Shown here in pieces: positions 1 to 64,000 of a DNA stretch of 64,000 nucleotides. The notes beneath the pieces are model-generated. The model was not told where the DNA came from, did no database searches, and saw only the letters and a program-made list of their open reading frames with translations. The stretch is taken from NCBI RefSeq assembly GCF_900110855.1, contig NZ_FOFA01000002.1, positions 248,001-312,000 on the forward strand, given 5' to 3'. The translations under genes and the position numbers were made by a program. Each line of letters begins with the position of its first letter. Position 1 is the first letter of the stretch. Origin of the DNA: Microlunatus flavus. Lineage in GTDB: Bacteria; Actinomycetota; Actinomycetes; Propionibacteriales; Propionibacteriaceae.

Positions 1-1206
1 GTCCGCTACGAGTCGAGCGGGGACGGCGGGCTGCGCTCGCGGGCCGACTACGCGTACGGCTACGCGGCCGCCCTCGCCGACGGCATCGTCCGGCCCGTGC
101 TCTTCATGGCCTACTCCGGCGACCTGCACTGGCGCACCAGCGCCGGCGACGAGGTCAGCGCCCGGCTCGGCGGGCCGATGACGAAGGACCTGGCCGGGCA
201 GGCGCTGCGGACCGCGCTCGACCCGCACGGTTCCTGGATCCCGGCCGTCCTCCAGGCGGCGGACACGCGGCTCTCGGAGGTCCGCGCCCACATCCCCGAC
301 GCCGGCGGTCTCGTCATCGCCACCGACCAGACCGCGGCGCGGGCGTACGCGGAGCTGCTGCACGCCATCAGCGGGACCAAGCCCGTGGTCGTGCTGTCCG
401 ACGAGCCGGGCTCGAGCAAGCGGATCCAGGCCTTCGCCGACTCCGACGAGCGGTGGATGGTCGCCGTGCGGATGGTCTCGGAGGGTGTCGACGTGCCGCG
501 GCTCTCGGTCGGCGTCTACGCGACGTCGATCTCGACGCCGCTGTTCTTCGCGCAGGCCGTCGGGCGCTTCGTCCGGGCGCGCAAGCGCGGCGAGACGGCG
601 TCGGTCTTCGTGCCGAGCGTGCCGCACCTGCTGCTGCACGCCGCGGAGATGGAGCGCGAGCGCGACCACGTGCTGCGGGCCCCCGGCGGCCAGGACGACG
701 GGCTCGACGACGCCGCCCTCGACGACTCCCTGCTCGCCGAGGCCGAGCGCGAGCAGTCGGAGGAGGACCGGCTCGAGGGCGGCGGGTTCGCGGCGCTGGC
801 CAGCGAGGCCGACTTCGACCGCGTGGTCTTCGACGGCGGCGAGTTCGGCATGACCGCGGCCAGCGGCAGCGCGGAGGAGCAGGACTACCTGGGCCTGCCC
901 GGCCTGCTGGAGCCCGACCAGGTCAAGGACCTGCTGCGGCGCCATCAGGACACCCAGTCACGCTCGACCGGCCAGGCCCCGCGGCCCACGGTGGACGCGA
1001 CGGCGGGGGAGCGGCTCAAGGAGCTGCGCCGCGAGCTGAACGGACTCGTCGCCGCCTGGCACCACCGCACCAGCAGCCCGCACGGCGTCATCCACGCCGA
1101 CCTCCGTACGGCCTGCGGCGGCCCGCCCACCGCGGTCGCCTCCGCCGACGACCTCGAGCGGCGCATCGCCACGATCCGCAGCTGGGCGGTCCACCGCCGC
1201 TCGTAG
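1..1206 (+). CDS. DEAD/DEAH-box helicase, C-terminal part (5' end outside window)
   Basis: The frame is open from base 1, so the N-terminal part, including the Walker A and B motifs, lies upstream; 401 residues are visible. The segment SEGVDVPRLSV followed by QAVGRFVRAR reads as helicase motifs V and VI of a superfamily 2 enzyme, with the arginine finger in the GRFVR stretch, so this is the RecA-like domain 2. After it come an acidic region (about residues 225-265) and a helical tail with no recognised domain. The role is presumably ATP-dependent DNA or RNA unwinding or translocation; the substrate cannot be told. It converges on the mannitol dehydrogenase gene, with a strong palindrome between the two. 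Confidence 0.85.
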   Translation, partial: VRYESSGDGGLRSRADYAYGYAAALADGIVRPVLFMAYSGDLHWRTSAGDEVSARLGGPMTKDLAGQALRTALDPHGSWIPAVLQAADTRLSEVRAHIPDAGGLVIATDQTAARAYAELLHAISGTKPVVVLSDEPGSSKRIQAFADSDERWMVAVRMVSEGVDVPRLSVGVYATSISTPLFFAQAVGRFVRARKRGETASVFVPSVPHLLLHAAEMERERDHVLRAPGGQDDGLDDAALDDSLLAEAEREQSEEDRLEGGGFAALASEADFDRVVFDGGEFGMTAASGSAEEQDYLGLPGLLEPDQVKDLLRRHQDTQSRSTGQAPRPTVDATAGERLKELRRELNGLVAAWHHRTSSPHGVIHADLRTACGGPPTAVASADDLERRIATIRSWAVHRRS

Positions 1207-1298
1207 CTCGACGACCCGGGCGTACGGCGGACACCTTGCCACCGGGCGCCGCTTGCCTCAGGTTCCTCGTGCTCTTCCCGCCCTGCAGAGTGCGCAGA

Positions 1299-1334
1299 GC
1301 CCGTGCATTTCACGATGTCGTGAAATGCACGGGC
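1299..1334. terminator. 36-bp perfect palindrome, probable bidirectional terminator
   Basis: Arms GCCCGTGCATTTCACGA (1299-1315) and its exact reverse complement (1318-1334) flank a two-base centre. It lies between two convergent genes ending at 1206 (+) and 1355 (-), the expected place for a terminator serving both strands. There is no U-tract, which is common in GC-rich actinobacteria. Confidence 0.7.
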
Positions 1335-1354
1335 CCGCGCCACGCCAGGAACCC

Positions 1355-2863
1355 TCAGCGGGCGTTCGCGACCAGGTTCTCCAGCGTCGCCCGGGAACCG
1401 TGCTCGTGCAGCGAGGCGAGGGTCGCCAGGTACGGCTTCGTGAACGTCTCCTGCTCGGCGAGGTCGCCGAAGAGGTCGGTGTTCTTGACGAAGGCGAGCG
1501 GGTCGTCCTGCTGCTGCTGGGCGAGGGCCTTGAGGCTGTCGGCCAGCTGGTCGACGATCTCGATCGGCTCGCCCTGCTCGTCGACCGCCTCGTCGTAGCG
1601 GGCCCAGCTGGCCACGATCGCCGCCGAGAGGCTGACGTCGCGCCCGGAGGCCACGTTCTCCTTGATGACGGGCACGAGCCACTTCGGGATGCGGTCCGAG
1701 CTCTCGGCGCACAGGCGCGCGACGGTGTCGCGCACGCCCGCGTTGCTGAACCGCTCGATCAGCTGCGGCTTGTAGACGTCGAGGTCCACGCCGGGCACCG
1801 GCTGGAGGGTGGGCGTGGCCTCCCGGTTCATGTAGTCGAGCAGGAACGTCGCGAACAGCGGGTCCTGGCACACCTCGTGCACCAGCCGGTAGCCGGCGAG
1901 GTAGCCGAAGTAGCACAGCGCCTGGTGGCTCGCGTTGAGCAGCCGCAGCTTCATCAGCTCGTACGGCTCGACGTCGGGCACGACCTCGACGCCGACCTCC
2001 TCGTACGGCGGGCGCCCGTCGGTGAAGCGCTCCTCCAGCACCCACTGCGTGAAGGGCTCGCACACCACCGGCCACGCGTCGTCGATGCCGAAGCGCTCCG
2101 CCACCTGCGCGCGGTCCTCGTCGGTGGTGACCGGGGTGATGCGGTCGACCATCGAGTTGGGGAACGCCACGTGCTCGGCGACCCAGTCGCCCAGGCCCGC
2201 GTCCCCGGACGCCTCGCCCTTCAGCCGCGCGTACGCGGTGAAGACCTCGGCGGCGATGTGGCCGTTGCCCTGGATGTTGTCGCAGGACATGATCGTGAAC
2301 GGCACGACGCCGCGATCGCGGCGCCGCACCAGGGCCTCGGTGACGAGGCCGAAGACCGTCTGCGGGGCGGCGCCGGCCTGGAGGTCCGCGACGACCTTGG
2401 GGTTGGTGGCGTCGAACTTCCCGGTGACGGGGGAGAAGTTGTAGCCGCCCTCGGTGACGGTCAGCGAGACGATCTTGGTGGCCGGGTCGGCCATCTTCTC
2501 GATCACCGCCTCGGGGTCGTCGGGGGCGTACAGGTACTCCACGATCGAGCCGATGACCCGCGGCTCCCAGCTGCCGTCCGCGTCCTTGAGGACGAGGGTG
2601 TAGAGGCAGTCCTGGGAGACCAGCGCGTCGCGCATGCGCAGGTCGAACGGCATGACGCCCACGCCGCAGATGCCGAGGTCGAGGGCCTTGCCCTCGTTCA
2701 TCAGCCGGTCCAGGTACATCGCCTGGTGCGCGCGGTGGAAGCCGCCCACCCCGAAGTGCACGATCCCGGTCGTGACCTGGCTGCGGTCGTACGACGGCCC
2801 GGGGACGTCGAGCGAGCCGACCGTGCCCGCGGACAGCTTGACCGCCGTGCTGGTCGCCGTCAC
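1355..2863 (-). CDS. Mannitol 2-dehydrogenase family protein (polyol dehydrogenase)
   Basis: This 502-residue protein is of the long-chain polyol-specific dehydrogenase family, which oxidises mannitol, arabinitol or related polyols to the ketose with NAD+. The N-terminal VHFGVGGFHRAHQ is the nucleotide-binding signature, and KLRLLNASH near residue 304 carries the family's catalytic Lys, Asn and His. The GTG start is fixed by a GTGA overlap with the stop of the upstream permease gene. It is the last gene of a leftward operon of lipoprotein, two permeases and dehydrogenase, so the imported polyol is probably oxidised straight after entry. The exact polyol cannot be read from the sequence. Confidence 0.92.
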   Translation of the reverse strand: MTATSTAVKLSAGTVGSLDVPGPSYDRSQVTTGIVHFGVGGFHRAHQAMYLDRLMNEGKALDLGICGVGVMPFDLRMRDALVSQDCLYTLVLKDADGSWEPRVIGSIVEYLYAPDDPEAVIEKMADPATKIVSLTVTEGGYNFSPVTGKFDATNPKVVADLQAGAAPQTVFGLVTEALVRRRDRGVVPFTIMSCDNIQGNGHIAAEVFTAYARLKGEASGDAGLGDWVAEHVAFPNSMVDRITPVTTDEDRAQVAERFGIDDAWPVVCEPFTQWVLEERFTDGRPPYEEVGVEVVPDVEPYELMKLRLLNASHQALCYFGYLAGYRLVHEVCQDPLFATFLLDYMNREATPTLQPVPGVDLDVYKPQLIERFSNAGVRDTVARLCAESSDRIPKWLVPVIKENVASGRDVSLSAAIVASWARYDEAVDEQGEPIEIVDQLADSLKALAQQQQDDPLAFVKNTDLFGDLAEQETFTKPYLATLASLHEHGSRATLENLVANAR

Positions 2864-3762
2864 TTGACCGCTCCGAGCGACAGGCCCTGCACGAGCTTGT
2901 CCTGGGCCGCGAAGCCCGCGATCAGCACGGGCAGCGAGACCGCGGTGGCGGCCGCGCACACCTTGGCCAGGAACAGGCCCTGCGAGGTGACGAAGCTGGT
3001 CAGGAAGACCGGGGCGGTCTGCGCCACGATGCTGGTCAGGGTGTTGGCCAGCAGCAGCTCGTTCCAGCTGAAGATGAAGCAGATCAGCGCGGTGGCCGCG
3101 ATCCCGGGGGAGATGATCGGCACGATGACGCTGCGCAGCGTGCGGATCAGGCCGGCCCCGTCGAGCGCGGCGGCCTCGAACAGCTCGACCGGGATGTCGG
3201 CGAGGAAGCTGCGCAGCATCCACACCGCGATCGGCAGGTTCATGGCCGCGTACAGGATGACCATGAAGTTGATGTTGTCGAGCACGCCCAGCGTGCGGGC
3301 GATCAGGTAGAGCGGCAGCAGGCCCGCGACCGCCGGCAGGAACTTGGTCGACAGGAAGAAGAACATGACGTCGGTCCACTTCTGGACCGGCTTGACGCTG
3401 AGCGCGTACGCCGCGGGGATCGCCAGCAGGATGACGACGATCGTCGAGACGATCGAGGCCGTCGCGGAGTTGATCAGCGGCGGCCACGGGCTCGCGCCCG
3501 AGGAGGCGCCGAAGAACTCGCGGTAGCCGTCGAGGGTGAGCGGGGCGAAGAAGCTCGGCGGGTTGGTGGCCGCGTCGATCTCGGAGTGCAGGCTGGTCAG
3601 GACCATCCACACGACCGGGAACACGAAGATGATCCCGATCACCCAGGCCAGCAGCCCGAGGGCGACGTTGGCGCGTCGCGAGCCGAGGTGACGCGCGCGG
3701 GCGTTGGACGCCCGCCGGGTGGCAGCGGTCTTGGACGGGTTGGCGGCGAGCGCGGTCGTCAT
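2860..3762 (-). CDS. Carbohydrate ABC transporter permease, MalG type (polyol importer)
   Basis: A 300-residue inner-membrane permease with six predicted membrane segments, the first about residues 32-54 after a basic N-terminus. The EAAxxDGA motif that contacts the ATPase is present as LFEAAALDGAGLIRTLR. The start is ATG in an ATGA overlap with the preceding permease, and its own stop overlaps the dehydrogenase GTG, so the three genes should be translationally coupled. With the other permease it forms the channel for the polyol captured by the lipoprotein at 4843-6228. No ATPase gene is present in the operon. Confidence 0.93.
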   Translation of the reverse strand: MTTALAANPSKTAATRRASNARARHLGSRRANVALGLLAWVIGIIFVFPVVWMVLTSLHSEIDAATNPPSFFAPLTLDGYREFFGASSGASPWPPLINSATASIVSTIVVILLAIPAAYALSVKPVQKWTDVMFFFLSTKFLPAVAGLLPLYLIARTLGVLDNINFMVILYAAMNLPIAVWMLRSFLADIPVELFEAAALDGAGLIRTLRSVIVPIISPGIAATALICFIFSWNELLLANTLTSIVAQTAPVFLTSFVTSQGLFLAKVCAAATAVSLPVLIAGFAAQDKLVQGLSLGAVK

Positions 3763-4730
3763 CAGTTGCCTTCCTCGAACAGGCTGGACACGGTGCGCAG
3801 GGCGAAGGTCGCGATGATGATCGTGCCGATCACGACGATCACGCCCTGGGCGGAGGCGAGCCCGTAGTCCTGGGCGTTGTAGAGCGTCTGGTAGACGGTG
3901 TACGGCAGGTTGGCCGTGCCGTACGCGCCTCCGGTCAGGGTGAAGACCGAGTCGAACTGCTGGATGATGTAGATCGTCCCGAGCAGCCCGGCGAGCTCCA
4001 GGTAGCGGCGCATGTGCGGCATCGTGATGTTGGCGAAGGTCTGCCACGCGTTCGCGCCGTCGACCGACGCGGCCTCGAGCACGTCACCGGGGCGCGACTG
4101 CAGGCCGGCCAGCAGGATCAGCGTCATGAACGGCGTCCACTGCCAGATCAGCTCGGCCATGATCGCCAGCCGCGGGACGTCGGTGATCCAGTCCGGCTGC
4201 GGCGCGTTCGCCCCGAAGACCTGGGTGAGCAGGCCGTTGAAGAGCCCGTACTCCGGGTTGTAGAGCGCGTGCTTCCACAGCAGCGCGGCGGCGACCGGCA
4301 CCACGAGGAACGGCGCGATCATCATCGTGCGGACGGCGCCGCGGCCGATGAAGTTGCGGTTCAGCAGCAGCGAGATGCCGAGGCCGAAGGCGAGCGAGAC
4401 CAGCACCACGGTGACGGTCAGCAGGATGGTGAAGAAGACGCTCGAGCGCAGGCTCGCGTCGGTGAAGACCGTCTTGAAGTTCTGCAGCGTCCCGAAGGCG
4501 ATCTCGTCGGGGTAGTTCGCGTTCCAGTTGGTGAACGAGATGATGATCGTCGCCAGGAACGGCAGCTGGGTCATGATCACGACGAACACCAGGGCAGGCA
4601 GCAGCGGCACGCGCCGCGCCCAGCCCTTCTTGTCGCCCCAGCGCTCCGCGAAGCTCGGCTGGGGCTGCTTGCTCTTCTTCGGCTGACCGGCGCGGGGCGG
4701 CGCCGACGGCGTGGCGGTGGCGGTGGCCAT
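3762..4730 (-). CDS. Carbohydrate ABC transporter permease, MalF type (polyol importer)
   Basis: This 322-residue integral membrane permease has a Lys/Pro-rich cytoplasmic N-terminus (KKSKQPQPS) followed by about six membrane helices. The cytoplasmic EAA loop reads LEAASVDGANAWQTF. It heads the tightly overlapped part of the operon and follows the binding-protein gene after a 112-base gap containing a stem-loop. It pairs with the 300-residue permease downstream; specificity for a sugar alcohol is inferred from the dehydrogenase in the same operon. Confidence 0.93.
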   Translation of the reverse strand: MATATATPSAPPRAGQPKKSKQPQPSFAERWGDKKGWARRVPLLPALVFVVIMTQLPFLATIIISFTNWNANYPDEIAFGTLQNFKTVFTDASLRSSVFFTILLTVTVVLVSLAFGLGISLLLNRNFIGRGAVRTMMIAPFLVVPVAAALLWKHALYNPEYGLFNGLLTQVFGANAPQPDWITDVPRLAIMAELIWQWTPFMTLILLAGLQSRPGDVLEAASVDGANAWQTFANITMPHMRRYLELAGLLGTIYIIQQFDSVFTLTGGAYGTANLPYTVYQTLYNAQDYGLASAQGVIVVIGTIIIATFALRTVSSLFEEGN

Positions 4731-4791
4731 GCGTGCTCCTCGGTGGCTCGGGTGGGGCGCCGGATCGGCAGGCGCCGGACGAGGGCGAGGC

Positions 4792-4830
4792 CGGGTCGTG
4801 CTGCGCCTGAGTTGGACGCGGCACGACCCG
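4792..4830 (-). terminator. Stem-loop between binding-protein and permease genes
   Basis: Inverted arms CGGGTCGTGC (4792-4801) and GCACGACCCG (4821-4830) form a 10-bp stem with a 19-base loop, just after the lipoprotein stop and before the permease start. Such elements often attenuate or stabilise mRNA so that binding protein is made in excess over permease. A comparable structure occurs at 36796-36838 in the third importer. Confidence 0.5.
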
Positions 4831-4842
4831 ACCTCGTGCGAG

Positions 4843-6228
4843 CTACTTGCCCTTGTACTTGTCGCCCGCGGCCTGCGCGAGCTTCTGACCGTTGTTCAGC
4901 GCGTCGTCGACGCTCGTCTTGCCCGCGATCACGCCGGAGACGTCCTGGCTGATCTTGGTGGCGAAGTCGGTGAACTCCGGGATGTCGACGAACTGGATGC
5001 CGACGGTCGGGCGCGGCTGCACGCCCGGGTTGGTCGGGTCGGCCGACTCGATCGCCTTGCGGGTCGGCTCGGCGAAGGCGGAGGCCGCCTTCACGTAGTC
5101 GGCGTTCTTGTACGTCGACTCACGCTTGCCGGCGGGCACGGTCGCCCAGCCGTCCTGCGCACCGACGAGCTCCTCGTACTTCTGCGAGGACGCCCAGGAG
5201 ATGAACTTCCAGGCGTTGTCGGCCTTCTGGCTCTTCTTCTCGATCGCCCACGACCAGGCGTACAGCCAGCCGGACGACTTGGTCTCCTTCACCGGGGCCT
5301 GGACGTAGGCCATCTTGCCCTTGACGGGGGAGTCCGGCGCCTCGAGCGAGCCCGCGGCGGAGGTGGCGTCGTACCACATGGCGACCTTGCTCTGGGTGGT
5401 CGCCGTCAGGCACTCGGCGAAACCGGCCTGCGCCGCGCCCGCCTCGCCGTGCTCCTTGACCAGGTTGGTGTAGAAGGTCGTGGCGTCCTTGAACGGCTGC
5501 GCGTTGACCTGGGCGTTCCAGTCCTTGTCGAACCAGGTGCCCCCGTAGGTGTTGACCACGGTGGTCAGCGGCGCGAAGACCTCGCCCCAGCCGGGGAGGC
5601 CGCGCAGGCAGATGCCCTTCATGCCCGACTCCGCGCCGTCCATCTTGGCGGCGGCCGCGGCGACCTCGTCCCAGGTCGGGGTCTCGTTGAACTTCACGCC
5701 GACCTTGTCGGCGATGTCCTTGCGGTACATGAGGAAGGACGACTCGCCGTAGAACGGCTCGCCGTAGAGCTTGCCGTCCGGACCCTTGAGCGAGTTGGTC
5801 ATCGACGGGAAGATGTCGGCCTGGTTGAAGGCCGTGTCGCTCTTGTAGGCGCCGATGTCGTCCATCGAGGTGAGCCAGCCGTTCTTGGAGTAGAACGGGA
5901 TCTCGAAGTTCGACAGGGTCGCCACGTCGAACTGGCCCGACTGGTTGGCGAACTCCTGCTGCGCCTGGTTGCGCATGTCGTTCTCCGGCTTGACGGTGAA
6001 GTTCACCGTGATGCCGGACTCCTTGGTGAACTCGCCGATGTGCTTCTGCAGAGCGAGCATCTGCGGGTTGTTGACCATGAGGACGTTGATGGAGTTGTCG
6101 GCGCCTCCACCACCACCACCACCGCCGCCTCCGACACCTCCGGCACCGCCGGCGCCGCTGCACGCGGCGGTCGCGGCGAGCACGGTGGACAGGCCGACGG
6201 CGGCGAGCACCTTGGACGTCACGCGCAT
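4843..6228 (-). CDS. Sugar-alcohol ABC transporter substrate-binding lipoprotein
   Basis: A 461-residue solute-binding protein with a lipoprotein signal peptide whose lipobox ends AATAAC, giving a lipidated Cys near residue 23. A very glycine-rich linker follows (about residues 24-41), then a two-lobed binding domain beginning near INVLMVNN. GWGEVFAPLTTVVN and YGGTWFD resemble polyol-binding (SmoE/MtlE-like) proteins, fitting the dehydrogenase in the operon. ATG at 6228 is chosen because the signal peptide begins there; in-frame sequence further upstream is not signal-like. It is first in the operon and should capture polyol at the cell surface. Confidence 0.93.
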   Translation of the reverse strand: MRVTSKVLAAVGLSTVLAATAACSGAGGAGGVGGGGGGGGGGADNSINVLMVNNPQMLALQKHIGEFTKESGITVNFTVKPENDMRNQAQQEFANQSGQFDVATLSNFEIPFYSKNGWLTSMDDIGAYKSDTAFNQADIFPSMTNSLKGPDGKLYGEPFYGESSFLMYRKDIADKVGVKFNETPTWDEVAAAAAKMDGAESGMKGICLRGLPGWGEVFAPLTTVVNTYGGTWFDKDWNAQVNAQPFKDATTFYTNLVKEHGEAGAAQAGFAECLTATTQSKVAMWYDATSAAGSLEAPDSPVKGKMAYVQAPVKETKSSGWLYAWSWAIEKKSQKADNAWKFISWASSQKYEELVGAQDGWATVPAGKRESTYKNADYVKAASAFAEPTRKAIESADPTNPGVQPRPTVGIQFVDIPEFTDFATKISQDVSGVIAGKTSVDDALNNGQKLAQAAGDKYKGK

Positions 6229-6382
6229 CTGGGAAAACCTCTCTGACTCCGGACGGGGACCCCGCACGGCGTCAGCAGGGCTGCTCCGGTGCGGGACGGC
6301 AGCCCTCGAGACCCGGGGGAGCGCGGCGCCTCGTCGGCATCCTCGTTCCCGCAGACCCCACCGGCTGCCCTTGCGAGGACAG

Positions 6383-6419
6383 GTATATCTGAACAGACCC
6401 TCAGGTGACCAGACGTCTG
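6383..6419 (-). promoter_or_regulatory. Probable promoter/operator of the polyol importer operon
   Basis: Read leftward, TATACC (6383-6388) stands out as a -10-like element in GC-rich DNA about 155 bases before the lipoprotein start. Immediately upstream is a perfect palindrome CAGACGTCTG (6410-6419), a plausible repressor or activator site. A weaker hairpin (arms 6277-6284 and 6299-6306) lies in the resulting leader. No regulator gene is adjacent. Confidence 0.4.
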
Positions 6420-6519
6420 CGCGTGTTGCCCGAATGTTCGTTATCGGATCGGTATCCGCGGCCTCCAGGCGGGAGATCGTGCCCGCCTGGTTGGAATCGG
6501 TCCCACAGGTGGCGCAACT

Positions 6520-6525
6520 TAGGAT
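6520..6525 (+). promoter_or_regulatory. Leaderless -10 element of the RDD gene
   Basis: TAGGAT sits seven bases before the ATG at 6533, so transcription probably begins at or next to the start codon. No Shine-Dalgarno sequence is visible. Confidence 0.6.
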
Positions 6526-6532
6526 GGCGCCC

Positions 6533-7330
6533 ATGTCTGACATCCCGGTGGGCTCACCTCCGGCCCCGCCGGGCCGCCACGCCGCTCCCGGCGGCTGGTA
6601 CCCGGACCCGCTCGACCGGTCGCGCGAACGCTACTGGGACGGCTGGCAGTGGTCGCGGAACACGCGCGCGGCCGAGCGACCTCCCCAGGCTCCTGCACCG
6701 CAGCCCGTCGGCGCGCCCGGCGCGTACGCGGCCCTGCCCGCGACGGGCTACGGGGTGCGGTCGACCGGCGTCTCGCGCCAGGCGGCGACGACCGCCGACG
6801 GCGTGCCCCTGGCCGGCTGGTGGTGGCGGGCGCTCGCCGGGCTCGTCGACGCGGTCCTGGTGGGCGTCGTGACCGGGCTGCTGTCGCTGCCCTTCTACAC
6901 CGAGCTCGTCCGGGCGGTGGGCGCCTACTGGGGCGAGACGTTCCGCGCGGCGCAGGCCGGCTCGACCACGCCGCCCCCCACCCCGAACTTCGCCGCGATG
7001 CTCAGCGGGACCGACCAGCTCCTCCTGGTGCTCATCGGCCTCGCCGTGGGCCTGGCCTACCACCTGCCGCTGCTGCGCCTGCGTGGCGCGACCGTGGGGA
7101 TGCTGGCCTGCGGCCTGCGGGTCGTCCGCCTCGACGAGGGGCGCGCCCCCGGCCCGCTCGAGTGGCCGCGGGTGCTCACCCGCACCCTGATCTGGGTGCT
7201 GCCCGGCGCGCTCGGCGTGTTCCCCTTCACGCTGCTCACCGTCGCCGACGTGCTGCTGCCCCTGTGGCACCCGAAGCGCCAGACCCTGCACGACCTCGCT
7301 GCGCGCACGCAGGTCGTCCGCCTGCGCTGA
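6533..7330 (+). CDS. RDD family membrane protein with N-terminal DUF2510 domain
   Basis: This 265-residue protein begins with a DUF2510 motif (GGWYPDPLDRSRERYWDG, about residues 18-35), a short Trp-rich module common at the N-terminus of actinobacterial membrane proteins. A Pro/Ala-rich linker leads to an RDD domain (about residues 95-260) with several membrane helices. The signature residues include WWRALAGLVDAVLVG and, later, LRVVRLDEGR. Its function is unknown; some RDD proteins transport ions. ATG at 6533 is preferred over one nine bases upstream because of the TAGGAT spacing. It is monocistronic and converges on the gene at 7485. Confidence 0.85.
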   Translation: MSDIPVGSPPAPPGRHAAPGGWYPDPLDRSRERYWDGWQWSRNTRAAERPPQAPAPQPVGAPGAYAALPATGYGVRSTGVSRQAATTADGVPLAGWWWRALAGLVDAVLVGVVTGLLSLPFYTELVRAVGAYWGETFRAAQAGSTTPPPTPNFAAMLSGTDQLLLVLIGLAVGLAYHLPLLRLRGATVGMLACGLRVVRLDEGRAPGPLEWPRVLTRTLIWVLPGALGVFPFTLLTVADVLLPLWHPKRQTLHDLAARTQVVRLR

Positions 7331-7338
7331 CGAGTGGC

Positions 7339-7465
7339 GCTCCCTGAGGCCCGTCGACGCTCCCTGAGCTTGTGGAAGGGCCTCTCCGCGACGCTCCCGG
7401 AGCTTGTGGAAGGGCCTCGCCGCGAACGCTCCCTGAGCCTGTCGAAGGGCCCGGAGTGGTCGGCG
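7339..7465. repeat. Cluster of four REP-like repeats (GCTCCCTGAGCCTGTCGAAG family)
   Basis: Four imperfect copies of a 22-base unit start at 7339 (partial), 7359, 7393 and 7428, sharing GCTCCCTGAGC followed by TTGTGGAAGGG or CTGTCGAAGGG. The last copy with its CGGAGTGGTCGGCG tail recurs almost exactly at 25933-25970. The cluster fills the gap between two convergent genes. It looks like a dispersed intergenic repeat, not a CRISPR. Confidence 0.75.
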
Positions 7466-7484
7466 GGAGCGGACCGTGCCCGCG

Positions 7485-8204
7485 CTACAGGAGCCCGGCC
7501 CGGCCCAGCGTGTCGAGGGTCGGGCCCGGGTCGACGACGTCCGCACCGCGGAGCCGGCGCCGGACGCGGGCCTGGGTGGCGGCGTCCCAGCCGCCGAGGC
7601 CGGCGGTCGCCCGGGCGGGCTCGACGTGGGCGAGGAGCGCCTCCGCGTCCTCGGGGTCGGCGCCGTCGACGAGGGCCTCGACCGCCATCAGCAGGCCGAC
7701 GAGCCCGTACGGCCCGTAGGCGTCAGCGCCCAGGCCGGTCGCCTTGAAGGCCAGGTCGGCCTCGACCAGCACGGACAGCCGGGTGGCGGCGCCGGGTGGC
7801 GCGAGGTCGACGCGTCCGAGGAGACCCGCGGCCTCGACCACCTCGACCGCCTCGACGAACCCGCGCCCGTCGGGCAGGCCCACGTGCACGTCGACCCCGT
7901 CCGGCAGGTCCGCCGCGGCGGCGACCACGCGGCCGGCGTTGCCGGGCAGGTCGTCGAGGTCGCGCAGCACGCTCTCGACCGCCACGAGCCGGAGCGACCC
8001 CGCGCGACGCGCGAGCGCGGTGAGCGACCCGGCGCCGCCGGCGACGACCACGCTCAGGTCGACGTCGTCGTCCTGGGTCGACAGCCGGTCGTCGGGCACG
8101 ACGAGCGGCCCGAGCGCCCAGCCGGTGGGACCGTCGCGCAGCGCGCGGTGGGTGGCCGCCCCGGCCCCTGAGGCGTCGTGCAGCAGTCCGCGGAAGACCT
8201 CCAT
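7485..8204 (-). CDS. Hypothetical protein
   Basis: A 239-residue Ala/Leu/Val-rich soluble protein that I do not recognise; no signal peptide, membrane span or catalytic motif is evident. The middle part alternates hydrophobic strands and helices (LRLVAVESVLRDLDDL, GVDVHVGLPDGRGFVEAV), suggesting a compact alpha/beta fold. The ATG at 8204 lies 23 bases after the stop of the DinB-like gene, making it the last gene of the pncB-pncA operon. Codon use matches the neighbours. The operon context is the only functional clue. Confidence 0.7.
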   Translation of the reverse strand: MEVFRGLLHDASGAGAATHRALRDGPTGWALGPLVVPDDRLSTQDDDVDLSVVVAGGAGSLTALARRAGSLRLVAVESVLRDLDDLPGNAGRVVAAAADLPDGVDVHVGLPDGRGFVEAVEVVEAAGLLGRVDLAPPGAATRLSVLVEADLAFKATGLGADAYGPYGLVGLLMAVEALVDGADPEDAEALLAHVEPARATAGLGGWDAATQARVRRRLRGADVVDPGPTLDTLGRAGLL

Positions 8205-8227
8205 GGCGGAGAGTCTGCCCGGCGGGC

Positions 8228-8758
8228 TCAGAGCAGCGGCAGGCGCTCCGCGCCGGCGCCCAGCGTCCGCAGCTCGTCCGCCGTCGCGGCCCGCCGTCCG
8301 GTGGCGAGCAGCACCGCGCCGGCGTCGTCGTCGCCCGGCAGCCGGTCGCCGAGGAGCGCCTCGACGGTCTGCCGCGCCAGGGCCAGGGCGCGCGCCGGTG
8401 GCGACGGCACCGCGAGGTCGCGGGCGAGGTCGAGCTGGTGGACGGCGAGCTCGACCGCCCAGGTGGCCAGGAAGTCGCCCGTGGTGAGCACGCGGCCCTG
8501 GAACCCGAGCGTCGCGTCCTCGACGCGGTCGACGCCGGTGCGGAGCGCGGCGGCCACCGCCACCAGCTGCGCGACCGCGCCGACCGGCCGTCGGCTGGCC
8601 GACCCGAGGCGGCGGATGGCGACGATGCGCGCGACCGGGTCGTCGGAACCGCCCGGCGGCGGTTCGGACCAGTACGTGGCCGCGTCCCGGTCCGGCCTGC
8701 GGGGCGCCGACCCGACGCCGAGCAGCGCCGCCGCCACCTCGTCGAGCCCGGACCGCAC
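8228..8758 (-). CDS. Maleylpyruvate isomerase N-terminal/DinB-like (mycothiol-dependent type) protein; true start probably upstream
   Basis: The visible 176 residues from GTG at 8758 belong to the DinB/MDMPI superfamily, whose members are mycothiol-dependent metal enzymes in actinobacteria. VELAVHQLDLAR supplies the C-terminal Glu and His ligands. The conserved N-terminal helix, including the metal-ligand His (VDVVTH), is encoded in frame just upstream of that GTG, back to about 8890. No ATG, GTG or TTG exists between that region and the pncA stop. A CTG at 8900-8902 (LQVTHDEGRRAFL...) is the best candidate, giving about 224 residues. The substrate is unknown; it shares an operon with pncB and pncA. 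Confidence 0.75.
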   Translation of the reverse strand: MRSGLDEVAAALLGVGSAPRRPDRDAATYWSEPPPGGSDDPVARIVAIRRLGSASRRPVGAVAQLVAVAAALRTGVDRVEDATLGFQGRVLTTGDFLATWAVELAVHQLDLARDLAVPSPPARALALARQTVEALLGDRLPGDDDAGAVLLATGRRAATADELRTLGAGAERLPLL

Positions 8759-8935
8759 GTGGGTGACTACGTCGACGACCGCCCAGCCCCAGCAGCGCGA
8801 CGCCGCGAGCAGGGCGTGGTCGTCGAGCGGCTCGACCGCCGCGACGAAGCCGTCGAGCGCCTCGAGGAAGGCCCTGCGGCCCTCGTCGTGCGTGACCTGC
8901 AGGGTCGGCTCGCCGCCGTTCGCCGGGCTCGTGGC

Positions 8936-9532
8936 TCAGCCCTCGCGGACCGTGACGCCGCCCGAGCGCCAGGCGTCGAGGGTGTCGCCGACCCGCTCGG
9001 GCGCGACGGCTGCGGTCAGGCCGACGAGGACGACGGGGGACAGCCCGGCGGCCGCGGCGTCCAGGGCGGTGGCCCGTACGCAGTAGTCGGTGGCGATGCC
9101 GCACAGGTCGACCTGCCCGACGCCGTGCGCGCCCAGCCACGCGCCCAGACCTGTCCCCTCGGCGTCGTGGCCCTCGAAGCCGGAGTAGGCGGCGGCGTAC
9201 TCGCCCTTGTCGAACACGGCGTCGAAGTCGTCGACGGCCAGCGGCGGGGCCAGCTCGGCGCCCTCGGTCCCGGCCACGCAGTGCGGGGGCCAGGAGTCGA
9301 CGTAGTCGGGGTGGGAGGAGAAGTGCGAGCCCGGGTCGATGTGGTGGTCCCGGGTGGCGACCACGAGGTCGTAGCCGTGATCGGTGCCGAGCAGCTCCTT
9401 GACGCGTGCCGCCACCGCGAGCCCGCCCGCGACGGCCAGCGAGCCGCCCTCGCAGAAGTCGTTCTGGGTGTCGACGACGACCAGCGCGCGCCGGCTGCGG
9501 TCCTGCTCTCCGGACTCGGGACAGGTGCTCAT
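8936..9532 (-). CDS. pncA: Nicotinamidase
   Basis: A 198-residue isochorismatase-fold amidase that hydrolyses nicotinamide to nicotinate for NAD salvage. The catalytic Asp is in VVVDTQNDFCEGGSL, a metal-binding His pair lies in TRDHHIDPGSHF, and the nucleophilic Cys is in GIATDYCVRATALDA. The ATG overlaps the stop of pncB by four bases (ATGA), so the two salvage enzymes are co-translated. Its length is normal for the family. The product feeds directly into nicotinate phosphoribosyltransferase encoded upstream. Confidence 0.95.
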   Translation of the reverse strand: MSTCPESGEQDRSRRALVVVDTQNDFCEGGSLAVAGGLAVAARVKELLGTDHGYDLVVATRDHHIDPGSHFSSHPDYVDSWPPHCVAGTEGAELAPPLAVDDFDAVFDKGEYAAAYSGFEGHDAEGTGLGAWLGAHGVGQVDLCGIATDYCVRATALDAAAAGLSPVVLVGLTAAVAPERVGDTLDAWRSGGVTVREG

Positions 9533-10956
9533 CGCGGGCCTCCCTGGCGGGCGTACGGGTTGGCGGTCGGAGCGGCGGCGCCCACGAACCGGGTCGGGAT
9601 CACCGGCTCGCCCTTGGACAGCTTGCGGGCCTCGAGCGGGAGCTCGGCGCGGGCGGCGGCGTGCCGCGCGCGGGCCGCCTCCAGCGGTTCCTCGCCGATG
9701 ATCTCCCCGCCGCGGACGAGCGGCACGAGCAGCGCGCGGTCGTTGCCGTCGTCCTGCGGAGGAGCGCCGACCCCGATCTCCTCGGCCTCGGCCACGCCAC
9801 GGGGGTCGACGCGCCGCAGCGCGTACTTGCGCCCGCCGACTGACACCTTGTCCTGGCTCTTCTTGGCCACCGGGACCAGCGGGGCGCCGGGGTCGTCGGA
9901 GTCGGCGCGGGCCACGAGCTTGTAGACGAAGCCCGAGGTCGGGGCGCCGCTGCCGGTGACCAGCGCGGTGCCCACGCCGTAGCTGTCGACCGGTGCACCC
10001 GAGAGCGACGCGATCGCGTGCTCGTCGAGGTCGCTCGTCACGACGATGCGGGTGTGCTCGGCGCCGAGCGAGTCGAGCAGCGCGCGCACCCGGACCGCGA
10101 GCGCGGACAGGTCGCCGGAGTCGAGGCGGACCGCGCCGAGGCGGCCCTGGGTCAGCTCCACGCCGAGGCGGACGGCGTCCTCGACGTCGTAGGTGTCGAC
10201 GAGCAGCGTCGTGGCCTCGCCGAGGGCGGCCAGCTGCGCGGTGAACGCCTCGCGCTCGTCGTGGTGCAGGAGCGTGAAGGAGTGCGCGGCCGTTCCGGTG
10301 GTCGGGACGCCGTAGCGCCGTCCCGCCTCGAGGTTCGACGTCGCGTCGAAGCCGGCGACGTACGCGGCGCGCGCGGCGGCGACCGCGGCCAGCTCGTGGG
10401 TGCGGCGCGAGCCCATCTCCACGCACGGCCTCCCGTCCGCGGCGAGCGTCATGCGGGAGGCGGCGGAGGCGATGGCGGAGTCGTGGTTGTAGATGCTGAG
10501 CAGCAGCGTCTCCAGCACGCAGCACTCGGCGAACGTCCCCTCGACGACCAGCAGCGGCGAGCCGGGGAAGTAGATCTCGCCCTCCGGGTAGCCCCAGACC
10601 TGCCCGCGGAACGCGAAGCCCGCGAGCCAGGCGGCGATGGCGTCGTCGACGACGCCGGCCTCGGTGAGGAAGGTCAGCGACTCGTCGTCGAAGCGGAACT
10701 GCCGCAGCGCCCGCAGCGCCCGGCCGACGCCGGCCACCACGCCGTAGCGGCGCCCGTCGGGCAGCCGGCGGCCGAAGAGCTCGAACACCGAGTGGCGCTC
10801 CGCCGTGCCGGCCTGCAGGGCCGAGCGGAGCATCGTCAGCTCGTACTGGTCGGTCAGCAGGGCCGTCGTCGGCGCCTCACGGGGCCCGAAGCGCGCGCGA
10901 CGCGCCTCCCCCTGCAGGTCACCCGGCAGCCCGGACGTCGTTCCACCCTCGCTCAC
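9529..10956 (-). CDS. pncB: Nicotinate phosphoribosyltransferase
   Basis: A 475-residue enzyme of the Preiss-Handler pathway that converts nicotinate and PRPP to nicotinate mononucleotide with ATP hydrolysis. [10 protein letters not shown] near residue 30 is the family N-terminal signature, VRLDSGDL contributes to phosphoribosyl binding, and GVGTALVTG is the C-terminal phosphate loop. GTG at 10956 is chosen because it lies seven bases after TACGCT; a later start would cut into the conserved region. It overlaps pncA downstream and is divergent from clpS, as pncB1 (Rv1330c) is near clpS in M. tuberculosis. Confidence 0.95.
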
Positions 10957-10963
10957 GCGCGTC

Positions 10964-10969
10964 AGCGTA
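10964..10969 (-). promoter_or_regulatory. Leaderless -10 element of pncB
   Basis: On the minus strand TACGCT ends seven bases before the GTG start of pncB. It matches the TANNNT pattern seen at many starts in this window. Confidence 0.5.
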
Positions 10970-11040
10970 CGAGGCGGCGGGAGCGCGGGTGCGGGGGCGG
11001 GGACCGGCGTGAGGGCCTCCACCCTGCGATGATGGAGAGC

Positions 11041-11358
11041 GTGTCGGAGACCGGAGCGCCCAGCGTGACGCCCGCCGGAGGGACCGCGGTCGCCGAGCGG
11101 CCCCTCGAGCAGGTCGTCCCCGACGTCCCCTGGGTGACGATCGTGTGGGACGACCCGGTCAACCTCATGTCCTACGTCGCGCACGTCTTCTCGACCTACT
11201 TCCACTACCCGAAGGCGAAGTCCGAGCGGCTGATGATGCAGGTGCACAACGAGGGCAAGGCGATCGTCTCCAGCGGCAGCCGCGAGGCGATGGAGCGCGA
11301 CGTCACCGCGATGCACGAGTACGGCCTGTGGGCGACGCTCGACAAGGCGGAGGAGTGA
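11041..11358 (+). CDS. clpS: ATP-dependent Clp protease adaptor ClpS
   Basis: A roughly 105-residue adaptor that delivers N-degron substrates to ClpC/ClpA-ClpP. The core [18 protein letters not shown] is the ClpS signature with the DDPVN loop; [12 protein letters not shown] and the C-terminal YGLWATL complete the fold. The start is ambiguous: ATG at 11029 or 11032 or GTG at 11041, the last having a GGAGAG just upstream. All differ only in a disordered N-terminus. The stop overlaps the next gene's GTG by four bases, matching the conserved clpS-DUF2017 pair of actinobacteria. Confidence 0.92.
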
Positions 11359-11930
11359 AGAAGTTCAGCCGCCGGCGCGGGGTGCTCACGACGGCGCTCA
11401 GCGCGTACGAGGTGGAGCTGCTGACCTCGCTGGTGCGCCAGGTCGTGGAGCTGGTCTCCGACGGCGAGCCGGAGGGCTTCGCCCCGCCCGGGGAGGACGC
11501 CGACCCGTTCGAGGCCCTGGCCAAGGACCTCGCGGTCGACCCCGACGACCCCGAGGTGCCGGACGACCCGGTCCTGCGGCGGATGTTCCCGAACGCCTAC
11601 CCGCACGACGCCGACGCGTCGTCGGACTTCCGCCGCTTCACCGAGCGGGGCCTGCGGACGAAGAAGGTCGCCGACGCCACCGTCGTGCTGGACGACCTGG
11701 CCGCGACCGACCACGGCTCGAGCGACCTGAAGGTCGTCCCCGAGCACGTCGACGCCTGGCTGCGTACGCTCACCGGCGTCCGGCTGGCCGTCGCGACCCG
11801 GCTCGGGATCACCGACGCCGAGTCCGCCGACCACCTCTCCCAGCTGGACGAGCAGGACCCGCGCAGCTACATGGTCAGCGTCTACGACTGGCTCGGCTTC
11901 GCGCAGGAGACGATGGTCGGGGCCCTGTGA
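11355..11930 (+). CDS. DUF2017 family protein
   Basis: This 191-residue protein begins VKKFSRRRG and contains [17 protein letters not shown] and a [13 protein letters not shown] motif typical of DUF2017, a soluble actinobacterial family of unknown function almost always next to clpS. The C-terminal [17 protein letters not shown] is characteristic. GTG overlaps the clpS stop, so the two are probably co-translated. The association suggests a link to Clp proteolysis, but that is inference only. Confidence 0.88.
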
Positions 11931-11949
11931 CGCCGCGCCGGGTCCGCTG

Positions 11950-12408
11950 ATGCTGCACGACGGGAACGGTTGGACGGTCGACGACCAGGGCCACCGTCAC
12001 TGGGGACGCTACGGCGCGGCCGGCCTGCTGGTGCTCGACCGCCGGGGCCCCGGCCGGCCGGCGGTGCTGCTGCAGCACCGGGCGCAGTGGACCGCCGACG
12101 GCGGCACCTGGGGCATCCCCGGGGGCGCGCGCGACAGCCACGAGGACGCGGTGGCCGCGGCGCTGCGCGAGGCGCACGAGGAGACCGAGGTCCCCGCCAC
12201 GGCGGTCCGCGTCACCGGCGACCCGTACGTCGACGACCACGGCGGCTGGAGCTACACCACCGTGCTCGCCGAGCTGGTCCACGACGTCGAGCTCGTCGTC
12301 GAGGCCGAGTCCGAGGCGCTGGCCTGGGTGGTGGTCGACGAGGTCGACCGGCTCCACCTCCACCCGGGCTTCGCGCTCACCTGGCCGCTGCTGCGGGCCA
12401 GGCTCTAG
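11950..12408 (+). CDS. NUDIX hydrolase
   Basis: A 152-residue pyrophosphohydrolase with a recognisable Nudix box: GARDSHEDAVAAALREAHEE has the G-x5-E-x7-RE-U-x-EE spacing, although the usual Gly after the EE pair is Glu here (EETEV). It should cleave nucleoside diphosphates linked to another moiety, possibly in nucleotide-pool housekeeping; the substrate is not predictable. ATG at 11950 is 19 bases after the DUF2017 stop, suggesting co-transcription with clpS. Confidence 0.88.
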   Translation: MLHDGNGWTVDDQGHRHWGRYGAAGLLVLDRRGPGRPAVLLQHRAQWTADGGTWGIPGGARDSHEDAVAAALREAHEETEVPATAVRVTGDPYVDDHGGWSYTTVLAELVHDVELVVEAESEALAWVVVDEVDRLHLHPGFALTWPLLRARL

Positions 12409-12415
12409 GAGCTCG

Positions 12416-13804
12416 TCAGCGCGAGCCCGCGCCCACCTCGGTGCCGTGCGCACCGGGCTGGTGCGCGGAGGGCGAGTCCCCGGAACCGCCGCCGCGACGG
12501 TGCAGCGCGACCAGGACGCGGTCGGTCACCGCGGCCAGCGGACCCGGCTCGGCGGGGCGCCAGGCGGTGCCCTCCTCGCGGTCGAGCGCCAGCGGGGTGA
12601 ACGAGTGCGGCGGCACGATGGTCCGCGGCTCCGAGTCGCCGGAGGAGATCGCCAGCGTCACCTCGCTCACGTGCAGGAGGAACTCCGGCGTGATGAGCGG
12701 GTCGCGACCCTCGCGCCGGGCCTGCTCCATGTCGGAGATCCCGAGCAGGAAGTCGAGCGAGGTCATCTGGCGGCGGCGCAGCGCGCCCTTGAGGCGCGTC
12801 GTGAAGGACAGTCCGCGCCCGCGGGGGGCCTGGCTCTCGGGCTCCGACGCCTGCACCGGGGCGGGGACGTCGTAGCGGACGTTCCGTCCGCCGACGCCGA
12901 CCAGGCGCCCGAGCAGCGGGTTGTGCCGCACGGCCCGCAGCTTGCGCGCGTTGAGGCTCATCTGGCCGAAGCGCTCGAGGCTGACCGGCGAACGGTTGTG
13001 CCAGACCTCGTCGAGCACGACCTCGCCCTCGTCACCGATGAGGCGGACCTTGTGGTCGTACGTGGCGACGATGCTGCAGGTCAGGCGGGCGACCACGCCG
13101 TTGTCGAAGGTGAGGCAGGCGACCGAGAAGTCGGGGGTGGTCGGCGGGTCGAGCGGGACCGGCGACTTGTCGGGGACCAGGCAGGAGGCGAAGCTCGTCA
13201 TCTCCCGGACCGGCCCGAACAGGGCCGCGAGCGCGGCGACGTGGTACGCCGCGTGCTCGAGGGTGCAGCCGACCTCGTACTCGTTCTTGAACGGCCAGGG
13301 CGTGCCCGACTCGCTGCGCCACTCCTCGGGGTGCATGAGGTAGATCGGGTTGTCGTCGAGCTCGGCGTAGATCACCCGCGTACGCCCGATGGCCCCGTCG
13401 CGGACGAGGCGGCGCACCGCCGCCCAGCTCGCGCCGAGCAGGTTGCAGGGTGCGCCGGAGAGCATGAGCCCCCGTTCGCGGGCGAGGGCGGCGAGGTCCT
13501 GCGCGTCCTCGGCGGCCAGGCTGAGCGGCTTCTCGCTGTAGACGTGCTTGCCCGCCAGCAGCGCCGCGCGGCTGATCTCGTGGTGGGTCTGCGGGTGGGT
13601 CAGGTTGACGACCAGCTCGACCGAGGGGTCGGCCAGGAGCTCCTCGGTGGTGGCGAAGCAGCGGACGCCGTAGCGCGCGGCGACGCGCCGCGAGCGGCTC
13701 TCGTCGAGGTCGGTCACCCCGACGAGGGTGATCTCGGGGTGCTCGGGGAGGGTGCGCAGGTAGTCGTCGACGACATAACCGCAACCCACGACGGCGATTC
13801 TCAT
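12416..13804 (-). CDS. Gfo/Idh/MocA family oxidoreductase with C-terminal extension
   Basis: This 462-residue protein starts with a Rossmann dinucleotide site (MRIAVVGCGYVVDD) and has the family EKP motif (VYSEKPLS, about residues 92-99). The central domain carries the substrate-side sheet (EWRSESGTPWPFKNEYEVGC). It is longer than the usual 330-390 residues; a basic, low-complexity stretch around residues 310-345 and a tail after about 420 account for the excess. It probably oxidises or reduces a sugar, cyclitol or sugar derivative with NAD(P). It lies 29 bases downstream of a second family member and is divergent from a sugar importer, suggesting a shared catabolic pathway. Confidence 0.88.
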   Translation of the reverse strand: MRIAVVGCGYVVDDYLRTLPEHPEITLVGVTDLDESRSRRVAARYGVRCFATTEELLADPSVELVVNLTHPQTHHEISRAALLAGKHVYSEKPLSLAAEDAQDLAALARERGLMLSGAPCNLLGASWAAVRRLVRDGAIGRTRVIYAELDDNPIYLMHPEEWRSESGTPWPFKNEYEVGCTLEHAAYHVAALAALFGPVREMTSFASCLVPDKSPVPLDPPTTPDFSVACLTFDNGVVARLTCSIVATYDHKVRLIGDEGEVVLDEVWHNRSPVSLERFGQMSLNARKLRAVRHNPLLGRLVGVGGRNVRYDVPAPVQASEPESQAPRGRGLSFTTRLKGALRRRQMTSLDFLLGISDMEQARREGRDPLITPEFLLHVSEVTLAISSGDSEPRTIVPPHSFTPLALDREEGTAWRPAEPGPLAAVTDRVLVALHRRGGGSGDSPSAHQPGAHGTEVGAGSR

Positions 13805-13833
13805 GTGGCTCCTGCTCAGGGGTTCTCGGTGGA

Positions 13834-14934
13834 TCAGGCGGGACGGTCAGGGCGGTGGCCGGCGGCAGCCCTGATCTGGTCGACGGTCTCCATGACCGCG
13901 AGCGACTCGTCGACGGGCATCACCGGGCTCTCGAGGAGGCCCAGCCGTACGCAGCGGGCGACCTCCTCCGCCTGGTAGTGGTAGCCGTTGCCGGCGTAGC
14001 GCCGCACCAGCGGGACCGTGCGGGCACGGACGGCGGGGGGCAGGAGGCCGACGACTTGGCGCAGGCCGTGCGCCCAGCGCGAGTCCAGCGGACCCGCTCC
14101 GGCGACGCCGTCCGCGGCGGGCGCCCCGGCGGGCTCGACCGCGGTCCGCTCGCCGCCGCGCACGAGGACCGCCGAGGCGGGGCGGTAGGCCGGGCCGCGG
14201 ACCCAGAGGCTGCCCCTGGTGCCGGTGTAGCGCAGGTCGTTGCCGAGCTCGCCGCGCAGGCTGGCGTGCACGGTCGAGAGGCCGCCACCGGGGTGGCGCA
14301 GGACCGCGGCGGTCTCCTCGTCGACGCCGGTGGGGCCGAGGACGGCCTGGGCGGAGACCGACTCGGGGCGCCCGAGCGCACGGACGACGAAGGAGAGCGG
14401 GTAGACGCCGCGGTCGAGCAGCGCGCCGCCGCCGAGCGCCGGGTCGAGCAGGTGCGGGGCGACCACGTCGGCGTTGCCGAAGCTGCCCGTGACGCCGGTG
14501 ACGTCGCCGATGGCGCCCTGCGCGAGCAGCGCGTCCACCTCGCGCACGAGGGGCAGGAAACGCGTCCAGAGCGCCTCCATGCAGAACAGCCCGGCGGACC
14601 GGGCCGCCTCGACGACCTCGCGGGCCAGCGCGGCGTCCGTCGCGAAGGGCTTCTCCACCAGGACCGGCTTGCCCGCGGCCAGGGCGGCGAGGGCGAGGTC
14701 GCGGTGGGTGCTCGGCGGGGTGGCGATGTAGACCGCGTCCACGTCGGAGCCCAGAACGCCGGCGTGGTCGGTGGCGAGGCAGCCGAGGCCGAGCGCGTCG
14801 ACGAACTCCTGCGCCCGGGCCGGGGTGCGCGAGCCGACGGCGCCGACCTCGACGTGGTCGCTGGCGCGCAGCCCGAGGGCGAACGCGCGGGCGACGGAAC
14901 CCGTCCCCAGCACGGCGAAGCGGAACGCGGTCAC
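13834..14934 (-). CDS. Gfo/Idh/MocA family oxidoreductase
   Basis: A 366-residue NAD(P)-dependent dehydrogenase with FAVLGTGSVARAFALGL at the N-terminus and the catalytic-site motif VLVEKPFATD near residues 91-100. CMEALWTRFLPLV resembles trans-dihydrodiol/sugar dehydrogenase-type members. The start is GTG. It is the first of two tandem oxidoreductase genes and is divergent from the importer at 15130-18231 across about 195 bases, which must hold both promoters. The substrate is probably the transported sugar or its oxidised form; this is inferred from location. Confidence 0.9.
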   Translation of the reverse strand: MTAFRFAVLGTGSVARAFALGLRASDHVEVGAVGSRTPARAQEFVDALGLGCLATDHAGVLGSDVDAVYIATPPSTHRDLALAALAAGKPVLVEKPFATDAALAREVVEAARSAGLFCMEALWTRFLPLVREVDALLAQGAIGDVTGVTGSFGNADVVAPHLLDPALGGGALLDRGVYPLSFVVRALGRPESVSAQAVLGPTGVDEETAAVLRHPGGGLSTVHASLRGELGNDLRYTGTRGSLWVRGPAYRPASAVLVRGGERTAVEPAGAPAADGVAGAGPLDSRWAHGLRQVVGLLPPAVRARTVPLVRRYAGNGYHYQAEEVARCVRLGLLESPVMPVDESLAVMETVDQIRAAAGHRPDRPA

Positions 14935-15129
14935 GTGAAGAAGGCCTCCGGGCAGAGCGGCCCGGTGCTCCGGGCGAAGGGCGGGACGCTAGCACGAGCG
15001 TGTGACAAAACAGTGACTTCTGCAACCGCGCAGCCCCTCCACGAGGAATGACGTCGGTTGACCCCCGACGGCACCCGCCGTCCACGGGCCACCCGCCGGT
15101 CGACTCCTCCCGGGCAGGAGCACCTCCCC

Positions 15130-16431
15130 ATGGACCTCACCCGACGCCGCTTCCTCGCCGGCTCGGCCGCGCTCGCCGCACCGCTCGGGCTGGCGGCCTG
15201 CGGCGGGTTCGCCCCCGCGGGCTCGCAGGCCTCGCAGGCCGCCGGCACGCTCAGCTTCACCACCTGGGGCACCGACGCCGAGCTCGCCGGCTTCCGCTCG
15301 GTGATCGCCGCCTTCCAGCAGGCCAACCCGGGCACGACCGTCGACCTGAACGCCGTCCCGTACGAGCAGATGTTCAGCAACATCGACGCGCAGATCCAGG
15401 CGGGCAACCCGCCGGACGTCTTCCGCGTGCCGTACTACACGTTCGGCAGCTACGCGGGCGCCGGCCAGCTGCTCGACCTGACGCCGCACCTCGCGCAGGA
15501 CTTCTCCGGCCGGTTCACCGACCAGGCGTGGGCGGCGGTGCAGAACGGCGGCAAGCCGTACGGCGTCCCGCACCACACCGACACCTCGGTGATCCTCTAC
15601 AACAAGACGCTGCTCGACGCCGCCGGCGTCACCTCGGTGCCGACCACCCCCGAGGGCGCCTGGACCTGGGACCAGCTGCTCCAGGTGGCCGGCAGGCTGC
15701 GCTCCTCGCTGCCCGGCGCGAAGTACCCGATGGCCTACAACTGGCAGGGCAACGGCGTCACGCGCTGGCTGAGCCTGCTCTTCCAGGCCGACGGCCGCTT
15801 CCTGGCGGAGGACCTCAAGAGCCCCGCGATCGACTCCGCCGCCGGCCGCGCCGCGGTCGACCTCAGCAAGCGCTTCTTCACCGAGAAGCTCGTGCCCGCG
15901 AACGACTCGGTCAAGTCGACGACGTACGCCGCCGACACCTGGTACTCCCAGACCTCGGCGATGGTCTGGGGCGGGGCGTTCATGCTGCCCGACGCCGACA
16001 AGACCGCGACCTTCGAGTGGGGCGCCACGTACGCGCCGCGCAAGGTCCGCGGCGGCGGCGACTTCGGCGGCAACGCCCTGGTGGCGACGGCGAAGGCCAA
16101 GGACCCGGGCCTGGCCGCGAGGTTCCTCGCCTTCGCCACCGAGGCCGAGCAGCAGAAGACCTTCTGCGTCGGCGCGTCGCTGCTGCCGACCCGGGCCGAC
16201 CTCGTGCAGGACGGGATCACCTTCGACGTCCGCGGCGAGCTGACCAAGGTCTTCCTGGGCCAGGCCCGGCAGGTGCGCGCGAGCGACTCCGGCCAGGTCG
16301 CGTCGCCCTCGATGTCGAAGATCATCACCGTGCTCAAGGACCAGCTCGAGCAGGCCTTCGTCGGCGGCCGGTCGACCGAGGACACGATCGCCGGCCTGAG
16401 CCAGGGCATCGCCGGGGCGACGGGCGCGTGA
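15130..16431 (+). CDS. Sugar ABC transporter substrate-binding protein (Tat-type lipoprotein signal)
   Basis: A 433-residue solute-binding protein whose N-terminus has a twin-arginine motif (TRRRFLAGS) followed by the lipobox LAAC, so it is probably exported folded and lipidated near residue 24. The mature part (LSFTTWGTDAELAGF onward) has the two-lobed fold of family 1 sugar-binding proteins. A GGAG lies about ten bases before the chosen ATG. It is the first gene of a three-gene importer operon and overlaps the next gene by GTGA. The sugar is unknown. Confidence 0.92.
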   Translation: MDLTRRRFLAGSAALAAPLGLAACGGFAPAGSQASQAAGTLSFTTWGTDAELAGFRSVIAAFQQANPGTTVDLNAVPYEQMFSNIDAQIQAGNPPDVFRVPYYTFGSYAGAGQLLDLTPHLAQDFSGRFTDQAWAAVQNGGKPYGVPHHTDTSVILYNKTLLDAAGVTSVPTTPEGAWTWDQLLQVAGRLRSSLPGAKYPMAYNWQGNGVTRWLSLLFQADGRFLAEDLKSPAIDSAAGRAAVDLSKRFFTEKLVPANDSVKSTTYAADTWYSQTSAMVWGGAFMLPDADKTATFEWGATYAPRKVRGGGDFGGNALVATAKAKDPGLAARFLAFATEAEQQKTFCVGASLLPTRADLVQDGITFDVRGELTKVFLGQARQVRASDSGQVASPSMSKIITVLKDQLEQAFVGGRSTEDTIAGLSQGIAGATGA

Positions 16432-17309
16432 GCTCGCGCCAGGCGCGCGGGGAGGCGCGGGCGGCGTACCTGCTGCTCAGCCCCAACCTGCTGCTGCTCG
16501 GGCTGTTCGTCTTCGTGCCCCTCGTCGGCGCGGCGGTGATCAGCCTGCAGCGAACCGACGGGTTCGGCGGCGGGACCTTCGCCGGCCTCGCCAACTACGC
16601 CACGCTGGTCGGCGACCCGCTGTTCTGGCGCTCGCTGGTCAACACGACGGCGTTCACCGTGCTGGTCACGCCGCTGTCGATGGCCCTCGGCCTCGGGGCC
16701 TCCGTGCTGCTGAACACGGTCCTGCCGGCCCGGCCCGTGTTCCGCTCGGTGCTGATCCTGCCCATGGCGATCTCGGGCGTCGCGACGGCACTGCTCGGCG
16801 TGCTCGTGTTCGACGAGAACACCGGCCTGCTCGACCTGCTGCTGCGCGCGGTCGGCCTGCCGGCCGTGCCCTGGCAGTCCGGGAGCGCGGCCGCGTTCGC
16901 GTCGGTCGTGCTCGTGACGCTGTGGTGGCGGGTCGGCTTCAACATGCTGATCTACCTCGCCGGGCTGCAGGGGATCGGGCCCGACCTGTACGAGGCGGCG
17001 ACGCTCGACGGCGCCAACCGCTGGCAGCAGTTCCGGCACCTGACCTTCCCGCTGCTCGGGGCGTCGACCTTCTTCCTGCTGATCATCAACGTGATCTTCA
17101 GCTTCCAGGTCTTCGACATCGTCTTCGTCCTCACCGGCGGCGGCCCGCGCAACGCGACGTCGGTGCTCGTGACGTACGCGTACGACACCGGCTTCGAGGT
17201 CCGCGACCAGGGCTACGCGGCCGCGATCGGGATGGTGCTGCTCGTGCTCACCATGGCGTTCACGCTGCTGCAGTGGCGGGGCAACCGGAGCCGGGACGTG
17301 GTCGAGTGA
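16428..17309 (+). CDS. Sugar ABC transporter permease, MalF type
   Basis: This 293-residue permease has six predicted transmembrane helices and the cytoplasmic EAA motif LYEAATLDGANRWQQFRHLTF. The GTG start overlaps the stop of the binding-protein gene (GTGA). With the following permease it forms the membrane channel of the second sugar importer. No ATPase is encoded alongside. Confidence 0.93.
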   Translation: MSSRQARGEARAAYLLLSPNLLLLGLFVFVPLVGAAVISLQRTDGFGGGTFAGLANYATLVGDPLFWRSLVNTTAFTVLVTPLSMALGLGASVLLNTVLPARPVFRSVLILPMAISGVATALLGVLVFDENTGLLDLLLRAVGLPAVPWQSGSAAAFASVVLVTLWWRVGFNMLIYLAGLQGIGPDLYEAATLDGANRWQQFRHLTFPLLGASTFFLLIINVIFSFQVFDIVFVLTGGGPRNATSVLVTYAYDTGFEVRDQGYAAAIGMVLLVLTMAFTLLQWRGNRSRDVVE

Positions 17310-17319
17310 GGAGCGTGGG

Positions 17320-18231
17320 ATGAGCATCTCCGTCGAACCGCCCGGTGCCGCCGACGCCGTCGCCGAGACCCGCAGCGACCGGCCCGGCCGGCGACCGGGC
17401 CGCCACCGTTCCCGGAGCCGTCGCGGCCTCCTCGTGCTGCGCCTGCTCGCGGCGGTCGTGGTCTGCGTCGTGGTCGTCGCGCCGCTGTACTGGATGGTCG
17501 TCGTCGCGCTGTCGTCGCGCAGCGAGCTGCTCGGCGGGGAGCTCCGGCTGTGGCCGCGGGCCCTCACGACGGAGAACTTCGACCGGGTCCTCTCGTCGTT
17601 CCCGGTGCTGACGTGGCTCGGCAACTCGGTGTCGATCGCGCTCACGACCGCGGTCATCACGGTGGTGGTCAACCTGCTCGGCGGCTACGCCTTCGCGCAC
17701 CTGCGCTTCCGCGGGTCGTCGGCGCTGTTCCTGACCGCGCTGGCGACGCTCACGCTGCCGGTGCAGGTGATCATGGTCGCCCTGTTCCGGCTGGTGACGG
17801 CCCTCGGCCTCTACGGCAGCTACTGGGCCGTCATCCTGCCGACGGCGGCGTCGGCGTTCGGGCTGTTCCTGGCGCGCCAGTCGATGCTGTCGATCCCGCG
17901 CGACCTCGTCGAGGCCGCCCGGATCGACGGGGCCGGGCACTGGCGGGTGCTCACCCGGATCGTGCTGCCGCTGTCGAAGCCGCTCGTCGCCGTGCTGTTC
18001 TTCATGAGCCTGCTCGGCAGCTGGAACGACTTCGCCTGGCCCCTGATCGCGCTGCAGGACAACCGGCTCTTCACGCTACCGATCGGGCTGCTCTACCTGC
18101 AGGGGCAGTTCGGGCCGGACTACGGCGCCACCATGGCCTTCGCGCTGATCAACGTCACGCCGATGGTCGTGCTGTTCCTGGTCTTCCAGCGCTACTTCGT
18201 GCAGGGGTTCGCCCGCAGCGGCATCCGCTGA
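17320..18231 (+). CDS. Sugar ABC transporter permease, MalG type
   Basis: A 303-residue permease with a long basic N-terminal tail (RPGRRPGRHRSRSRRG) before its first membrane helix and the EAA motif LVEAARIDGAGHWRVLTR. It is translated from ATG ten bases after the previous stop. Its last 156 bases are also read on the opposite strand by the EamA gene, an unusually long convergent overlap. It completes the importer. Confidence 0.92.
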   Translation: MSISVEPPGAADAVAETRSDRPGRRPGRHRSRSRRGLLVLRLLAAVVVCVVVVAPLYWMVVVALSSRSELLGGELRLWPRALTTENFDRVLSSFPVLTWLGNSVSIALTTAVITVVVNLLGGYAFAHLRFRGSSALFLTALATLTLPVQVIMVALFRLVTALGLYGSYWAVILPTAASAFGLFLARQSMLSIPRDLVEAARIDGAGHWRVLTRIVLPLSKPLVAVLFFMSLLGSWNDFAWPLIALQDNRLFTLPIGLLYLQGQFGPDYGATMAFALINVTPMVVLFLVFQRYFVQGFARSGIR

Positions 18232-19089
18232 ACGGTCGCCGGTGCGCTCGGCGCCGACGCCGGCGACCACGACGAGCACGATGCCGACCACCGCCGGCGG
18301 CCCGGGCACCTGGGCCAGGAGCGCCAGCCCGACCAGGGTCGCGAAGGCCGGCTCGAGGGCCATCAGCGTGCCGAAGGCCGCCGTGCTCAGCCGCCGCAGC
18401 GCCAGCAGCTCGAGGCTGAACGGCACGACCGGCAGCAGCAGGGCCAGGCCCAGGCCGTAGAGCAGGAGCTCCGGCGTCATCCGGCCGACCACCGACGGAC
18501 CGACGGTGAGCGTGGCCACCAGCGCCGCGACCGGCATCGAGACGCCGAGCCCGGTGAGGCCCTGCACCTGGTCGCCGACGCGCTGCGTGAGCAGGATGTA
18601 CGCCGCCCAGCCGCACGCGGCGGCGAGCGCGAAGGCCACCCCGACGGGGTCGGCCGTGCCCGCCCAGGGCTCGGTCAGCAGGAGCACGCCGGCGGCGGCG
18701 AGGACGGGCCACACGAACCGTCCGGTCCCGCGTCCCCGGGCCACGGCGACGCCGAGCGGGCCCAGGAACTCGATCGCGCTCGCGGTGCCCAGCGGCAGCC
18801 GGGCCACCGCGGCCATGAAGAGCAGCGTGATCGCCGCCGTCGCGACGCCGAGGCCGACGGCCGCGCCCCAGGCGGCCCGGCTGAGCCGGGCGCGCCACGG
18901 ACGCGCGACGAGCAGCAGCACGACGCCCGCCCAGACCAGGCGCAGCCAGGCCGCGCCCTCGGCCCCCACCCGGTCGATGAGGGTCACCGAGACGGCGAGG
19001 CCGAGCTGCACGCAGAGCATCGAGGCGGTGGCCATCAGCGCGCCCCGGCGTGCCTGGCCCGGGATCGCGTACGAGGCGGCGGTGGTCAT
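18076..19089 (-). CDS. EamA/DMT family transporter (RhtA-like) with an anomalous C-terminal tail
   Basis: This 337-residue protein has ten hydrophobic segments between residues 15 and 280, in two EamA repeats, as in amino-acid and metabolite exporters of the drug/metabolite superfamily. Homologues usually end soon after the tenth helix (here VVGIVLVVVAGVGAE). This frame instead runs a further 50 or so hydrophilic residues antisense to the permease gene before meeting a stop. That tail is rich in His, Asp, Glu and Gln and looks like translation of a reverse-strand shadow, so an ancestral stop may have been lost. It is divergent from a LysR gene that probably regulates it. Confidence 0.88.
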   Translation of the reverse strand: MTTAASYAIPGQARRGALMATASMLCVQLGLAVSVTLIDRVGAEGAAWLRLVWAGVVLLLVARPWRARLSRAAWGAAVGLGVATAAITLLFMAAVARLPLGTASAIEFLGPLGVAVARGRGTGRFVWPVLAAAGVLLLTEPWAGTADPVGVAFALAAACGWAAYILLTQRVGDQVQGLTGLGVSMPVAALVATLTVGPSVVGRMTPELLLYGLGLALLLPVVPFSLELLALRRLSTAAFGTLMALEPAFATLVGLALLAQVPGPPAVVGIVLVVVAGVGAERTGDRSADAAAGEPLHEVALEDQEQHDHRRDVDQREGHGGAVVRPELPLQVEQPDR

Positions 19090-19144
19090 GCCGACCAGTG
19101 AAGACCGACGAGACCCTTCGCGTCCACGTCGGATCGCTGGACGT

Positions 19145-19167
19145 ACCGTTCACGTAGCGTGAACGGT
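19145..19167. promoter_or_regulatory. Palindromic LysR-type operator between eamA-like and lysR-like genes
   Basis: ACCGTTCACG and its perfect reverse complement CGTGAACGGT flank TAG (23 bp). The inner part has the T-N11-A form of a LysR-family box. It sits 17 bases before the LysR ATG and 55 bases before the divergent transporter start, suiting autoregulation and control of the transporter. Confidence 0.65.
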
Positions 19168-19183
19168 CGTGGACACTGGCGTC

Positions 19184-20074
19184 ATGGACCTGCGCCGGCT
19201 GCACCTGCTGCTCGAGCTGTCCCGCCTGGGCTCGATGCGAGCGGTCGCGGAGACGCACGCGCTGACCACGTCGACGGTGTCGCAGCAGGTCGCCGCGCTG
19301 GCCCGCGAGGTCGGGACACCGCTGCTCGAGCCGGACGGGCGACGCGTCCGGCTCACCCCGGCCGGCCGCCGGCTCGCCGACCACGCCGTGACGATCCTGG
19401 CCGCCGTCGACGCGGCGCGGGTCGACCTCGACCCCGCGGCGGAACCGTCGGGGACCGTGCGGGTCGGGGGCTTCGCGACCGGGATCCGCGCGTCGCTGCT
19501 CCCGGTGATGGCGGACCTGGCCCGGACCCACCCGGCCGTCCGGGTCTCCGTGGGCGAGTACGAGCCGGCCGAGGCCCTCGCGCTGCTCGCCGCCGACGAC
19601 CTCGACCTCGTGCTGACCTACGACTACAACCTCGCGCCGGTGGCCGTGCCGGCCACCATGGCCGCGGTCGCGCTGTGGACGACGTCCTGGGCGCTCGCCG
19701 TCCCCGCCGGAACCAGTCCGCCGGGGCACGACCTGGCCGCCTGGGCGTCGCACGCGTGGATCGTGAACTCGCGCAACACGGCCGACGAGGACGTGGTGCG
19801 GACGCTCGGGTCCCTCGCCGGCTTCGTGCCGCGGGTCCGGCACCGCATCGACAGCCTCGACCTCGTCGAGGACCTCGTCCTGGCCGGGCAGGGGGTCGCC
19901 CTGCTCCCCGCCGGGCGCCGCGTGCGCGAGGGCATCAGCCTCGTCGAGCTGCGCGACCCGGCGGTCCGGCTCCGGGCGTACGCGGTCACCCGGCTCGGGC
20001 GGGAGCGCTGGGCCCCGCTGCGCCTGCTCCTGGACCGCCTGGCCGCTCGGGGCCCGGACGGCGAACCGTTCTGA
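19184..20074 (+). CDS. LysR family transcriptional regulator
   Basis: A 296-residue regulator with an N-terminal winged helix-turn-helix (residues 1-60; ALTTSTVSQQVAALAREVG is the recognition region) and a periplasmic-binding-like effector domain (about 85-290). ATG at 19184 gives the usual MDLRRLHLL start; a GTG 15 bases upstream is possible. The divergent EamA transporter and the intervening palindrome suggest it controls export of a metabolite in response to a co-inducer. The ligand is unknown. Confidence 0.92.
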   Translation: MDLRRLHLLLELSRLGSMRAVAETHALTTSTVSQQVAALAREVGTPLLEPDGRRVRLTPAGRRLADHAVTILAAVDAARVDLDPAAEPSGTVRVGGFATGIRASLLPVMADLARTHPAVRVSVGEYEPAEALALLAADDLDLVLTYDYNLAPVAVPATMAAVALWTTSWALAVPAGTSPPGHDLAAWASHAWIVNSRNTADEDVVRTLGSLAGFVPRVRHRIDSLDLVEDLVLAGQGVALLPAGRRVREGISLVELRDPAVRLRAYAVTRLGRERWAPLRLLLDRLAARGPDGEPF

Positions 20075-20100
20075 GACCGGTCCGGGACCGCTCAGTCGTC

Positions 20101-21552
20101 TTACCACTGCCCGTGGAAGCCGAGGGGCAGCACGTCGGGCACCTCGGCGCGGGCCACCTCGCGGAACGTCCCCGCGTCGAGCGCGAGCAGGAACGACCGG
20201 CGGCGCCGCGAGTCCAGCACGACGGAGAGCACCACCCCGGCGTCCTCGGCGGCGCTCGTCGGGTCGCGCACCAGCACCGGCTCGCCCGGCCAGCACCCCG
20301 GCTGCGCCCAGGTCCGGCTCCGGCCGTCCTCGACGTCGACCTTGACGAGCCGGTCGGAGAACGTCGTCGTCAGGCTCTCCGGGGTGCCGACGCCGTAGAC
20401 GAAGCGGTACGGCCGGCCGAGGCGCTCGTCGTAGGCGAGGGCGGGGAACTCCAGCGGGGTGGCGCTCAGCAGCCGGTAGGTGACGGGTCCGCCGTCGAGC
20501 GGGACGCGGTAGCGCCGCAGCTCGCCGGCCGGGTTGCGGGGACCGGGTCCGCGCAGCGCGGCGAGGTCGAACTGGTGCAGCGCCTGCTCGCCGCCGGTCG
20601 ACGGGAGGTCGACGAGCAGGGCGCCGTCGCCGTCGTCGAACGCGTTCACCTGGTGGTAGCAGAAGAAGGCGGGGGCGGTCGTGCGGCAGACGACCGCCCC
20701 GCTCGCGCGCTCGACCACCGTGAAGCGGGTCCCGCGGTCCGGGCGCCAGACGTGGCTGTCGACGATGGAGCGTCCGGCGAGCAGCGACGGCGTGCTGGCG
20801 ACGAGCGGGTACTCGACGAGCACGACGTGGTCGGTGGTCAGGGCGAAGGAGTGCATGTACGACGGGCGGTCGGTCGGCACGGTCGCGACGAGGCGACGCT
20901 CGAGGCTGTCGTCGGCGAGCTCGTACACGTGGTAACGGGTGCGGCGCCCGTACTCGACGGTGAAGCCGGTGAGCAGCCCGCGGTCGCGCTCGTGGTGGGG
21001 GTGCGCGCAGCACCAGTCGCCGGGCAGGTCGTCGGTGTAGCGGAGGACATCGCCGGTCTCGAGCGTGAGCGGGTCGTACGGGATCGCGTCCGGCGTCTCC
21101 GTGACCGCGATGTGGCGCCCGCCGAGGCGGAGGACGTTCACCACGGCGTTGGTGCCGGTCTGCGGTGGACGTCCCAACCGCGCCACGCGGGCGGGCCAGG
21201 AGCGCGGGGGCGTCGTGCCGACCTCGGCGAAGCCGAACGCGCCGGTCGCGGTCGCCTCCCGCCAGGCGGGGCTGCGGACGTAGCGGCGGGCGTAGGAGAC
21301 GCGCCCGTCACCGACCGTGAAGCGCTGCAGCAGCGCGGGCCCGTCGAACCAGTGCTCCGCGGCCTGCCCCCGACCGCCGGGCTGCGCGGTGAAGCGGCCC
21401 GGGCCGTTGCGGACGAGCGTCCCGCTCAGCCAGGCCGGCCAGGTGCCGCTGGTGGCGAGCTCGGTGCCGGTGACCTCGCTGTCGAGCCCCTCGAGACCGA
21501 CCCGGAACCCGTCGTCCACCGCTGCCTCCCCGTCGTCGTCGCGCCCGGCCAC
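20101..21552 (-). CDS. Carotenoid oxygenase family protein
   Basis: A 483-residue non-haem iron dioxygenase of the carotenoid-cleavage family. All four expected iron-ligand His regions are visible: AHPHHER (about 183-189), YMHSF (H234), FFCYHQVN (H300) and the C-terminal LGFHGQW (H480). It should oxidatively cleave a conjugated double bond in a carotenoid, apocarotenoid or stilbene-like compound in the seven-bladed propeller. The start is GTG. It converges with the LysR gene and follows the phytase-like gene in the same direction. No carotenoid biosynthesis genes are adjacent. Confidence 0.9.
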   Translation of the reverse strand: MAGRDDDGEAAVDDGFRVGLEGLDSEVTGTELATSGTWPAWLSGTLVRNGPGRFTAQPGGRGQAAEHWFDGPALLQRFTVGDGRVSYARRYVRSPAWREATATGAFGFAEVGTTPPRSWPARVARLGRPPQTGTNAVVNVLRLGGRHIAVTETPDAIPYDPLTLETGDVLRYTDDLPGDWCCAHPHHERDRGLLTGFTVEYGRRTRYHVYELADDSLERRLVATVPTDRPSYMHSFALTTDHVVLVEYPLVASTPSLLAGRSIVDSHVWRPDRGTRFTVVERASGAVVCRTTAPAFFCYHQVNAFDDGDGALLVDLPSTGGEQALHQFDLAALRGPGPRNPAGELRRYRVPLDGGPVTYRLLSATPLEFPALAYDERLGRPYRFVYGVGTPESLTTTFSDRLVKVDVEDGRSRTWAQPGCWPGEPVLVRDPTSAAEDAGVVLSVVLDSRRRRSFLLALDAGTFREVARAEVPDVLPLGFHGQW

Positions 21553-21583
21553 CGTAGGCGTGGCCGGGCGCGCGAGCCGGGGG

Positions 21584-22936
21584 TCAGTGCCGGTCGATGA
21601 CCAGGAGCTGCCCGTCGTCGACCGTGCCGTCGGGGCGGGTCTTGGCCACCAGGCCGAAGGGCGCCGCGTCGCCGGAGCTCTCGGCGATGCCGAAGTCGCT
21701 GTCGTTCGAGACGATGATCGTGCGGCCGCCGTCGAGCACCGCGACGCCCTCGATCTTGTCGTGGTCGAAGAAGGTCCCGCCCGGGGCCGCGGCGTCGGTG
21801 AGGGCGCCGAGGTCCAGGTAGAGCTTCTTGCTCACCGACGTGACGCCGGCCGCGGTCAGCGCGCTGGTCGCCGAGGCCGCGTCACCGGTGCCGGCGACGG
21901 CCTCGAGCGTCTTGCCGCCGAGCGACACCCCGGTCGCGGAGCTGTAGGGGCCCGCCTTCGTGCGCGGACCGACGTCGGTGGCGCCTTCGAGGTCGACCTC
22001 GTAGAGCTTCTTCACCGCGCCCGGGCCGAACTCGCCGTCGCGCTCGTCGACGACGAACCGGGTGGACGACAGCGCAGCGATCTCGCTGACCGCCGTTCCG
22101 AGCTCCTTGGGGTTGTCGAGCACGTACGCGTACTCGCGCGTGAGCTTGGTCTTCAGGTCGACCGTGACGATGCGCGTGACCGCGACCGACTTGGGCTTGC
22201 CCGCGTCGGCCTGGGTCAGCGCCGACTGCATGATCCCGACCAGCGTCGTGCCGTCGGGGGTGATCGTCAGGCCCTCCATGCCGCGGTTCGGCGTGCGCAG
22301 CGCGAGCTCGCGCGGCAGCGAGCCGTCGAAGGGGGAGAGGCGGCTGATCGCCCTGCCCTTCTTGCTGAAGTGCGTGATGAACGGCCCGTACTCGTCCGAC
22401 ACCCAGAAGGTGCCGTCCTTCAGCGCGACCAGGCCCTCGGAGTCGTAGCCGTAGGGCGACGCGGGCAGCACCTTCCCGTCGAGGTCGGTGATGGTCTCCC
22501 CGGTGCTGGCCTGGGAGTTGACCTGGCCGTTGTACGGGGTGCCGTCGGCCGCGCGGAGCTTGATGCGCTTGACCAGCTTGGCGCTGCCGTCCTTCTTCAG
22601 CGTGAACTTGCCGATCGACGGGACGAATCCGGGAAAGGGTTCGATCTTGCTGTCGTCGGGGCCGTCGACGTTCGGCCCGCGGTCGGTCAGCCCGTACACC
22701 TGGTTCTTGTGGCCCGGGACCGGCACGACCGCCGACCCGTAGCCGTCGCCGCGGACCTGCACGCCGCCGGCGGTGCCGATGGGGGAGACCTTCTCGGTGT
22801 AGACGCGGAGCGACAGCGAGGTCGCCCTGTCGGGGTCGAAGGTCGGCTTGGCGGAGGCGGAGGGGACGGCGGTCGCGGCGGCGGTCAGGGCCAGGCCGGC
22901 GGCGAGCGTTCCGAGGAGGACAGGGCGGCGGGTCAC
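21584..22936 (-). CDS. Secreted esterase-like/phytase-like protein (PF13449 type)
   Basis: A 450-residue exported protein with a Sec signal (VTRRPVLLGTLAAGLALTAAATAVPSASA, cleavage near residue 29). The body resembles the esterase-like activity of phytase family, a beta-propeller-like fold: YGLTDRGPNVDG, GYDSEGLVALKDGTFWVSDEYG, NRGMEGLTITPDG and FDHDKIEGVAVLDGG are typical acidic blade motifs that bind metal. The substrate, perhaps a phosphoester, is unproven. GTG at 22936 is eight bases after TAGGTT, supporting a leaderless start. It is divergent from the small membrane protein at 23009. Confidence 0.85.
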   Translation of the reverse strand: MTRRPVLLGTLAAGLALTAAATAVPSASAKPTFDPDRATSLSLRVYTEKVSPIGTAGGVQVRGDGYGSAVVPVPGHKNQVYGLTDRGPNVDGPDDSKIEPFPGFVPSIGKFTLKKDGSAKLVKRIKLRAADGTPYNGQVNSQASTGETITDLDGKVLPASPYGYDSEGLVALKDGTFWVSDEYGPFITHFSKKGRAISRLSPFDGSLPRELALRTPNRGMEGLTITPDGTTLVGIMQSALTQADAGKPKSVAVTRIVTVDLKTKLTREYAYVLDNPKELGTAVSEIAALSSTRFVVDERDGEFGPGAVKKLYEVDLEGATDVGPRTKAGPYSSATGVSLGGKTLEAVAGTGDAASATSALTAAGVTSVSKKLYLDLGALTDAAAPGGTFFDHDKIEGVAVLDGGRTIIVSNDSDFGIAESSGDAAPFGLVAKTRPDGTVDDGQLLVIDRH

Positions 22937-22944
22937 GAGCGGCG

Positions 22945-22950
22945 AACCTA
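22945..22950 (-). promoter_or_regulatory. Leaderless -10 element of the phytase-like gene
   Basis: TAGGTT on the minus strand ends eight bases before the GTG at 22936. Confidence 0.5.
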
Positions 22951-22996
22951 GGGGCACCGGGTGAACGCCGGGTGGCAGCGAGGTGACACCTCGGCG

Positions 22997-23002
22997 CAGG
23001 AT
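22997..23002 (+). promoter_or_regulatory. Leaderless -10-like element (CAGGAT)
   Basis: CAGGAT ends six bases before the ATG at 23009; it deviates from TANNNT at the first position. Confidence 0.35.
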
Positions 23003-23008
23003 GGGGGC

Positions 23009-23449
23009 ATGCGTGGCCGGGTGCTGATGGTGCTGTTCCTGGTGCTGATGGTCGTCGTCGTCGTGGCGTCGACGGTGTCGTACGTGCGGCACCGTTCCGA
23101 CCCGGTCGTCGTCGACGCCGCGTGCCCGCCGCTGCTGCCGCACACCAGCAACGCGACCGACGACTACGGCGACACCGTCCACTGGGACGGGCGGACCTGG
23201 TGGCGCACCGAGGGGAGGACGAAGGCGGACGGGAACGTGGTCGGCGTCGTGACGTGCACGGTCGCGGAGATCCCGAACGAGAACGGCTGGCGGGTGTCGC
23301 CGCGGGGCTGGGCGGACGGGACCGCCACCGTCCTGCCGAAGGGGACCCGGCTCACGACCGCGTCGGAGGAGCGGATCCACGAGGCGCTCGTCGCCAGCAC
23401 GGCGGGCGGCGACGTCCTCTACTGCCCGGGCGCGCCCGGCACCTGCTGA
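23009..23449 (+). CDS. Membrane-anchored hypothetical protein
   Basis: A 146-residue protein with one N-terminal membrane segment (VLMVLFLVLMVVVVVAS, about residues 5-22) and an extracellular domain with three Cys (ACPPLLP, VTCTVAE, YCPGAPGTC). I do not recognise the family. The Trp/Thr-rich middle suggests a small beta-rich exported domain. The start follows CAGGAT by six bases. It converges with the metallo-beta-lactamase gene, with one base between stops. Confidence 0.75.
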   Translation: MRGRVLMVLFLVLMVVVVVASTVSYVRHRSDPVVVDAACPPLLPHTSNATDDYGDTVHWDGRTWWRTEGRTKADGNVVGVVTCTVAEIPNENGWRVSPRGWADGTATVLPKGTRLTTASEERIHEALVASTAGGDVLYCPGAPGTC

Positions 23450-23450
23450 G

Positions 23451-24275
23451 TCAGGTCCCGGTGAGGTGGTCGAAGTCGCCGCTCACCCAGCCGACGTAGC
23501 GCTCGGCCGAGCGCGCGACCCAGGTCGAGGCGTCGGCGAGCACGCAACCGCCGAAGTTGTCGTAGAGCCGCTCGGGCTCCAGCGCCAGGACGCGGTCGGC
23601 GACGGTGCGCACGACGGCGGCCGAGAGCGGCACCTTGTTCGGGAAGCTGCGCATGAACGACACCCAGTGCTGGTCGGGCGTCCCGGCGACCGTGTCGCCG
23701 GTGAGCAGCACGACCGCGCCGTCCGCGCCCCGGAACCGCGCCACGGCGCTGCCCGGGAAGTGCCCGCCGACCCGGTGCAGCGTCACCCCCGGCAGCACCT
23801 CGTGCGTCTCCTCCCAGCTCCGCACCCGCGGGTCGTCGCGCTGCACCCACTCCCGGTCGCGTTCCTGCGCCCAGACGGGCGCGTCGAACCGTTCGCCCCA
23901 GGCGACCTGCGCGCCGAACATGTGCGGGTGGCTGGACGCGACCGCGGCCACCCCGCCGGCCTCGCGGACCGCGGCCTCGAGCGCGTCGTCGACGTAGCCC
24001 ACGGGGTCCCAGAGCAGGTTGCCGGCGTCGGTCCGCACGAGGAGCGCCCGCTGCCCGATCCCCAGGCCCGGCGCCACCGTGAGGCCGAGGAGCCCCGGCT
24101 CGACCTCGTCCAGCGTCCCGTCGTGGCCCTCCGCCTCCAGCTCGGCCATCGTCGTCCAGCGCTGGCCGGTGGGGCGCACGTACTGCCGGTCGTCGCTGCA
24201 GATCGCGCACGTCGCCGGCGGCTCGGGCGTGTCGGGTTGCTCGACGGCGCAGGTCCTGCAGATCCAGACGGGCAC
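23451..24275 (-). CDS. MBL-fold metallohydrolase with N-terminal zinc ribbon
   Basis: This 274-residue protein opens with a four-cysteine ribbon (CRTCAVEQ and CAICSDDRQ, residues 5-30), followed by a metallo-beta-lactamase domain. ASSHPHMFGAQ replaces the canonical HxHxDH motif, GGHFPGSAV supplies a further His and LLTGDTVAG the bridging Asp. The altered first motif means catalytic metal binding may differ from hydrolases such as glyoxalase II. GTG at 24275 is used because VPVWICRTC begins the ribbon. The substrate is unknown. Confidence 0.82.
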   Translation of the reverse strand: MPVWICRTCAVEQPDTPEPPATCAICSDDRQYVRPTGQRWTTMAELEAEGHDGTLDEVEPGLLGLTVAPGLGIGQRALLVRTDAGNLLWDPVGYVDDALEAAVREAGGVAAVASSHPHMFGAQVAWGERFDAPVWAQERDREWVQRDDPRVRSWEETHEVLPGVTLHRVGGHFPGSAVARFRGADGAVVLLTGDTVAGTPDQHWVSFMRSFPNKVPLSAAVVRTVADRVLALEPERLYDNFGGCVLADASTWVARSAERYVGWVSGDFDHLTGT

Positions 24276-24301
24276 AGGTGTCTTCCTCGGGTCGCGGGTG
24301 G

Positions 24302-24787
24302 TCAGGTCGCCAGCGAGTGGGGGAGCTGCGCGGACAGCTCGGCGTACGCCGCGTCCAGCGCGACGGCCGCCGCGCCGAGCCCCTCGATCCTCCCGACGAC
24401 GTCGGCGAGGCGCTGCGAGCGCCACTCGTGGGCGAGCAGGTCCATCGACATCGAGACCACCAGCGCGTGGCTGTGGAGCGCGACGTCGATGACGTGGCGC
24501 AGCCGCTCGTCGTCGGGGTCCGCGCACCCCCGGGGCAGCTCGTCGCGCAGGCTGAAGAAGCGGCGGACCAGCGGCCCCCCGCGGGGCGCGATCAGGCCGA
24601 GGTGGCCGTGCGCCCGCACGTCGGCGAGGACGGCCTCGGCCCGGTCCTGCAGGATCACCGCCTCCGCGGCCGCGCGGCGCAGGACGGCCCGGTCGTCGAC
24701 GCGCGGCGTCGACGGCGCGAGGGTGTCGGCCAGCACGGCCTCGGGCCCCCGCAGCCATCCCGCCATCCAGCTCCGGAGCCCGGCCAC
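24302..24787 (-). CDS. Hypothetical helical protein
   Basis: A 161-residue, almost entirely alpha-helical protein (AVLRRAAAEAVILQDRAEAVLADVRAH and VGRIEGLGAAAVALDAAYAEL). No signal peptide or known motif is seen. GTG at 24787 is six bases after TAGGGT, a leaderless arrangement. It lies 26 bases upstream of the zinc-ribbon/MBL gene on the same strand and may be co-transcribed with it. Function unknown. Confidence 0.7.
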   Translation of the reverse strand: MAGLRSWMAGWLRGPEAVLADTLAPSTPRVDDRAVLRRAAAEAVILQDRAEAVLADVRAHGHLGLIAPRGGPLVRRFFSLRDELPRGCADPDDERLRHVIDVALHSHALVVSMSMDLLAHEWRSQRLADVVGRIEGLGAAAVALDAAYAELSAQLPHSLAT

Positions 24788-24793
24788 GTGGTC

Positions 24794-24799
24794 ACCCTA
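24794..24799 (-). promoter_or_regulatory. Leaderless -10 element of the gene starting at 24787
   Basis: TAGGGT on the minus strand ends six bases before GTG. Confidence 0.55.
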
Positions 24800-24833
24800 G
24801 GCCGGTCGTGGTCCACCGGCCAGGGCCTGCGGA

Positions 24834-24839
24834 TACCGT
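24834..24839 (+). promoter_or_regulatory. Leaderless -10 element of the LLM oxidoreductase gene
   Basis: TACCGT ends six bases before the ATG at 24846. Confidence 0.5.
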
Positions 24840-24845
24840 TCCCGC

Positions 24846-25892
24846 ATGGCTGGAGATGAGGCGGTGGACCGGCCGCTGCGACGCCTGGGCTTCCTGACGA
24901 TCGGGCTGTTCGACCCGGCCGACCCCGGGCCCGGGCACGCCTTCACGCTCGAGATGATCGAGCTCGGCGAGCGGCTCGGCTTCGACAGCGCGTGGCTGCG
25001 CGACCGGCACCTGCAGCACGGCATCTCCTCGCCGGTCGCGGTGCTGGCCGCCGCTTCGCAGCGCACCTCGCGGATCGACCTCGGCACGGCGGTCATCCCG
25101 CTCGGCTGGGAGAACCCGCTCCGCCTCGCCGAGGACCTCGCCACCGTCGACGTGCTGACCGGTGGCCGGCTCAACCCCGGCGTGAGCGTCGGGCCGCCGA
25201 TGGCCTGGGACGACGTGAAGGCGTCGCTCTACCCCGACACGGCCGACGTCGAGGAGTTCGGCTACCCGCGCGTCGAGCGGCTCCTCGGCTTCCTCGCCGG
25301 CGAGCGGGCGAGCACCTTCACCGGGACCCGGGGCATCGAGGTCTTCTCCGACCGGGTGCAGCCGCAGTCGCCCGGCCTGCGCGAGCGCACGTGGTACGGC
25401 GGCGCGAGCCTGCGCTCGGCGACCTGGGCCGGCGAGCACGCCATGAACTTCCTCACCTCGAGCGTCCTCAAGGTCGAGCACGAGCAGCCGGCGGGGGAGC
25501 CGTACGACTTCGGCGTCCTGCAGGCCGAGCAGATCCGGGCCTACCGCGCCGCCCACCCGGCCGGAGAGGCCGCCCGCGTCTCGCAGGGCCTCGTCGTGCT
25601 GCCCACTGACACGGCGACGCGTGAGCAGCGCGAGCGCTACCAGGCGTACGCGGACTCGCGGCTCGCGCGGACGCGCGAGCCCCAGGGACCGGCGCGGATG
25701 CTCTTCGCCCCCGACCTGGTCGGGACGTCGGAGGAGCTGGCCGAGCAGCTGTCCGCCCACCCGGCGTTCCGCGCGGTGGACGAGGTCGCGTTCGCGCTGC
25801 CGTTCACCTTCGAGCCCGAGGACTACGTGCAGATCCTCACCGACATGGCGACCCGGCTCGCCCCGCTCCTCGGCTGGGAGCCGTCGGCCTGA
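24846..25892 (+). CDS. LLM class flavin-dependent oxidoreductase
   Basis: A 348-residue TIM-barrel enzyme of the luciferase-like monooxygenase superfamily, which uses FMN or F420. LGFLTIGLFD at the N-terminus, GFDSAWLRDRH, and RIDLGTAVIPLGWENPLRLAEDLATVD are typical. Flavin-phosphate contacts come from the YGGASLRSA region. The substrate is unknown; actinobacterial members act in oxidation or redox catabolism. It is transcribed alone, followed by a dispersed repeat. Confidence 0.88.
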   Translation: MAGDEAVDRPLRRLGFLTIGLFDPADPGPGHAFTLEMIELGERLGFDSAWLRDRHLQHGISSPVAVLAAASQRTSRIDLGTAVIPLGWENPLRLAEDLATVDVLTGGRLNPGVSVGPPMAWDDVKASLYPDTADVEEFGYPRVERLLGFLAGERASTFTGTRGIEVFSDRVQPQSPGLRERTWYGGASLRSATWAGEHAMNFLTSSVLKVEHEQPAGEPYDFGVLQAEQIRAYRAAHPAGEAARVSQGLVVLPTDTATREQRERYQAYADSRLARTREPQGPARMLFAPDLVGTSEELAEQLSAHPAFRAVDEVAFALPFTFEPEDYVQILTDMATRLAPLLGWEPSA

Positions 25893-25932
25893 GGGCGTTC
25901 GACCCGGACGCTCAGGGGGCGCTCCCGGGGAC

Positions 25933-25970
25933 GCTCCCTGAGCCTGTCGAAGGGCCACGGAGTGGTCGGC
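25933..25970. repeat. REP-like dispersed repeat, copy of the 7428 unit
   Basis: GCTCCCTGAGCCTGTCGAAG followed by GGCCACGGAGTGGTCGGCG is identical to 7428-7465 except for one inserted A. A partial copy (GCTCCCGGGG) precedes it. It occupies the gap between the LLM gene and mec. Confidence 0.7.
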
Positions 25971-26028
25971 GACCCGCGCTCAGAGGTCTCAGCCGCCGGA
26001 AGCGGGCGGGCCGGGAGCGGGTGCCGCC

Positions 26029-26034
26029 TAGGCT
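26029..26034 (+). promoter_or_regulatory. Leaderless -10 element of mec
   Basis: TAGGCT ends six bases before the ATG at 26041. Confidence 0.6.
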
Positions 26035-26040
26035 CGCCGC

Positions 26041-26487
26041 ATGCTGCGGATCCGCCAGGACCTCGTCGACGGGATGGTCGCCCACGCGCGCGCCGACCAC
26101 CCCGACGAGGCGTGCGGGATCGTCGCGGGCCCCGAAGGTTCCGACACCCCGGTGCGTCTGGTCCCCATGATCAACGCCGACCGGTCGCCGACGTTCTTCC
26201 GGTTCGACCCGGCCGAGCAGCTCGAGATCAGCAAGCAGATGTGGGCCGCCGACGAGGAGATCGTCGTCGTCTACCACTCCCACACCGCGACCGAGGCCTA
26301 CCCGTCGCGGACCGACGTCTCCTACGCCGCCGAGCCGCAGGCGCACTACGTGCTGGTGTCGACGGCGGAGTCCGGACGCGAGCCCGGGCCGGTGTCCGTA
26401 CGGTCCTTCCGCATCCTCGACGGCGTGGTCACGGAAGAGGACATCGAGGTCCTCCCGGCACCCGACCCGCAGGGCGAGACGGACTAG
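26041..26487 (+). CDS. mec: JAMM/M67-family metallopeptidase Mec (CysO-cysteine peptidase)
   Basis: A 148-residue zinc peptidase with a complete JAMM motif: E23 in HPDEACGIV, then H79, H81, S89 and D92 in VVYHSHTATEAYPSRTD. In M. tuberculosis Mec+ (Rv1334) releases cysteine from the C-terminus of the carrier protein CysO. The same three-gene order mec, cysO, cysM follows here, so the function is strongly supported by context. Here it may also remove two residues following the CysO diglycine. The start is leaderless. Confidence 0.93.
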   Translation: MLRIRQDLVDGMVAHARADHPDEACGIVAGPEGSDTPVRLVPMINADRSPTFFRFDPAEQLEISKQMWAADEEIVVVYHSHTATEAYPSRTDVSYAAEPQAHYVLVSTAESGREPGPVSVRSFRILDGVVTEEDIEVLPAPDPQGETD

Positions 26488-26498
26488 GACCGGAATAG

Positions 26499-27815
<1,317 letters not shown>

Positions 27816-27831
27816 CCGCCACACTGGGCGG

Positions 27832-28275
27832 ATGAGCGAGCAGCCCACCGACGCGGTCACCCCGAGCGGCATCCACCACCTCCGCCTGACCGTCACCGAC
27901 ATCGAGCGGTCGAAGGCCTTCTACACGACCCTGCTGGGCCGCGACCCGGTGATCGACCACTCCGCGGCCGTCGACGAGCCCGGGGTGCGTCAGGACCAGA
28001 GCCGCTTCTTCGGCGGGGTCGTCTACTCCTTCGGCGACCAGGTGCTCGGCCTACGGCCGGTCGCCGAGCCCGGTGACACCTTCTCCTCGACCCGGGTCGG
28101 GCTGGACCACGTGAGCCTCCTCGTCGGCTCGCGCGACGACCTCGACCGTGCCGCGTCCCGGCTGAGCCGCGACGGCGTCCCGCACGGCGACGTCACCGAC
28201 CTCGGTTCGATGCTGATCCTGTCGCTGCAGGACCCTGACGACATCAACCTGGAGCTCTGCTTCCGGGAAGCCTGA
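27832..28275 (+). CDS. VOC family protein (glyoxalase/bleomycin-resistance fold)
   Basis: A 147-residue single-chain VOC protein with the paired beta-alpha-beta-beta-beta modules. [24 protein letters not shown] and later [20 protein letters not shown] are the starts of the two modules, with metal-ligand candidates His in IHHLRL, His in GLDHVSL and the final Glu in NLELCF. The reaction is unknown. It lies 16 bases after cysM and may be co-transcribed. ATG at 27832 follows CACACT by six bases. Confidence 0.88.
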
Positions 28276-28304
28276 GCCTCCCCCTCGTCCGCCCGCACAC
28301 CACT

Positions 28305-28365
28305 GCCGAGCGGTAGGTTGCCGCGCGTCTCCTCGAGTAGACAGCGCCGCAACCTACCGCTCGGC
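28305..28365. terminator. Perfect 17-bp inverted repeat, probable bidirectional terminator
   Basis: Arms GCCGAGCGGTAGGTTGC (28305-28321) and the exact reverse complement (28349-28365) enclose a 27-base loop with a minor inner hairpin (GTCT...AGAC around CTCGAG). It lies between convergent genes ending at 28275 (+) and 28421 (-). The long loop is unusual for a simple terminator. Confidence 0.5.
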
Positions 28366-28420
28366 GGGCGGTGGGAGAGGGGTGCGAGAAGGGTCAGGGG
28401 CGCGAGGGCGTCGGTGGGCT

Positions 28421-28999
28421 TCAGGCCGGGGGCGACCAGAGCGGGTCGCGACCCGCGCCGCCGAGGACGCGGTCGAGCAGCGGTGCGTCGGCGGGCACCG
28501 GGACCACCGGGCCGAACAGGCCCTGACGCGCCGCCGGGTCGTCCGGGGTCCCCGAGACCATCTGCCACGACGCCCCGAGGCTCGCCGGGTCGGGCTCGTA
28601 GCGCTGCCCGGTGGCGGCGGCGAGGTCCCACCCGTGCAGCACGAGCTCGTTCGTGGCCACGACGCCGGCGACCTGCGCCGGGAGGTCCAGCCCACCCGCG
28701 CGGGTCATGCCCTCCCACGCACCGGGCTCGCGCCACGCCCGCGCGAGCTCGTCCAGCACGACGGGCAGCTGGGCGCGCCAGTCCGGGGGCAGCACGCCGT
28801 CGGCGAGGCTCGGCGCGGCGTCCGTGGACGGGCCGCTGACCTTGCGTGCGGCCTCGCGGAACGCCACCGACAGCCCGAGCACGTGGGCGAGCAGCTTCTC
28901 GACGCTGACGTCGCACGGCGTCGTGGCCCCGAGCCGCTCGTCGGCGATCCCGTCGGCGGTGCGCTGGAGGATCCTGGTGGCGGGTTCGAGGTCGAGCAC
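28421..28999 (-). CDS. TIGR03086/DinB-like mycothiol-type metal-binding protein
   Basis: A 192-residue member of the DinB/MDMPI superfamily. The three metal-ligand positions are visible: His in [12 protein letters not shown] and Glu and His in [16 protein letters not shown]. The four-helix bundle is complete, unlike the shorter-starting paralogue at 8228. GTG at 28999 has an upstream GGAG. Such proteins often use mycothiol as cofactor or detoxify electrophiles; the actual reaction is unknown. It is divergent from murI. Confidence 0.85.
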
Positions 29000-29033
29000 G
29001 GTCGTCTCCTCTCGGCGCCGCCGCGCACGGCAC

Positions 29034-29039
29034 TAGGAT
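29034..29039 (+). promoter_or_regulatory. Leaderless -10 element of murI
   Basis: TAGGAT ends eight bases before GTG at 29048. Confidence 0.55.
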
Positions 29040-29047
29040 CAGCGCTC

Positions 29048-29908
29048 GTGGCAGCGGGTCTCGTCGGAACTCTAGGCACCTCGCCCGGCGAGGTCGAGAC
29101 CCGCGGGACCGAGGCCCCCATCGGCATCTTCGACTCCGGCTTCGGCGGGCTCACGGTGGCCCGCGCGGTGACCGACCTGCTGCCCTACGAGGACCTCGTC
29201 TACCTCGGCGACACCGCCCGGTGCCCCTACGGCGACAAGCCGATCGCGGAGGTCCGCGAGTACGCGCTGGAGTGCCTGGACCACCTCGTCGAGCAGGGCG
29301 TGAAGGCCCTGGTCATCGCCTGCAACGCGGCGAGCGCCGCCGTCCTGCGCGACGCGCGCGAGCGTTACGCGGTCCCGGTCGTCGAGGTCATCTCCCCGGC
29401 CGCGCGGCGGGCGGCGGCCGCCACCCGGAACGGTCGGGTCGGGGTGATCTGCACCGAGGCGACGGCGACCTCGCAGGCGTACGACGACGCGTTCGCCGCC
29501 GCGCCGAGCATCGACCTGGCGACGGTCGCCTGCCCGCGCTTCGTGCCCTTCGTGGAGGCTGGGATCACCGGCGGCCCCGACCTGCTGGCCGCGGCCGAGG
29601 AGTACCTGGCGCCGCTGCGGGGCGGCGAGGGCGGCGAGGGTGTCGACACGCTCATCCTGGGCTGCACGCACTACCCGCTGCTGACCGGCGTGATCTCGAT
29701 GGTGCTCGGCGAGCAGGTGACGCTGGTGTCCAGCGCCGACGAGGGGGCCAAGGCGGTCTACGCCGAGCTGACCCGCCGCGGCCTGACGCACGGGGAACCA
29801 CGGCCGAGCAGCCACCGGTTCCTGACCACGGGCAACCCGGAGGCGTTCGAGCGGCTGGGCGCCCGCCTCCTGAACGGTCTCGTCAGCGACGTCGAGCAGC
29901 TCTTCTGA
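29048..29908 (+). CDS. murI: Glutamate racemase
   Basis: A 286-residue cofactor-independent racemase supplying D-glutamate for peptidoglycan. [15 protein letters not shown] (about residues 24-38) is the N-terminal signature; the two catalytic cysteines are C92 in VIACNAASA and C206 in LILGCTHYP. The start is GTG, giving a roughly 20-residue leader before the conserved core. The next gene begins 13 bases later and is the usual partner in actinobacteria (Rv1338-Rv1339). Confidence 0.95.
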
Positions 29909-29921
29909 TGGGGGTCCGTCG

Positions 29922-30731
29922 ATGAGGCTGACCGTCGTCGGCTGCAGCGGCTCGGTCTCCGGGCCGGCGTCGCCAGCCTCCAGCTACCTCGTGCAGGCGC
30001 CGTACGAGGGGCGCGCCTTCAGCCTCGTCCTCGACCTCGGGCCGGGCGCGTTCGGCGCGCTGCACCGCCACCTGGACCCGAGCGCCGTCGACGCGTACGG
30101 GTTCAGCCACCTGCATCCCGACCACTGCCTCGACCTCTGCGGGGCCTACGTCGCGGCCCGCTACTCCCCGACGGCGCCCTGGCCGCGGGTGCCCGTCCAC
30201 GCCCCGGCCGACGCGGGCGCCCGGTTCGCCCGCGCGTATGACGTGGCCCCGAGGGCGGACCGGGACGGCGAGGGCGGCGTCTCGATCGCCGACTGGTTCG
30301 GCTACCGCACGTGGCGGCCCGAGCAGGAGGTCGGACCGTTCCGCGTGGCGACGGCCCCCGTCGACCACCCGGTCGAGGCGTACGCCGTCCGGGTGACCGA
30401 AGCGGCGACCGGCGCCTCGCTGGTCTACTCCGGCGACACCGGCCCCTGCGACACGCTCGTCGACCTGGCCCGCGGCGAGGACGGCGGCGGTGTCGACCTG
30501 CTGCTGGCGGAGGCGGCGTTCCTCGACGGGCCCGGGCTCCCGTCCGGGGTGCACCTGACCGGGTCGCAGGCGGCCATCGCCGCGACGCGGGCGGGCGCCC
30601 GCTCGCTGCTGCTCACCCACATCCCGCCCTGGCACGACCCGCAGCGCGTCCTGGCCGAGGCCAGGCCGCACTTCGCCGGCCCGGTGTCGCTGGCGGTGAC
30701 CGACGCGGTGCGGGAGGTCCGGCCGCGGTGA
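29922..30731 (+). CDS. MBL-fold hydrolase, Rv1339-like (candidate cyclic-nucleotide phosphodiesterase)
   Basis: A 269-residue metallo-beta-lactamase-fold protein. FSHLHPDHCLDLCG holds the HxHxDH metal site, a further ligand lies in LVYSGDTGPC, and LLLTHIPPWHDP provides the last His. Position between murI and rph and overall form match M. tuberculosis Rv1339, reported as an atypical cAMP phosphodiesterase. That activity is therefore plausible here but rests on synteny and family. ATG is 13 bases after murI. Confidence 0.88.
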   Translation: MRLTVVGCSGSVSGPASPASSYLVQAPYEGRAFSLVLDLGPGAFGALHRHLDPSAVDAYGFSHLHPDHCLDLCGAYVAARYSPTAPWPRVPVHAPADAGARFARAYDVAPRADRDGEGGVSIADWFGYRTWRPEQEVGPFRVATAPVDHPVEAYAVRVTEAATGASLVYSGDTGPCDTLVDLARGEDGGGVDLLLAEAAFLDGPGLPSGVHLTGSQAAIAATRAGARSLLLTHIPPWHDPQRVLAEARPHFAGPVSLAVTDAVREVRPR

Positions 30732-30757
30732 GGGCCGGCGGCTGCCATGCTGCCGTC

Positions 30758-31378
30758 GTGCGTGCGCCCCTCGAGGTCCGCTGGAGCCGCTCGAAGCAGG
30801 TCGGGCCGCTGGTCCTGCTGGGCGTCTTCTTCCTGGCCGTCCTCCTGGCCTGGGTCTTCCACGTCGTGCCCGGTTGGCTCGGGGCGCTGGACACGGTGCT
30901 CTTCGGCGGCGTGGTCGTCTACGGCCTCGTCTCGCTCCGCCGGATCCGGCCCGACGTGGCCGTCGCCCGGCTCGACGAGGAGGGGGTCACGGTCCCCGGC
31001 GCCCGGACCGTCCCCTGGTCCGACCTGCGGCAGGTGGTGGTCGGGCCGATGCGGCCGGCGTGGTTCCTCGGCAGCCGGCGCCTCCAGGTCGTGTCCTTCC
31101 TGCCTCACGCCGGGGCCGACCTCCCGGGACCTCCGGGGCCCGTGAACCCGCAGCGGTGGGGTCGCGGGTTCCGTGAACGGCTGTACGGCACCAACCTCCT
31201 GCTGCTGTCCTCGGCCACGAGCGTCGACGGGCGCGAGATCGCGCAGGCGGCGCACGAGCTCGGCGGGCTGCCCGTGCGCCACGTGCCCTTCCACCCTGTG
31301 CGGCGCTGGCTCGTCGTGCTGGGCGGCGCCGTGGTGCTGGGGGTGGCGATCGCCGTCGTGCGCCGTCTCGTCGGCTGA
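30758..31378 (+). CDS. Membrane protein of unknown function (PH-like domain possible)
   Basis: A 206-residue protein with two N-terminal membrane helices ([20 protein letters not shown] and a second around [14 protein letters not shown]), a beta-rich middle ([27 protein letters not shown]) resembling a bacterial PH-like domain, and a C-terminal membrane helix ([18 protein letters not shown]). Function unknown. The GTG start at 30758 is six bases after CATGCT. It lies between the Rv1339-like gene and rph and probably belongs to the same transcription unit. Confidence 0.75.
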
Positions 31379-31397
31379 CCGCCGCCGGCGGGACGCC

Positions 31398-31403
31398 TAG
31401 GCT
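31398..31403 (+). promoter_or_regulatory. Leaderless -10 element of rph
   Basis: TAGGCT ends seven bases before the ATG at 31411. Confidence 0.6.
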
Positions 31404-31410
31404 CGCCCCC

Positions 31411-32133
31411 ATGACGACCCGCGCCGACGGCCGCAGTCCCGACGACCTGCGCGAGGTGAAGATCACCCGCGGCTGGCTCGAGCAGGCCGAGGGCTCGGTC
31501 CTCGTGGAGTTCGGCAGCACGCGCGTGCTCGTCGCCGCCAGCGTCACCCAGGGCGTGCCCCGCTGGCGCAAGGGCTCCGGGCTGGGCTGGGTGACCAGCG
31601 AGTACGCGATGCTCCCGCGGGCGACGAACACCCGCAACGACCGCGAGTCGGTCAAGGGCCGCATCGGCGGGCGCACGCACGAGATCAGCCGCCTCATCGG
31701 CCGCAGCCTGCGGGCCGTCATCGACTACGCCGCGCTGGGCGAGAACACGATCGTCCTCGACTGCGACGTCCTCCAGGCCGACGGCGGCACCCGCACCGCG
31801 TCGATCACCGGCGCGTACGTCGCACTGGCTGACGCCGTCAGCTGGCTGCGCGACCGCAACGCCCTCAACGGCGAGCCGCTGACCGGGTCGGTGGCCGCCG
31901 TGTCGGTCGGCATCGTCGCGGAGACCCCGATGCTCGACCTCGCCTACTCCGAGGACTCGGTGGCCGAGGTCGACCTCAACGTGGTCACCGACGGCACCGG
32001 ACGGTTCATCGAGGTGCAGGGCACCGCGGAGGGCGCGCCCTTCGACCGGGCCATGATGGACACGCTGCTCGACCTCGGCGTCGCCGGCACCGCCCGGCTG
32101 ACCGAGCTGCAGCGCGCCGCCCTGGCCTCGTGA
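31411..32133 (+). CDS. rph: Ribonuclease PH
   Basis: A 240-residue phosphorolytic 3'-5' exoribonuclease that trims tRNA 3' ends. [19 protein letters not shown] at the N-terminus, [20 protein letters not shown] with the phosphate-coordinating Arg residues, and [20 protein letters not shown] with the catalytic acidic residues are all intact. Its length is normal. The stop overlaps the GTG of rdgB by four bases, the conserved rph-rdgB arrangement. Confidence 0.96.
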
Positions 32134-32792
32134 CCTCGTCTCCGGCAGCGGCGCAGGGCGGCCCGACCGTCGTCCTCGCGACGAACAACGCCAAGAAGCT
32201 CGTCGAGCTGCGCCGCCTCGTGGCGGAGGCGGGTGCGGGTGTGACGGTCCTCGGGCTCGGCGACCTCGAGCCGTACCCGGAGCCGGCGGAGACCGAGCGC
32301 ACCTTCGTCGGCAACGCCCTGCTCAAGGCGCGCGCGTGCGTCGCGGCCACCGGCCTGCCCGCGCTCGCCGACGACTCCGGGATCGCCGTCGACGTGCTCA
32401 ACGGCATGCCCGGCGTCCGGTCTGCGCGCTGGTCGGGGCCGGAGGCGACGGACGCGACGAACAACGCGCTGCTGCTCGCCCAGCTCGACGACGTGGCCGA
32501 CGCCGATCGGACCGCGCACTTCGAGGCGGCCGTGGCGCTCGTGCTGCCCGACGGGACCGAGCGGACGACGACCGGCCGGATGGATGGGCTCCTCCTGCGG
32601 GCGCCGGTCGGTGACAATGGGTTCGGCTACGACCCGCTGTTCGTCGCGGACGGTCAGCAGGTCAGCAACGGCGTGCTCGACCCGGCCGCGAAGGACCGGA
32701 TCAGCCACCGTGGCCAGGCCGTGCGGGCGATGGTCCCGGTGCTCGTGGAGGTGCTGACCGGTGACCCGGCGGCGGGTGTCAAGGAGGCGTAG
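32130..32792 (+). CDS. rdgB: RdgB/HAM1 family non-canonical purine NTP pyrophosphatase
   Basis: A 220-residue housecleaning enzyme that hydrolyses ITP, dITP and XTP to monophosphates. [17 protein letters not shown] is the substrate-binding N-terminal motif, [23 protein letters not shown] holds the catalytic Asp pair, and FGYDPLF completes the base pocket. GTG start overlaps rph (GTGA). The gene is followed after two bases by thyA, so RNA processing, nucleotide sanitation and dTMP synthesis appear co-transcribed. Confidence 0.95.
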
Positions 32793-32794
32793 CG

Positions 32795-33585
<791 letters not shown>

Positions 33586-33589
<4 letters not shown>

Positions 33590-34083
33590 GCCCGCGGCTG
33601 GTCGGCGTCGCGGCGGTCGCCCGGAACGGCGTCATCGGCGCCGACGGCGACATCCCCTGGCGCATCCCCGCCGACTGGCGGCGGTTCAAGGCCCTGACGA
33701 CCGGCCACACCCTCGTGATGGGGCGCAAGACCTTCGACTCCATCGGGCGCCCGCTGCCCGGACGGACGACGGTCGTGGTGACCCGCGACCGGAGGTGGCG
33801 GGGCGACGGCGTGCTGGTGGCGCCCACGATCGACGAGGCGCTCGACCTCGCGCGGCAGCGTGAGCCCGAGGTGGTCTGGGTCGCCGGTGGGGGAGAGGTG
33901 TACGCCGCGACGTGGGACCGGCTCGACGGGCTCGAGCTCACCGAGGTCGAGCTGGAGCCCGAGGGAGCAGTGCGGCTGCCGGCGGTCGACCCGCAGGTGT
34001 GGCGGGAGTCCGCCCGCGAGAGCGTCGGCGCGACGGGCGACGTGCCCGCGTACGCCTTCGTCAGCTACGTGCGCCGCGCCTGA
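33586..34083 (+). CDS. folA: Dihydrofolate reductase
   Basis: A 165-residue NADPH-dependent reductase regenerating tetrahydrofolate. [21 protein letters not shown] has the substrate-site Trp and Asp-adjacent loop, [25 protein letters not shown] is the NADPH-binding segment and [13 protein letters not shown] the cofactor Gly loop. ATG overlaps the thyA stop (ATGA). It is the last gene of this rightward unit before a tRNA on the other strand. Confidence 0.96.
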
Positions 34084-34114
34084 GCAGAACCCTGCCGTCG
34101 GGGTCGTGCGCTGG

Positions 34115-34196
34115 TGCCGGAGAAGGGACTCGAACCCTCACGCCCAGGGGCACAGGAACCTAAATCCTGCGTGTCTGCCAGTTCCACCACTCCGGC
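34115..34196 (-). tRNA. tRNA-Leu (anticodon UAG)
   Basis: The minus strand folds into a class II tRNA of 82 bases with a 7-bp acceptor stem (GCCGGAG with CTCCGGC), anticodon stem CAGGA/TCCTG and loop TTTAGGT giving anticodon UAG, plus a variable arm. CCA is not encoded. Confidence 0.95.
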
Positions 34197-34233
34197 CGCA
34201 CCGATCGTCGCGCTCGCGCGTCGAACCCTCAGG

Positions 34234-34710
34234 CTAGACGCCGAGCTCGCGCTTCAGCTTGTCCACGTGGCCCGCGGCGCGGACGTTGTACTGCGCCACG
34301 GCCACGGTGCCCTCGCCCTTCTTGTCCACGTCGACGACGAAGGTCGAGCGGATGACGCCCTCGACGAGCTTGCCGTAGAGGAGCTTCTCCCCGAACGCCC
34401 CGTACGCCGTCAGCACCGACTTGTCCGGGTCGGACAGCAGCGGGAAGGCGACGGACTGCCGCTCCCGGAACTGGGCCAGCTTGGGCTGCTCGTCGGGCGA
34501 GATGCCCAGCACGTGGTAGCCGGCGTTGCCGAGGTCGTTGACCGCCGCGGTGAAGTCGACCGCCTGCGTGGTGCAGCCCGGCGTGAGCGCGGCCGGGTAG
34601 AAGTAGACGATCACGCGCTGCCCGGCGTAGTCGGACAGCGAGACCTCGCGCCCGTCGGCGTCGGGCAGGGTGAAGGCGGGGGCGGTCGAGCCGGCGTCGA
34701 GGCGGGTCAT
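34234..34710 (-). CDS. bcp: Thioredoxin-dependent thiol peroxidase (BCP/PrxQ type)
   Basis: A 158-residue peroxiredoxin. The peroxidatic Cys is in ALTPGCTTQAVDF. It is the only Cys in the protein, so the resolving Cys found five residues later in E. coli BCP is absent and a 1-Cys mechanism with an external thiol is likely. FYPAALTPGC and the SFPLLSDP-like FPLLSDPD stretch are typical. ATG follows TAGGGT by seven bases, suggesting a leaderless mRNA. It reduces hydroperoxides in the cytoplasm. Confidence 0.94.
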   Translation of the reverse strand: MTRLDAGSTAPAFTLPDADGREVSLSDYAGQRVIVYFYPAALTPGCTTQAVDFTAAVNDLGNAGYHVLGISPDEQPKLAQFRERQSVAFPLLSDPDKSVLTAYGAFGEKLLYGKLVEGVIRSTFVVDVDKKGEGTVAVAQYNVRAAGHVDKLKRELGV

Positions 34711-34717
34711 GGTCGGA

Positions 34718-34723
34718 ACCCTA
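34718..34723 (-). promoter_or_regulatory. Leaderless -10 element of bcp
   Basis: TAGGGT on the minus strand ends seven bases before ATG at 34710. Confidence 0.6.
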
Positions 34724-34853
34724 GTAGGCCCCTCGGACGGTCGCGGCGTCTCGTGCACCCGGCGGTCGCCGCCACCGACCCCGCGTGAACCACTAGGCTG
34801 CGACGGATCGCCCCCGGCCCCGCCGGAGGCCCGTGCCAGCAGCAGGAGGACAG

Positions 34854-35171
34854 GTGTCGACCCAGGCCAACGAGCCCAGCCTCACCGGTCGGACCAAGTC
34901 CCAGATCGAGGCCGACCTCGGCGCGACCCGCGACCGCCTCGCGGCGTCGGTGTCGGGCCTGATCGACGAGGTCCACCCGACGCGCATCAAGCAGCGCACC
35001 GTCGGCCGGCTCCGCGCGGAGCTGCAGGCGCGGCTCGACGACGTGCGGGCGTACTTCTTCAACGCGCGCGGCGACGTCCGCACCGACCACGTGCTGAGCG
35101 CCGGTGGGGTCGCCGCCGGGACCCTGACGCTGATCCTCGGCGTCCGCGCGCTGCTGCGTCGTCGCCGCTGA
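34854..35171 (+). CDS. DUF3618 domain-containing protein
   Basis: A 105-residue protein with the DUF3618 signature near the N-terminus (TKSQIEADLGATRDRLAASVSGLIDEVHP), a helical middle and one C-terminal membrane helix (AGGVAAGTLTLILGVRALL) ending in a basic RRRR anchor. Members are small actinobacterial membrane proteins of unknown function. GTG at 34854 is chosen because AGGAGG lies just upstream. It is transcribed alone. Confidence 0.85.
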   Translation: MSTQANEPSLTGRTKSQIEADLGATRDRLAASVSGLIDEVHPTRIKQRTVGRLRAELQARLDDVRAYFFNARGDVRTDHVLSAGGVAAGTLTLILGVRALLRRRR

Positions 35172-35252
35172 CGCGAGCGGCTGACGGCCGCCCGGAAAGC
35201 CTTTCTCAGGCCCGACGACCGCGTTCCTGCTTCTTAATGGATTCAGCCGGGC

Positions 35253-35271
35253 CTCGGCCTTCGAGGCCGAG
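35253..35271 (+). terminator. Stem-loop after the DUF3618 gene
   Basis: CTCGGCCT (35253-35260) pairs with AGGCCGAG (35264-35271) across a TCG loop, about 80 bases after the stop at 35171. It may be a terminator or a protein-binding palindrome upstream of the next promoter. Confidence 0.4.
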
Positions 35272-35338
35272 AAACTTCGCCGTCGGACAGAGGTGAATCC
35301 CCTTCCCAGGCAGGGGTTCGGCGTGTTACACGCTTCAT

Positions 35339-35398
35339 AACGATCTTGACGGAATCGTTGTGCGTGGTTGCGCTCCAGTGACGCAGAACCCCTAGTGT
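35339..35398 (+). promoter_or_regulatory. Promoter/operator region of the third sugar importer
   Basis: TTGCGC (35368-35373) and TAGTGT (35393-35398) are a possible -35/-10 pair with a 19-base spacer, about 57 bases before the start. Just upstream, AACGAT and ATCGTT (35339-35359) form an inverted repeat around nine bases, a candidate repressor site. This stretch is distinctly more AT-rich than its surroundings. Confidence 0.4.
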
Positions 35399-35455
35399 GG
35401 CCCGACAGCACCATCCGGAACTGGTGCGTTCTCGACACAATGAAGTGAGGCATTC

Positions 35456-36784
35456 ATGCGTTTCGTTCGTTCAGGGCGCCGTGCCGCGGTCGCCGCTGTC
35501 TCCCTCAGCGCGCTGCTGCTGGCAGCGGCGTGCGGCAGCAGCAGCTCCGGCACCGGCTCCGGCACGGGGTCCTCCGCCCCGGCCGTGGACTTCACCAAGC
35601 AGGGCGACATCGAGCTGTGGAACGGCAAGGACGTCTCCGGCAACCTGCCGAAGCTCATCGCGCAGTTCAACTCGCAGCACCCCAACGGCCAGGTCAAGTT
35701 CCACGAGCTGCCCGACAGCGCCGACCAGCAGCGCCAGCAGATGATCCAGAACACCCAGATCAAGAACCCGGCCATGGGCGTGATCAGCATGGACGTGGTC
35801 TGGACCTCGGAGTTCGCGGCCAAGGGCTACGTCGTGCCGCTGCCGACCGACCAGTTCCCGACGACCGGCTTCCTGCAGTCCGCCGTCGCCGGCGCCACCT
35901 ACTTCAACAAGCTGTACGCCTACCCGTCGACCTCCGACGGCGGCCTGCTGTACTACCGCAAGGACCTCCTCGACAAGTACAACCTGAAGCCGCCGACGAC
36001 GTTCGACGAGATGAAGGCCGCCTGCGACACGATCCGCAAGGGCGAGAACGACTCCAAGCTCGGGTGCTTCGCCGGCCAGTACAACAAGTACGAGGGCCTC
36101 ACGGTGAACTTCGACGAGGCCGTGCACAGCGCCGGTGGTGTCACCGTCGGTGACGACGGCAAGCCGAACGTGGCGACCCCGGAGGCCGCGAAGGGCCTGC
36201 AGACCCTCGCCGACTGGTTCAAGAACGGCGACATCCCCAAGGCCGCGATCACGTGGCAGGAGGAGAACGGCCGCCAGGCGTTCGAGGCCGGGCAGCTGAT
36301 CTTCCACCGCAACTGGGGCTACGTCTACAACCTGGCCCAGACCGACAAGGCCAGCGTCGTCAAGGGCAAGTTCGACGTCGCCCCGCTGCCGGGCATCACC
36401 GGTCCGGGCGTCTCGAGCCTCGGCGGCCACAACTTCGCCATCGCCGCGAACGCCGAGAACAAGGGCACCGCGGTCGACTTCCTGAAGTTCATGAGCTCGG
36501 AGGAGGTCCAGAAGTCGAACACGCTGGCCACCTCGGCCAGCCCGACGCTGGAGAAGCTCTACACCGACTCCGACCTGGTCAAGAAGTTCCCCTTCATGCC
36601 GACCCAGCTCAAGTCGATCCAGGGGGCCGTGCCGCGGCCCAAGGCGGTCGAGTACGGCGACGTGACCCTGGCCATCCAGGACGCCGCGTACGGCGCGCTG
36701 CAGGCGGGTGCGAACGGCCAGACGGCCGACGCGACCGCTGCTCTCCAGGGCCTGCAGACCAAGCTGCAGACGCTGATCAAGTAA
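35456..36784 (+). CDS. Carbohydrate ABC transporter substrate-binding lipoprotein (LpqY/trehalose-binding-like)
   Basis: A 442-residue binding protein with a lipoprotein signal (lipobox LAAAC, lipidated Cys near residue 23) and a Ser/Gly-rich linker. Segments such as MDVVWTSEFAAKGYVVPL, DGGLLYYRKDLLDK and FEAGQLIFHRNWGYVYNL resemble the LpqY/ThuE group of trehalose/maltose-type binding proteins; the exact ligand is inferred. It is followed by a hairpin and two permease genes. It should capture a disaccharide outside the membrane. Confidence 0.9.
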   Translation: MRFVRSGRRAAVAAVSLSALLLAAACGSSSSGTGSGTGSSAPAVDFTKQGDIELWNGKDVSGNLPKLIAQFNSQHPNGQVKFHELPDSADQQRQQMIQNTQIKNPAMGVISMDVVWTSEFAAKGYVVPLPTDQFPTTGFLQSAVAGATYFNKLYAYPSTSDGGLLYYRKDLLDKYNLKPPTTFDEMKAACDTIRKGENDSKLGCFAGQYNKYEGLTVNFDEAVHSAGGVTVGDDGKPNVATPEAAKGLQTLADWFKNGDIPKAAITWQEENGRQAFEAGQLIFHRNWGYVYNLAQTDKASVVKGKFDVAPLPGITGPGVSSLGGHNFAIAANAENKGTAVDFLKFMSSEEVQKSNTLATSASPTLEKLYTDSDLVKKFPFMPTQLKSIQGAVPRPKAVEYGDVTLAIQDAAYGALQAGANGQTADATAALQGLQTKLQTLIK

Positions 36785-36795
36785 CGATCGGTTCC

Positions 36796-36838
36796 GTCCA
36801 CGGGTCCCGGCGCGCTGTGCGTGCCGGGGCCCGTGGAC
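36796..36838 (+). terminator. Long hairpin between binding-protein and permease genes
   Basis: Arms 36796-36811 (GTCCACGGGTCCCGGC) and 36823-36838 pair over 16 bp with a single G-U wobble around an 11-base loop. Located 11 bases after the lipoprotein stop, it probably causes partial termination or 3' stabilisation so that more binding protein than permease is made. Confidence 0.65.
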
Positions 36839-36860
36839 GACTCTCCTAGGAGGTGACCGC

Positions 36861-37928
36861 ATGGCGACAGCCACTGCGGAACCACGCAGCGCCGCCGCCG
36901 TCGCGCCCGACGGCCACAAGCACAAGAAGAACGCGCTCAGCGACGGGCAGGGCCGCCTGGCCTGGATCCTGCTGGCGCCCACCCTCCTGGTCATCCTCGT
37001 GGTGGCCGGCATCCCGGTGATCATGTCGATCCGGGAGTCGTTCTTCCAGACCAACGACGGCGTCGACCCCGTCACCGGCATGGTCGCCGGTGGCGAGAAG
37101 TTCGTCGGGCTGGGCAACTTCACGGCCATCTTCGCCGGGCAAAACCCGGTCACCGGCTCGTGGGGCACGATCGACCGCTTCTGGAACGCGTTCTGGAACA
37201 CGACCGCGATCACCGTCGTCTGCATCATCCTCGAGACGATCCTCGGCGTGGCGATGGCGCTGATCATGGCCAAGGCCTTCAAGGGCCGCGGCATCGTCCG
37301 CGCCGGCATCCTCGTCCCGTGGGCCATCCCGACCATCGTGTCGGCCCTCATGTGGAAGCTGATCTTCGACGCGGACGGCATCATGAACCGGGTCCTCGGC
37401 AACCAGGTCCTCTGGCTCGCCGACACGGGCGCGTCCTTCTGGGCGATCGTCATCGCCGACACCTGGAAGACCGCCCCCTTCATCGGGCTGCTGACCCTCG
37501 CGGGGCTGCAGACCATCCCCGCCGAGGTCTACGAGGCGGCCAAGGTGGACGGGGCCACGACCTGGCAGCAGTTCGTGCGCATCACCCTGCCGCTGGTCCG
37601 GCCGACGCTCGTCGTCGCCGTGCTGTTCCGCACGCTCGACACGCTGCGCATGTTCGACCTGCCCTACGGCATGATCGGCGCCGGCAAGTACCGGGTGGAG
37701 ACGCTCTCGATCTTCTCCTACCTGGAGGCGACCCAGACGCGCTACGGGCCGGCCGCGGCGTACGCGATCGTGCTCTTCATCTACGTGCTGCTGGTGGCCT
37801 TCGTCTTCGTCAAGCTCCTCGGCGCCGACGTGATCGGTGACACGGGGATGCCCAAGAAGAAGAAGGGCAAGAAGAAGGCCGGCGACGCGGCCGCACCCGG
37901 CCTCGAGATGGTGGGAGGGGCGCACTGA
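36861..37928 (+). CDS. Carbohydrate ABC transporter permease, MalF/SugA type
   Basis: A 355-residue permease with a basic cytoplasmic N-terminus (DGHKHKKNAL), about six membrane helices and the EAA motif VYEAAKVDGATTWQQFVRITL. A Lys-rich C-terminal tail (MPKKKKGKKKAGD) follows the last helix. AGGAGG precedes the ATG. Its stop overlaps the next ATG (TGATG). It forms a heterodimer with the following permease. Confidence 0.92.
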   Translation: MATATAEPRSAAAVAPDGHKHKKNALSDGQGRLAWILLAPTLLVILVVAGIPVIMSIRESFFQTNDGVDPVTGMVAGGEKFVGLGNFTAIFAGQNPVTGSWGTIDRFWNAFWNTTAITVVCIILETILGVAMALIMAKAFKGRGIVRAGILVPWAIPTIVSALMWKLIFDADGIMNRVLGNQVLWLADTGASFWAIVIADTWKTAPFIGLLTLAGLQTIPAEVYEAAKVDGATTWQQFVRITLPLVRPTLVVAVLFRTLDTLRMFDLPYGMIGAGKYRVETLSIFSYLEATQTRYGPAAAYAIVLFIYVLLVAFVFVKLLGADVIGDTGMPKKKKGKKKAGDAAAPGLEMVGGAH

Positions 37929-38860
37929 TGGCCACCACGACAACTCCGCCGACGGAGCACTCGCACCTGAGCTCCGCCGAGGTCGCCGAGCTGGCCCGCG
38001 AGAAGCGGAGCCCGAAGGCGCTCGTCGGGATGATCGCGTCCTACGTCGGCATGGCGCTGATCGTCCTCTACTGCATCATCCCGTTCTACTGGATGATCGT
38101 GTCCTCGCTGCGTGACCCGAGCCAGGGCCGCAGCACGCAGTTCATCCCGGACCCGGTGTCCATCGCGAACTTCAAGGGCGTCTTCTCCGGGCAGAACAAC
38201 TTCGGCCGGTCCCTGATCAACTCGTTGATCGTCTCCGGGGCCACGACCATCCTCACCCTGCTCTTCGGCATCGTGGCGGCGTACGCGCTGGCGAGGCTGA
38301 CCTTCAAGGGCAAGGGCCTCGTGCTCTGGGTGATCATGGCCTGCTCGATGTTCCCGGTGATCATCCTGATCCCGCCGCTGCTGAAGATGTTCTCCTCCAC
38401 GGAGCCGTTCCAGTGGTTCCCGCGGTGGGTGGACACCTACCAGGCCGTCATCGTCCCGTACCTCAGCTTCGGGCTCCCGCTGGCGGTGTGGAACCTGACG
38501 GCCTTCTTCAAGCAGCTCCCCGTGGAGCTGGAGCAGGCCGCGATGGTCGACGGCTGCACCCCGGGGGTCGCCTTCCGCAAGGTGATCCTGCCGCTCGCGG
38601 CGCCGGGCGTGTTCACCACGGCGATCATCGTGTTCATCGGTGCGTGGAACGAGTACCTGATCGCGCTGACCTTCCTGCAGGCCGCGGACCGGCAGACCGC
38701 GACCGTGGCGATCAGCAAGTTCACCGGCACGACCGGCTTCGACACCCCGTACGGCACGATCATGGCCGCCGGTGTGATCGTGACGGTTCCGCTCCTCGTC
38801 GCGGTGCTGCTCTTCCAGCGCCGCATCGTCGCCGGTCTCACCGCCGGTGGCGTGAAGTAG
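37928..38860 (+). CDS. Carbohydrate ABC transporter permease, MalG/SugB type
   Basis: This 310-residue permease has six predicted helices and the ATPase-contact motif LEQAAMVDGCTPGVAFRKVIL, with Gln replacing the usual first Ala of EAA. ATG overlaps the preceding stop. It completes the third importer of this window, which again lacks its own ATPase. A strong terminator-like palindrome follows. Confidence 0.92.
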   Translation: MATTTTPPTEHSHLSSAEVAELAREKRSPKALVGMIASYVGMALIVLYCIIPFYWMIVSSLRDPSQGRSTQFIPDPVSIANFKGVFSGQNNFGRSLINSLIVSGATTILTLLFGIVAAYALARLTFKGKGLVLWVIMACSMFPVIILIPPLLKMFSSTEPFQWFPRWVDTYQAVIVPYLSFGLPLAVWNLTAFFKQLPVELEQAAMVDGCTPGVAFRKVILPLAAPGVFTTAIIVFIGAWNEYLIALTFLQAADRQTATVAISKFTGTTGFDTPYGTIMAAGVIVTVPLLVAVLLFQRRIVAGLTAGGVK

Positions 38861-38898
38861 GGCACGCCGCCCGGGGCGCAGCCCCTGTCAGCGGTCCC

Positions 38899-38934
38899 GC
38901 ACGGGCCCGGTCACCTCGGTGGCCGGGCCCGTGC
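38899..38934. terminator. Bidirectional terminator hairpin
   Basis: Arms 38899-38915 (GCACGGGCCCGGTCACC) and 38918-38934 pair over 17 bp with one wobble around a two-base centre. It separates convergent genes ending at 38860 (+) and 38950 (-). Confidence 0.7.
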
Positions 38935-38949
38935 GCGTCCCTGCTGCTC

Positions 38950-40302
38950 TCAGAAGCGGAACGGGTTGGAGCGCATCGCGGCGAAGAGATACCACGACGT
39001 GGCGCCGACGTGCAGGTCCTGGGAGTAGTCGAACCCGAAACCGGTGTCGAGCGGTGACGAGGCCGCGACGACCCCGCCCGTGACGCGCTTCTGGTGGAAC
39101 GTCTGCGTGGCCCCCAGACGGTCCTGGCCGGAGCGGATCTCCTCGAGCAGGATGCGCGCACGTGCCCGGTCGTCCGGGGCGTTGCGGCGGTGCAACGCCA
39201 GCGCGAGCTGGGCTGTGCCCTCGAACCACACGGCCCCGTCGTCGGGCTTCGGGTTCCACTCCTGGCCGCCGACCCGGACGGTGACGTCGGTGCTCAGGGT
39301 GCCGCTGCTGAAGCCGACCCCGGAGACGGCGTAGGAGCCGCGCAGGGAGGAGTTCGTGCGCAGCGGGGTGTCGGTCGTCGCCAGGGTGGTGCGGGCCCAG
39401 TCGAGGCAGCCGGCGTGGCGCTGCTCGCCGATCGAGAGCCAGGACCAGGTCTGCACGTCGAGCGGGCGCTGGTGGGCCGCCTTGTTGATCGTCGCGCCGT
39501 CGTCGGAGCCGGTCCAGAAGAAGCCGTCCTCGGCGTTCCAGACGGCGCGCACGAAGGCGCGGGCGTGCTCGGCGTGCTCCAGCCAGGACGGCTCGCCGGT
39601 CACGCGGGCGACCAGGCGGAACAGGGCGTACAGGTCGATGTTGTGCTCGGTGGACTTGTGGCCCTCCAGGCCGGCCGTCTCGCCGAAGGTGAAGCCGCCG
39701 AGCCCGGACGTCGAGCGGGCGCGGTCCACGATCCAGCGGGCGATGCGCAGCAGGCCGCGGCGGTAGGGGGCGTGGCCGGTCGCGTGGGCCAGCTGGGCGA
39801 GCGCGAGACCGGTCCAGGCCATGTCGCCGACCGCCGTGCCCGTGAACCCGTACTCGTTCCCGGGCACCGGCGCGGTGCCGGGCTTCGCGAACGTCGCGAC
39901 GTGGTACGCCTGGCGCAGCCGGCCGTCGCCGGTCGGGTCCCGGTCCTGCACGAGCAGCAGCGCGTCGCCGACGGCGCGGGCGCGGGCCCGGTCGCCGGCG
40001 GCGAGCAGCGCCATGCAGGTGAGCGCGTTGTCGTAGACGAAGCCGATGTCGCCGAGCCGTGAGTCGTCGTAGCTCTGGGCCAGCCGGGGGCCCTTCGTGG
40101 CGTAGGCGTCGGTGACCTGCTGCAGGAAGTGCAGCGCCGCCCGCGCGGAGCGGTCGGCGTGGGCGGAGCCCTGGTCGGCGGCTGCGGCGGGCAGCGTGCG
40201 GGCGGCGATCAGCGGGACCGAGGCTCCCAGGGCTGCGCCGGCGCCCAGCAGGGCGCGCCGGGTGGGGTGCGGGCTCGTACGTCCGGTGGTCGGTGAGGTC
40301 AT
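38950..40302 (-). CDS. Tat-exported protein, probable alpha/alpha-barrel glycan-active enzyme
   Basis: A 450-residue protein with a twin-arginine signal (HPTRRALLGAGAALGASVPLI, cleavage near AAAADQG around residue 43). The mature region consists of repeating helical hairpins with conserved aromatic/acid motifs (GFVYDNALTCMALLA, STEHNIDLYALF, AVWFEGTAQLALAL, GFGFDYSQDLHVGATSWY), reminiscent of six-hairpin glycosidases. I cannot assign a CAZy family. It is divergent from the glucan synthase operon at 40688 and probably works outside the cell on the same polysaccharide; that link is inferred from position. Confidence 0.8.
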   Translation of the reverse strand: MTSPTTGRTSPHPTRRALLGAGAALGASVPLIAARTLPAAAADQGSAHADRSARAALHFLQQVTDAYATKGPRLAQSYDDSRLGDIGFVYDNALTCMALLAAGDRARARAVGDALLLVQDRDPTGDGRLRQAYHVATFAKPGTAPVPGNEYGFTGTAVGDMAWTGLALAQLAHATGHAPYRRGLLRIARWIVDRARSTSGLGGFTFGETAGLEGHKSTEHNIDLYALFRLVARVTGEPSWLEHAEHARAFVRAVWNAEDGFFWTGSDDGATINKAAHQRPLDVQTWSWLSIGEQRHAGCLDWARTTLATTDTPLRTNSSLRGSYAVSGVGFSSGTLSTDVTVRVGGQEWNPKPDDGAVWFEGTAQLALALHRRNAPDDRARARILLEEIRSGQDRLGATQTFHQKRVTGGVVAASSPLDTGFGFDYSQDLHVGATSWYLFAAMRSNPFRF

Positions 40303-40687
40303 CAGGGGTCCTTCGGGCGGGGGAGCCGCCTCGGGGGAGCGGCGGCCCGATCACGCTAACGTCCGAATTAATTCCTCGGGCGCGGGGTCGGCAACCTCAC
40401 ACCCGCCCACTTCGACAACGTTGTCGGCGTCTGCCTACCATGGAGGCCTGCGCCAAACAGTCGGCGCGCGGCCGCTGCCCCAGGCGGCCTGGAGGAGACG
40501 GACCACGGTCCGTGAACCTCCCCGGCACGCGACGGCCCCCGGCGACGCGTCTCGGCGGCACTGCTGCCGTTGTCCACCGTCGCGACCGAACCTCGCCACG
40601 CCGTGCACCCGTCGACCAGACCCGGTCCGTGCTGCACGCGTGCCCGAGCGCCTGCGCGGCACGCCAGAAGACCGAGGGAGCTGCCGC
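40303..40687. promoter_or_regulatory. Divergent regulatory region of the glucan synthase locus
   Basis: This 385-base gap separates the Tat-exported protein gene from the GT2 gene. It contains a strikingly AT-rich palindrome GAATTAATTC (40365-40374) that could belong to a promoter, and a perfect 14-bp palindrome CGACAACGTTGTCG (40413-40426) of LacI-family operator form with central CG. No regulator gene lies next to it. The remaining approximately 260 bases before the GT2 start show no credible gene; a long leader is possible. Confidence 0.5.
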
Positions 40688-42463
40688 ATGGCACGACCTG
40701 TCCACGACTACGCCCGCGTCGACGAGTACGAGCCGGTCTCCCGGCGCGCCGAGACCGCGAACCCGTATCCGCCCGTCCTGATCGTCATCACGCTCGTGGC
40801 GACGCTGGGCATCATCCGCTACGCGATGTTCCTGCTCTCGCCGGGCAACCGCGGCAGCCTGCTGCCCTACCTGCTCGTGGTGGTGGCCGAGCTGATCCTG
40901 ATCGTCCACGCGCTGCTCTCCGGCTGGACGATCCTCACGGGGACGAAGGGACCGCGCGACTTCCCCTACCACGAAGCGAAGACGGGCCTCTTCAACCGCT
41001 CGCTCGTCAAGGCCGCCGGGCTGCAGGACTCGCCCGAGCAGTGGCCGATGTCGATCGACGGCCGCGAGGTCAGCGTCGACGTCTTCATCCCGGTCTACGG
41101 CGAGGACGTCGGCGTGATCCGGCGCACGGCCCTGGCCGCGCTGGCCATCCGGGGACGTCACCGGACCTTCGTCCTCGACGACGGCCGCTCCGACGAGGTG
41201 CGGGCCATGGCCGCCGAGATCGGGTGCGGCTACATCCGCCGGCTCAGCGGCGGCGGGGCCAAGGCGGGCAACATCAACCACGCCCTCTCCATCGTGCAGT
41301 CGGACTACTTCTGCGTCTTCGACGCCGACTTCGTGCCCCGCCCGGAGTTCCTGGTCGAGACCGTGCCGTTCTTCGTCGACAAGACCGTCGCCTTCGTCCA
41401 GACGCCCCAGGCGTACGGGAACCTGCACAACCTGATCTCCCGCGGCGCCGGCTACATGCAGACCGTGTTCTACAAGTTCGTCCAGACCGGGCGGAACCAC
41501 TTCAACGCGGCCTTCTGCGTCGGCACGAACGTCATCTACCGCCGCGCAGCGGTCGACGACGTCGGCGGCATCTACACCGATTCCAAGTCCGAGGACGTGT
41601 GGACCTCCCTCATGCTCCACGAGCGCGGCTGGCGCACCATCTACATCCCGCAGACGCTCGCCGTCGGCGACGCGCCCGAGACGATCGAGGCGTACACCAA
41701 GCAGCAGCTGCGGTGGGCGACCGGCGGATTCGAGATCATGTTCACGCACAACCCGCTGAGCCCGCGGCACAAGCTGTCGATGGACCAGCGCCTCATGTAC
41801 CTGGTCACGGCCACGCACTACCTCACCGGGCTGGCGCCCGGGCTCCTGCTGCTGGTGCCGCCGCTGGAGATCTACTTCGACCTCCGGCCCGTGAACCTGG
41901 ACATCTCGATCACGACGTGGGTCGTCTACTACGCCGGCTTCTACCTGATGCAGATCCTGCTGGCTTTCTACACCCTCGGCTCGTTCCGCTGGGAGGTGCT
42001 GATGCTGGCCGCGGTGTCGTTCCCGATCTACCTCGCCGCCCTGGTCAACGCCTTCGTCGGCAAGGAGCAGAAGTGGCACGTGACCGGTGGCAAGGGAGGT
42101 CGCCCGGAGTCGCCCTTCAGCTTCATCATCCCGCAGGTCTGCGTCTTCGCCTTCCTGGCGCTGACCTCCGTCGTGGCCGTGTGGCGCGACGTCGACAACA
42201 GCCAGCTCACGCTCGCCACGGGCTGGAACGTCACCAACACGGCGATCCTCGGCGTCTTCATGCTCGTGGCGCTTCGGGAGTCGTGGCGCAACCGCCACCC
42301 GGCCGCCGACCGCGCTGCCGACCCGGCTCCCGGCTGGACCGTCCCGCAGGACACCCCGCTCCCCGTGCTTCCCGCACTCCCGGACGGCACGACCGTCCCC
42401 GCCGACAGCCGCGACCTCCTCGTGGGCGCCGGCTCCACCCTCTCGAGGAAGGTCGACGCATGA
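40688..42463 (+). CDS. Processive family 2 glycosyltransferase (cellulose/curdlan synthase-like)
   Basis: A 591-residue membrane glycosyltransferase. Two N-terminal helices (about 28-50 and 59-84) precede a cytoplasmic GT-A domain with all processive-synthase signatures: FVLDDG (D164, D165), GGGAKAGNINHAL, FDADF (D212, D214), SKSEDVW (E302, D303, the TED-like base) and QQLRW (339-343). Five or six C-terminal helices would form the extrusion channel. No PilZ domain is visible, so it differs from c-di-GMP-regulated BcsA. ATG at 40688 follows GAGGGAG. The next gene overlaps by ATGA. The product is probably a beta-glucan; the GH81 gene in the operon points to beta-1,3 linkage. Confidence 0.9.
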   Translation: MARPVHDYARVDEYEPVSRRAETANPYPPVLIVITLVATLGIIRYAMFLLSPGNRGSLLPYLLVVVAELILIVHALLSGWTILTGTKGPRDFPYHEAKTGLFNRSLVKAAGLQDSPEQWPMSIDGREVSVDVFIPVYGEDVGVIRRTALAALAIRGRHRTFVLDDGRSDEVRAMAAEIGCGYIRRLSGGGAKAGNINHALSIVQSDYFCVFDADFVPRPEFLVETVPFFVDKTVAFVQTPQAYGNLHNLISRGAGYMQTVFYKFVQTGRNHFNAAFCVGTNVIYRRAAVDDVGGIYTDSKSEDVWTSLMLHERGWRTIYIPQTLAVGDAPETIEAYTKQQLRWATGGFEIMFTHNPLSPRHKLSMDQRLMYLVTATHYLTGLAPGLLLLVPPLEIYFDLRPVNLDISITTWVVYYAGFYLMQILLAFYTLGSFRWEVLMLAAVSFPIYLAALVNAFVGKEQKWHVTGGKGGRPESPFSFIIPQVCVFAFLALTSVVAVWRDVDNSQLTLATGWNVTNTAILGVFMLVALRESWRNRHPAADRAADPAPGWTVPQDTPLPVLPALPDGTTVPADSRDLLVGAGSTLSRKVDA

Positions 42464-43197
42464 CCTGGACCAACCGTCTCCGCCTGTTCGGCGGCCTGCT
42501 CGGCGTGCTCGTGCTCGTCGCCGTGCTGACGCTCGTCTTCAACCAGCGCCAGACCCAGGCCCAGAGCCTGACCGCCACCATCGGCACCGACGCGTACGAC
42601 GTCGGCGCCGGCTACGGCGGCACCGTCATCGAGCAGGACGTGCGCGAGAACGACATGGTGAAGGTCGGCGACCCGCTGTTCACCATGCAGAGCCCCGCCA
42701 TGCAGCAGGACGTCGCCAACAAGGTCAAGGTCAAGAGCACCGAGGCCTACCGGGTGAACACCAAGAAGGGCACGATCACCTACCTGGCCACCGTCGCCGG
42801 CCAGGTCGACGAGGTCCGGGCCCGCCTCGGCACCACGCTGACCGGTGGGCAGTCGTTCGCGCGGATCGTCGTGACCGGGTCGCAGTTCGTCACCGCCCAG
42901 TACGTGCTCACGCCACGCGACTACGAGCGCGTGCAGGCCGGCGCCCCGGTGTCGGTCCTGCTGCCCAACAACCAGAAGATCGCCGGTACGGTCAGCACCA
43001 TCAAGGTCGCGACCGACCAGGGCAACGCGGCCGCCGAGCTCCGGGTCGACAGCCCCGACCTCACCGACCCCGCCCTGAGCACGCTCACGAAGACCGGCAC
43101 CCCGGTCGTCGCCACGGTCCGGCTGCGCGACGACGGCCCGCTCGCCGGCGTCAGCGACTCGGCCTTCGCCTTCCTGCGCACGATCGGCGTCACGTGA
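42460..43197 (+). CDS. HlyD/membrane-fusion-type adaptor protein
   Basis: A 245-residue protein with one N-terminal membrane helix (LFGGLLGVLVLVAVLTLVF) and an external part with a biotinyl-lipoyl-like domain (GYGGTVIEQDVRENDMVKVGDPLFTMQS) followed by a beta-barrel segment (GAPVSVLLPNNQKIAGTVSTI). This is the layout of membrane fusion proteins and of Alg44-like synthase partners, though without PilZ. It overlaps the GT2 gene by ATGA and the GH81 gene by GTGA. It probably assists export of the polymer through the cell envelope. Such an adaptor is unusual beside a synthase in a Gram-positive. Confidence 0.82.
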   Translation: MTWTNRLRLFGGLLGVLVLVAVLTLVFNQRQTQAQSLTATIGTDAYDVGAGYGGTVIEQDVRENDMVKVGDPLFTMQSPAMQQDVANKVKVKSTEAYRVNTKKGTITYLATVAGQVDEVRARLGTTLTGGQSFARIVVTGSQFVTAQYVLTPRDYERVQAGAPVSVLLPNNQKIAGTVSTIKVATDQGNAAAELRVDSPDLTDPALSTLTKTGTPVVATVRLRDDGPLAGVSDSAFAFLRTIGVT

Positions 43198-45224
43198 GGC
43201 GCGGAGCGCTCGCGCTCGTCGCGCTGACCCTGGTCCTCGGTCTGGCCGCCTGCACGCCCGGCGCGCCGAGGACCGGGGGCTCCGGGTCCGGCTCGACCCC
43301 CGCCGCGACCAGCGGCGAGGTCCTCCCCGCCGCCCAGGTCGACCCGCTGGTGGCGGGCGTGGTGCACCGCACCGTCAAGCCGCTGCCGACGAGCCGGCTG
43401 GCGGACGGCCTCGTGCCGCCCACCAACCGGTGGTTCTCGGGCCTGGTCTTCGGCGACCAGCCGCAGCCGGTCTTCCCGCTGCCGCTCTCCTTCGGCCTCA
43501 CCGGCTCCGGCTTCTCCTTCGGCCAGCCCCGGGTCACGACCACCGCCAAGACCATCGCGGGCGGCTTCGCCCCGGACGTCGCGGTGGACGCCGGGGCCTC
43601 CTCGGCCGTCGTCTCGGCCTACGACGCCCTGAGCGTCACCGTCGAGAGCCGCGACGCGAGCGGAGTCGCGCTCGGTCGTACGGTCGTCGCGGAGGGTTCG
43701 CCGTTCGTGGCCTACCACGTCGCGAAGGCCGGCTCGGTCCGCACGAACCTGCCCTGGGCCGAGCAGGACGGTTTCTGGACCGCCGCGGTCGGTGGCGTGA
43801 CGTACGCGATGGTCGTCGCCGACGGGACCGTCCAGGGCGGCACCGTCGAGCTGGAGGCGTCCGGGGTCGCGACCTGGTTCCCGGTCCCGGCCGACGGCTC
43901 CGCCGGCGCCCTCGCGGCGCTCGCGGCGCACCCGCTGACCGGCGGTTCCGTGGCGTCGACGACCGCGGGCGACCGCGTGACCACCACGCTCGCCTACCGC
44001 TCCGACGGCGACACCGCGTACGCCCGGCTGCCGCACCAGAGCGCCGACCCGGTGGGGGAGCCGCGGTGCGACCTCGGGAGCTATCCGAGCGTGTACGGGA
44101 CCCTGACGCTCTGCTCGGGCAGCGCGCTCTCCTGGAGCGCGCCCGCCGTGCAGCCGACGAGCGCGCTCGACACGACGCGCCTCAGTGGCGAGGACAAAGC
44201 GACGCTCGCGGCCCAGGTCCGCGCTGACGTGGCGGCGACCCCGGCCTTCCCCTCCGACACCTACTTCGGCGGCAAGGCGCTCTACCGGGCGGCGATGCTC
44301 TACCAGCTCGCCACCCAGGTCGGTGCGGACGACGCCGCGGCCAGCATAAAGGCGCGCCTCGTCACGAGCCTCGACCAGTGGACCGACCCGCAGGGCTGCG
44401 CCCACCGGACGGCGGTCTGCTTCGTCTACGACGAGCAGGCCAAGGGACTGGTCGGGATGACCCCGTCCTTCGGCTCCGACGAGTTCAACGACCACCACTT
44501 CCACTACGGCTACTTCCTCTTCGCCGCGGGCGTCCTGGCGGAGTCCGACCCGGCCCTCGCCACGCGCTGGGCCCCGGTGATGAACCTGCTGGCGGCCGAC
44601 CTGGCCTCCTCGAGCGCCAACGGCGCGTTCCCCGACCTTCGCGTCTTCGACGTGTACGCCGGGCACTCCTGGGCGTCGGGCACCGCGCCCTTCGCCGACG
44701 GCAACAACCAGGAGTCGAGCTCGGAGGCCGTCACGGCCTGGACGGGGCTCGCGACCTGGGCGAAGGCCACCGGGGACGACGCGCTGCACGGCGAGGCCGT
44801 CTGGCTGCTGTCCCTCGAGGCGCAGTCGGCGAAGGCCTACTGGACCGACGTCGACCGGAGCCAGCCGGTCTACGCCGGCTTCGACCACCAGGTCGTCTCC
44901 CTGAACTGGGGCGGCAAGCGCGACTACGGGACGTGGTTCTCGGCCGAGCCGGCCGCGATCCTCGGCATCCAGCTGATCCCGATGAGCCCGGCGGCGACCT
45001 ACCTCGGCGGCGACCCGGCGCGGATCGAGGCCAACGTGAAGGAGGCCACCGGCGGGTCGTACGACCAGAAGTTCGGTGACTACCTGCTCATGTACTCCGC
45101 GCTGGCGGGGAACGCGCAGCGTGAGTCCGCGCTGGCCAAGGCCAAGACCTTGGACGCGCAGTGGATCGACGACGGCAACAGCCGCACGTACCTGCTCGCC
45201 TGGCTGATGACGGCCAAGGCCTGA
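43194..45224 (+). CDS. GH81 family endo-beta-1,3-glucanase lipoprotein
   Basis: A 676-residue exported enzyme with a lipoprotein signal (LVLGLAACTPG, Cys near residue 20) and a Gly/Ser linker. The N-terminal beta-sandwich contains PPTNRWFSGLVFGDQPQPVFPLPLS-type sequence typical of GH81; the catalytic barrel has DHHFHYGYF (D433) and NNQESSSEA (E507, E511), the family's acid/base region. It should hydrolyse beta-1,3-glucan at the outer face of the membrane. GTG overlaps the adaptor stop, so synthase, adaptor and glucanase are co-translated, as BcsZ accompanies cellulose synthase. That suggests a role in trimming or releasing the polymer. Confidence 0.92.
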   Translation: MRRGALALVALTLVLGLAACTPGAPRTGGSGSGSTPAATSGEVLPAAQVDPLVAGVVHRTVKPLPTSRLADGLVPPTNRWFSGLVFGDQPQPVFPLPLSFGLTGSGFSFGQPRVTTTAKTIAGGFAPDVAVDAGASSAVVSAYDALSVTVESRDASGVALGRTVVAEGSPFVAYHVAKAGSVRTNLPWAEQDGFWTAAVGGVTYAMVVADGTVQGGTVELEASGVATWFPVPADGSAGALAALAAHPLTGGSVASTTAGDRVTTTLAYRSDGDTAYARLPHQSADPVGEPRCDLGSYPSVYGTLTLCSGSALSWSAPAVQPTSALDTTRLSGEDKATLAAQVRADVAATPAFPSDTYFGGKALYRAAMLYQLATQVGADDAAASIKARLVTSLDQWTDPQGCAHRTAVCFVYDEQAKGLVGMTPSFGSDEFNDHHFHYGYFLFAAGVLAESDPALATRWAPVMNLLAADLASSSANGAFPDLRVFDVYAGHSWASGTAPFADGNNQESSSEAVTAWTGLATWAKATGDDALHGEAVWLLSLEAQSAKAYWTDVDRSQPVYAGFDHQVVSLNWGGKRDYGTWFSAEPAAILGIQLIPMSPAATYLGGDPARIEANVKEATGGSYDQKFGDYLLMYSALAGNAQRESALAKAKTLDAQWIDDGNSRTYLLAWLMTAKA

Positions 45225-45265
45225 CCGGCGGCGCCGTGCTCCCGAGCAGGGGCCGTCGGCGGCCC

Positions 45266-45271
45266 TAGGGT
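45266..45271 (+). promoter_or_regulatory. Leaderless -10 element of the PAP2 gene
   Basis: TAGGGT ends seven bases before GTG at 45279. Confidence 0.6.
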
Positions 45272-45278
45272 GCGGGCT

Positions 45279-46043
45279 GTGGCTGGACGCGACCGTTCTC
45301 GTCGCCAGGGCGAGGAAGACGGCCGCCCGGCGCCGTCCTCCGGCCCCGGCGGGCGGGCGAGCCGCCGGTCGCGCCTGGTCCGGTCGGCCGCGTCGATGTC
45401 GGCGTTCGCCCTCCCGGTGGCGGTCCTGGCCTTCGCGGTGCGCGAGCACGCCCACGCCCTGGTGGACCTCGACGCCCGCCTGAGCGACGCCGCCACCCGG
45501 TGGGCGCGCCGGGCGGGCATCGTCCCCGCGCTCGCCGCGGTCCAGGCGGCCGCGCAGCCGTGGGTGGTCTACACCGCCAGCGTTCCCGTCCTGGCCTGGT
45601 CGGCCGTCCGGCTCGGCCTGCGGAGCCGGACGACCTGGGCGTTCGTCACGATGATGGGCAGCTGGGGGCTCGGCGCCTTGTCGAAGCTCGTCGTACGGCG
45701 GGTGCGACCGGTCCTCGACGACCCGCTGACCGTCACGACGGGCTACTCGTTCCCGTCGGGCCACGCGCTCAACTTCGCGGCGGCGAGCTCGACCGTCCTG
45801 GTCCTGCTCTGGCCGCGCCTGCGCCCGCGAGCACGTCGGCTGCTCACGGTCGGGCTGGTGGCCCTGGCCCTCGTCGTCGGCGCGGACCGGGTGCTCATCG
45901 GTGCCCACTTCGGGTCCGACGTGATCGCGGGCTACCTGCTCGGTGCCGGCCTCAGCATCGCCTCGTGGATCGCCTTCATCGGGCCGACGCCGCCGTCGTC
46001 ATCCGCCCGCTCCTCCTGGTCGGGTTCGGAGCCCCTGCCCTGA
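45279..46043 (+). CDS. PAP2 superfamily phosphatase
   Basis: A 254-residue membrane phosphatase with several helices and all three motifs of the family: KLVVRRVRP, the PSGH motif in YSFPSGHALNF, and the distal DRVLIGAHFGSDVIAGY with catalytic His and Asp. It likely dephosphorylates a lipid phosphate or diphosphate such as undecaprenyl pyrophosphate outside the membrane. It follows the GH81 gene by 54 bases but has its own TAGGGT, so it is probably independent. A basic, disordered N-terminus precedes the first helix. Confidence 0.88.
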   Translation: MAGRDRSRRQGEEDGRPAPSSGPGGRASRRSRLVRSAASMSAFALPVAVLAFAVREHAHALVDLDARLSDAATRWARRAGIVPALAAVQAAAQPWVVYTASVPVLAWSAVRLGLRSRTTWAFVTMMGSWGLGALSKLVVRRVRPVLDDPLTVTTGYSFPSGHALNFAAASSTVLVLLWPRLRPRARRLLTVGLVALALVVGADRVLIGAHFGSDVIAGYLLGAGLSIASWIAFIGPTPPSSSARSSWSGSEPLP

Positions 46044-46149
46044 TCCTGGGACTCCTGGCGCAGCTCGGACCGGACGCCGGCCACGCGCCTCTTGAGACGC
46101 AGCGACCGCCGGCCTGGGAGGGCTCCGACGGTCGTCGGTAAGGTGTATT

Positions 46150-46182
46150 GCGCCGCGAGGGAATCTGACCCCCAACCCGCTG
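46150..46182. repeat. att-like direct repeat, distal copy
   Basis: GCGCCGCGAGGGAATC, three variable bases, then CCCCCAACCCGCTG. It differs from the tRNA-Lys copy at two positions (TGA for GAA). Confidence 0.75.
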
Positions 46183-46270
46183 GTTTGAGCGCTTCTCTAG
46201 TCAGAGACCTGTTCTGGTCGCCAAATAGTTCATCGAGTAACAAGATCATCACCACTTGGTCGACCGCATC

Positions 46271-46435
46271 GTGAGCATGGCGGAGCTTCAGGTGAAGACT
46301 CAGGCGGACGCTGTCCGCGTCACCTCGACAGCCGAGGCGTCCGCTGTGCGAGCCGGGGCGGTAGCGGTGATCTGCGTCCCGATCCTTCTCGTCGCGCTCG
46401 CTCTCGTACTAGCGCTCACCGGATCCAGCGGCTAG
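46271..46435 (+). CDS. Small single-pass membrane protein in the element
   Basis: GTG at 46271 (or ATG 46277) opens a 54-residue (52-residue) reading frame: a polar N-terminus (AELQVKTQADAVRVTSTAEA) followed by one hydrophobic helix (VIAVICVPILLVALALVLAL-like, about residues 32-50) and a short SSG end. High GC at third positions supports coding. No homologue is recognised. Small membrane proteins are common in actinobacterial integrative elements, but no function can be inferred. Confidence 0.5.
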   Translation: MSMAELQVKTQADAVRVTSTAEASAVRAGAVAVICVPILLVALALVLALTGSSG

Positions 46436-46921
46436 GTCGTCGGAGCGGTGGGTGCATCAACCCCGATTTCTACGGCACCGCGAGGGTGGTCTCTGTCGGG
46501 AAGGGACGGATGGGCGCTGCTTCCGACGAAGGCGAGAACGGCGCTCAGCAGCAGTAGGCGTTCCGGCTCGGCCACCTGTCAGTCCCGCCACCTGGGGTGT
46601 CCGGCCTGGTGAGGATCGTGCTGGAAGCCGGCCGATCTGACCTCCAGCGGTTCGAGCTGGACCAGGCCGAGCCGCCCGAGCACGTCGACCGAGACGGCGA
46701 GCGGTACGGGCCGGGTGTCGACCACTTCGACCAGCCGATGCGCGACATCACCGGCGCGGGGCGCCACCGGCTGTGCGTGCCCTAGCAGGACATGCCCGTC
46801 GGGTAGGAGGCGCCGAGGGTGAAGCCGTAATACCCAAAGGGGTGAAGTTTTTAGGCTCGGCTGCGCAGCGACGCTCAGTGCTTCATCCTCCTATGCAAAC
46901 ACCTACCCCCGGGGGAACAGC
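46436..46921. other. Interval without a confident gene
   Basis: One frame reads protein-like from about 46456 (INPDFYGTARVVSVGKGRMG), meets TAG at 46554-46556 and stays open in the same frame to a stop at 46785, where GTG 46597 could start a 62-residue acidic protein. This may be a gene broken by a nonsense change. From 46786 to 46921 there is only AT-richer sequence that probably includes the promoter of the next gene. Confidence 0.3.
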
Positions 46922-47527
46922 ATGACCACGCCACTCATGGGCCACGAGCCCGTGCCGCCGCAGCAGCCGTACCAGCCACAGCCCGCCACGCCGAAGACCA
47001 CAAACCCGAAGCGCTTCGGCATCTTCGCGCTTGGCGGTGCCGGCCTGGCAGGCGTCCTCATCGGCGCCATCGTCGTCGGTGCCGCCAGCGGCGGCAGCAA
47101 GGACGAGGCGGCGGCTCCGGCACCCGCGCCCACTGTCACCGTCACGACAACGGCTCCCGCCGCGCCGGTCGCTGCGACGCCGTCCGACGACCCGACGACC
47201 GACGACACGTCGGACTCGACCACCTACGAGCCGAAGAAGAGCGACTTCAAGCTCGGCGTGAAGACGCTATCGAAGGAGTGCTTTGGGTCGGCTGGATGCA
47301 ACGTGTCGTTCCGCATCAAGCCGTCGTACGTGGGCAGCCAGGACTTGCCGACGTCGGGTGAGATCGAGGTGACGTACAAGATCACCGGCCTGCAGGACCC
47401 GGTCGAGAACACGTTCACGGTCGACGGAGAGGGCACGATCACGTACACGAAGGAGGAGGACGGCCAGACTCAGTCGAAGGGCGACAAGCTCGGCGCGAAG
47501 GTCACGGACGTCGAGTACACGCCGTAG
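46922..47527 (+). CDS. Membrane-anchored hypothetical protein of the integrative element
   Basis: A 201-residue protein with a Pro/Gln-rich cytoplasmic N-terminus (PPQQPYQPQPATPK), one membrane helix (about residues 36-56), a Thr/Ala/Pro-rich linker and an extracellular domain with two Cys (SKECFGSAGCNVSFRI), which probably form a disulfide in a beta-rich fold. CCCGGGGGA just before ATG is a usable ribosome-binding site. Architecture is typical of actinobacterial accessory proteins of unknown function. A strong terminator hairpin follows immediately. Confidence 0.75.
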   Translation: MTTPLMGHEPVPPQQPYQPQPATPKTTNPKRFGIFALGGAGLAGVLIGAIVVGAASGGSKDEAAAPAPAPTVTVTTTAPAAPVAATPSDDPTTDDTSDSTTYEPKKSDFKLGVKTLSKECFGSAGCNVSFRIKPSYVGSQDLPTSGEIEVTYKITGLQDPVENTFTVDGEGTITYTKEEDGQTQSKGDKLGAKVTDVEYTP

Positions 47528-47535
47528 CGGGCAGC

Positions 47536-47573
47536 GCAGCGCCCTACTCCCAGTTCCGGGAGTGGGGCGCTGC
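47536..47573 (+). terminator. Strong hairpin terminator
   Basis: GCAGCGCCCTACTCCC (47536-47551) pairs with 47558-47573 over 16 bp with one G-U wobble and a six-base loop, nine bases after the stop of the membrane-anchored protein. Confidence 0.75.
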
Positions 47574-47644
47574 TGCGTTCAGCCGAGGTCTTCGACGACT
47601 TCGATAGTGACTTAGCCCTCGGCGGGGAACGTCTGCTTCTTACC

Positions 47645-47740
47645 GTGAGGCCCGGCATTACCGCTTCCGTCACCGAGTCCTATGCGTCCACCGCGCTGAA
47701 GCTGGCCGAGGCTCACGTCTGGCTGATCCGCCAGCACTGA
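47645..47740 (+). CDS. Possible remnant or very small ORF
   Basis: GTG at 47645 begins VRPGITASVTESYASTALKL and ends 31 residues later; the frame stays open further upstream through the hairpin region. Codon use (ATT, TAT, TCC) is atypical for the chromosome. It may be the tail of a decayed gene; evidence for expression is weak. Confidence 0.2.
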   Translation: MRPGITASVTESYASTALKLAEAHVWLIRQH

Positions 47741-47763
47741 CCTCATCCCTCGGCGGCCTCTCG

Positions 47764-48283
47764 CTAAGCACGGTTGCGGGCCTTGCGGGCGCGCCATTCG
47801 GCACGCTTTGCCTCGACGTCCGAGCGCTTCGGCTCGCGGTCCTCGTCCTTCCACTGGTGCACGACGGCCCGCTCAGCGCGAGCGTCGCGGACGTGCGCCG
47901 GCGCGCCTTCCGGCCGGTCTCGCGCTCTCCAGGCTGCTCCCACCTCGTGTGCCGACGTCGATCTGCCCGACCATGCCGAGACCGCCGTCGAGCACGGGCT
48001 GCTCGACGCGGCCGTGCTCGTTGACGATGATCGCGCCCTGCGGCAGGGCCTCGATCTCCTCGTCGGACTCGATGAGCGGGTATGCCGCGTCGAGCGCGGT
48101 GGCGATGTCTTCGGTGTAGTCGTGCCGGACGTGCGCAGGCAGCTGGTCCCAGGCGACATGCTCGAGGCCGACGCGGGGGCCACGCTCGTGGACGGCCACG
48201 ACGGCGGAGCTGATCCGGTCCTCGCGGGTGAGCGGCTGCGGGTCGGGCGGGGAACCGGTGTCCCACGGGTCGATGGCGGTCAC
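47764..48283 (-). pseudogene. Frameshifted phage/ICE-type hypothetical gene
   Basis: GTG at 48283 opens VTAIDPWDTGSPPDPQPLTRED, a frame typical of small actinophage or integrative-element proteins, but after GQIDVGTRGG it runs into low-quality sequence and stops at 47873. The next frame carries a convincing continuation (RAVVHQWKDEDREPKRSDVE, ending 47764). Removing one G from the GAGGTGGG run at about 47941-47946 joins the two as TRVGAAWRARDR. The intact protein would have about 172 residues. Its role is unknown. It overlaps the frame upstream by GTGA, suggesting a former operon. Confidence 0.5.
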
Positions 48284-48306
48284 CGGTCTCCGCCCGTCCG
48301 GTCGGG

Positions 48307-48650
<344 letters not shown>

Positions 48651-48707
48651 GCGAGGAACAACATTAGCAGCGGACGGCCCCAGACCCGAATCGGCTCACG
48701 GATCGGC

Positions 48708-50261
48708 TCACGATCCGGCCGCCGCGAGCACCGCCATGGCGGCGTTGTGGCCGCCGAGGCCGCTCACCGCGCCGCCGCGGACGGCGCCGGAGCCGCACAG
48801 CAGGACCCCCGGGTGGGCGGTCGCGACGCCCCAGGCCTCGGCCGGGGTCCGGGCGACGGCGTCGTCGGCGAGCCAGGGCCAGGCGAGGTCGCCGTGGAAG
48901 ATGTGGCCGCCGGGCATCCGCAGCTCGTGCTCGAGGTCGACGGGCGTGACGACCTCGACGCAGGGACGCCCGTCGGCGTCGAGGGCGAGACAGTCCTCGA
49001 GGGGTTCGGCGAGGACGGCCTGCAGCGAGCGCAGCGCGGCGTCGCGGGCCCGGTCGCGCATGCCGTCCGGGTCGTCGCGGAACAGCCGTGCCGGCGCGTG
49101 CACGCCGAACAGCGTCAGCGTCTGGAACCCGGCCTCCCGCAGCGACGCTCCGAGGATCGACGGATCGGTGAGCGTGTGGCAGTACACCTCGGCGGGCAGC
49201 GGGTCGGGGAGCACGCCGGCCGCGGCCTGCCCGTACGCCTCGTCCAGGCGGGCGTAGCCCTGGCCCAGGTGCAGCGTCCCCGCGAACGCCGTCGCCGGGT
49301 CCGCGCCCGAGCGCAGCCGCGGCAGGCGGCGCAGCAGGAGGTTGACCTTCAGCTGGCTGCCCTCGAGGGCTCCGACGTCGTCGGTGCCGAGGAGCCGGGC
49401 CGCCTCCGCCGGAGCGCACCCCAGCAGCACGTGCGGAGCGCTGACGCGCGACCCGTCCGCGAGCACGACCTCGGCGCCGCCGCCGGGCAGCGGCACCAGC
49501 CCGGTGACGACGGCGCCGGTGCGCAGGTCGGCCCCGGCGGCACGGGCTACCCGGACGAGCTCGTCGGCGACGCGGCCCATGCCGCCCACGGGCACCCGCC
49601 ACTCGCCCGTGCCGTTGCCGACGAGGTGGTAGAGGAAGCAGCGGTTCTGCACCAGGCTCGCGTCGGACGCCCGCGCGAACGTGCCGATGAGCGCATCGGT
49701 CAGCACCACACCGCGCACCGTGTCGTCGGCGAACGTGCGCTCCAGGACCTCCGACACCGGCCGTTCGACGAGGTCGTGCCAGACGTCGGTGGGGACCTCT
49801 GCCCGCAGCTCGGCGGCCCGCGGCAGCGGCCGGGTCAGCGTCGGGGCGACCACGGCGGCGAGGTCGCCGACCCGGGCGTAGAACGAGCGCCAGGCCTCGT
49901 ACGCGTCGTCGCTGCCGGTGAGCGCGCGGAAGGACGCGCGCGTGGCCGGGCCCTCGGCCCGCTCGACGAGCAGGTCGCCGGAGGGCGTGGGCGTCCACGA
50001 GGCCACCCGCCGCGAGCGCAGCTCGAGGTCGAGGCCGAGATCGTCGACGACCGGGTCCGGCAGCAGCGCGACCAGGTAGGAGTAGCGCGACACCCGGGCG
50101 TCGACGCCGGGGAACAGCCGCGCCCCGGCGACCGCGCCGCCGAGCTCCTCGCGCGCCTCGAGCAGGGTGACCCGCCGCCCGGTGCGGGCGAGGTAGGTCG
50201 CGGCGACGAGCGCGTTGTGCCCGCCGCCGACGACGACGACGTCGGGGTCGGTGCGGGCCAC
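48708..50261 (-). CDS. NAD(P)/FAD-dependent oxidoreductase, phytoene desaturase-like
   Basis: A 517-residue flavoprotein with the ADP-binding fingerprint VVVVGGGHNALVAATYLARTGRRVTLLE at residues 8-35, written here in parts: VVVGGGHNAL then TGRRVTLLEAREELGG. The C-terminal GAVRGGAVSGLGGHNAAMAV closes the FAD site. It resembles the CrtI/pyridine nucleotide-disulfide family acting on hydrophobic substrates, but no carotenoid genes are adjacent. GTG at 50261 has an upstream GAGGG and lies 11 bases after the aldo/keto reductase stop, so the two are probably co-transcribed. Confidence 0.88.
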   Translation of the reverse strand: MARTDPDVVVVGGGHNALVAATYLARTGRRVTLLEAREELGGAVAGARLFPGVDARVSRYSYLVALLPDPVVDDLGLDLELRSRRVASWTPTPSGDLLVERAEGPATRASFRALTGSDDAYEAWRSFYARVGDLAAVVAPTLTRPLPRAAELRAEVPTDVWHDLVERPVSEVLERTFADDTVRGVVLTDALIGTFARASDASLVQNRCFLYHLVGNGTGEWRVPVGGMGRVADELVRVARAAGADLRTGAVVTGLVPLPGGGAEVVLADGSRVSAPHVLLGCAPAEAARLLGTDDVGALEGSQLKVNLLLRRLPRLRSGADPATAFAGTLHLGQGYARLDEAYGQAAAGVLPDPLPAEVYCHTLTDPSILGASLREAGFQTLTLFGVHAPARLFRDDPDGMRDRARDAALRSLQAVLAEPLEDCLALDADGRPCVEVVTPVDLEHELRMPGGHIFHGDLAWPWLADDAVARTPAEAWGVATAHPGVLLCGSGAVRGGAVSGLGGHNAAMAVLAAAGS

Positions 50262-50272
50262 GTCGGCCGCCC

Positions 50273-51157
50273 TCAGGGCCGGCCGGTGGCGCTGCAGCGC
50301 GCGAGCTCGTCCTCGGTCAGCACCAGGTCCGCCGCCTTCGCCGAGTCGGCGATGGACGCGGGTCGGCGCGCCCCGGGGATCGGGATGACGACGTCGCTCA
50401 GCGACAGCTCCCAGGCCAGCACCACCTGCTGCGGGCTGACCCCGTGCGCCTCGCCGATCTCGGCGAACGCGGCGAACTCGCGCCCGATCCCGGTCGCGCC
50501 GCCGCCGGTGCCGCCGAGGGGGCTCCAGGGCAGGAAGGCGACGCCGTGCTCGGCGCAGAGGTCGAGCTCGTCCTGGCTGGACCGGAAGCGTGGGGAGAAC
50601 TCGTTCTGCACGCTGGCCAGGCCGCCCTCGCCGAGGACCTGCAGCGCGACCTCGATCTCCTCGACGTTGGCGTTGGAGATCCCGATCGCCTTGATCAGGC
50701 CCTCGTCCTGCAGGGTCTTGAAGTTCTCGATGGCCTGGCCGTAGACCATCCAGCGGTCCGGGCGGTGCCACTGGTAGAGGTCGAGCTGGTCCACGCCCAG
50801 CGCGGTCAGCGACTTCTCCACGGCCGAGCGCAGGTAGTCCAGCGAACCGTCGCGGCGCCGGGTCTCGCCCTCGCCCCGGACGATGCCGCCCTTGGTGGCG
50901 ATGACCACGTCAGCGGTCGAGCCGGTGTACGTCCGGACGGCCTCGCCGACGATCCGCTCGTTGTGACCCATCGTGTCCCACGTCGGCGCGTAGACGTCGG
51001 CGGTGTCGATGAGGGTGATCCCGGCGTCGAGGGCGGCCTGCACCGTGGCGACCGCGTCGTCGTGGTCGGGGTAGACCTTGTCGTTATTCATGGACATCGG
51101 CATGGCGCCGAGCCCGATGGCCGAGACGGTGAACGGTCCGAGCTTCCTGGTCTGCAC
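50273..51157 (-). CDS. Aldo/keto reductase
   Basis: A 294-residue NADPH-dependent TIM-barrel oxidoreductase. The catalytic tetrad is visible as D in LIDTADVYAP with the following Tyr, Lys in VIATKGG and His in LYQWHRPD; the cofactor loop is IPIPGARRPASI near the C-terminus. Substrates are carbonyl compounds, not predictable further. GTG at 51157 is seven bases after TAGGGT. It heads a two-gene unit with the flavin oxidoreductase. Confidence 0.92.
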   Translation of the reverse strand: MQTRKLGPFTVSAIGLGAMPMSMNNDKVYPDHDDAVATVQAALDAGITLIDTADVYAPTWDTMGHNERIVGEAVRTYTGSTADVVIATKGGIVRGEGETRRRDGSLDYLRSAVEKSLTALGVDQLDLYQWHRPDRWMVYGQAIENFKTLQDEGLIKAIGISNANVEEIEVALQVLGEGGLASVQNEFSPRFRSSQDELDLCAEHGVAFLPWSPLGGTGGGATGIGREFAAFAEIGEAHGVSPQQVVLAWELSLSDVVIPIPGARRPASIADSAKAADLVLTEDELARCSATGRP

Positions 51158-51164
51158 CGACGCG

Positions 51165-51170
51165 ACCCTA
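51165..51170 (-). promoter_or_regulatory. Leaderless -10 element of the aldo/keto reductase gene
   Basis: TAGGGT on the minus strand ends seven bases before GTG at 51157. Confidence 0.6.
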
Positions 51171-51186
51171 CCGAGGCCCCCTGAGG

Positions 51187-51996
51187 TCAGCGGAGGTGGC
51201 GTACGGCGGCGAGGCGCTGGCGCCGCAGGGCGTCGATCTCGGGCCGGGGGAGCGGGGCGAGCTCCTCGCCGAGGGCGAGCTCGAGCAGGTGGTCGGCGAG
51301 CGCCGGGTTGCGCGCGAGGACCGGGCCGTGCGGGTAGGTGCCGATGACCGTGCCGTTCACCGCTCCCTCGGTGCCGTCGGCGCAGTTGCCGACGCCGACC
51401 TCGACGTCGGCCAGGGGCTGGGCGTCCGGGCCGAGCCGGGTCCAGCCGCCGTGGTTCTCGAAGCCGCTGAGCAGCGCCGAGTCGTCGGCGTCGTCGGGGG
51501 CACCGGACGACCTGCGCCAGCGGCTCAGGATCTCGCCCACGGCGCGCCGCGGGCCGCGCGTGGTCGTGACGTCGAGCAGCCCGAGCCCCTCGATGACCTG
51601 GTCCTCGCCCCCGGGCACGGTGGGGTCGCCGACCGTGAACGTCCGACCCGCGATCTGGTAGCCCGCGCAGACGGCGAACACGACGGCGCCGCGGTCGACG
51701 GCGCGGTGCAGCCCCCCGTCGGCCTGGAGGGCGCGCACGGCGGAGATCTGGGCCGCGTCCTCGCCGCCGCCGAGGAGGTAGACCTGCCCGGTGTCGGGCA
51801 GCGGGTCGCCCGGTTCGACGACGGTGAGCACCGCGTCGAAGCCGCGCCAGGCGAGCCGGCGGGCCAGCACGGTCGCGTTGCCGCGGTCGCCGTAGATCCC
51901 CAGCAGCGACTGGTAGACGAGCACGACCTCGACGCGGGGGCCGTCGCCCGGGCCGTACGTCCCGGCGACGTCGTTCATCAGCGACGGCGTGCTCAT
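51187..51996 (-). CDS. gatD: Lipid II isoglutaminyl synthase glutaminase subunit GatD
   Basis: A 269-residue class I glutamine amidotransferase. The nucleophile is Cys in FAVCAGYQIAG, with YGDRGNATVLARRL at the N-terminus and a His in GTYPHGPVLARNP completing the site. With MurT it amidates the alpha-carboxyl of D-Glu in lipid II, supplying ammonia from glutamine. ATG overlaps the murT stop (ATGA), the usual murT-gatD pair of Gram-positives. Confidence 0.94.
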   Translation of the reverse strand: MSTPSLMNDVAGTYGPGDGPRVEVVLVYQSLLGIYGDRGNATVLARRLAWRGFDAVLTVVEPGDPLPDTGQVYLLGGGEDAAQISAVRALQADGGLHRAVDRGAVVFAVCAGYQIAGRTFTVGDPTVPGGEDQVIEGLGLLDVTTTRGPRRAVGEILSRWRRSSGAPDDADDSALLSGFENHGGWTRLGPDAQPLADVEVGVGNCADGTEGAVNGTVIGTYPHGPVLARNPALADHLLELALGEELAPLPRPEIDALRRQRLAAVRHLR

Positions 51997-53165
51997 CAGA
52001 GCCCTCCGAGCTTGCGGAGGCGCTGGAACGGCGTGTACGTCGCGACGACGTCGACCGGCGCGGGGTGGCCGCGCAGCGCCTCCGCGAGGTCGGGGACGGT
52101 GCGGTGCTCGACCCCGGCGTACGCCAGCCGCACGGCCAGGTCCTGCGCACGCGGCCCGGTGGCGACGACGGAGCGGCCGGTGAGCTGCTCGTACTCGACG
52201 TCCCACAGCCACGACACGTCACGCCCGTCGGCGGCGGCGGAGTCGATGGCCAGCACCACGGTCTCCGAGGTGGCCAGCGGCAGGGCCTCGGCCCAGCCGG
52301 CCGGGTTCTTGGCCAGCAGCAGGCGGGCGGTGCTGCCCGAGATCGTGGCGGTGCCGAAGCGGCCGGCGGGGGCGGTGACGGTCCGCATGCCCGTCAGCGC
52401 GGCCTCGGGGTCCACCCCGAGGAGCTCGGCCGCGGCCAGCGCGCAGGCGGCGTTGGACACGTTGAACCCGCCCGGCACGTTGAGCTGCGGCGTCACCGAC
52501 GACCCGTCCGGTCGCACGACCGTGTCGCCGACGACCCGGTACGCCGCGGGCGGCTGGGCCAGGTCGCAGCGGCTGCAGCGCCAGTCGCCACCGGCGGTGA
52601 GCGTGCCGTCGGCGCCGCGCTCGGGCTGCTCGCGCAGGAGCGGCGCGCCGCACTGCGGGCACAGCGAGGCGTCCTGGGTCCAGGTCGTGGCGGTGTCGAC
52701 CCAGACGACCTTCCGCGCGGTCTGCGCGGCCCAGACGATGAGGGGCTCGTCGGCGTTGGCGACGACGACCGGCCCGTCCTCGCCGGCCGCGGCGAGCGCG
52801 TCGCGCCAGCTGCGGCCGAGACCCTTGATCTCGTGGTGGCGGTCGAGCTGGTCGCGGCTGAAGTTGAGCAGCACCAGCACCTCGGGCCGGCCGAGCCGCA
52901 CGAGGTCCGCGACGACGCGCTCGTCGGTCTCGAGGACCGCGAGGTCGGCACGCGGCTGCTGCGACAGCTCGGAGGCGATGCCGCCGTGCAGGTTGGCGCC
53001 GTCGGCGTTGTGGACCAGCCGGTGGGTGTCCGGGCCGAGCGCCTCGCGCACGGCCGCGGCGATGAAGTGGGTGGTGGTGGTCTTGCCGTTCGTGCCGGAG
53101 ACCATGGCCACCCGGCGGCCGGCGACGAGCTCGCCGAGCGCGGCGGGGTCGAGGCGGAGCATCAC
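51996..53165 (-). CDS. murT: Lipid II isoglutaminyl synthase subunit MurT; N-terminus probably extends upstream
   Basis: A Mur-ligase-like ATPase (389 residues from ATG 53165) with the P-loop SGTNGKTTTTHF, NADGANLHGG, and an inserted four-Cys zinc ribbon (CPQCGAP and CSRCD) characteristic of MurT. It activates lipid II for amidation by GatD. Conserved MurT N-terminal sequence (RARLRGAIWVGRAAALASRL, then SGRGSGTAIRGSV) is encoded in frame upstream, without ATG, GTG or TTG apart from a GTG immediately before the ATG. CTG at 53270 or 53276, or an ATC further up, may be the real start, adding 35-37 or more residues. Confidence 0.92.
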   Translation of the reverse strand: MMLRLDPAALGELVAGRRVAMVSGTNGKTTTTHFIAAAVREALGPDTHRLVHNADGANLHGGIASELSQQPRADLAVLETDERVVADLVRLGRPEVLVLLNFSRDQLDRHHEIKGLGRSWRDALAAAGEDGPVVVANADEPLIVWAAQTARKVVWVDTATTWTQDASLCPQCGAPLLREQPERGADGTLTAGGDWRCSRCDLAQPPAAYRVVGDTVVRPDGSSVTPQLNVPGGFNVSNAACALAAAELLGVDPEAALTGMRTVTAPAGRFGTATISGSTARLLLAKNPAGWAEALPLATSETVVLAIDSAAADGRDVSWLWDVEYEQLTGRSVVATGPRAQDLAVRLAYAGVEHRTVPDLAEALRGHPAPVDVVATYTPFQRLRKLGGL

Positions 53166-53307
53166 CGAACCACGGATCGCGGTGCCCGAGCCGCGCCCGC
53201 TCAGCCGCGAGGCGAGCGCAGCCGCGCGGCCGACCCAGATCGCGCCGCGCAGCCGGGCGCGGGCGGGCAGGGGCAGGTGGGGACGAGGACGGGCGGGGGC
53301 GAGGGCG

Positions 53308-53838
53308 TCAGCCGCGATGGTCGGGCTCCCAGGGCGAACGGGGCAGCGGCCGGGTCGGCTCGCTGCCCGACGGGTCGATCCAGGTCGCCTCGGGCTCCTG
53401 GTGCTGCCGGGGCGGCAGCGCGGGCGGGGTCTGCTGCGGTCCGGGAGCCCACGGCGGCGGGGCCGGGGACCACGGCTGCGGGGCCTGGACCCACGACGCC
53501 TGCGCCGGGGGCTGGCCCCACGGCTGCGGCGGCTGCGCCAGCGCCGGCGGGGCGTACGTGTGGTTGACGACGACCACCGGCTGGTCGCTGCCGCAGGCCA
53601 TCACGAGGGCCACGACCCAGCCGATCAGGCTCCAGCCGAGGAAGAGGTTGATCAGCGCGATTGCGGCGACGTTGCTGCGGTTCCGGGTGGCGGCGATCGC
53701 CCAGGGCAGCAGGTAGGCCAGCGTCAGCGCCGCGCAGACCCACGCGATGACGACGTGCGCGGTCGAGCAGCGGTAGGGCTGCACGAGGACCTGGGTCTGC
53801 GGCGGAGGAGCCGGGTAGCCGTACGGCTGGTAGCTCAT
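53308..53838 (-). CDS. Superinfection-immunity-domain membrane protein with Pro/Gln-rich tail
   Basis: A 176-residue protein with two membrane helices and the short loop RNRSNVAAIALINLFLGWSL that defines the superinfection immunity domain (residues about 28-80). A long Pro/Gln/Trp-rich cytoplasmic tail follows (QPPQPWGQPPAQASWVQ). The family is named after phage T4 Imm, but chromosomal copies occur widely without phage genes; its role here is unknown. It lies upstream of murT on the same strand, with about 140 bases or fewer between depending on the murT start. Confidence 0.82.
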   Translation of the reverse strand: MSYQPYGYPAPPPQTQVLVQPYRCSTAHVVIAWVCAALTLAYLLPWAIAATRNRSNVAAIALINLFLGWSLIGWVVALVMACGSDQPVVVVNHTYAPPALAQPPQPWGQPPAQASWVQAPQPWSPAPPPWAPGPQQTPPALPPRQHQEPEATWIDPSGSEPTRPLPRSPWEPDHRG

Positions 53839-53885
53839 CTGCCGGCCCTGTCGTCGAGGCGGACCGTCGTCGTACGACGGCGTGG

Positions 53886-53958
53886 GGTGAGTGACGGGAC
53901 TTGAACCCGCGGCCACCTGGACCACAACCAGGTGCTCTACCAGCTGAGCTACACCCAC
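53886..53958 (-). tRNA. tRNA-His (anticodon GUG)
   Basis: A 73-base cloverleaf on the minus strand: acceptor GTGGGTG/CACTCAC, anticodon stem CCTGG/CCAGG and loop TTGTGGT, giving GUG. A G precedes the 5' end, as expected for the extra G-1 of tRNA-His. Confidence 0.95.
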
Positions 53959-54031
53959 CGCGGCAGCGCGTGGCCGGGGCCGGTGCGCTGCGCGTCGACG
54001 AGTGTAGTGGTCACCGGGCCGTGCGCCGAAA

Positions 54032-54670
54032 TCATTCCGCCGCGGCGCGCGCGGCCTCGGGGGTGTGCCCGGTGAGGGCGCCCTGGTGGCGGGCGGCGAT
54101 GGCACGGGCGCCGGCCGAGTCGGGACCGGGGAGCGGCACGAAGACGGCCTCGCGGTAGTAGCGCAGCTCCTCGATCGACTCCTGGATGTCGGCGAGGGCC
54201 CGGTGGTTGCCGCTCTTGGCCGGGGAGGCGTAGTAGGTGCGCGGGAACCAGCGCCGGGCCAGCTCCTTGACGCTGGAGACGTCGACGTTGCGGTAGTGGA
54301 CGTACGCCTCGAGGGTCGGCATGCCCACGGCGAGGAAGGCCCGGTCGGTGCCGATCGAGTTGCCGGCGAGCGGGACGCGGCGCGGCTCGGGGACGAACGT
54401 GCGGATGTGGTCGAGCACCCGCTCCTCGGCCTCGGCCAGCGACAGGCCGCCGTCGAGCTCGGCGAGCAGACCGGAGCGCTCGTGCATCTGGCGCACGAAG
54501 TCGCCCATGTGGTCCAGGGCGCTCGCGCTGGGCTTGATGACCACGTCGATGCCGTCGCCGAGCACGTTCAGCTCGCCGTCGGTCACCAGGGCGGCGACCT
54601 CCACGAGCTCGTCGTGCTCGAGGTCGAGGCCGGTCATCTCGCAGTCGACCCAGACCAGGTAGTCCTTCAC
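54032..54670 (-). CDS. orn: Oligoribonuclease
   Basis: A 212-residue DEDDh 3'-5' exoribonuclease that degrades RNA dinucleotides and pGpG. The acidic residues are in [23 protein letters not shown] and [11 protein letters not shown], with the catalytic His in [11 protein letters not shown] at 54670 (MKDYLVW-like start) fits the length of mycobacterial Orn and lies seven bases after TACAGT. GTG at 54679, which overlaps the MFS stop by GTGA, is the alternative. Confidence 0.94.
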
Positions 54671-54675
54671 CGGCG

Positions 54676-55890
54676 TCACTGTAACTCCGTACCCGGCGGA
54701 CGCCGCGGTATCCACCGGGCGAGCCAGGCGACGCCGGTCCACGTCAGCAGACCCATCGTCACGGCGGCGGCGGCCAGCGGCGCGACGACGGTCACGGCGC
54801 TGACGATCAGCGGCCCGGCGGCGTTGCCCAGGTCGGCGAACAGCCGCCACCCGCCGAGGAACTGCGTGCGCGCCTCCCGGGGGGCGGCGTCCGCGCCGAG
54901 GGTCATCACGACCCCGGCGGAGATGCCGTTGCCCAGCCCCATCAGCCCCGCGACCGCGGCGATGGCCGGTGTCGCGTGGGTGAGCGGCAGCAGCACGAAG
55001 CCGAGCCCGAGCACGACCATCGACGGCACCGCGACGAACACCCGCCCGAAGCGGTCCATGATCGCGCCGCCCGGGTAGAAGAGCAGCATGTCGACGCCGG
55101 CCGACACCCCGTAGACGAGGCTCACGGTGCTGGGGCTCAGGCCCTGCGAGGCGGCCCACAGCGGGACGATCGTCTGCCGCGTCGCGCGCGCGGCCGAGAT
55201 GACCAGGACGCCGGTGCCGAGCGTCAGCAGCGTGCGCCGGTGCTGCCGCAGCACCGACAGCACCGAGGCGTGCGCCGCGCCGCTGTCGGCCCGGGCCGTG
55301 CGCTGCGTCCGGGTGACGTCGGGCAGGAAGGCGGTGAGCAGCGCCGCGGACAGGCTCATGGCGGCGGCGAACCCGTACGCGGTCCCGACGCCGCGGCCGG
55401 ACACCAGCGCCGCGCCGACGAACGGCCCGATGAACAGGCCCACCCGGAACGTCCCGCCCAGCGTCGACAGCGCCCGCGCCCGCATCCGGACCGGCACCGT
55501 CTCGGTGAGGTAGGCCTGCCGGGCGAGGCTGAAGACCGCGCCGGCGAGCCCGGTGACGAAGATCGCCAGCGCCAGGACCCCCAGCGACCGCGCCAGGAAC
55601 GCGCCGAGGAGCGCGACCGCGTCGACGGCGCAGGCCGTGACGAGGGCCTTCTGCTCGCCGATGCGGGCCGCCAGGGCCCCGGCCGGCAGGTCGCCCAGCA
55701 GCTGGCCGATGCCGATCAGCGCCACGACGAAGGCGGCGACGCCGAGGCTCGCACCGAGGTCGCGGGCCGACAGGGCCACGAGGGGGAGCTTGGCGCCCTG
55801 GCCGATCGAGACGAGGATGGTCGGCCCGTACGCCGGCACCGCGATGGAACGCCACCGCAGCGGTTCGGCGGGTTCGGCGGGCCGGCTCAC
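54676..55890 (-). CDS. MFS transporter
   Basis: A 404-residue major facilitator with twelve predicted helices. [12 protein letters not shown] between helices 2 and 3 resembles the family's cytoplasmic loop motif, and the second half repeats the pattern ([15 protein letters not shown]). Likely a drug or metabolite exporter; the substrate is unknown. GTG at 55890 is seven bases after TACCTT. It ends in or just before orn, so the two are probably co-transcribed. Confidence 0.9.
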
Positions 55891-55897
55891 CGTACCG

Positions 55898-55903
55898 AAG
55901 GTA
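55898..55903 (-). promoter_or_regulatory. Leaderless -10 element of the MFS gene
   Basis: TACCTT on the minus strand ends seven bases before GTG at 55890. Confidence 0.5.
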
Positions 55904-55994
55904 CTGAGCCTGGCGATGCTTCTCCTCCGCGACCGCCGGCCGGACGTGGGCGTGGGCGTCGCGCCGTACGATGAGACCGGTCCCGAGGGGCCGT

Positions 55995-56068
55995 GCGCCT
56001 GTAGCTCAACTGGACAGAGCAGCCGGTTTCTACCCGGCCGGTTGGGGGTTCGAGTCCCTCCAGGCGTG
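55995..56068 (+). tRNA. tRNA-Arg (anticodon UCU)
   Basis: A 74-base cloverleaf: acceptor GCGCCTG with CAGGCGT (one G-U pair), D-arm GCTCAACTGGACAGAGC, anticodon stem GCCGG/CCGGC and loop TTTCTAC giving UCU. CCA is not encoded. Confidence 0.94.
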
Positions 56069-56172
56069 CATCCCGACTTCGTCAGAGCAGAGCGTCGAGG
56101 TCGCTCCGCTCCCGAGGCCTGATCTTCTGACGAACCGGGCCCTCGTCCCTCGGGCGGTCCGTCGGGCTCCGC

Positions 56173-56178
56173 TAGGGT
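56173..56178 (+). promoter_or_regulatory. Leaderless -10 element of the alpha/beta hydrolase gene
   Basis: TAGGGT ends six bases before ATG at 56185. Confidence 0.6.
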
Positions 56179-56184
56179 GCCGGG

Positions 56185-56874
56185 ATGCCGAACGTGCAGC
56201 TCGCGAACGGGCCGACGCTGCGCTACCGCGAGTGGGGACGGCCCGACGGCGCCGTGCTCCTGCTGCTGCACGGCACCACCGCCGACGGCTCCACCTGGCG
56301 CCACGTCGCGCCCGCGCTCGGCGAGCACTTCCGCGTCATCGCCCCCGACCTGCGTGGTCGCGCCGACAGCGAGTGGACCGACGACTACTCGATGCAGCTG
56401 CTCGCCGACGACGTCGTCGCCCTCATGGACGCGCTCGGCGTCCTCGGCGCGGTCCTCGTCGGGCACTCGAGCGGGGCCCTCGTCGCCTTCCTCGTCGCGA
56501 GCCAGCACCCCGAGCGCCTGCGGATGCTCGTGCTGGAGGAGATGCCGTCCCCGGACGCGGCCAAGCCGCCCCTCGAGCTGCCGCTCGGCCCGGACCCCGA
56601 GGGCCGCTGGGACTGGCGCCTCGTCATCGCGGTCCGGCGCTGGCGCAACGCCGGGCACCCGGAGTGGTGGCAGCTGGCCAACAAGATCGGCGTCCGCACG
56701 CTCGTCCTGGCCGGGTCGCGCAGCCCGTACGACGAGAGCCGCCTGCGCGACCTGTCGCACGCGATGCCGGACGCGACGTTCCGCAGCCTGGACCTCGGCC
56801 ACACGCCGCACGAGGAGCGGCCGAGCGCGTTCCTGCAGGTGGTCGGGCCCTTCCTGGCCCCGCTCGCGAAGTAG
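56185..56874 (+). CDS. Alpha/beta hydrolase
   Basis: A 229-residue hydrolase, short for the fold. The nucleophile elbow is VGHSSGALVA (Ser near residue 97), the oxyanion region LLLHGTTADGSTWRH, and the catalytic His is in DLGHTPHEERP. A cap domain is reduced to a short segment after the sixth strand (DPEGRWDWRL). It could be an esterase, epoxide hydrolase or dehalogenase-like enzyme; substrate not predictable. It is transcribed alone from a leaderless promoter. Confidence 0.9.
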   Translation: MPNVQLANGPTLRYREWGRPDGAVLLLLHGTTADGSTWRHVAPALGEHFRVIAPDLRGRADSEWTDDYSMQLLADDVVALMDALGVLGAVLVGHSSGALVAFLVASQHPERLRMLVLEEMPSPDAAKPPLELPLGPDPEGRWDWRLVIAVRRWRNAGHPEWWQLANKIGVRTLVLAGSRSPYDESRLRDLSHAMPDATFRSLDLGHTPHEERPSAFLQVVGPFLAPLAK

Positions 56875-56898
56875 CCCCGGGCCGCACCGGGGCCCACC

Positions 56899-56904
56899 TA
56901 TCCT
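56899..56904 (+). promoter_or_regulatory. Leaderless -10 element of the PrsW gene
   Basis: TATCCT ends seven bases before ATG at 56912. Confidence 0.55.
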
Positions 56905-56911
56905 TTGACCC

Positions 56912-58384
56912 ATGCCTGCCCCGGTGCCCGCCCCGGTCGCCGAGCGCAGCCCGCGTCGCGACCGCGACCTGGTGCGCAACGGGCTCCCGGTCGAGCCCGA
57001 CACCTCCCAGCCCCTGCCGAAGCGGCTGCTGCGGACGCCGCTGGCCTGGCTGACCTTCCTGCTGCTCGTCGGCTACGCCGTCTGCCTCGTCCTGCTCTAC
57101 CGCCAGGTGGTGCCCGACCAGCAGGTCCCCGGCGGCGTCCTGCCCGGCCTCGGGCGCGAGGCGGTCCCGATCGCCGCGCGGTACGCGCTGGTCACCGCCG
57201 TGCCCCTGTCGCTGCTGTTCCTGTGGGCCGACCGCTTCCGGCCGCAGCGCTTCTGGGTCTGGCTGATGACCTTCGGCTGGGGCGCCTGCGTCGCGACCTA
57301 CGTCGCCGCGCAGATCAACACCTGGGCCGCGAGCCACCTGTCGATCATCGGCGACGGAGACCCGGCCACCGGCGCGCGGGCGGCGATCTTCGTCGCGCCG
57401 TTCGTGGAGGAGGCGGCCAAGGCCACCGTGCTCTTCTGGCTCGCGATCCTCATGCGCTACGCCTGGGTCAGCCGGCTCAGCGGCATCGTGCTCGCCGGCC
57501 TCTCGGGCGCGGCGTTCGCCTTCGTCGAGAACATCCTCTACTACGGCCGGGCCTACCGCTACGCCGCGCGCACCATCGGCGCGGTCTCGCCCGAGCAGGC
57601 CCTGCACCAGGTGTTCGTGCTGCGCGGGCTGCTCACCTTCTTCGGCCACCCGCTCTTCACGTCGATGACCGGCATCGGCCTGGCCGTGGGGATGCGCTCG
57701 AAGTCCAAGACCGTCCGCGTCGTCGCGCCGCTGGCCGGCTTCTGCTGCGCCGCGCTGCTGCACATGGCCTTCAACACCGCCGCCAGCCTGCTGTCCGGGC
57801 GCCAGCAGCTGCTGGTCTTCCTCTTCGTCGCGGTCCCGCTCGTCCTCGGCTTCGTCGGCTTCGTGGTGCGCCAGCTCCTCCTGCAGGGCCGGCTGGTCCG
57901 TACGCGCCTCGGCGACTACGTCCGGGTCGGCTGGCTCGAGCCGGGCGACCCGGTGCCGCTGTCGCGCCTGCGGACCCGGCTGCGGGCGCTGTGGCACGCG
58001 CTGTTCCGCGGGCCCGCGACGTTCCTCGCGACGATCCGCCTGCAGCGGGCCGTGACCGAGCTCGCCTACCTGCGTGACTCGATGGACCGCGGCCTCGTCG
58101 ACGCCACCGGTCACCGGCGCGAACGCGTCCTGCTGGCCAGGACCCGGACGGTGCGACCGCTCGCGGTCGTCGAGCCGGTCGGTGCCGCCGACTACCCGTG
58201 GAAGCGGCTGCGCCGGCGCCGCACAGCCGAGGTCGCGGGGTACGCGCCCCCGGCCTTCCCCGGCCCGGCGGGCCTGGGCGGCAGCTTCCCCGCGGTGCCC
58301 CCCTCGGCGGCGGCGCCGCTGGGGCAGACTGCTACCCGTTACTCGGAGGTCGACCCCACCTGGAAGCCTCCCGGCCAGCAGTAG
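56912..58384 (+). CDS. PrsW family intramembrane metalloprotease
   Basis: A 490-residue membrane protein with about eight to nine helices between residues 45 and 320. The protease motifs are in membrane segments: PFVEEAAKA (E166, E167), FAFVENILYY (E206, N207), FFGHPLFTSMTG (H246) and LLHMAFNT (H284). The family cleaves membrane anchors such as anti-sigma factors. The C-terminal about 160 residues are a cytoplasmic extension of unknown role. Its stop is 21 bases before the first of two GTPase genes, suggesting co-transcription. Confidence 0.9.
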   Translation: MPAPVPAPVAERSPRRDRDLVRNGLPVEPDTSQPLPKRLLRTPLAWLTFLLLVGYAVCLVLLYRQVVPDQQVPGGVLPGLGREAVPIAARYALVTAVPLSLLFLWADRFRPQRFWVWLMTFGWGACVATYVAAQINTWAASHLSIIGDGDPATGARAAIFVAPFVEEAAKATVLFWLAILMRYAWVSRLSGIVLAGLSGAAFAFVENILYYGRAYRYAARTIGAVSPEQALHQVFVLRGLLTFFGHPLFTSMTGIGLAVGMRSKSKTVRVVAPLAGFCCAALLHMAFNTAASLLSGRQQLLVFLFVAVPLVLGFVGFVVRQLLLQGRLVRTRLGDYVRVGWLEPGDPVPLSRLRTRLRALWHALFRGPATFLATIRLQRAVTELAYLRDSMDRGLVDATGHRRERVLLARTRTVRPLAVVEPVGAADYPWKRLRRRRTAEVAGYAPPAFPGPAGLGGSFPAVPPSAAAPLGQTATRYSEVDPTWKPPGQQ

Positions 58385-58405
58385 GAGCAGCAGGGAGGAC
58401 GGTCG

Positions 58406-60301
58406 GTGACGGAGCTCGTGCCGGCCCGCGAACGCACCCCGCTCGAGCTCGCGCTGCTGCGGCTGCGCGAGGTCGTCGGGCGGGCCCGCCTCCCGCTGCC
58501 GCTGCCGGGGGCGGTCGAGCAGCAGGCGGCGGCCGACCAGGTCGGCGCCCAGCTCGACGACTACGTCCTGCCGCGGCTCGCGGCGATCGACGCGCCCATG
58601 CTCACCGTCGTCGGCGGTTCCACGGGCGCCGGCAAGTCCACGCTGGTCAACTCCCTCGTCGGCCGGCGCGTCACCGAGCCCGGGGTCATCCGGCCCACCA
58701 CCCGCGCGCCCGTCCTGGTGCACCACCCCGACGACGCCCGCTGGTTCGCCGACGACCGCGTCCTGCCCGGCCTCGCCCGGGCGACGGGTGCGGCGGCCGG
58801 GGCGCGCGAGCTGCGGCTGGTGCCGCTCGACGCCCTGCCGCCCGGCCTGGCGGTGCTCGACGCGCCGGACGTCGACTCCGTCGTCGCCGAGAACCGTCGG
58901 CTGGCCGCCCAGCTGCTCGAGGCCGCCGACCTGTGGCTGTTCGTGACCTCGGCCGCGCGCTACGCCGACGCGGTCCCGTGGGACTTCCTGCTCGCCGCGG
59001 CCGCCCGCAGCGCCGCCGTCGCCGTCGTGCTGGACCGGGTCCCGCCGCGCGCGATGCGCGACGTGCCGCCGCACCTCGGTCAGATGATGAGCGAGCGCGG
59101 GCTCGCCGGCTCGCCGCTGTTCGCGGTGCCTGAGACCGCGGTGGACGCCGACGGGCTGCTGCCGGACGCCGCCGTCGCCCCCATCCGTGGCTGGCTCGGC
59201 GCGCTGGCCTCCGACCGCTCCCGCCGGGCGGCCGTGGTCCAGCAGACGCTGGACGGAGCCGTCGCCGCCCTCGTCGACCGGGCTCCCGCGCTCGCGCAGG
59301 CGGCCGACGAGCAGGCCGAGGCCGTCGACCAGTTGCGCGCCGAGGCCGACCGCTCGTACGCCGAGGCCGTCCGCACCGTGGGGGTGCAGACCGAGGACGG
59401 GACGCTGCTGCGCGGCGAGGTGCTCGCCCGCTGGCACGACTTCGTCGGCACCGGCGAGTTCTTCCGGGCCCTCGAGCAGCGGGTCGGCTGGCTGCGCGAC
59501 CGGGTCGTGGCCGCGTTCAAGGGCGAGCCCCCGGGCGCCAAGGACCTCAAGGTCGCCGTCGAGTCGGGCCTGGAGTCGCTGCTGCGCCAGGAGGCCGACG
59601 CGGCCGCCGAGCGCGCCGAGGCGTCCTGGCAGTCGACGGCCGCCGGGCGCGACCTGCTGGGCCGCACGTCGGCCGACCTCTCCCACAGCTCGCCCGCACT
59701 GGCCGACCGGGCGGCCGAGGTGATCCGCGACTGGCAGGGCGCGGTCCTCGCCCTCGTCGCCGACGAGGGCATGACCAAGCGGTCGCGCGCCCGCTTCCTC
59801 GCCTTCGGCGTGAACGGCGTCGGCGTCGCGCTGATGATCGTCGTCTTCGCCCACACCGGCGGGCTGGTCGGCGCCGAGGTCGGCGTGGCCGGCGGCACGG
59901 CGCTCCTGGCCCAGCGGGTGCTCGAGGCCGTCTTCGGCGACCAGGCCGTCCGGCGGCTCGCCGTGACCGCCAAGGCGGAGCTCGACGCCCGGGTCGAGGC
60001 GCTCATGGCCGAGGAGCTGCTGCGCTACCACGCCCTGCTCGACGAGCTGGCGCTCGACCCGGGTCTGGGGGCGGCCGTGCGGGAGGCGGCGGCCGCGGTC
60101 GACACGGCTCGGCACGCGCTGCCCACCGCGACGTCCGGCGACGCCCTGCGCACGCCCGAGAAGACGCCGGCGCTGACCGCCGGTCCGTCCGGGCCGCCGC
60201 TCGTCGCCCTCGAGGGTGGCTCCGACGACGGGCTCGGCGACGTGGTGGACGCCGAGCTGGTCGAGCCCGACCCGCCGTACGAGACCCGCGAGCTGCGCTG
60301 A
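58406..60301 (+). CDS. Dynamin-like/YfjP-type GTPase, first of a tandem pair
   Basis: A 631-residue GTPase. The P-loop is GGSTGAGKSTLVNS (K77), the G2/G3 region includes PTTRAP and LAVLDAPDVDSV, and a helical region follows (about 285-470). A hydrophobic pair (VNGVGVALMIVVFAHTGGLVG and nearby residues, about 470-510) suggests membrane association. GTG start follows GGGAGGACG. The stop overlaps the next ATG (TGATG), so the two GTPases are co-translated. Such pairs are conserved in actinobacteria with unknown function; membrane remodelling or division are guesses. Confidence 0.85.
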   Translation: MTELVPARERTPLELALLRLREVVGRARLPLPLPGAVEQQAAADQVGAQLDDYVLPRLAAIDAPMLTVVGGSTGAGKSTLVNSLVGRRVTEPGVIRPTTRAPVLVHHPDDARWFADDRVLPGLARATGAAAGARELRLVPLDALPPGLAVLDAPDVDSVVAENRRLAAQLLEAADLWLFVTSAARYADAVPWDFLLAAAARSAAVAVVLDRVPPRAMRDVPPHLGQMMSERGLAGSPLFAVPETAVDADGLLPDAAVAPIRGWLGALASDRSRRAAVVQQTLDGAVAALVDRAPALAQAADEQAEAVDQLRAEADRSYAEAVRTVGVQTEDGTLLRGEVLARWHDFVGTGEFFRALEQRVGWLRDRVVAAFKGEPPGAKDLKVAVESGLESLLRQEADAAAERAEASWQSTAAGRDLLGRTSADLSHSSPALADRAAEVIRDWQGAVLALVADEGMTKRSRARFLAFGVNGVGVALMIVVFAHTGGLVGAEVGVAGGTALLAQRVLEAVFGDQAVRRLAVTAKAELDARVEALMAEELLRYHALLDELALDPGLGAAVREAAAAVDTARHALPTATSGDALRTPEKTPALTAGPSGPPLVALEGGSDDGLGDVVDAELVEPDPPYETRELR

Positions 60302-61959
60302 TGGCCGGGTCCCTGGTCACCCGCGGCCGCTCGCTGCTGCAGCGCCGCGACCCGACGACCGCCCTGGTCGACCGCGTCCGGGCGCTGCGCGAGGCCGCGG
60401 ACGCCTGCGAGGGCCGGGTGTCGCCCGAGGCGGTCGACGAGGCGTACCGGGTCGGCAACCAGGTCGACCAGCGGATGGCCCTGTCGGGCGGGGCCACCGT
60501 GGTGGCGCTCGCCGGCGCGACGGGCTCGGGCAAGTCGAGCACGTTCAACGCCCTCACCGGGGCCGAGCTGGCCACGGTCGGGGTGCGGCGCCCGACGACG
60601 TCGGTGAGCATGGCCGCGACCTGGGGCCCGGACGCGGGGGAGGAGCTCCTCGACTGGCTGCAGGTGCGGCGGCGCCACGTCGTCGAGACCGGCAGCCTCA
60701 CCGACGCCGTGGCGCTCGACGGCCTCGTGCTGCTCGACCTGCCCGACCACGACTCGACCGCGGCCGAGCACCGGACGGAGGTCGACCGGCTCGTCGCGCT
60801 CGTCGACGTGCTGGTGTGGGTGGTCGACCCGCAGAAGTACGCCGACGCCGCGCTGCACGACCGCTACCTGCGCCCGCTCGCCGGGCACGCCGCTGTGATG
60901 CTCGTGGTGCTCAACCAGGTCGACACCCTCACGTCCGACGCGCGCGCGGCCTGCCTGCGCGACCTGCGCCGGCTGCTCGACGCCGAGGGCCTCGAGCGGG
61001 TCGAGGTGCTCGGCGTCTCCGCCGCCACCGGCGAGGGGCTCGACGTCCTGCTGCGCCGCCTCGCGCACGTCGTGGCGGGCAAGCGCGCGGCGGCCGAACG
61101 GCTGGCCGCCGACGTCGGCCGCGCGACCGACCGGCTCGCCTCCGCGTCGGGCACCGAACCCGCGCCCGAGCTCAGCCGGCGTACGGTCTCGACGCTCGAC
61201 GCCCAGCTCGGCGAGGCGGCCGGCGTCCCCGTGGTGACAAGGGCTGTCGACCAGGCCTGGCGGCTGCGCGGCGGGCTCGCCACGGGCTGGCCGGTGCTGG
61301 CCTGGGTGGCGAGGTTCAAGCCCGACCCGCTGCGCCGCCTGCGGCTCGGCGGCGGCGCCAAGGAGATCGCGTCGCCCACCGGAACCTCCCGCACGTCGCT
61401 GCCCGCGCGTTCCGGCGTGCAGCAGGCCCGGGTCGACTCCGCGCTGCGCACCCTGGCCGACGAGGCGTCGACCGGGCTCACGCGCGGCTGGTCGGACGCC
61501 GTCCGCGCGACCACGCGCTCCTCGTCGGCCGGCCTGTCCGACGCGCTCGACACGGCGGTCGCGACCACGGACCTCGACCTCGACCGGCACCGCGGCTGGT
61601 GGGGCGCGGTCCGGGTGCTGCAGTGGGTGCTCTTCGCCGGCGTCCTGGTCGGGCTGGGCTGGCTCGGGGCCGCGTTCCTGCTCGCCTACCTGCAGCTGCC
61701 GCCGCTGCCCAAGGTCACGTGGTGGGGGTTCCCGGCGCCGACTGTGCTCGTCGTCGGCGGGGTGGTGGCCGGCCTGCTCGTCGCCGGGCTCGCCCGCATC
61801 GGGGTCGTCGTCGGCGCCCACCGCCGCGCCCGGCTCGCCCGCCAGCGGCTGCTCGCCGCCGTCTCCCGCGTCAGCGCGCAGCAGGTCGTCGCGCCGGTCC
61901 GTACGGAGCTGGAGCGCTACGACGCCGCCCGTTCCGCGATCCTGCGCGCCCGCGGCTGA
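60301..61959 (+). CDS. Membrane GTPase, second of a tandem pair
   Basis: A 552-residue GTPase with P-loop GATGSGKSSTFNALTG (K78), G3 LLDLPDHDST, and G4 VVLNQVDTL, which is clearer than in its partner. Two C-terminal membrane helices (VLFAGVLVGLGWLGAAFLL and TVLVVGGVVAGLLVAGL) and a short basic tail follow a helical stalk. ATG overlaps the previous stop. The pair may form a hetero-oligomer at the membrane, by analogy with bacterial dynamin-like proteins encoded in tandem; this is inference. Confidence 0.85.
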   Translation: MAGSLVTRGRSLLQRRDPTTALVDRVRALREAADACEGRVSPEAVDEAYRVGNQVDQRMALSGGATVVALAGATGSGKSSTFNALTGAELATVGVRRPTTSVSMAATWGPDAGEELLDWLQVRRRHVVETGSLTDAVALDGLVLLDLPDHDSTAAEHRTEVDRLVALVDVLVWVVDPQKYADAALHDRYLRPLAGHAAVMLVVLNQVDTLTSDARAACLRDLRRLLDAEGLERVEVLGVSAATGEGLDVLLRRLAHVVAGKRAAAERLAADVGRATDRLASASGTEPAPELSRRTVSTLDAQLGEAAGVPVVTRAVDQAWRLRGGLATGWPVLAWVARFKPDPLRRLRLGGGAKEIASPTGTSRTSLPARSGVQQARVDSALRTLADEASTGLTRGWSDAVRATTRSSSAGLSDALDTAVATTDLDLDRHRGWWGAVRVLQWVLFAGVLVGLGWLGAAFLLAYLQLPPLPKVTWWGFPAPTVLVVGGVVAGLLVAGLARIGVVVGAHRRARLARQRLLAAVSRVSAQQVVAPVRTELERYDAARSAILRARG

Positions 61960-62127
61960 GCCGCTGCGCCGGGGAAGTCAGGGCACCGTGCTCCGCCCCG
62001 CCCCGCCTCCGCCGCCGCGAAACGCTGATGGACGACAACCAGAACGCGGTTTTCGAGGTCGTCCCTCAGCGGTTCGCGGGCGAGGGCATGGACCGGGAGA
62101 GGCGGGCAGCCGGGCGGGTCGGCGTAC

Positions 62128-62226
62128 GGGAAGTCGGGGCACCCCCGGCGTTGTTGGCATACTGGGTGGTCGCCTGCGCCGCAGGGCTGACCGCGCGCGC
62201 CGAACGCTCTCGATGAGAAAGCACCC
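62128..62226 (+). promoter_or_regulatory. Probable ettA promoter region
   Basis: CATACT at 62159-62164 is the best -10-like element in the 267-base gap before ettA, leaving a leader of about 55 bases with a purine-rich GATGAGAAAG near the ATG. GGGAAGTCGGGGCACC at 62128-62143 repeats, with one change, 61972-61987; its meaning is unclear. Confidence 0.35.
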
Positions 62227-63909
<1,683 letters not shown>

Positions 63910-64000
63910 GGCGTACGCCGCCGGGACCCGCGTGGAGGAGTCGGGCGGTCGAGCCGCGCGCTCGGCCGCTTGTCCCAGGTTGCAAGGACTCACCCACCTC

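Follow-up and report, generated by a model that had tools for sequence, protein, structure and literature searches.

A conserved GT2–adaptor–GH81 operon of actinobacteria as a candidate beta-1,3-glucan synthesis system

The window, a stretch of 64,000 nucleotides from Microlunatus flavus, contains a three-gene operon encoding a GT2 synthase, a membrane-fusion-type adaptor and a GH81 endo-beta-1,3-glucanase (the ‘trio’), with a divergent gene for a CrdC-family protein beside it (Table 1). We consider it likely that the operon forms a synthase-dependent extracellular beta-1,3-glucan (curdlan-like) system of a monoderm actinobacterium. From what is known of processive GT2s, the synthase would polymerise UDP-glucose and extrude the chain via its own membrane channel. 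The adaptor, translationally coupled to the GT2 and anchored by one N-terminal helix, would sit at the exit and guide or gate the chain, while the lipid- or membrane-anchored GH81, its specificity taken from its family, would cleave the synthase’s product on the cell surface for release, trimming or later mobilisation, by analogy with CslZ and CcsZ. The exported CrdC-family protein, encoded beside the operon or away from it, would assist in the window’s genus and in many Cellulomonas. A sequence-only reading had already placed the three trio products jointly on beta-1,3-glucan; that core is strengthened by the conservation of the stand-alone operon, its presence in the curdlan producer Cellulomonas flavigena and the CrdC homologue in the window, while the GT2 phylogeny and the fourth gene count against parts of the original proposal.

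Table 1. Features of the locus, in positions of the window
Feature	Position	Strand	Length	Basis or remark
CrdC-family protein, divergent from trio	38950-40302	-	450 aa	twin-arginine leader (by eye)
Divergent intergenic region	40303-40687		385 bp	14-bp perfect palindrome CGACAACGTTGTCG at 40413-40426
Processive GT2 synthase	40688-42463	+	591 aa	motifs, Pfam
ATGA overlap, GT2 stop / adaptor start	42460-42463	+
HlyD/membrane-fusion-type adaptor	42460-43197	+	245 aa	Pfam, AlphaFold2 model
GTGA overlap, adaptor stop / GH81 start	43194-43197	+
GH81 endo-beta-1,3-glucanase, lipobox-like start	43194-45224	+	676 aa	Pfam, alignment to solved GH81s

Coupling and domain content of the trio

Both overlaps proposed to link the three genes are present, and they recur. 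The GT2/adaptor overlap of 4 bp is found in 29 of 40 relatives of the order and in 71 of 79 in a second locus set, and the adaptor/GH81 overlap in 18 of 40 and 23 of 78, respectively. Some genomes contribute to more than one of the collections used here, namely the locus sets of 40 and of 80 and the 115 GH81 sequences.

The DD, DxD, ED and QxxRW motifs ascribed to the GT2 were confirmed as LDDG, DAD, SED and QQLRW, which vary little or not at all across 28 aligned sequences. Together they give the D,D,D,Q(Q/R)xRW pattern of processive membrane GT2s, from which processivity is predicted, and TM-like hydrophobic segments are visible by eye on both sides of the catalytic domain. A Pfam scan returned GT2 families (best E = 9e-25) and, as anticipated, no PilZ domain, a feature of Bcs and Ccs synthases.

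The adaptor matches HlyD_3 (PF13437; E = 1.7e-9, 38.8 bits against a cut-off of 22.2). Its AlphaFold2 model (pLDDT 89) shows one N-terminal TM-like helix and beta-rich domains with no long helical hairpin. An HlyD-type domain with an N-terminal anchor bears out its assignment as a membrane-fusion-type protein. Aligned with the CrdA/BgsB type it gives a profile probability of 93 (E = 2.8e-7), both lying within the broad HlyD group; tblastn found no adaptor relatives in the plasmids, so that the CrdA link stands at profile level.

For the GH81, the C-terminal domain (PF17652) is matched at E = 2e-59, the N-terminal domain (PF03639) reaches 15.2 bits, under its cut-off of 25.6, and the protein aligns to solved GH81s. 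The N-terminal Pfam model found no match when run against the protein’s own genome, where controls were equally silent. The motif DHHFHYGY is intact in 108 of 115 GH81 sequences. By eye, the window protein begins with a lipobox-like LAAC, in agreement with the lipid anchor originally suggested, and 59 of 75 relatives have a lipobox-like start, a count that misses some near-start lipoboxes as reading frames were called by a simple base-composition rule and starts chosen by rule.

Neither the neighbouring ABC importer (35456-38860) nor the neighbouring PAP2 protein (45270-46043) is conserved beside the trio, and both were rejected as parts of the locus. The palindrome was likewise rejected as a conserved operator: its 12-bp core occurs in 2 of 295 loci (L001 and L061, both from this genome), with no further exact copy in the genome and none in the relatives’ loci.

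Distribution of the trio and of the CrdC family

A close GT2 was found in 55 of 391 genomes of the order, all 55 of which also encode a GH81. All 40 loci retrieved from the order show the same gene order, and the arrangement recurs in 78 of 80 named loci, the exceptions (L185 and L198, without GH81) being cut by contig ends; with this recurrence, the arrangement is not due to chance. Neighbourhoods and 4-bp overlaps alike thus show an exported glycosidase encoded with the synthase. Each flanking gene family is shared by at most 5 of the 40 loci. Named relatives belong to Propionibacteriaceae, Microbacteriaceae, Cellulomonadaceae and Demequina, and include C. flavigena, C. fimi, C. gilvus and C. 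gelida (L194). Two loci (L179 and L242) carry tandem GT2–adaptor pairs with a single common GH81. An apparent GT2–adaptor fusion in L111 was discarded, since the sequence between the two parts seems to be out of frame, making a frameshift likelier.

The divergent protein of the window is a CrdC homologue (32% over 391 aligned columns, E = 4e-34). CrdC is required for curdlan production in Agrobacterium. Taken alone, the window protein has no Pfam, NCBIfam or PDB-sequence match; comparison with profiles gave weak matches that hint at an (alpha/alpha)-barrel, and a single-sequence AlphaFold2 model (pLDDT 39) was not used. The family, which thereby gains actinobacterial relatives, shares invariant EHN-D and EG residues, and a member is present in every one of the 29 plasmid records that scored highest for a CrdS-type GT2 (rows H61-H89, at least 48% identity).

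Within Cellulomonas, the CrdC-like gene occurs in 31 of 51 genomes with the trio and in 0 of 30 without it, the accompanying Fisher tests ignoring shared ancestry. Among 49 additional trio genomes (from Microbacteriaceae, Cellulomonadaceae and Demequina, with one Nocardioides MAG), 40 gave no CrdC-like match; these 49 come from a selection of 50 of the 80 named loci, covering part of those outside Propionibacteriaceae. Conversely, the trio is absent from 14 of 28 CrdC-like-positive genomes of the order, four of the 14 being strong matches, and sampled class-wide draws also contain CrdC-like genes without the trio. An obligate partnership is therefore rejected. Ten neighbours of unlinked CrdC-like genes were scanned and gave nothing informative. 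The sequence-only reading had the divergent Tat-exported gene complete a four-gene locus to be sought in other actinobacteria: the trio does recur as a conserved stand-alone operon, but the proposed fourth member does not generally belong to it, since among the loci examined it lies next to the trio in the window and L081 alone. The CrdC-like protein is an accessory partner and not a conserved neighbour of the trio.

Lineage of the synthase and nature of the product

Trees of the GT2 drew on three rows of CrdS type and a single BcsA row, Streptomyces CslA being absent; the second tree left out PgaC, the long or divergent L248, L250 and L252, and the trio rows L093, L095, L099, L102, L108 and L113. 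CrdS and BgsA labels were assigned from gene neighbours, with L202 additionally backed by primers. A clade uniting the trio with CrdS was rejected (AU p = 1e-45, with three CrdS rows and groups tested after the first tree had been seen), which places the trio GT2 outside the CrdS clade. The clade closest to it carries FCCGT/TED residues and has an adjoining GH6 in three of four loci (L244-L246). A ‘curdlan-type synthase’ thus finds no backing in phylogeny, and the term draws instead on the partner hydrolase, on the connection to CrdC and on the FCVGT/SED residues common to trio GT2 and CrdS.

In our best reading, the trio GT2s form an actinobacterial lineage of beta-1,3-glucan synthases in their own right, equipped with a dedicated trimming hydrolase. 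A bolder proposal, to which we give slightly less than even weight, is that this is a second, independent bacterial lineage of such synthases, arisen near the GH6-linked CslA-like clade by a switch of linkage in which FCVGT (for FCCGT/FFCGS) and SED (for TED) appeared as in CrdS and the hydrolase changed from GH6 to GH81. It would include the Cellulomonas curdlan synthase, and CrdC would then be a transferable accessory serving two curdlan machineries of separate ancestry. What sets linkage in GT2 synthases could be tested directly with the two-residue signature and with the contrast of GH6 and GH81 in the adjacent clades.

The link between trio and curdlan is not a simple one, since C. gelida carries the trio yet is reported to form no curdlan exopolysaccharide (PMC3035266, citing Kenyon 2005), and many trio genomes, that of C. 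gelida among them, gave no match to the CrdC-like gene. It is unlikely, though worth weighing, that the product is a mixed-linkage or otherwise modified beta-glucan of which GH81 trims only the beta-1,3 stretches. The proximity of the GT2 to the GH6-paired clade would fit, as would the HlyD-domain partner, BgsB, of the rhizobial mixed-linkage synthase BgsA (PMC9495663). Against this, the rhizobial HlyD-linked GT2s taken as BgsA carry FCCGS/TED and not FCVGT/SED, and further gene families in the flanks recur in at most 5 of 40 loci.

Distinctly improbable is a cellulose or other beta-1,4 glycan with GH81 carried along as a feeding or defence enzyme: cellulose synthases are the best profile and PDB-sequence matches of the GT2, but the CelA match lies far under its cut-off (247 against 699 bits), the GH81 partner is constant in the 55 genomes, and the motif residues differ from those of BcsA, the GH6-linked clade and the second C. 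flavigena GT2. Least probable of all is a GH81 that serves to digest beta-1,3-glucan of fungi or plants and shares no more than its regulation with a surface-glycan synthase unrelated to it. Although some trio genomes encode further GH81s (~33-40% identity) at sites apart from the trio, and the genome description of a Frigoribacterium raises a possible effect on fungi (PMC12823222), the GT2 accompanies GH81 in 55 of 58 GH81-positive genomes of the order, the other three are weaker matches (189-303 bits), and gene overlaps are frequent. GH81s that have been read as secreted and possibly antifungal in such genomes may instead be biosynthetic.

Comparison with known systems

The curdlan-like system proposed here resembles Agrobacterium crdASC in its FCVGT/SED-bearing GT2, HlyD-type partner and, in the window, CrdC homologue, whereas its GT2 falls outside the CrdS clade. 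Locus L202, recognised as crdASC by its gene order and gene lengths together with partial matches to published crd primers, has no GH81. The crdASC adaptor partner has 484 aa against 245 aa for the window’s adaptor, which is without the middle insert, and the CrdC-like gene of the trio’s relatives is usually unlinked or absent.

Streptomyces CslA-GlxA-CslZ likewise combines a GT2 with a lipoprotein glucanase in a monoderm actinobacterium, and CslA has a GH6 neighbour, as does the trio GT2’s nearest clade in a tree without Streptomyces CslA; CslZ, however, is a GH6 acting on beta-1,4 glycans, whereas the trio’s partner is by Pfam a GH81, not a GH6, joined by an adaptor and no conserved further neighbour (PMC9040799). 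Clostridial ccsZABHI also pairs the synthase of a Gram-positive bacterium with an endo-glucanase anchored in the membrane, the polymer again being deduced from what the hydrolase cuts, but differs in its GH5 hydrolase, PilZ-bearing CcsA, CBM-like CcsB and acetylation genes (PMC7710045). The rhizobial bgsBA mixed-linkage operon shares an HlyD-domain protein and a GT2, with no hydrolase described in the available text (PMC9495663); in the tree, the rows taken as BgsA fall with CrdS and not with the trio. The Actinoplanes imp genes, a different, multi-transferase cluster (PMC12691653), were set aside as a parallel.

In Cellulomonas, Cfla_3154, Celf_3456 and Celgi_1506 have been described as CrdS-like GT2s, among two candidates named per genome with 35-39% identity to CrdS; the available text does not describe the adaptor/GH81 operon, and leaves open both the GT2 responsible in the curdlan maker C. 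flavigena and its route of glucan re-use (PMC3544764). These three proteins are probably orthologues of the trio GT2, their map position fitting the tag numbers. As curdlan synthase we prefer the trio GT2 over the second C. flavigena GT2, whose FFCGS/TED residues are of cellulose type, and the trio operon, with its coupled beta-1,3-glucanase, supplies candidates for synthesis and re-use alike.

A conserved three-gene operon

The genes for the GT2 synthase, the HlyD-type adaptor and the GH81 hydrolase (the trio) span 40688-45224 and overlap by ATGA and GTGA, as the sequence-only reading had described. Pfam, NCBIfam and PDB searches identify the GT2 as cellulose-synthase-like, with a score of 247 bits that lies far below the CelA cut-off of 699, the adaptor as HlyD-type, and the GH81 protein as a relative of solved GH81 enzymes, which bear the name endo-beta-1,3-glucanase in the PDB-sequence match. 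The same reading had seen no PilZ domain in the GT2, and the Pfam search likewise returned no PilZ match. The genome (4.79 Mb, 26 contigs) holds a single match each to GT2 and GH81 at the thresholds used.

Features of the trio locus and its flanks in the window
Feature	Position	Strand	Remark
Sugar ABC importer (binding protein and two permeases)	35456-38860		just before the CrdC-like gene
CrdC-like gene	38950-40302		divergent from the trio
Palindrome CGACAACGTTGTCG	40413-40426		perfect, 14 bp; divergent intergenic region
GT2	40688-42463	+	ATGA overlap with adaptor
Adaptor	42460-43197	+	GTGA overlap with GH81
GH81	43194-45224	+	third gene of the trio
PAP2-type phosphatase gene	45270-46043		Pfam; directly downstream of GH81

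A search for the neighbourhood in other genomes, proposed in that reading, found the trio kept, in the order GT2-adaptor-GH81, in 40/40 fetched loci of the order, and present in 78 of 80 named loci (adaptor in 79, GH81 in 78), where contig ends interrupt it in L185 and L198. The exact 4-bp GT2/adaptor overlap recurs in 29/40 loci of the order and 71/79 named loci, and the exact adaptor/GH81 overlap in 18/40 and 23/78. When flanking ORFs of the 40 loci were clustered, every locus had the GT2/adaptor cluster and 39 had the GH81 cluster; the next commonest family was found in five. The trio is thus a unit. A search of 391 genomes of the order matched the GT2 in 69 at 1e-40; 55 of these carry a close GT2 (>660 bits), all with a GH81 match, and in three more genomes a GH81 with a lower score (189-303 bits) occurs without the trio GT2. 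A Demequina locus (L179) and a Cellulomonas-group stretch (L242) read GT2-adaptor-GT2-adaptor-GH81, so synthase and adaptor look like a pair. In L111 the GT2 frame continues into the adaptor frame, which looks more like the result of a frameshift than like a genuine fusion.

The named loci are the best 80 of 280 encoding stretches in a genome scan, and derive from Propionibacteriaceae, Microbacteriaceae, Cellulomonadaceae and relatives, Demequina, a Nocardioides MAG and one Acidobacteria-labelled contig; the nearest named relative among them is a Friedmanniella MAG (GT2 identity 78%). The trio on the Acidobacteria-labelled MAG contig (60% GT2 identity) may have arrived by transfer, or the bin may be mislabelled. 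In an evenly drawn sample of the class, GT2 was matched at 1e-100 in only 8/394 genomes, so the operon's distribution is patchy. Among the matches listed in the literature searched, mostly without subscription journals, no paper describes the GT2-adaptor-GH81 operon found here.

The PAP2-type gene had no match beside the trio in the 40 loci of the order or the 80 named loci. L277 and L281 likewise have importer homologues close to their CrdC-like genes, adjoining a histidinol dehydrogenase gene. The core of the palindrome has a single exact copy genome-wide and is absent from all relatives' loci examined.

Placement of the synthase

Two GT2 trees were built, of 40 and 30 sequences, in which CrdS (curdlan synthase) and BgsA (rhizobial mixed-linkage synthase) were labelled from gene neighbours. 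In both, the trio GT2s form one group (97/99 and 100/100), and CrdS groups with rhizobial HlyD-linked GT2s and BcsA, apart from the trio. Holding trio and CrdS together was rejected (AU p 1e-45), which removes the trio GT2 from the CrdS clade, as was holding trio, CrdS and BgsA together (AU p 4e-4). The proposed comparison with CrdS and BcsA therefore gave the trio a group of its own. The nearest clade in the second tree is L244-L247 (100/98); in the first, which includes PgaC, the join is unresolved. GH6 homologues adjoin three of these four loci, L247 having none in the stretch read. In L244-L246, from relatives of the host, the GT2 carries FCCGT/TED beside its GH6 homologue, with an ATGA overlap in L244, an arrangement that recalls CslA-CslZ.

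The site FCVGT/SED, which we take to be an acceptor-end motif, reads FCVGT in 77/80 and SED[VI]WTS in 79/80 trio GT2s, and FCVGT/SED in 3/3 CrdS sequences; BcsA has FFCGS/TED, BgsA FCCGS/TED and the GH6-linked clade FCCGT/TED. We hypothesise that linkage is determined at these positions. CVGT/SED also occurs without the trio, in two further actinobacterial GT2s (L250, L252), so the residues are not confined to GH81-linked enzymes.

The CrdC-like partner and curdlan producers

The divergent Tat-exported protein shares 32% identity (391 aligned columns, E 4e-34) with the third gene product of an Agrobacterium plasmid operon of crdASC type, itself checked against published crd primers and crdA length. 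The available text of two reports describes CrdC as a protein of unknown function that curdlan production requires (PMC3293034, PMC10819609). The family alignment has invariant EHN-D and EG residues, and its profiles match (alpha/alpha)-barrel enzymes, e.g. GH76 and GH127, weakly. The family occurs in 43 plasmid records, of which 29 also form the top rows (H61-H89) of the CrdS-type GT2 search (at least 48% identity; compared by eye); the remaining 14 are 12 Azospirillum, plus Streptomyces and Kitasatospora. No GT2 is annotated near the CrdC-like gene in two annotated Azospirillum regions (L264, L265).

The sequence-only reading held that this gene completes the locus. It is a CrdC homologue and associated with the trio, but adjoins it, divergently, only in the window and L081; it is absent from the stretch read at the remaining 39 fetched loci from the order, all 80 named loci and nine Cellulomonas-group stretches (L235-L243). 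By genome, it occurs in 7/7 trio genomes of the genus vs 1/12 others, in 31/51 vs 0/30 among 81 Cellulomonas genomes, and in 14/55 vs 14/336 in the order, counts that ignore shared ancestry. The CrdC-like gene is therefore associated with the trio though mostly unlinked. Two results speak against a general link: of 49 further trio genomes searched, only nine have a match, which is strong in six (Cellulomonas, Cellulosimicrobium, Oerskovia), and strong matches without the trio occur in G050, G101, G176 and G207. In a class sample, 9/197 genomes have a match, including three large genomes of one family.

The genomes taken to be those of C. flavigena 134T, C. gilvus and C. fimi each carry the trio, with the CrdC-like gene elsewhere in the genome. 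According to the available part of one study, C. flavigena makes abundant curdlan, and C. fimi and others make a little; for each genome the study lists two GT2s that share 35-39% identity with CrdS (PMC3544764). Map positions suggest that the trio GT2s are Cfla_3154, Celgi_1506 and Celf_3456. The other GT2 of C. flavigena (L238) reads FFCGS/TED at the motif, and the stretch read around it contains no GH81. C. gelida has the trio (L194), and no CrdC-like match was found in the genome searched; it is described, in the accessible portion of one report, as lacking curdlan EPS (PMC3035266), which argues against simply equating the trio with curdlan. The joint lack of CrdC-like gene and curdlan in this one species is no more than suggestive of a role for CrdC.

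Adaptor, hydrolase and comparison with known systems

The adaptor profile matches CrdA/BgsB-type proteins (probability 93, E 2.8e-7) and also barrel-sandwich domains of several families, including membrane fusion proteins; tblastn found no plasmid relative. Its AlphaFold2 model (pLDDT 89) shows a single 28-residue helix at the N-terminus and beta-rich domains and lacks a long helical hairpin, as would fit a monoderm, in which there is no outer-membrane channel.

Known GH81s act on beta-1,3-glucan. The DHHFHYGY motif is intact in 108/115 GH81s; the exceptions are five from Frigoribacterium with HYFHYGY, L090, which departs from the motif at its end, and the fragmentary L167. As to the proposed lipid anchor, 59/75 complete GH81s fit a simple lipobox pattern, among the other 16 some carry a lipobox shortly past the chosen start, and several Cellulomonas copies start instead with a hydrophobic segment. 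Membrane attachment of the enzyme is thus common. In the available text of a C. fimi secretome study, a GH81 without typical leader, perhaps the trio's, was found in culture supernatant (PMC4780727).

The proposed beta-1,3-glucan synthase-and-export locus thus has a conserved operon, a GH81 and a CrdC-like partner, and a GT2 that lies outside the CrdS clade. We infer that the trio would make, transport and trim such a glucan. In its membrane tie the GH81 resembles CslZ, a lipoprotein, and CcsZ, which is TM-anchored, as described in the available text of the respective papers (PMC9040799, PMC7710045).
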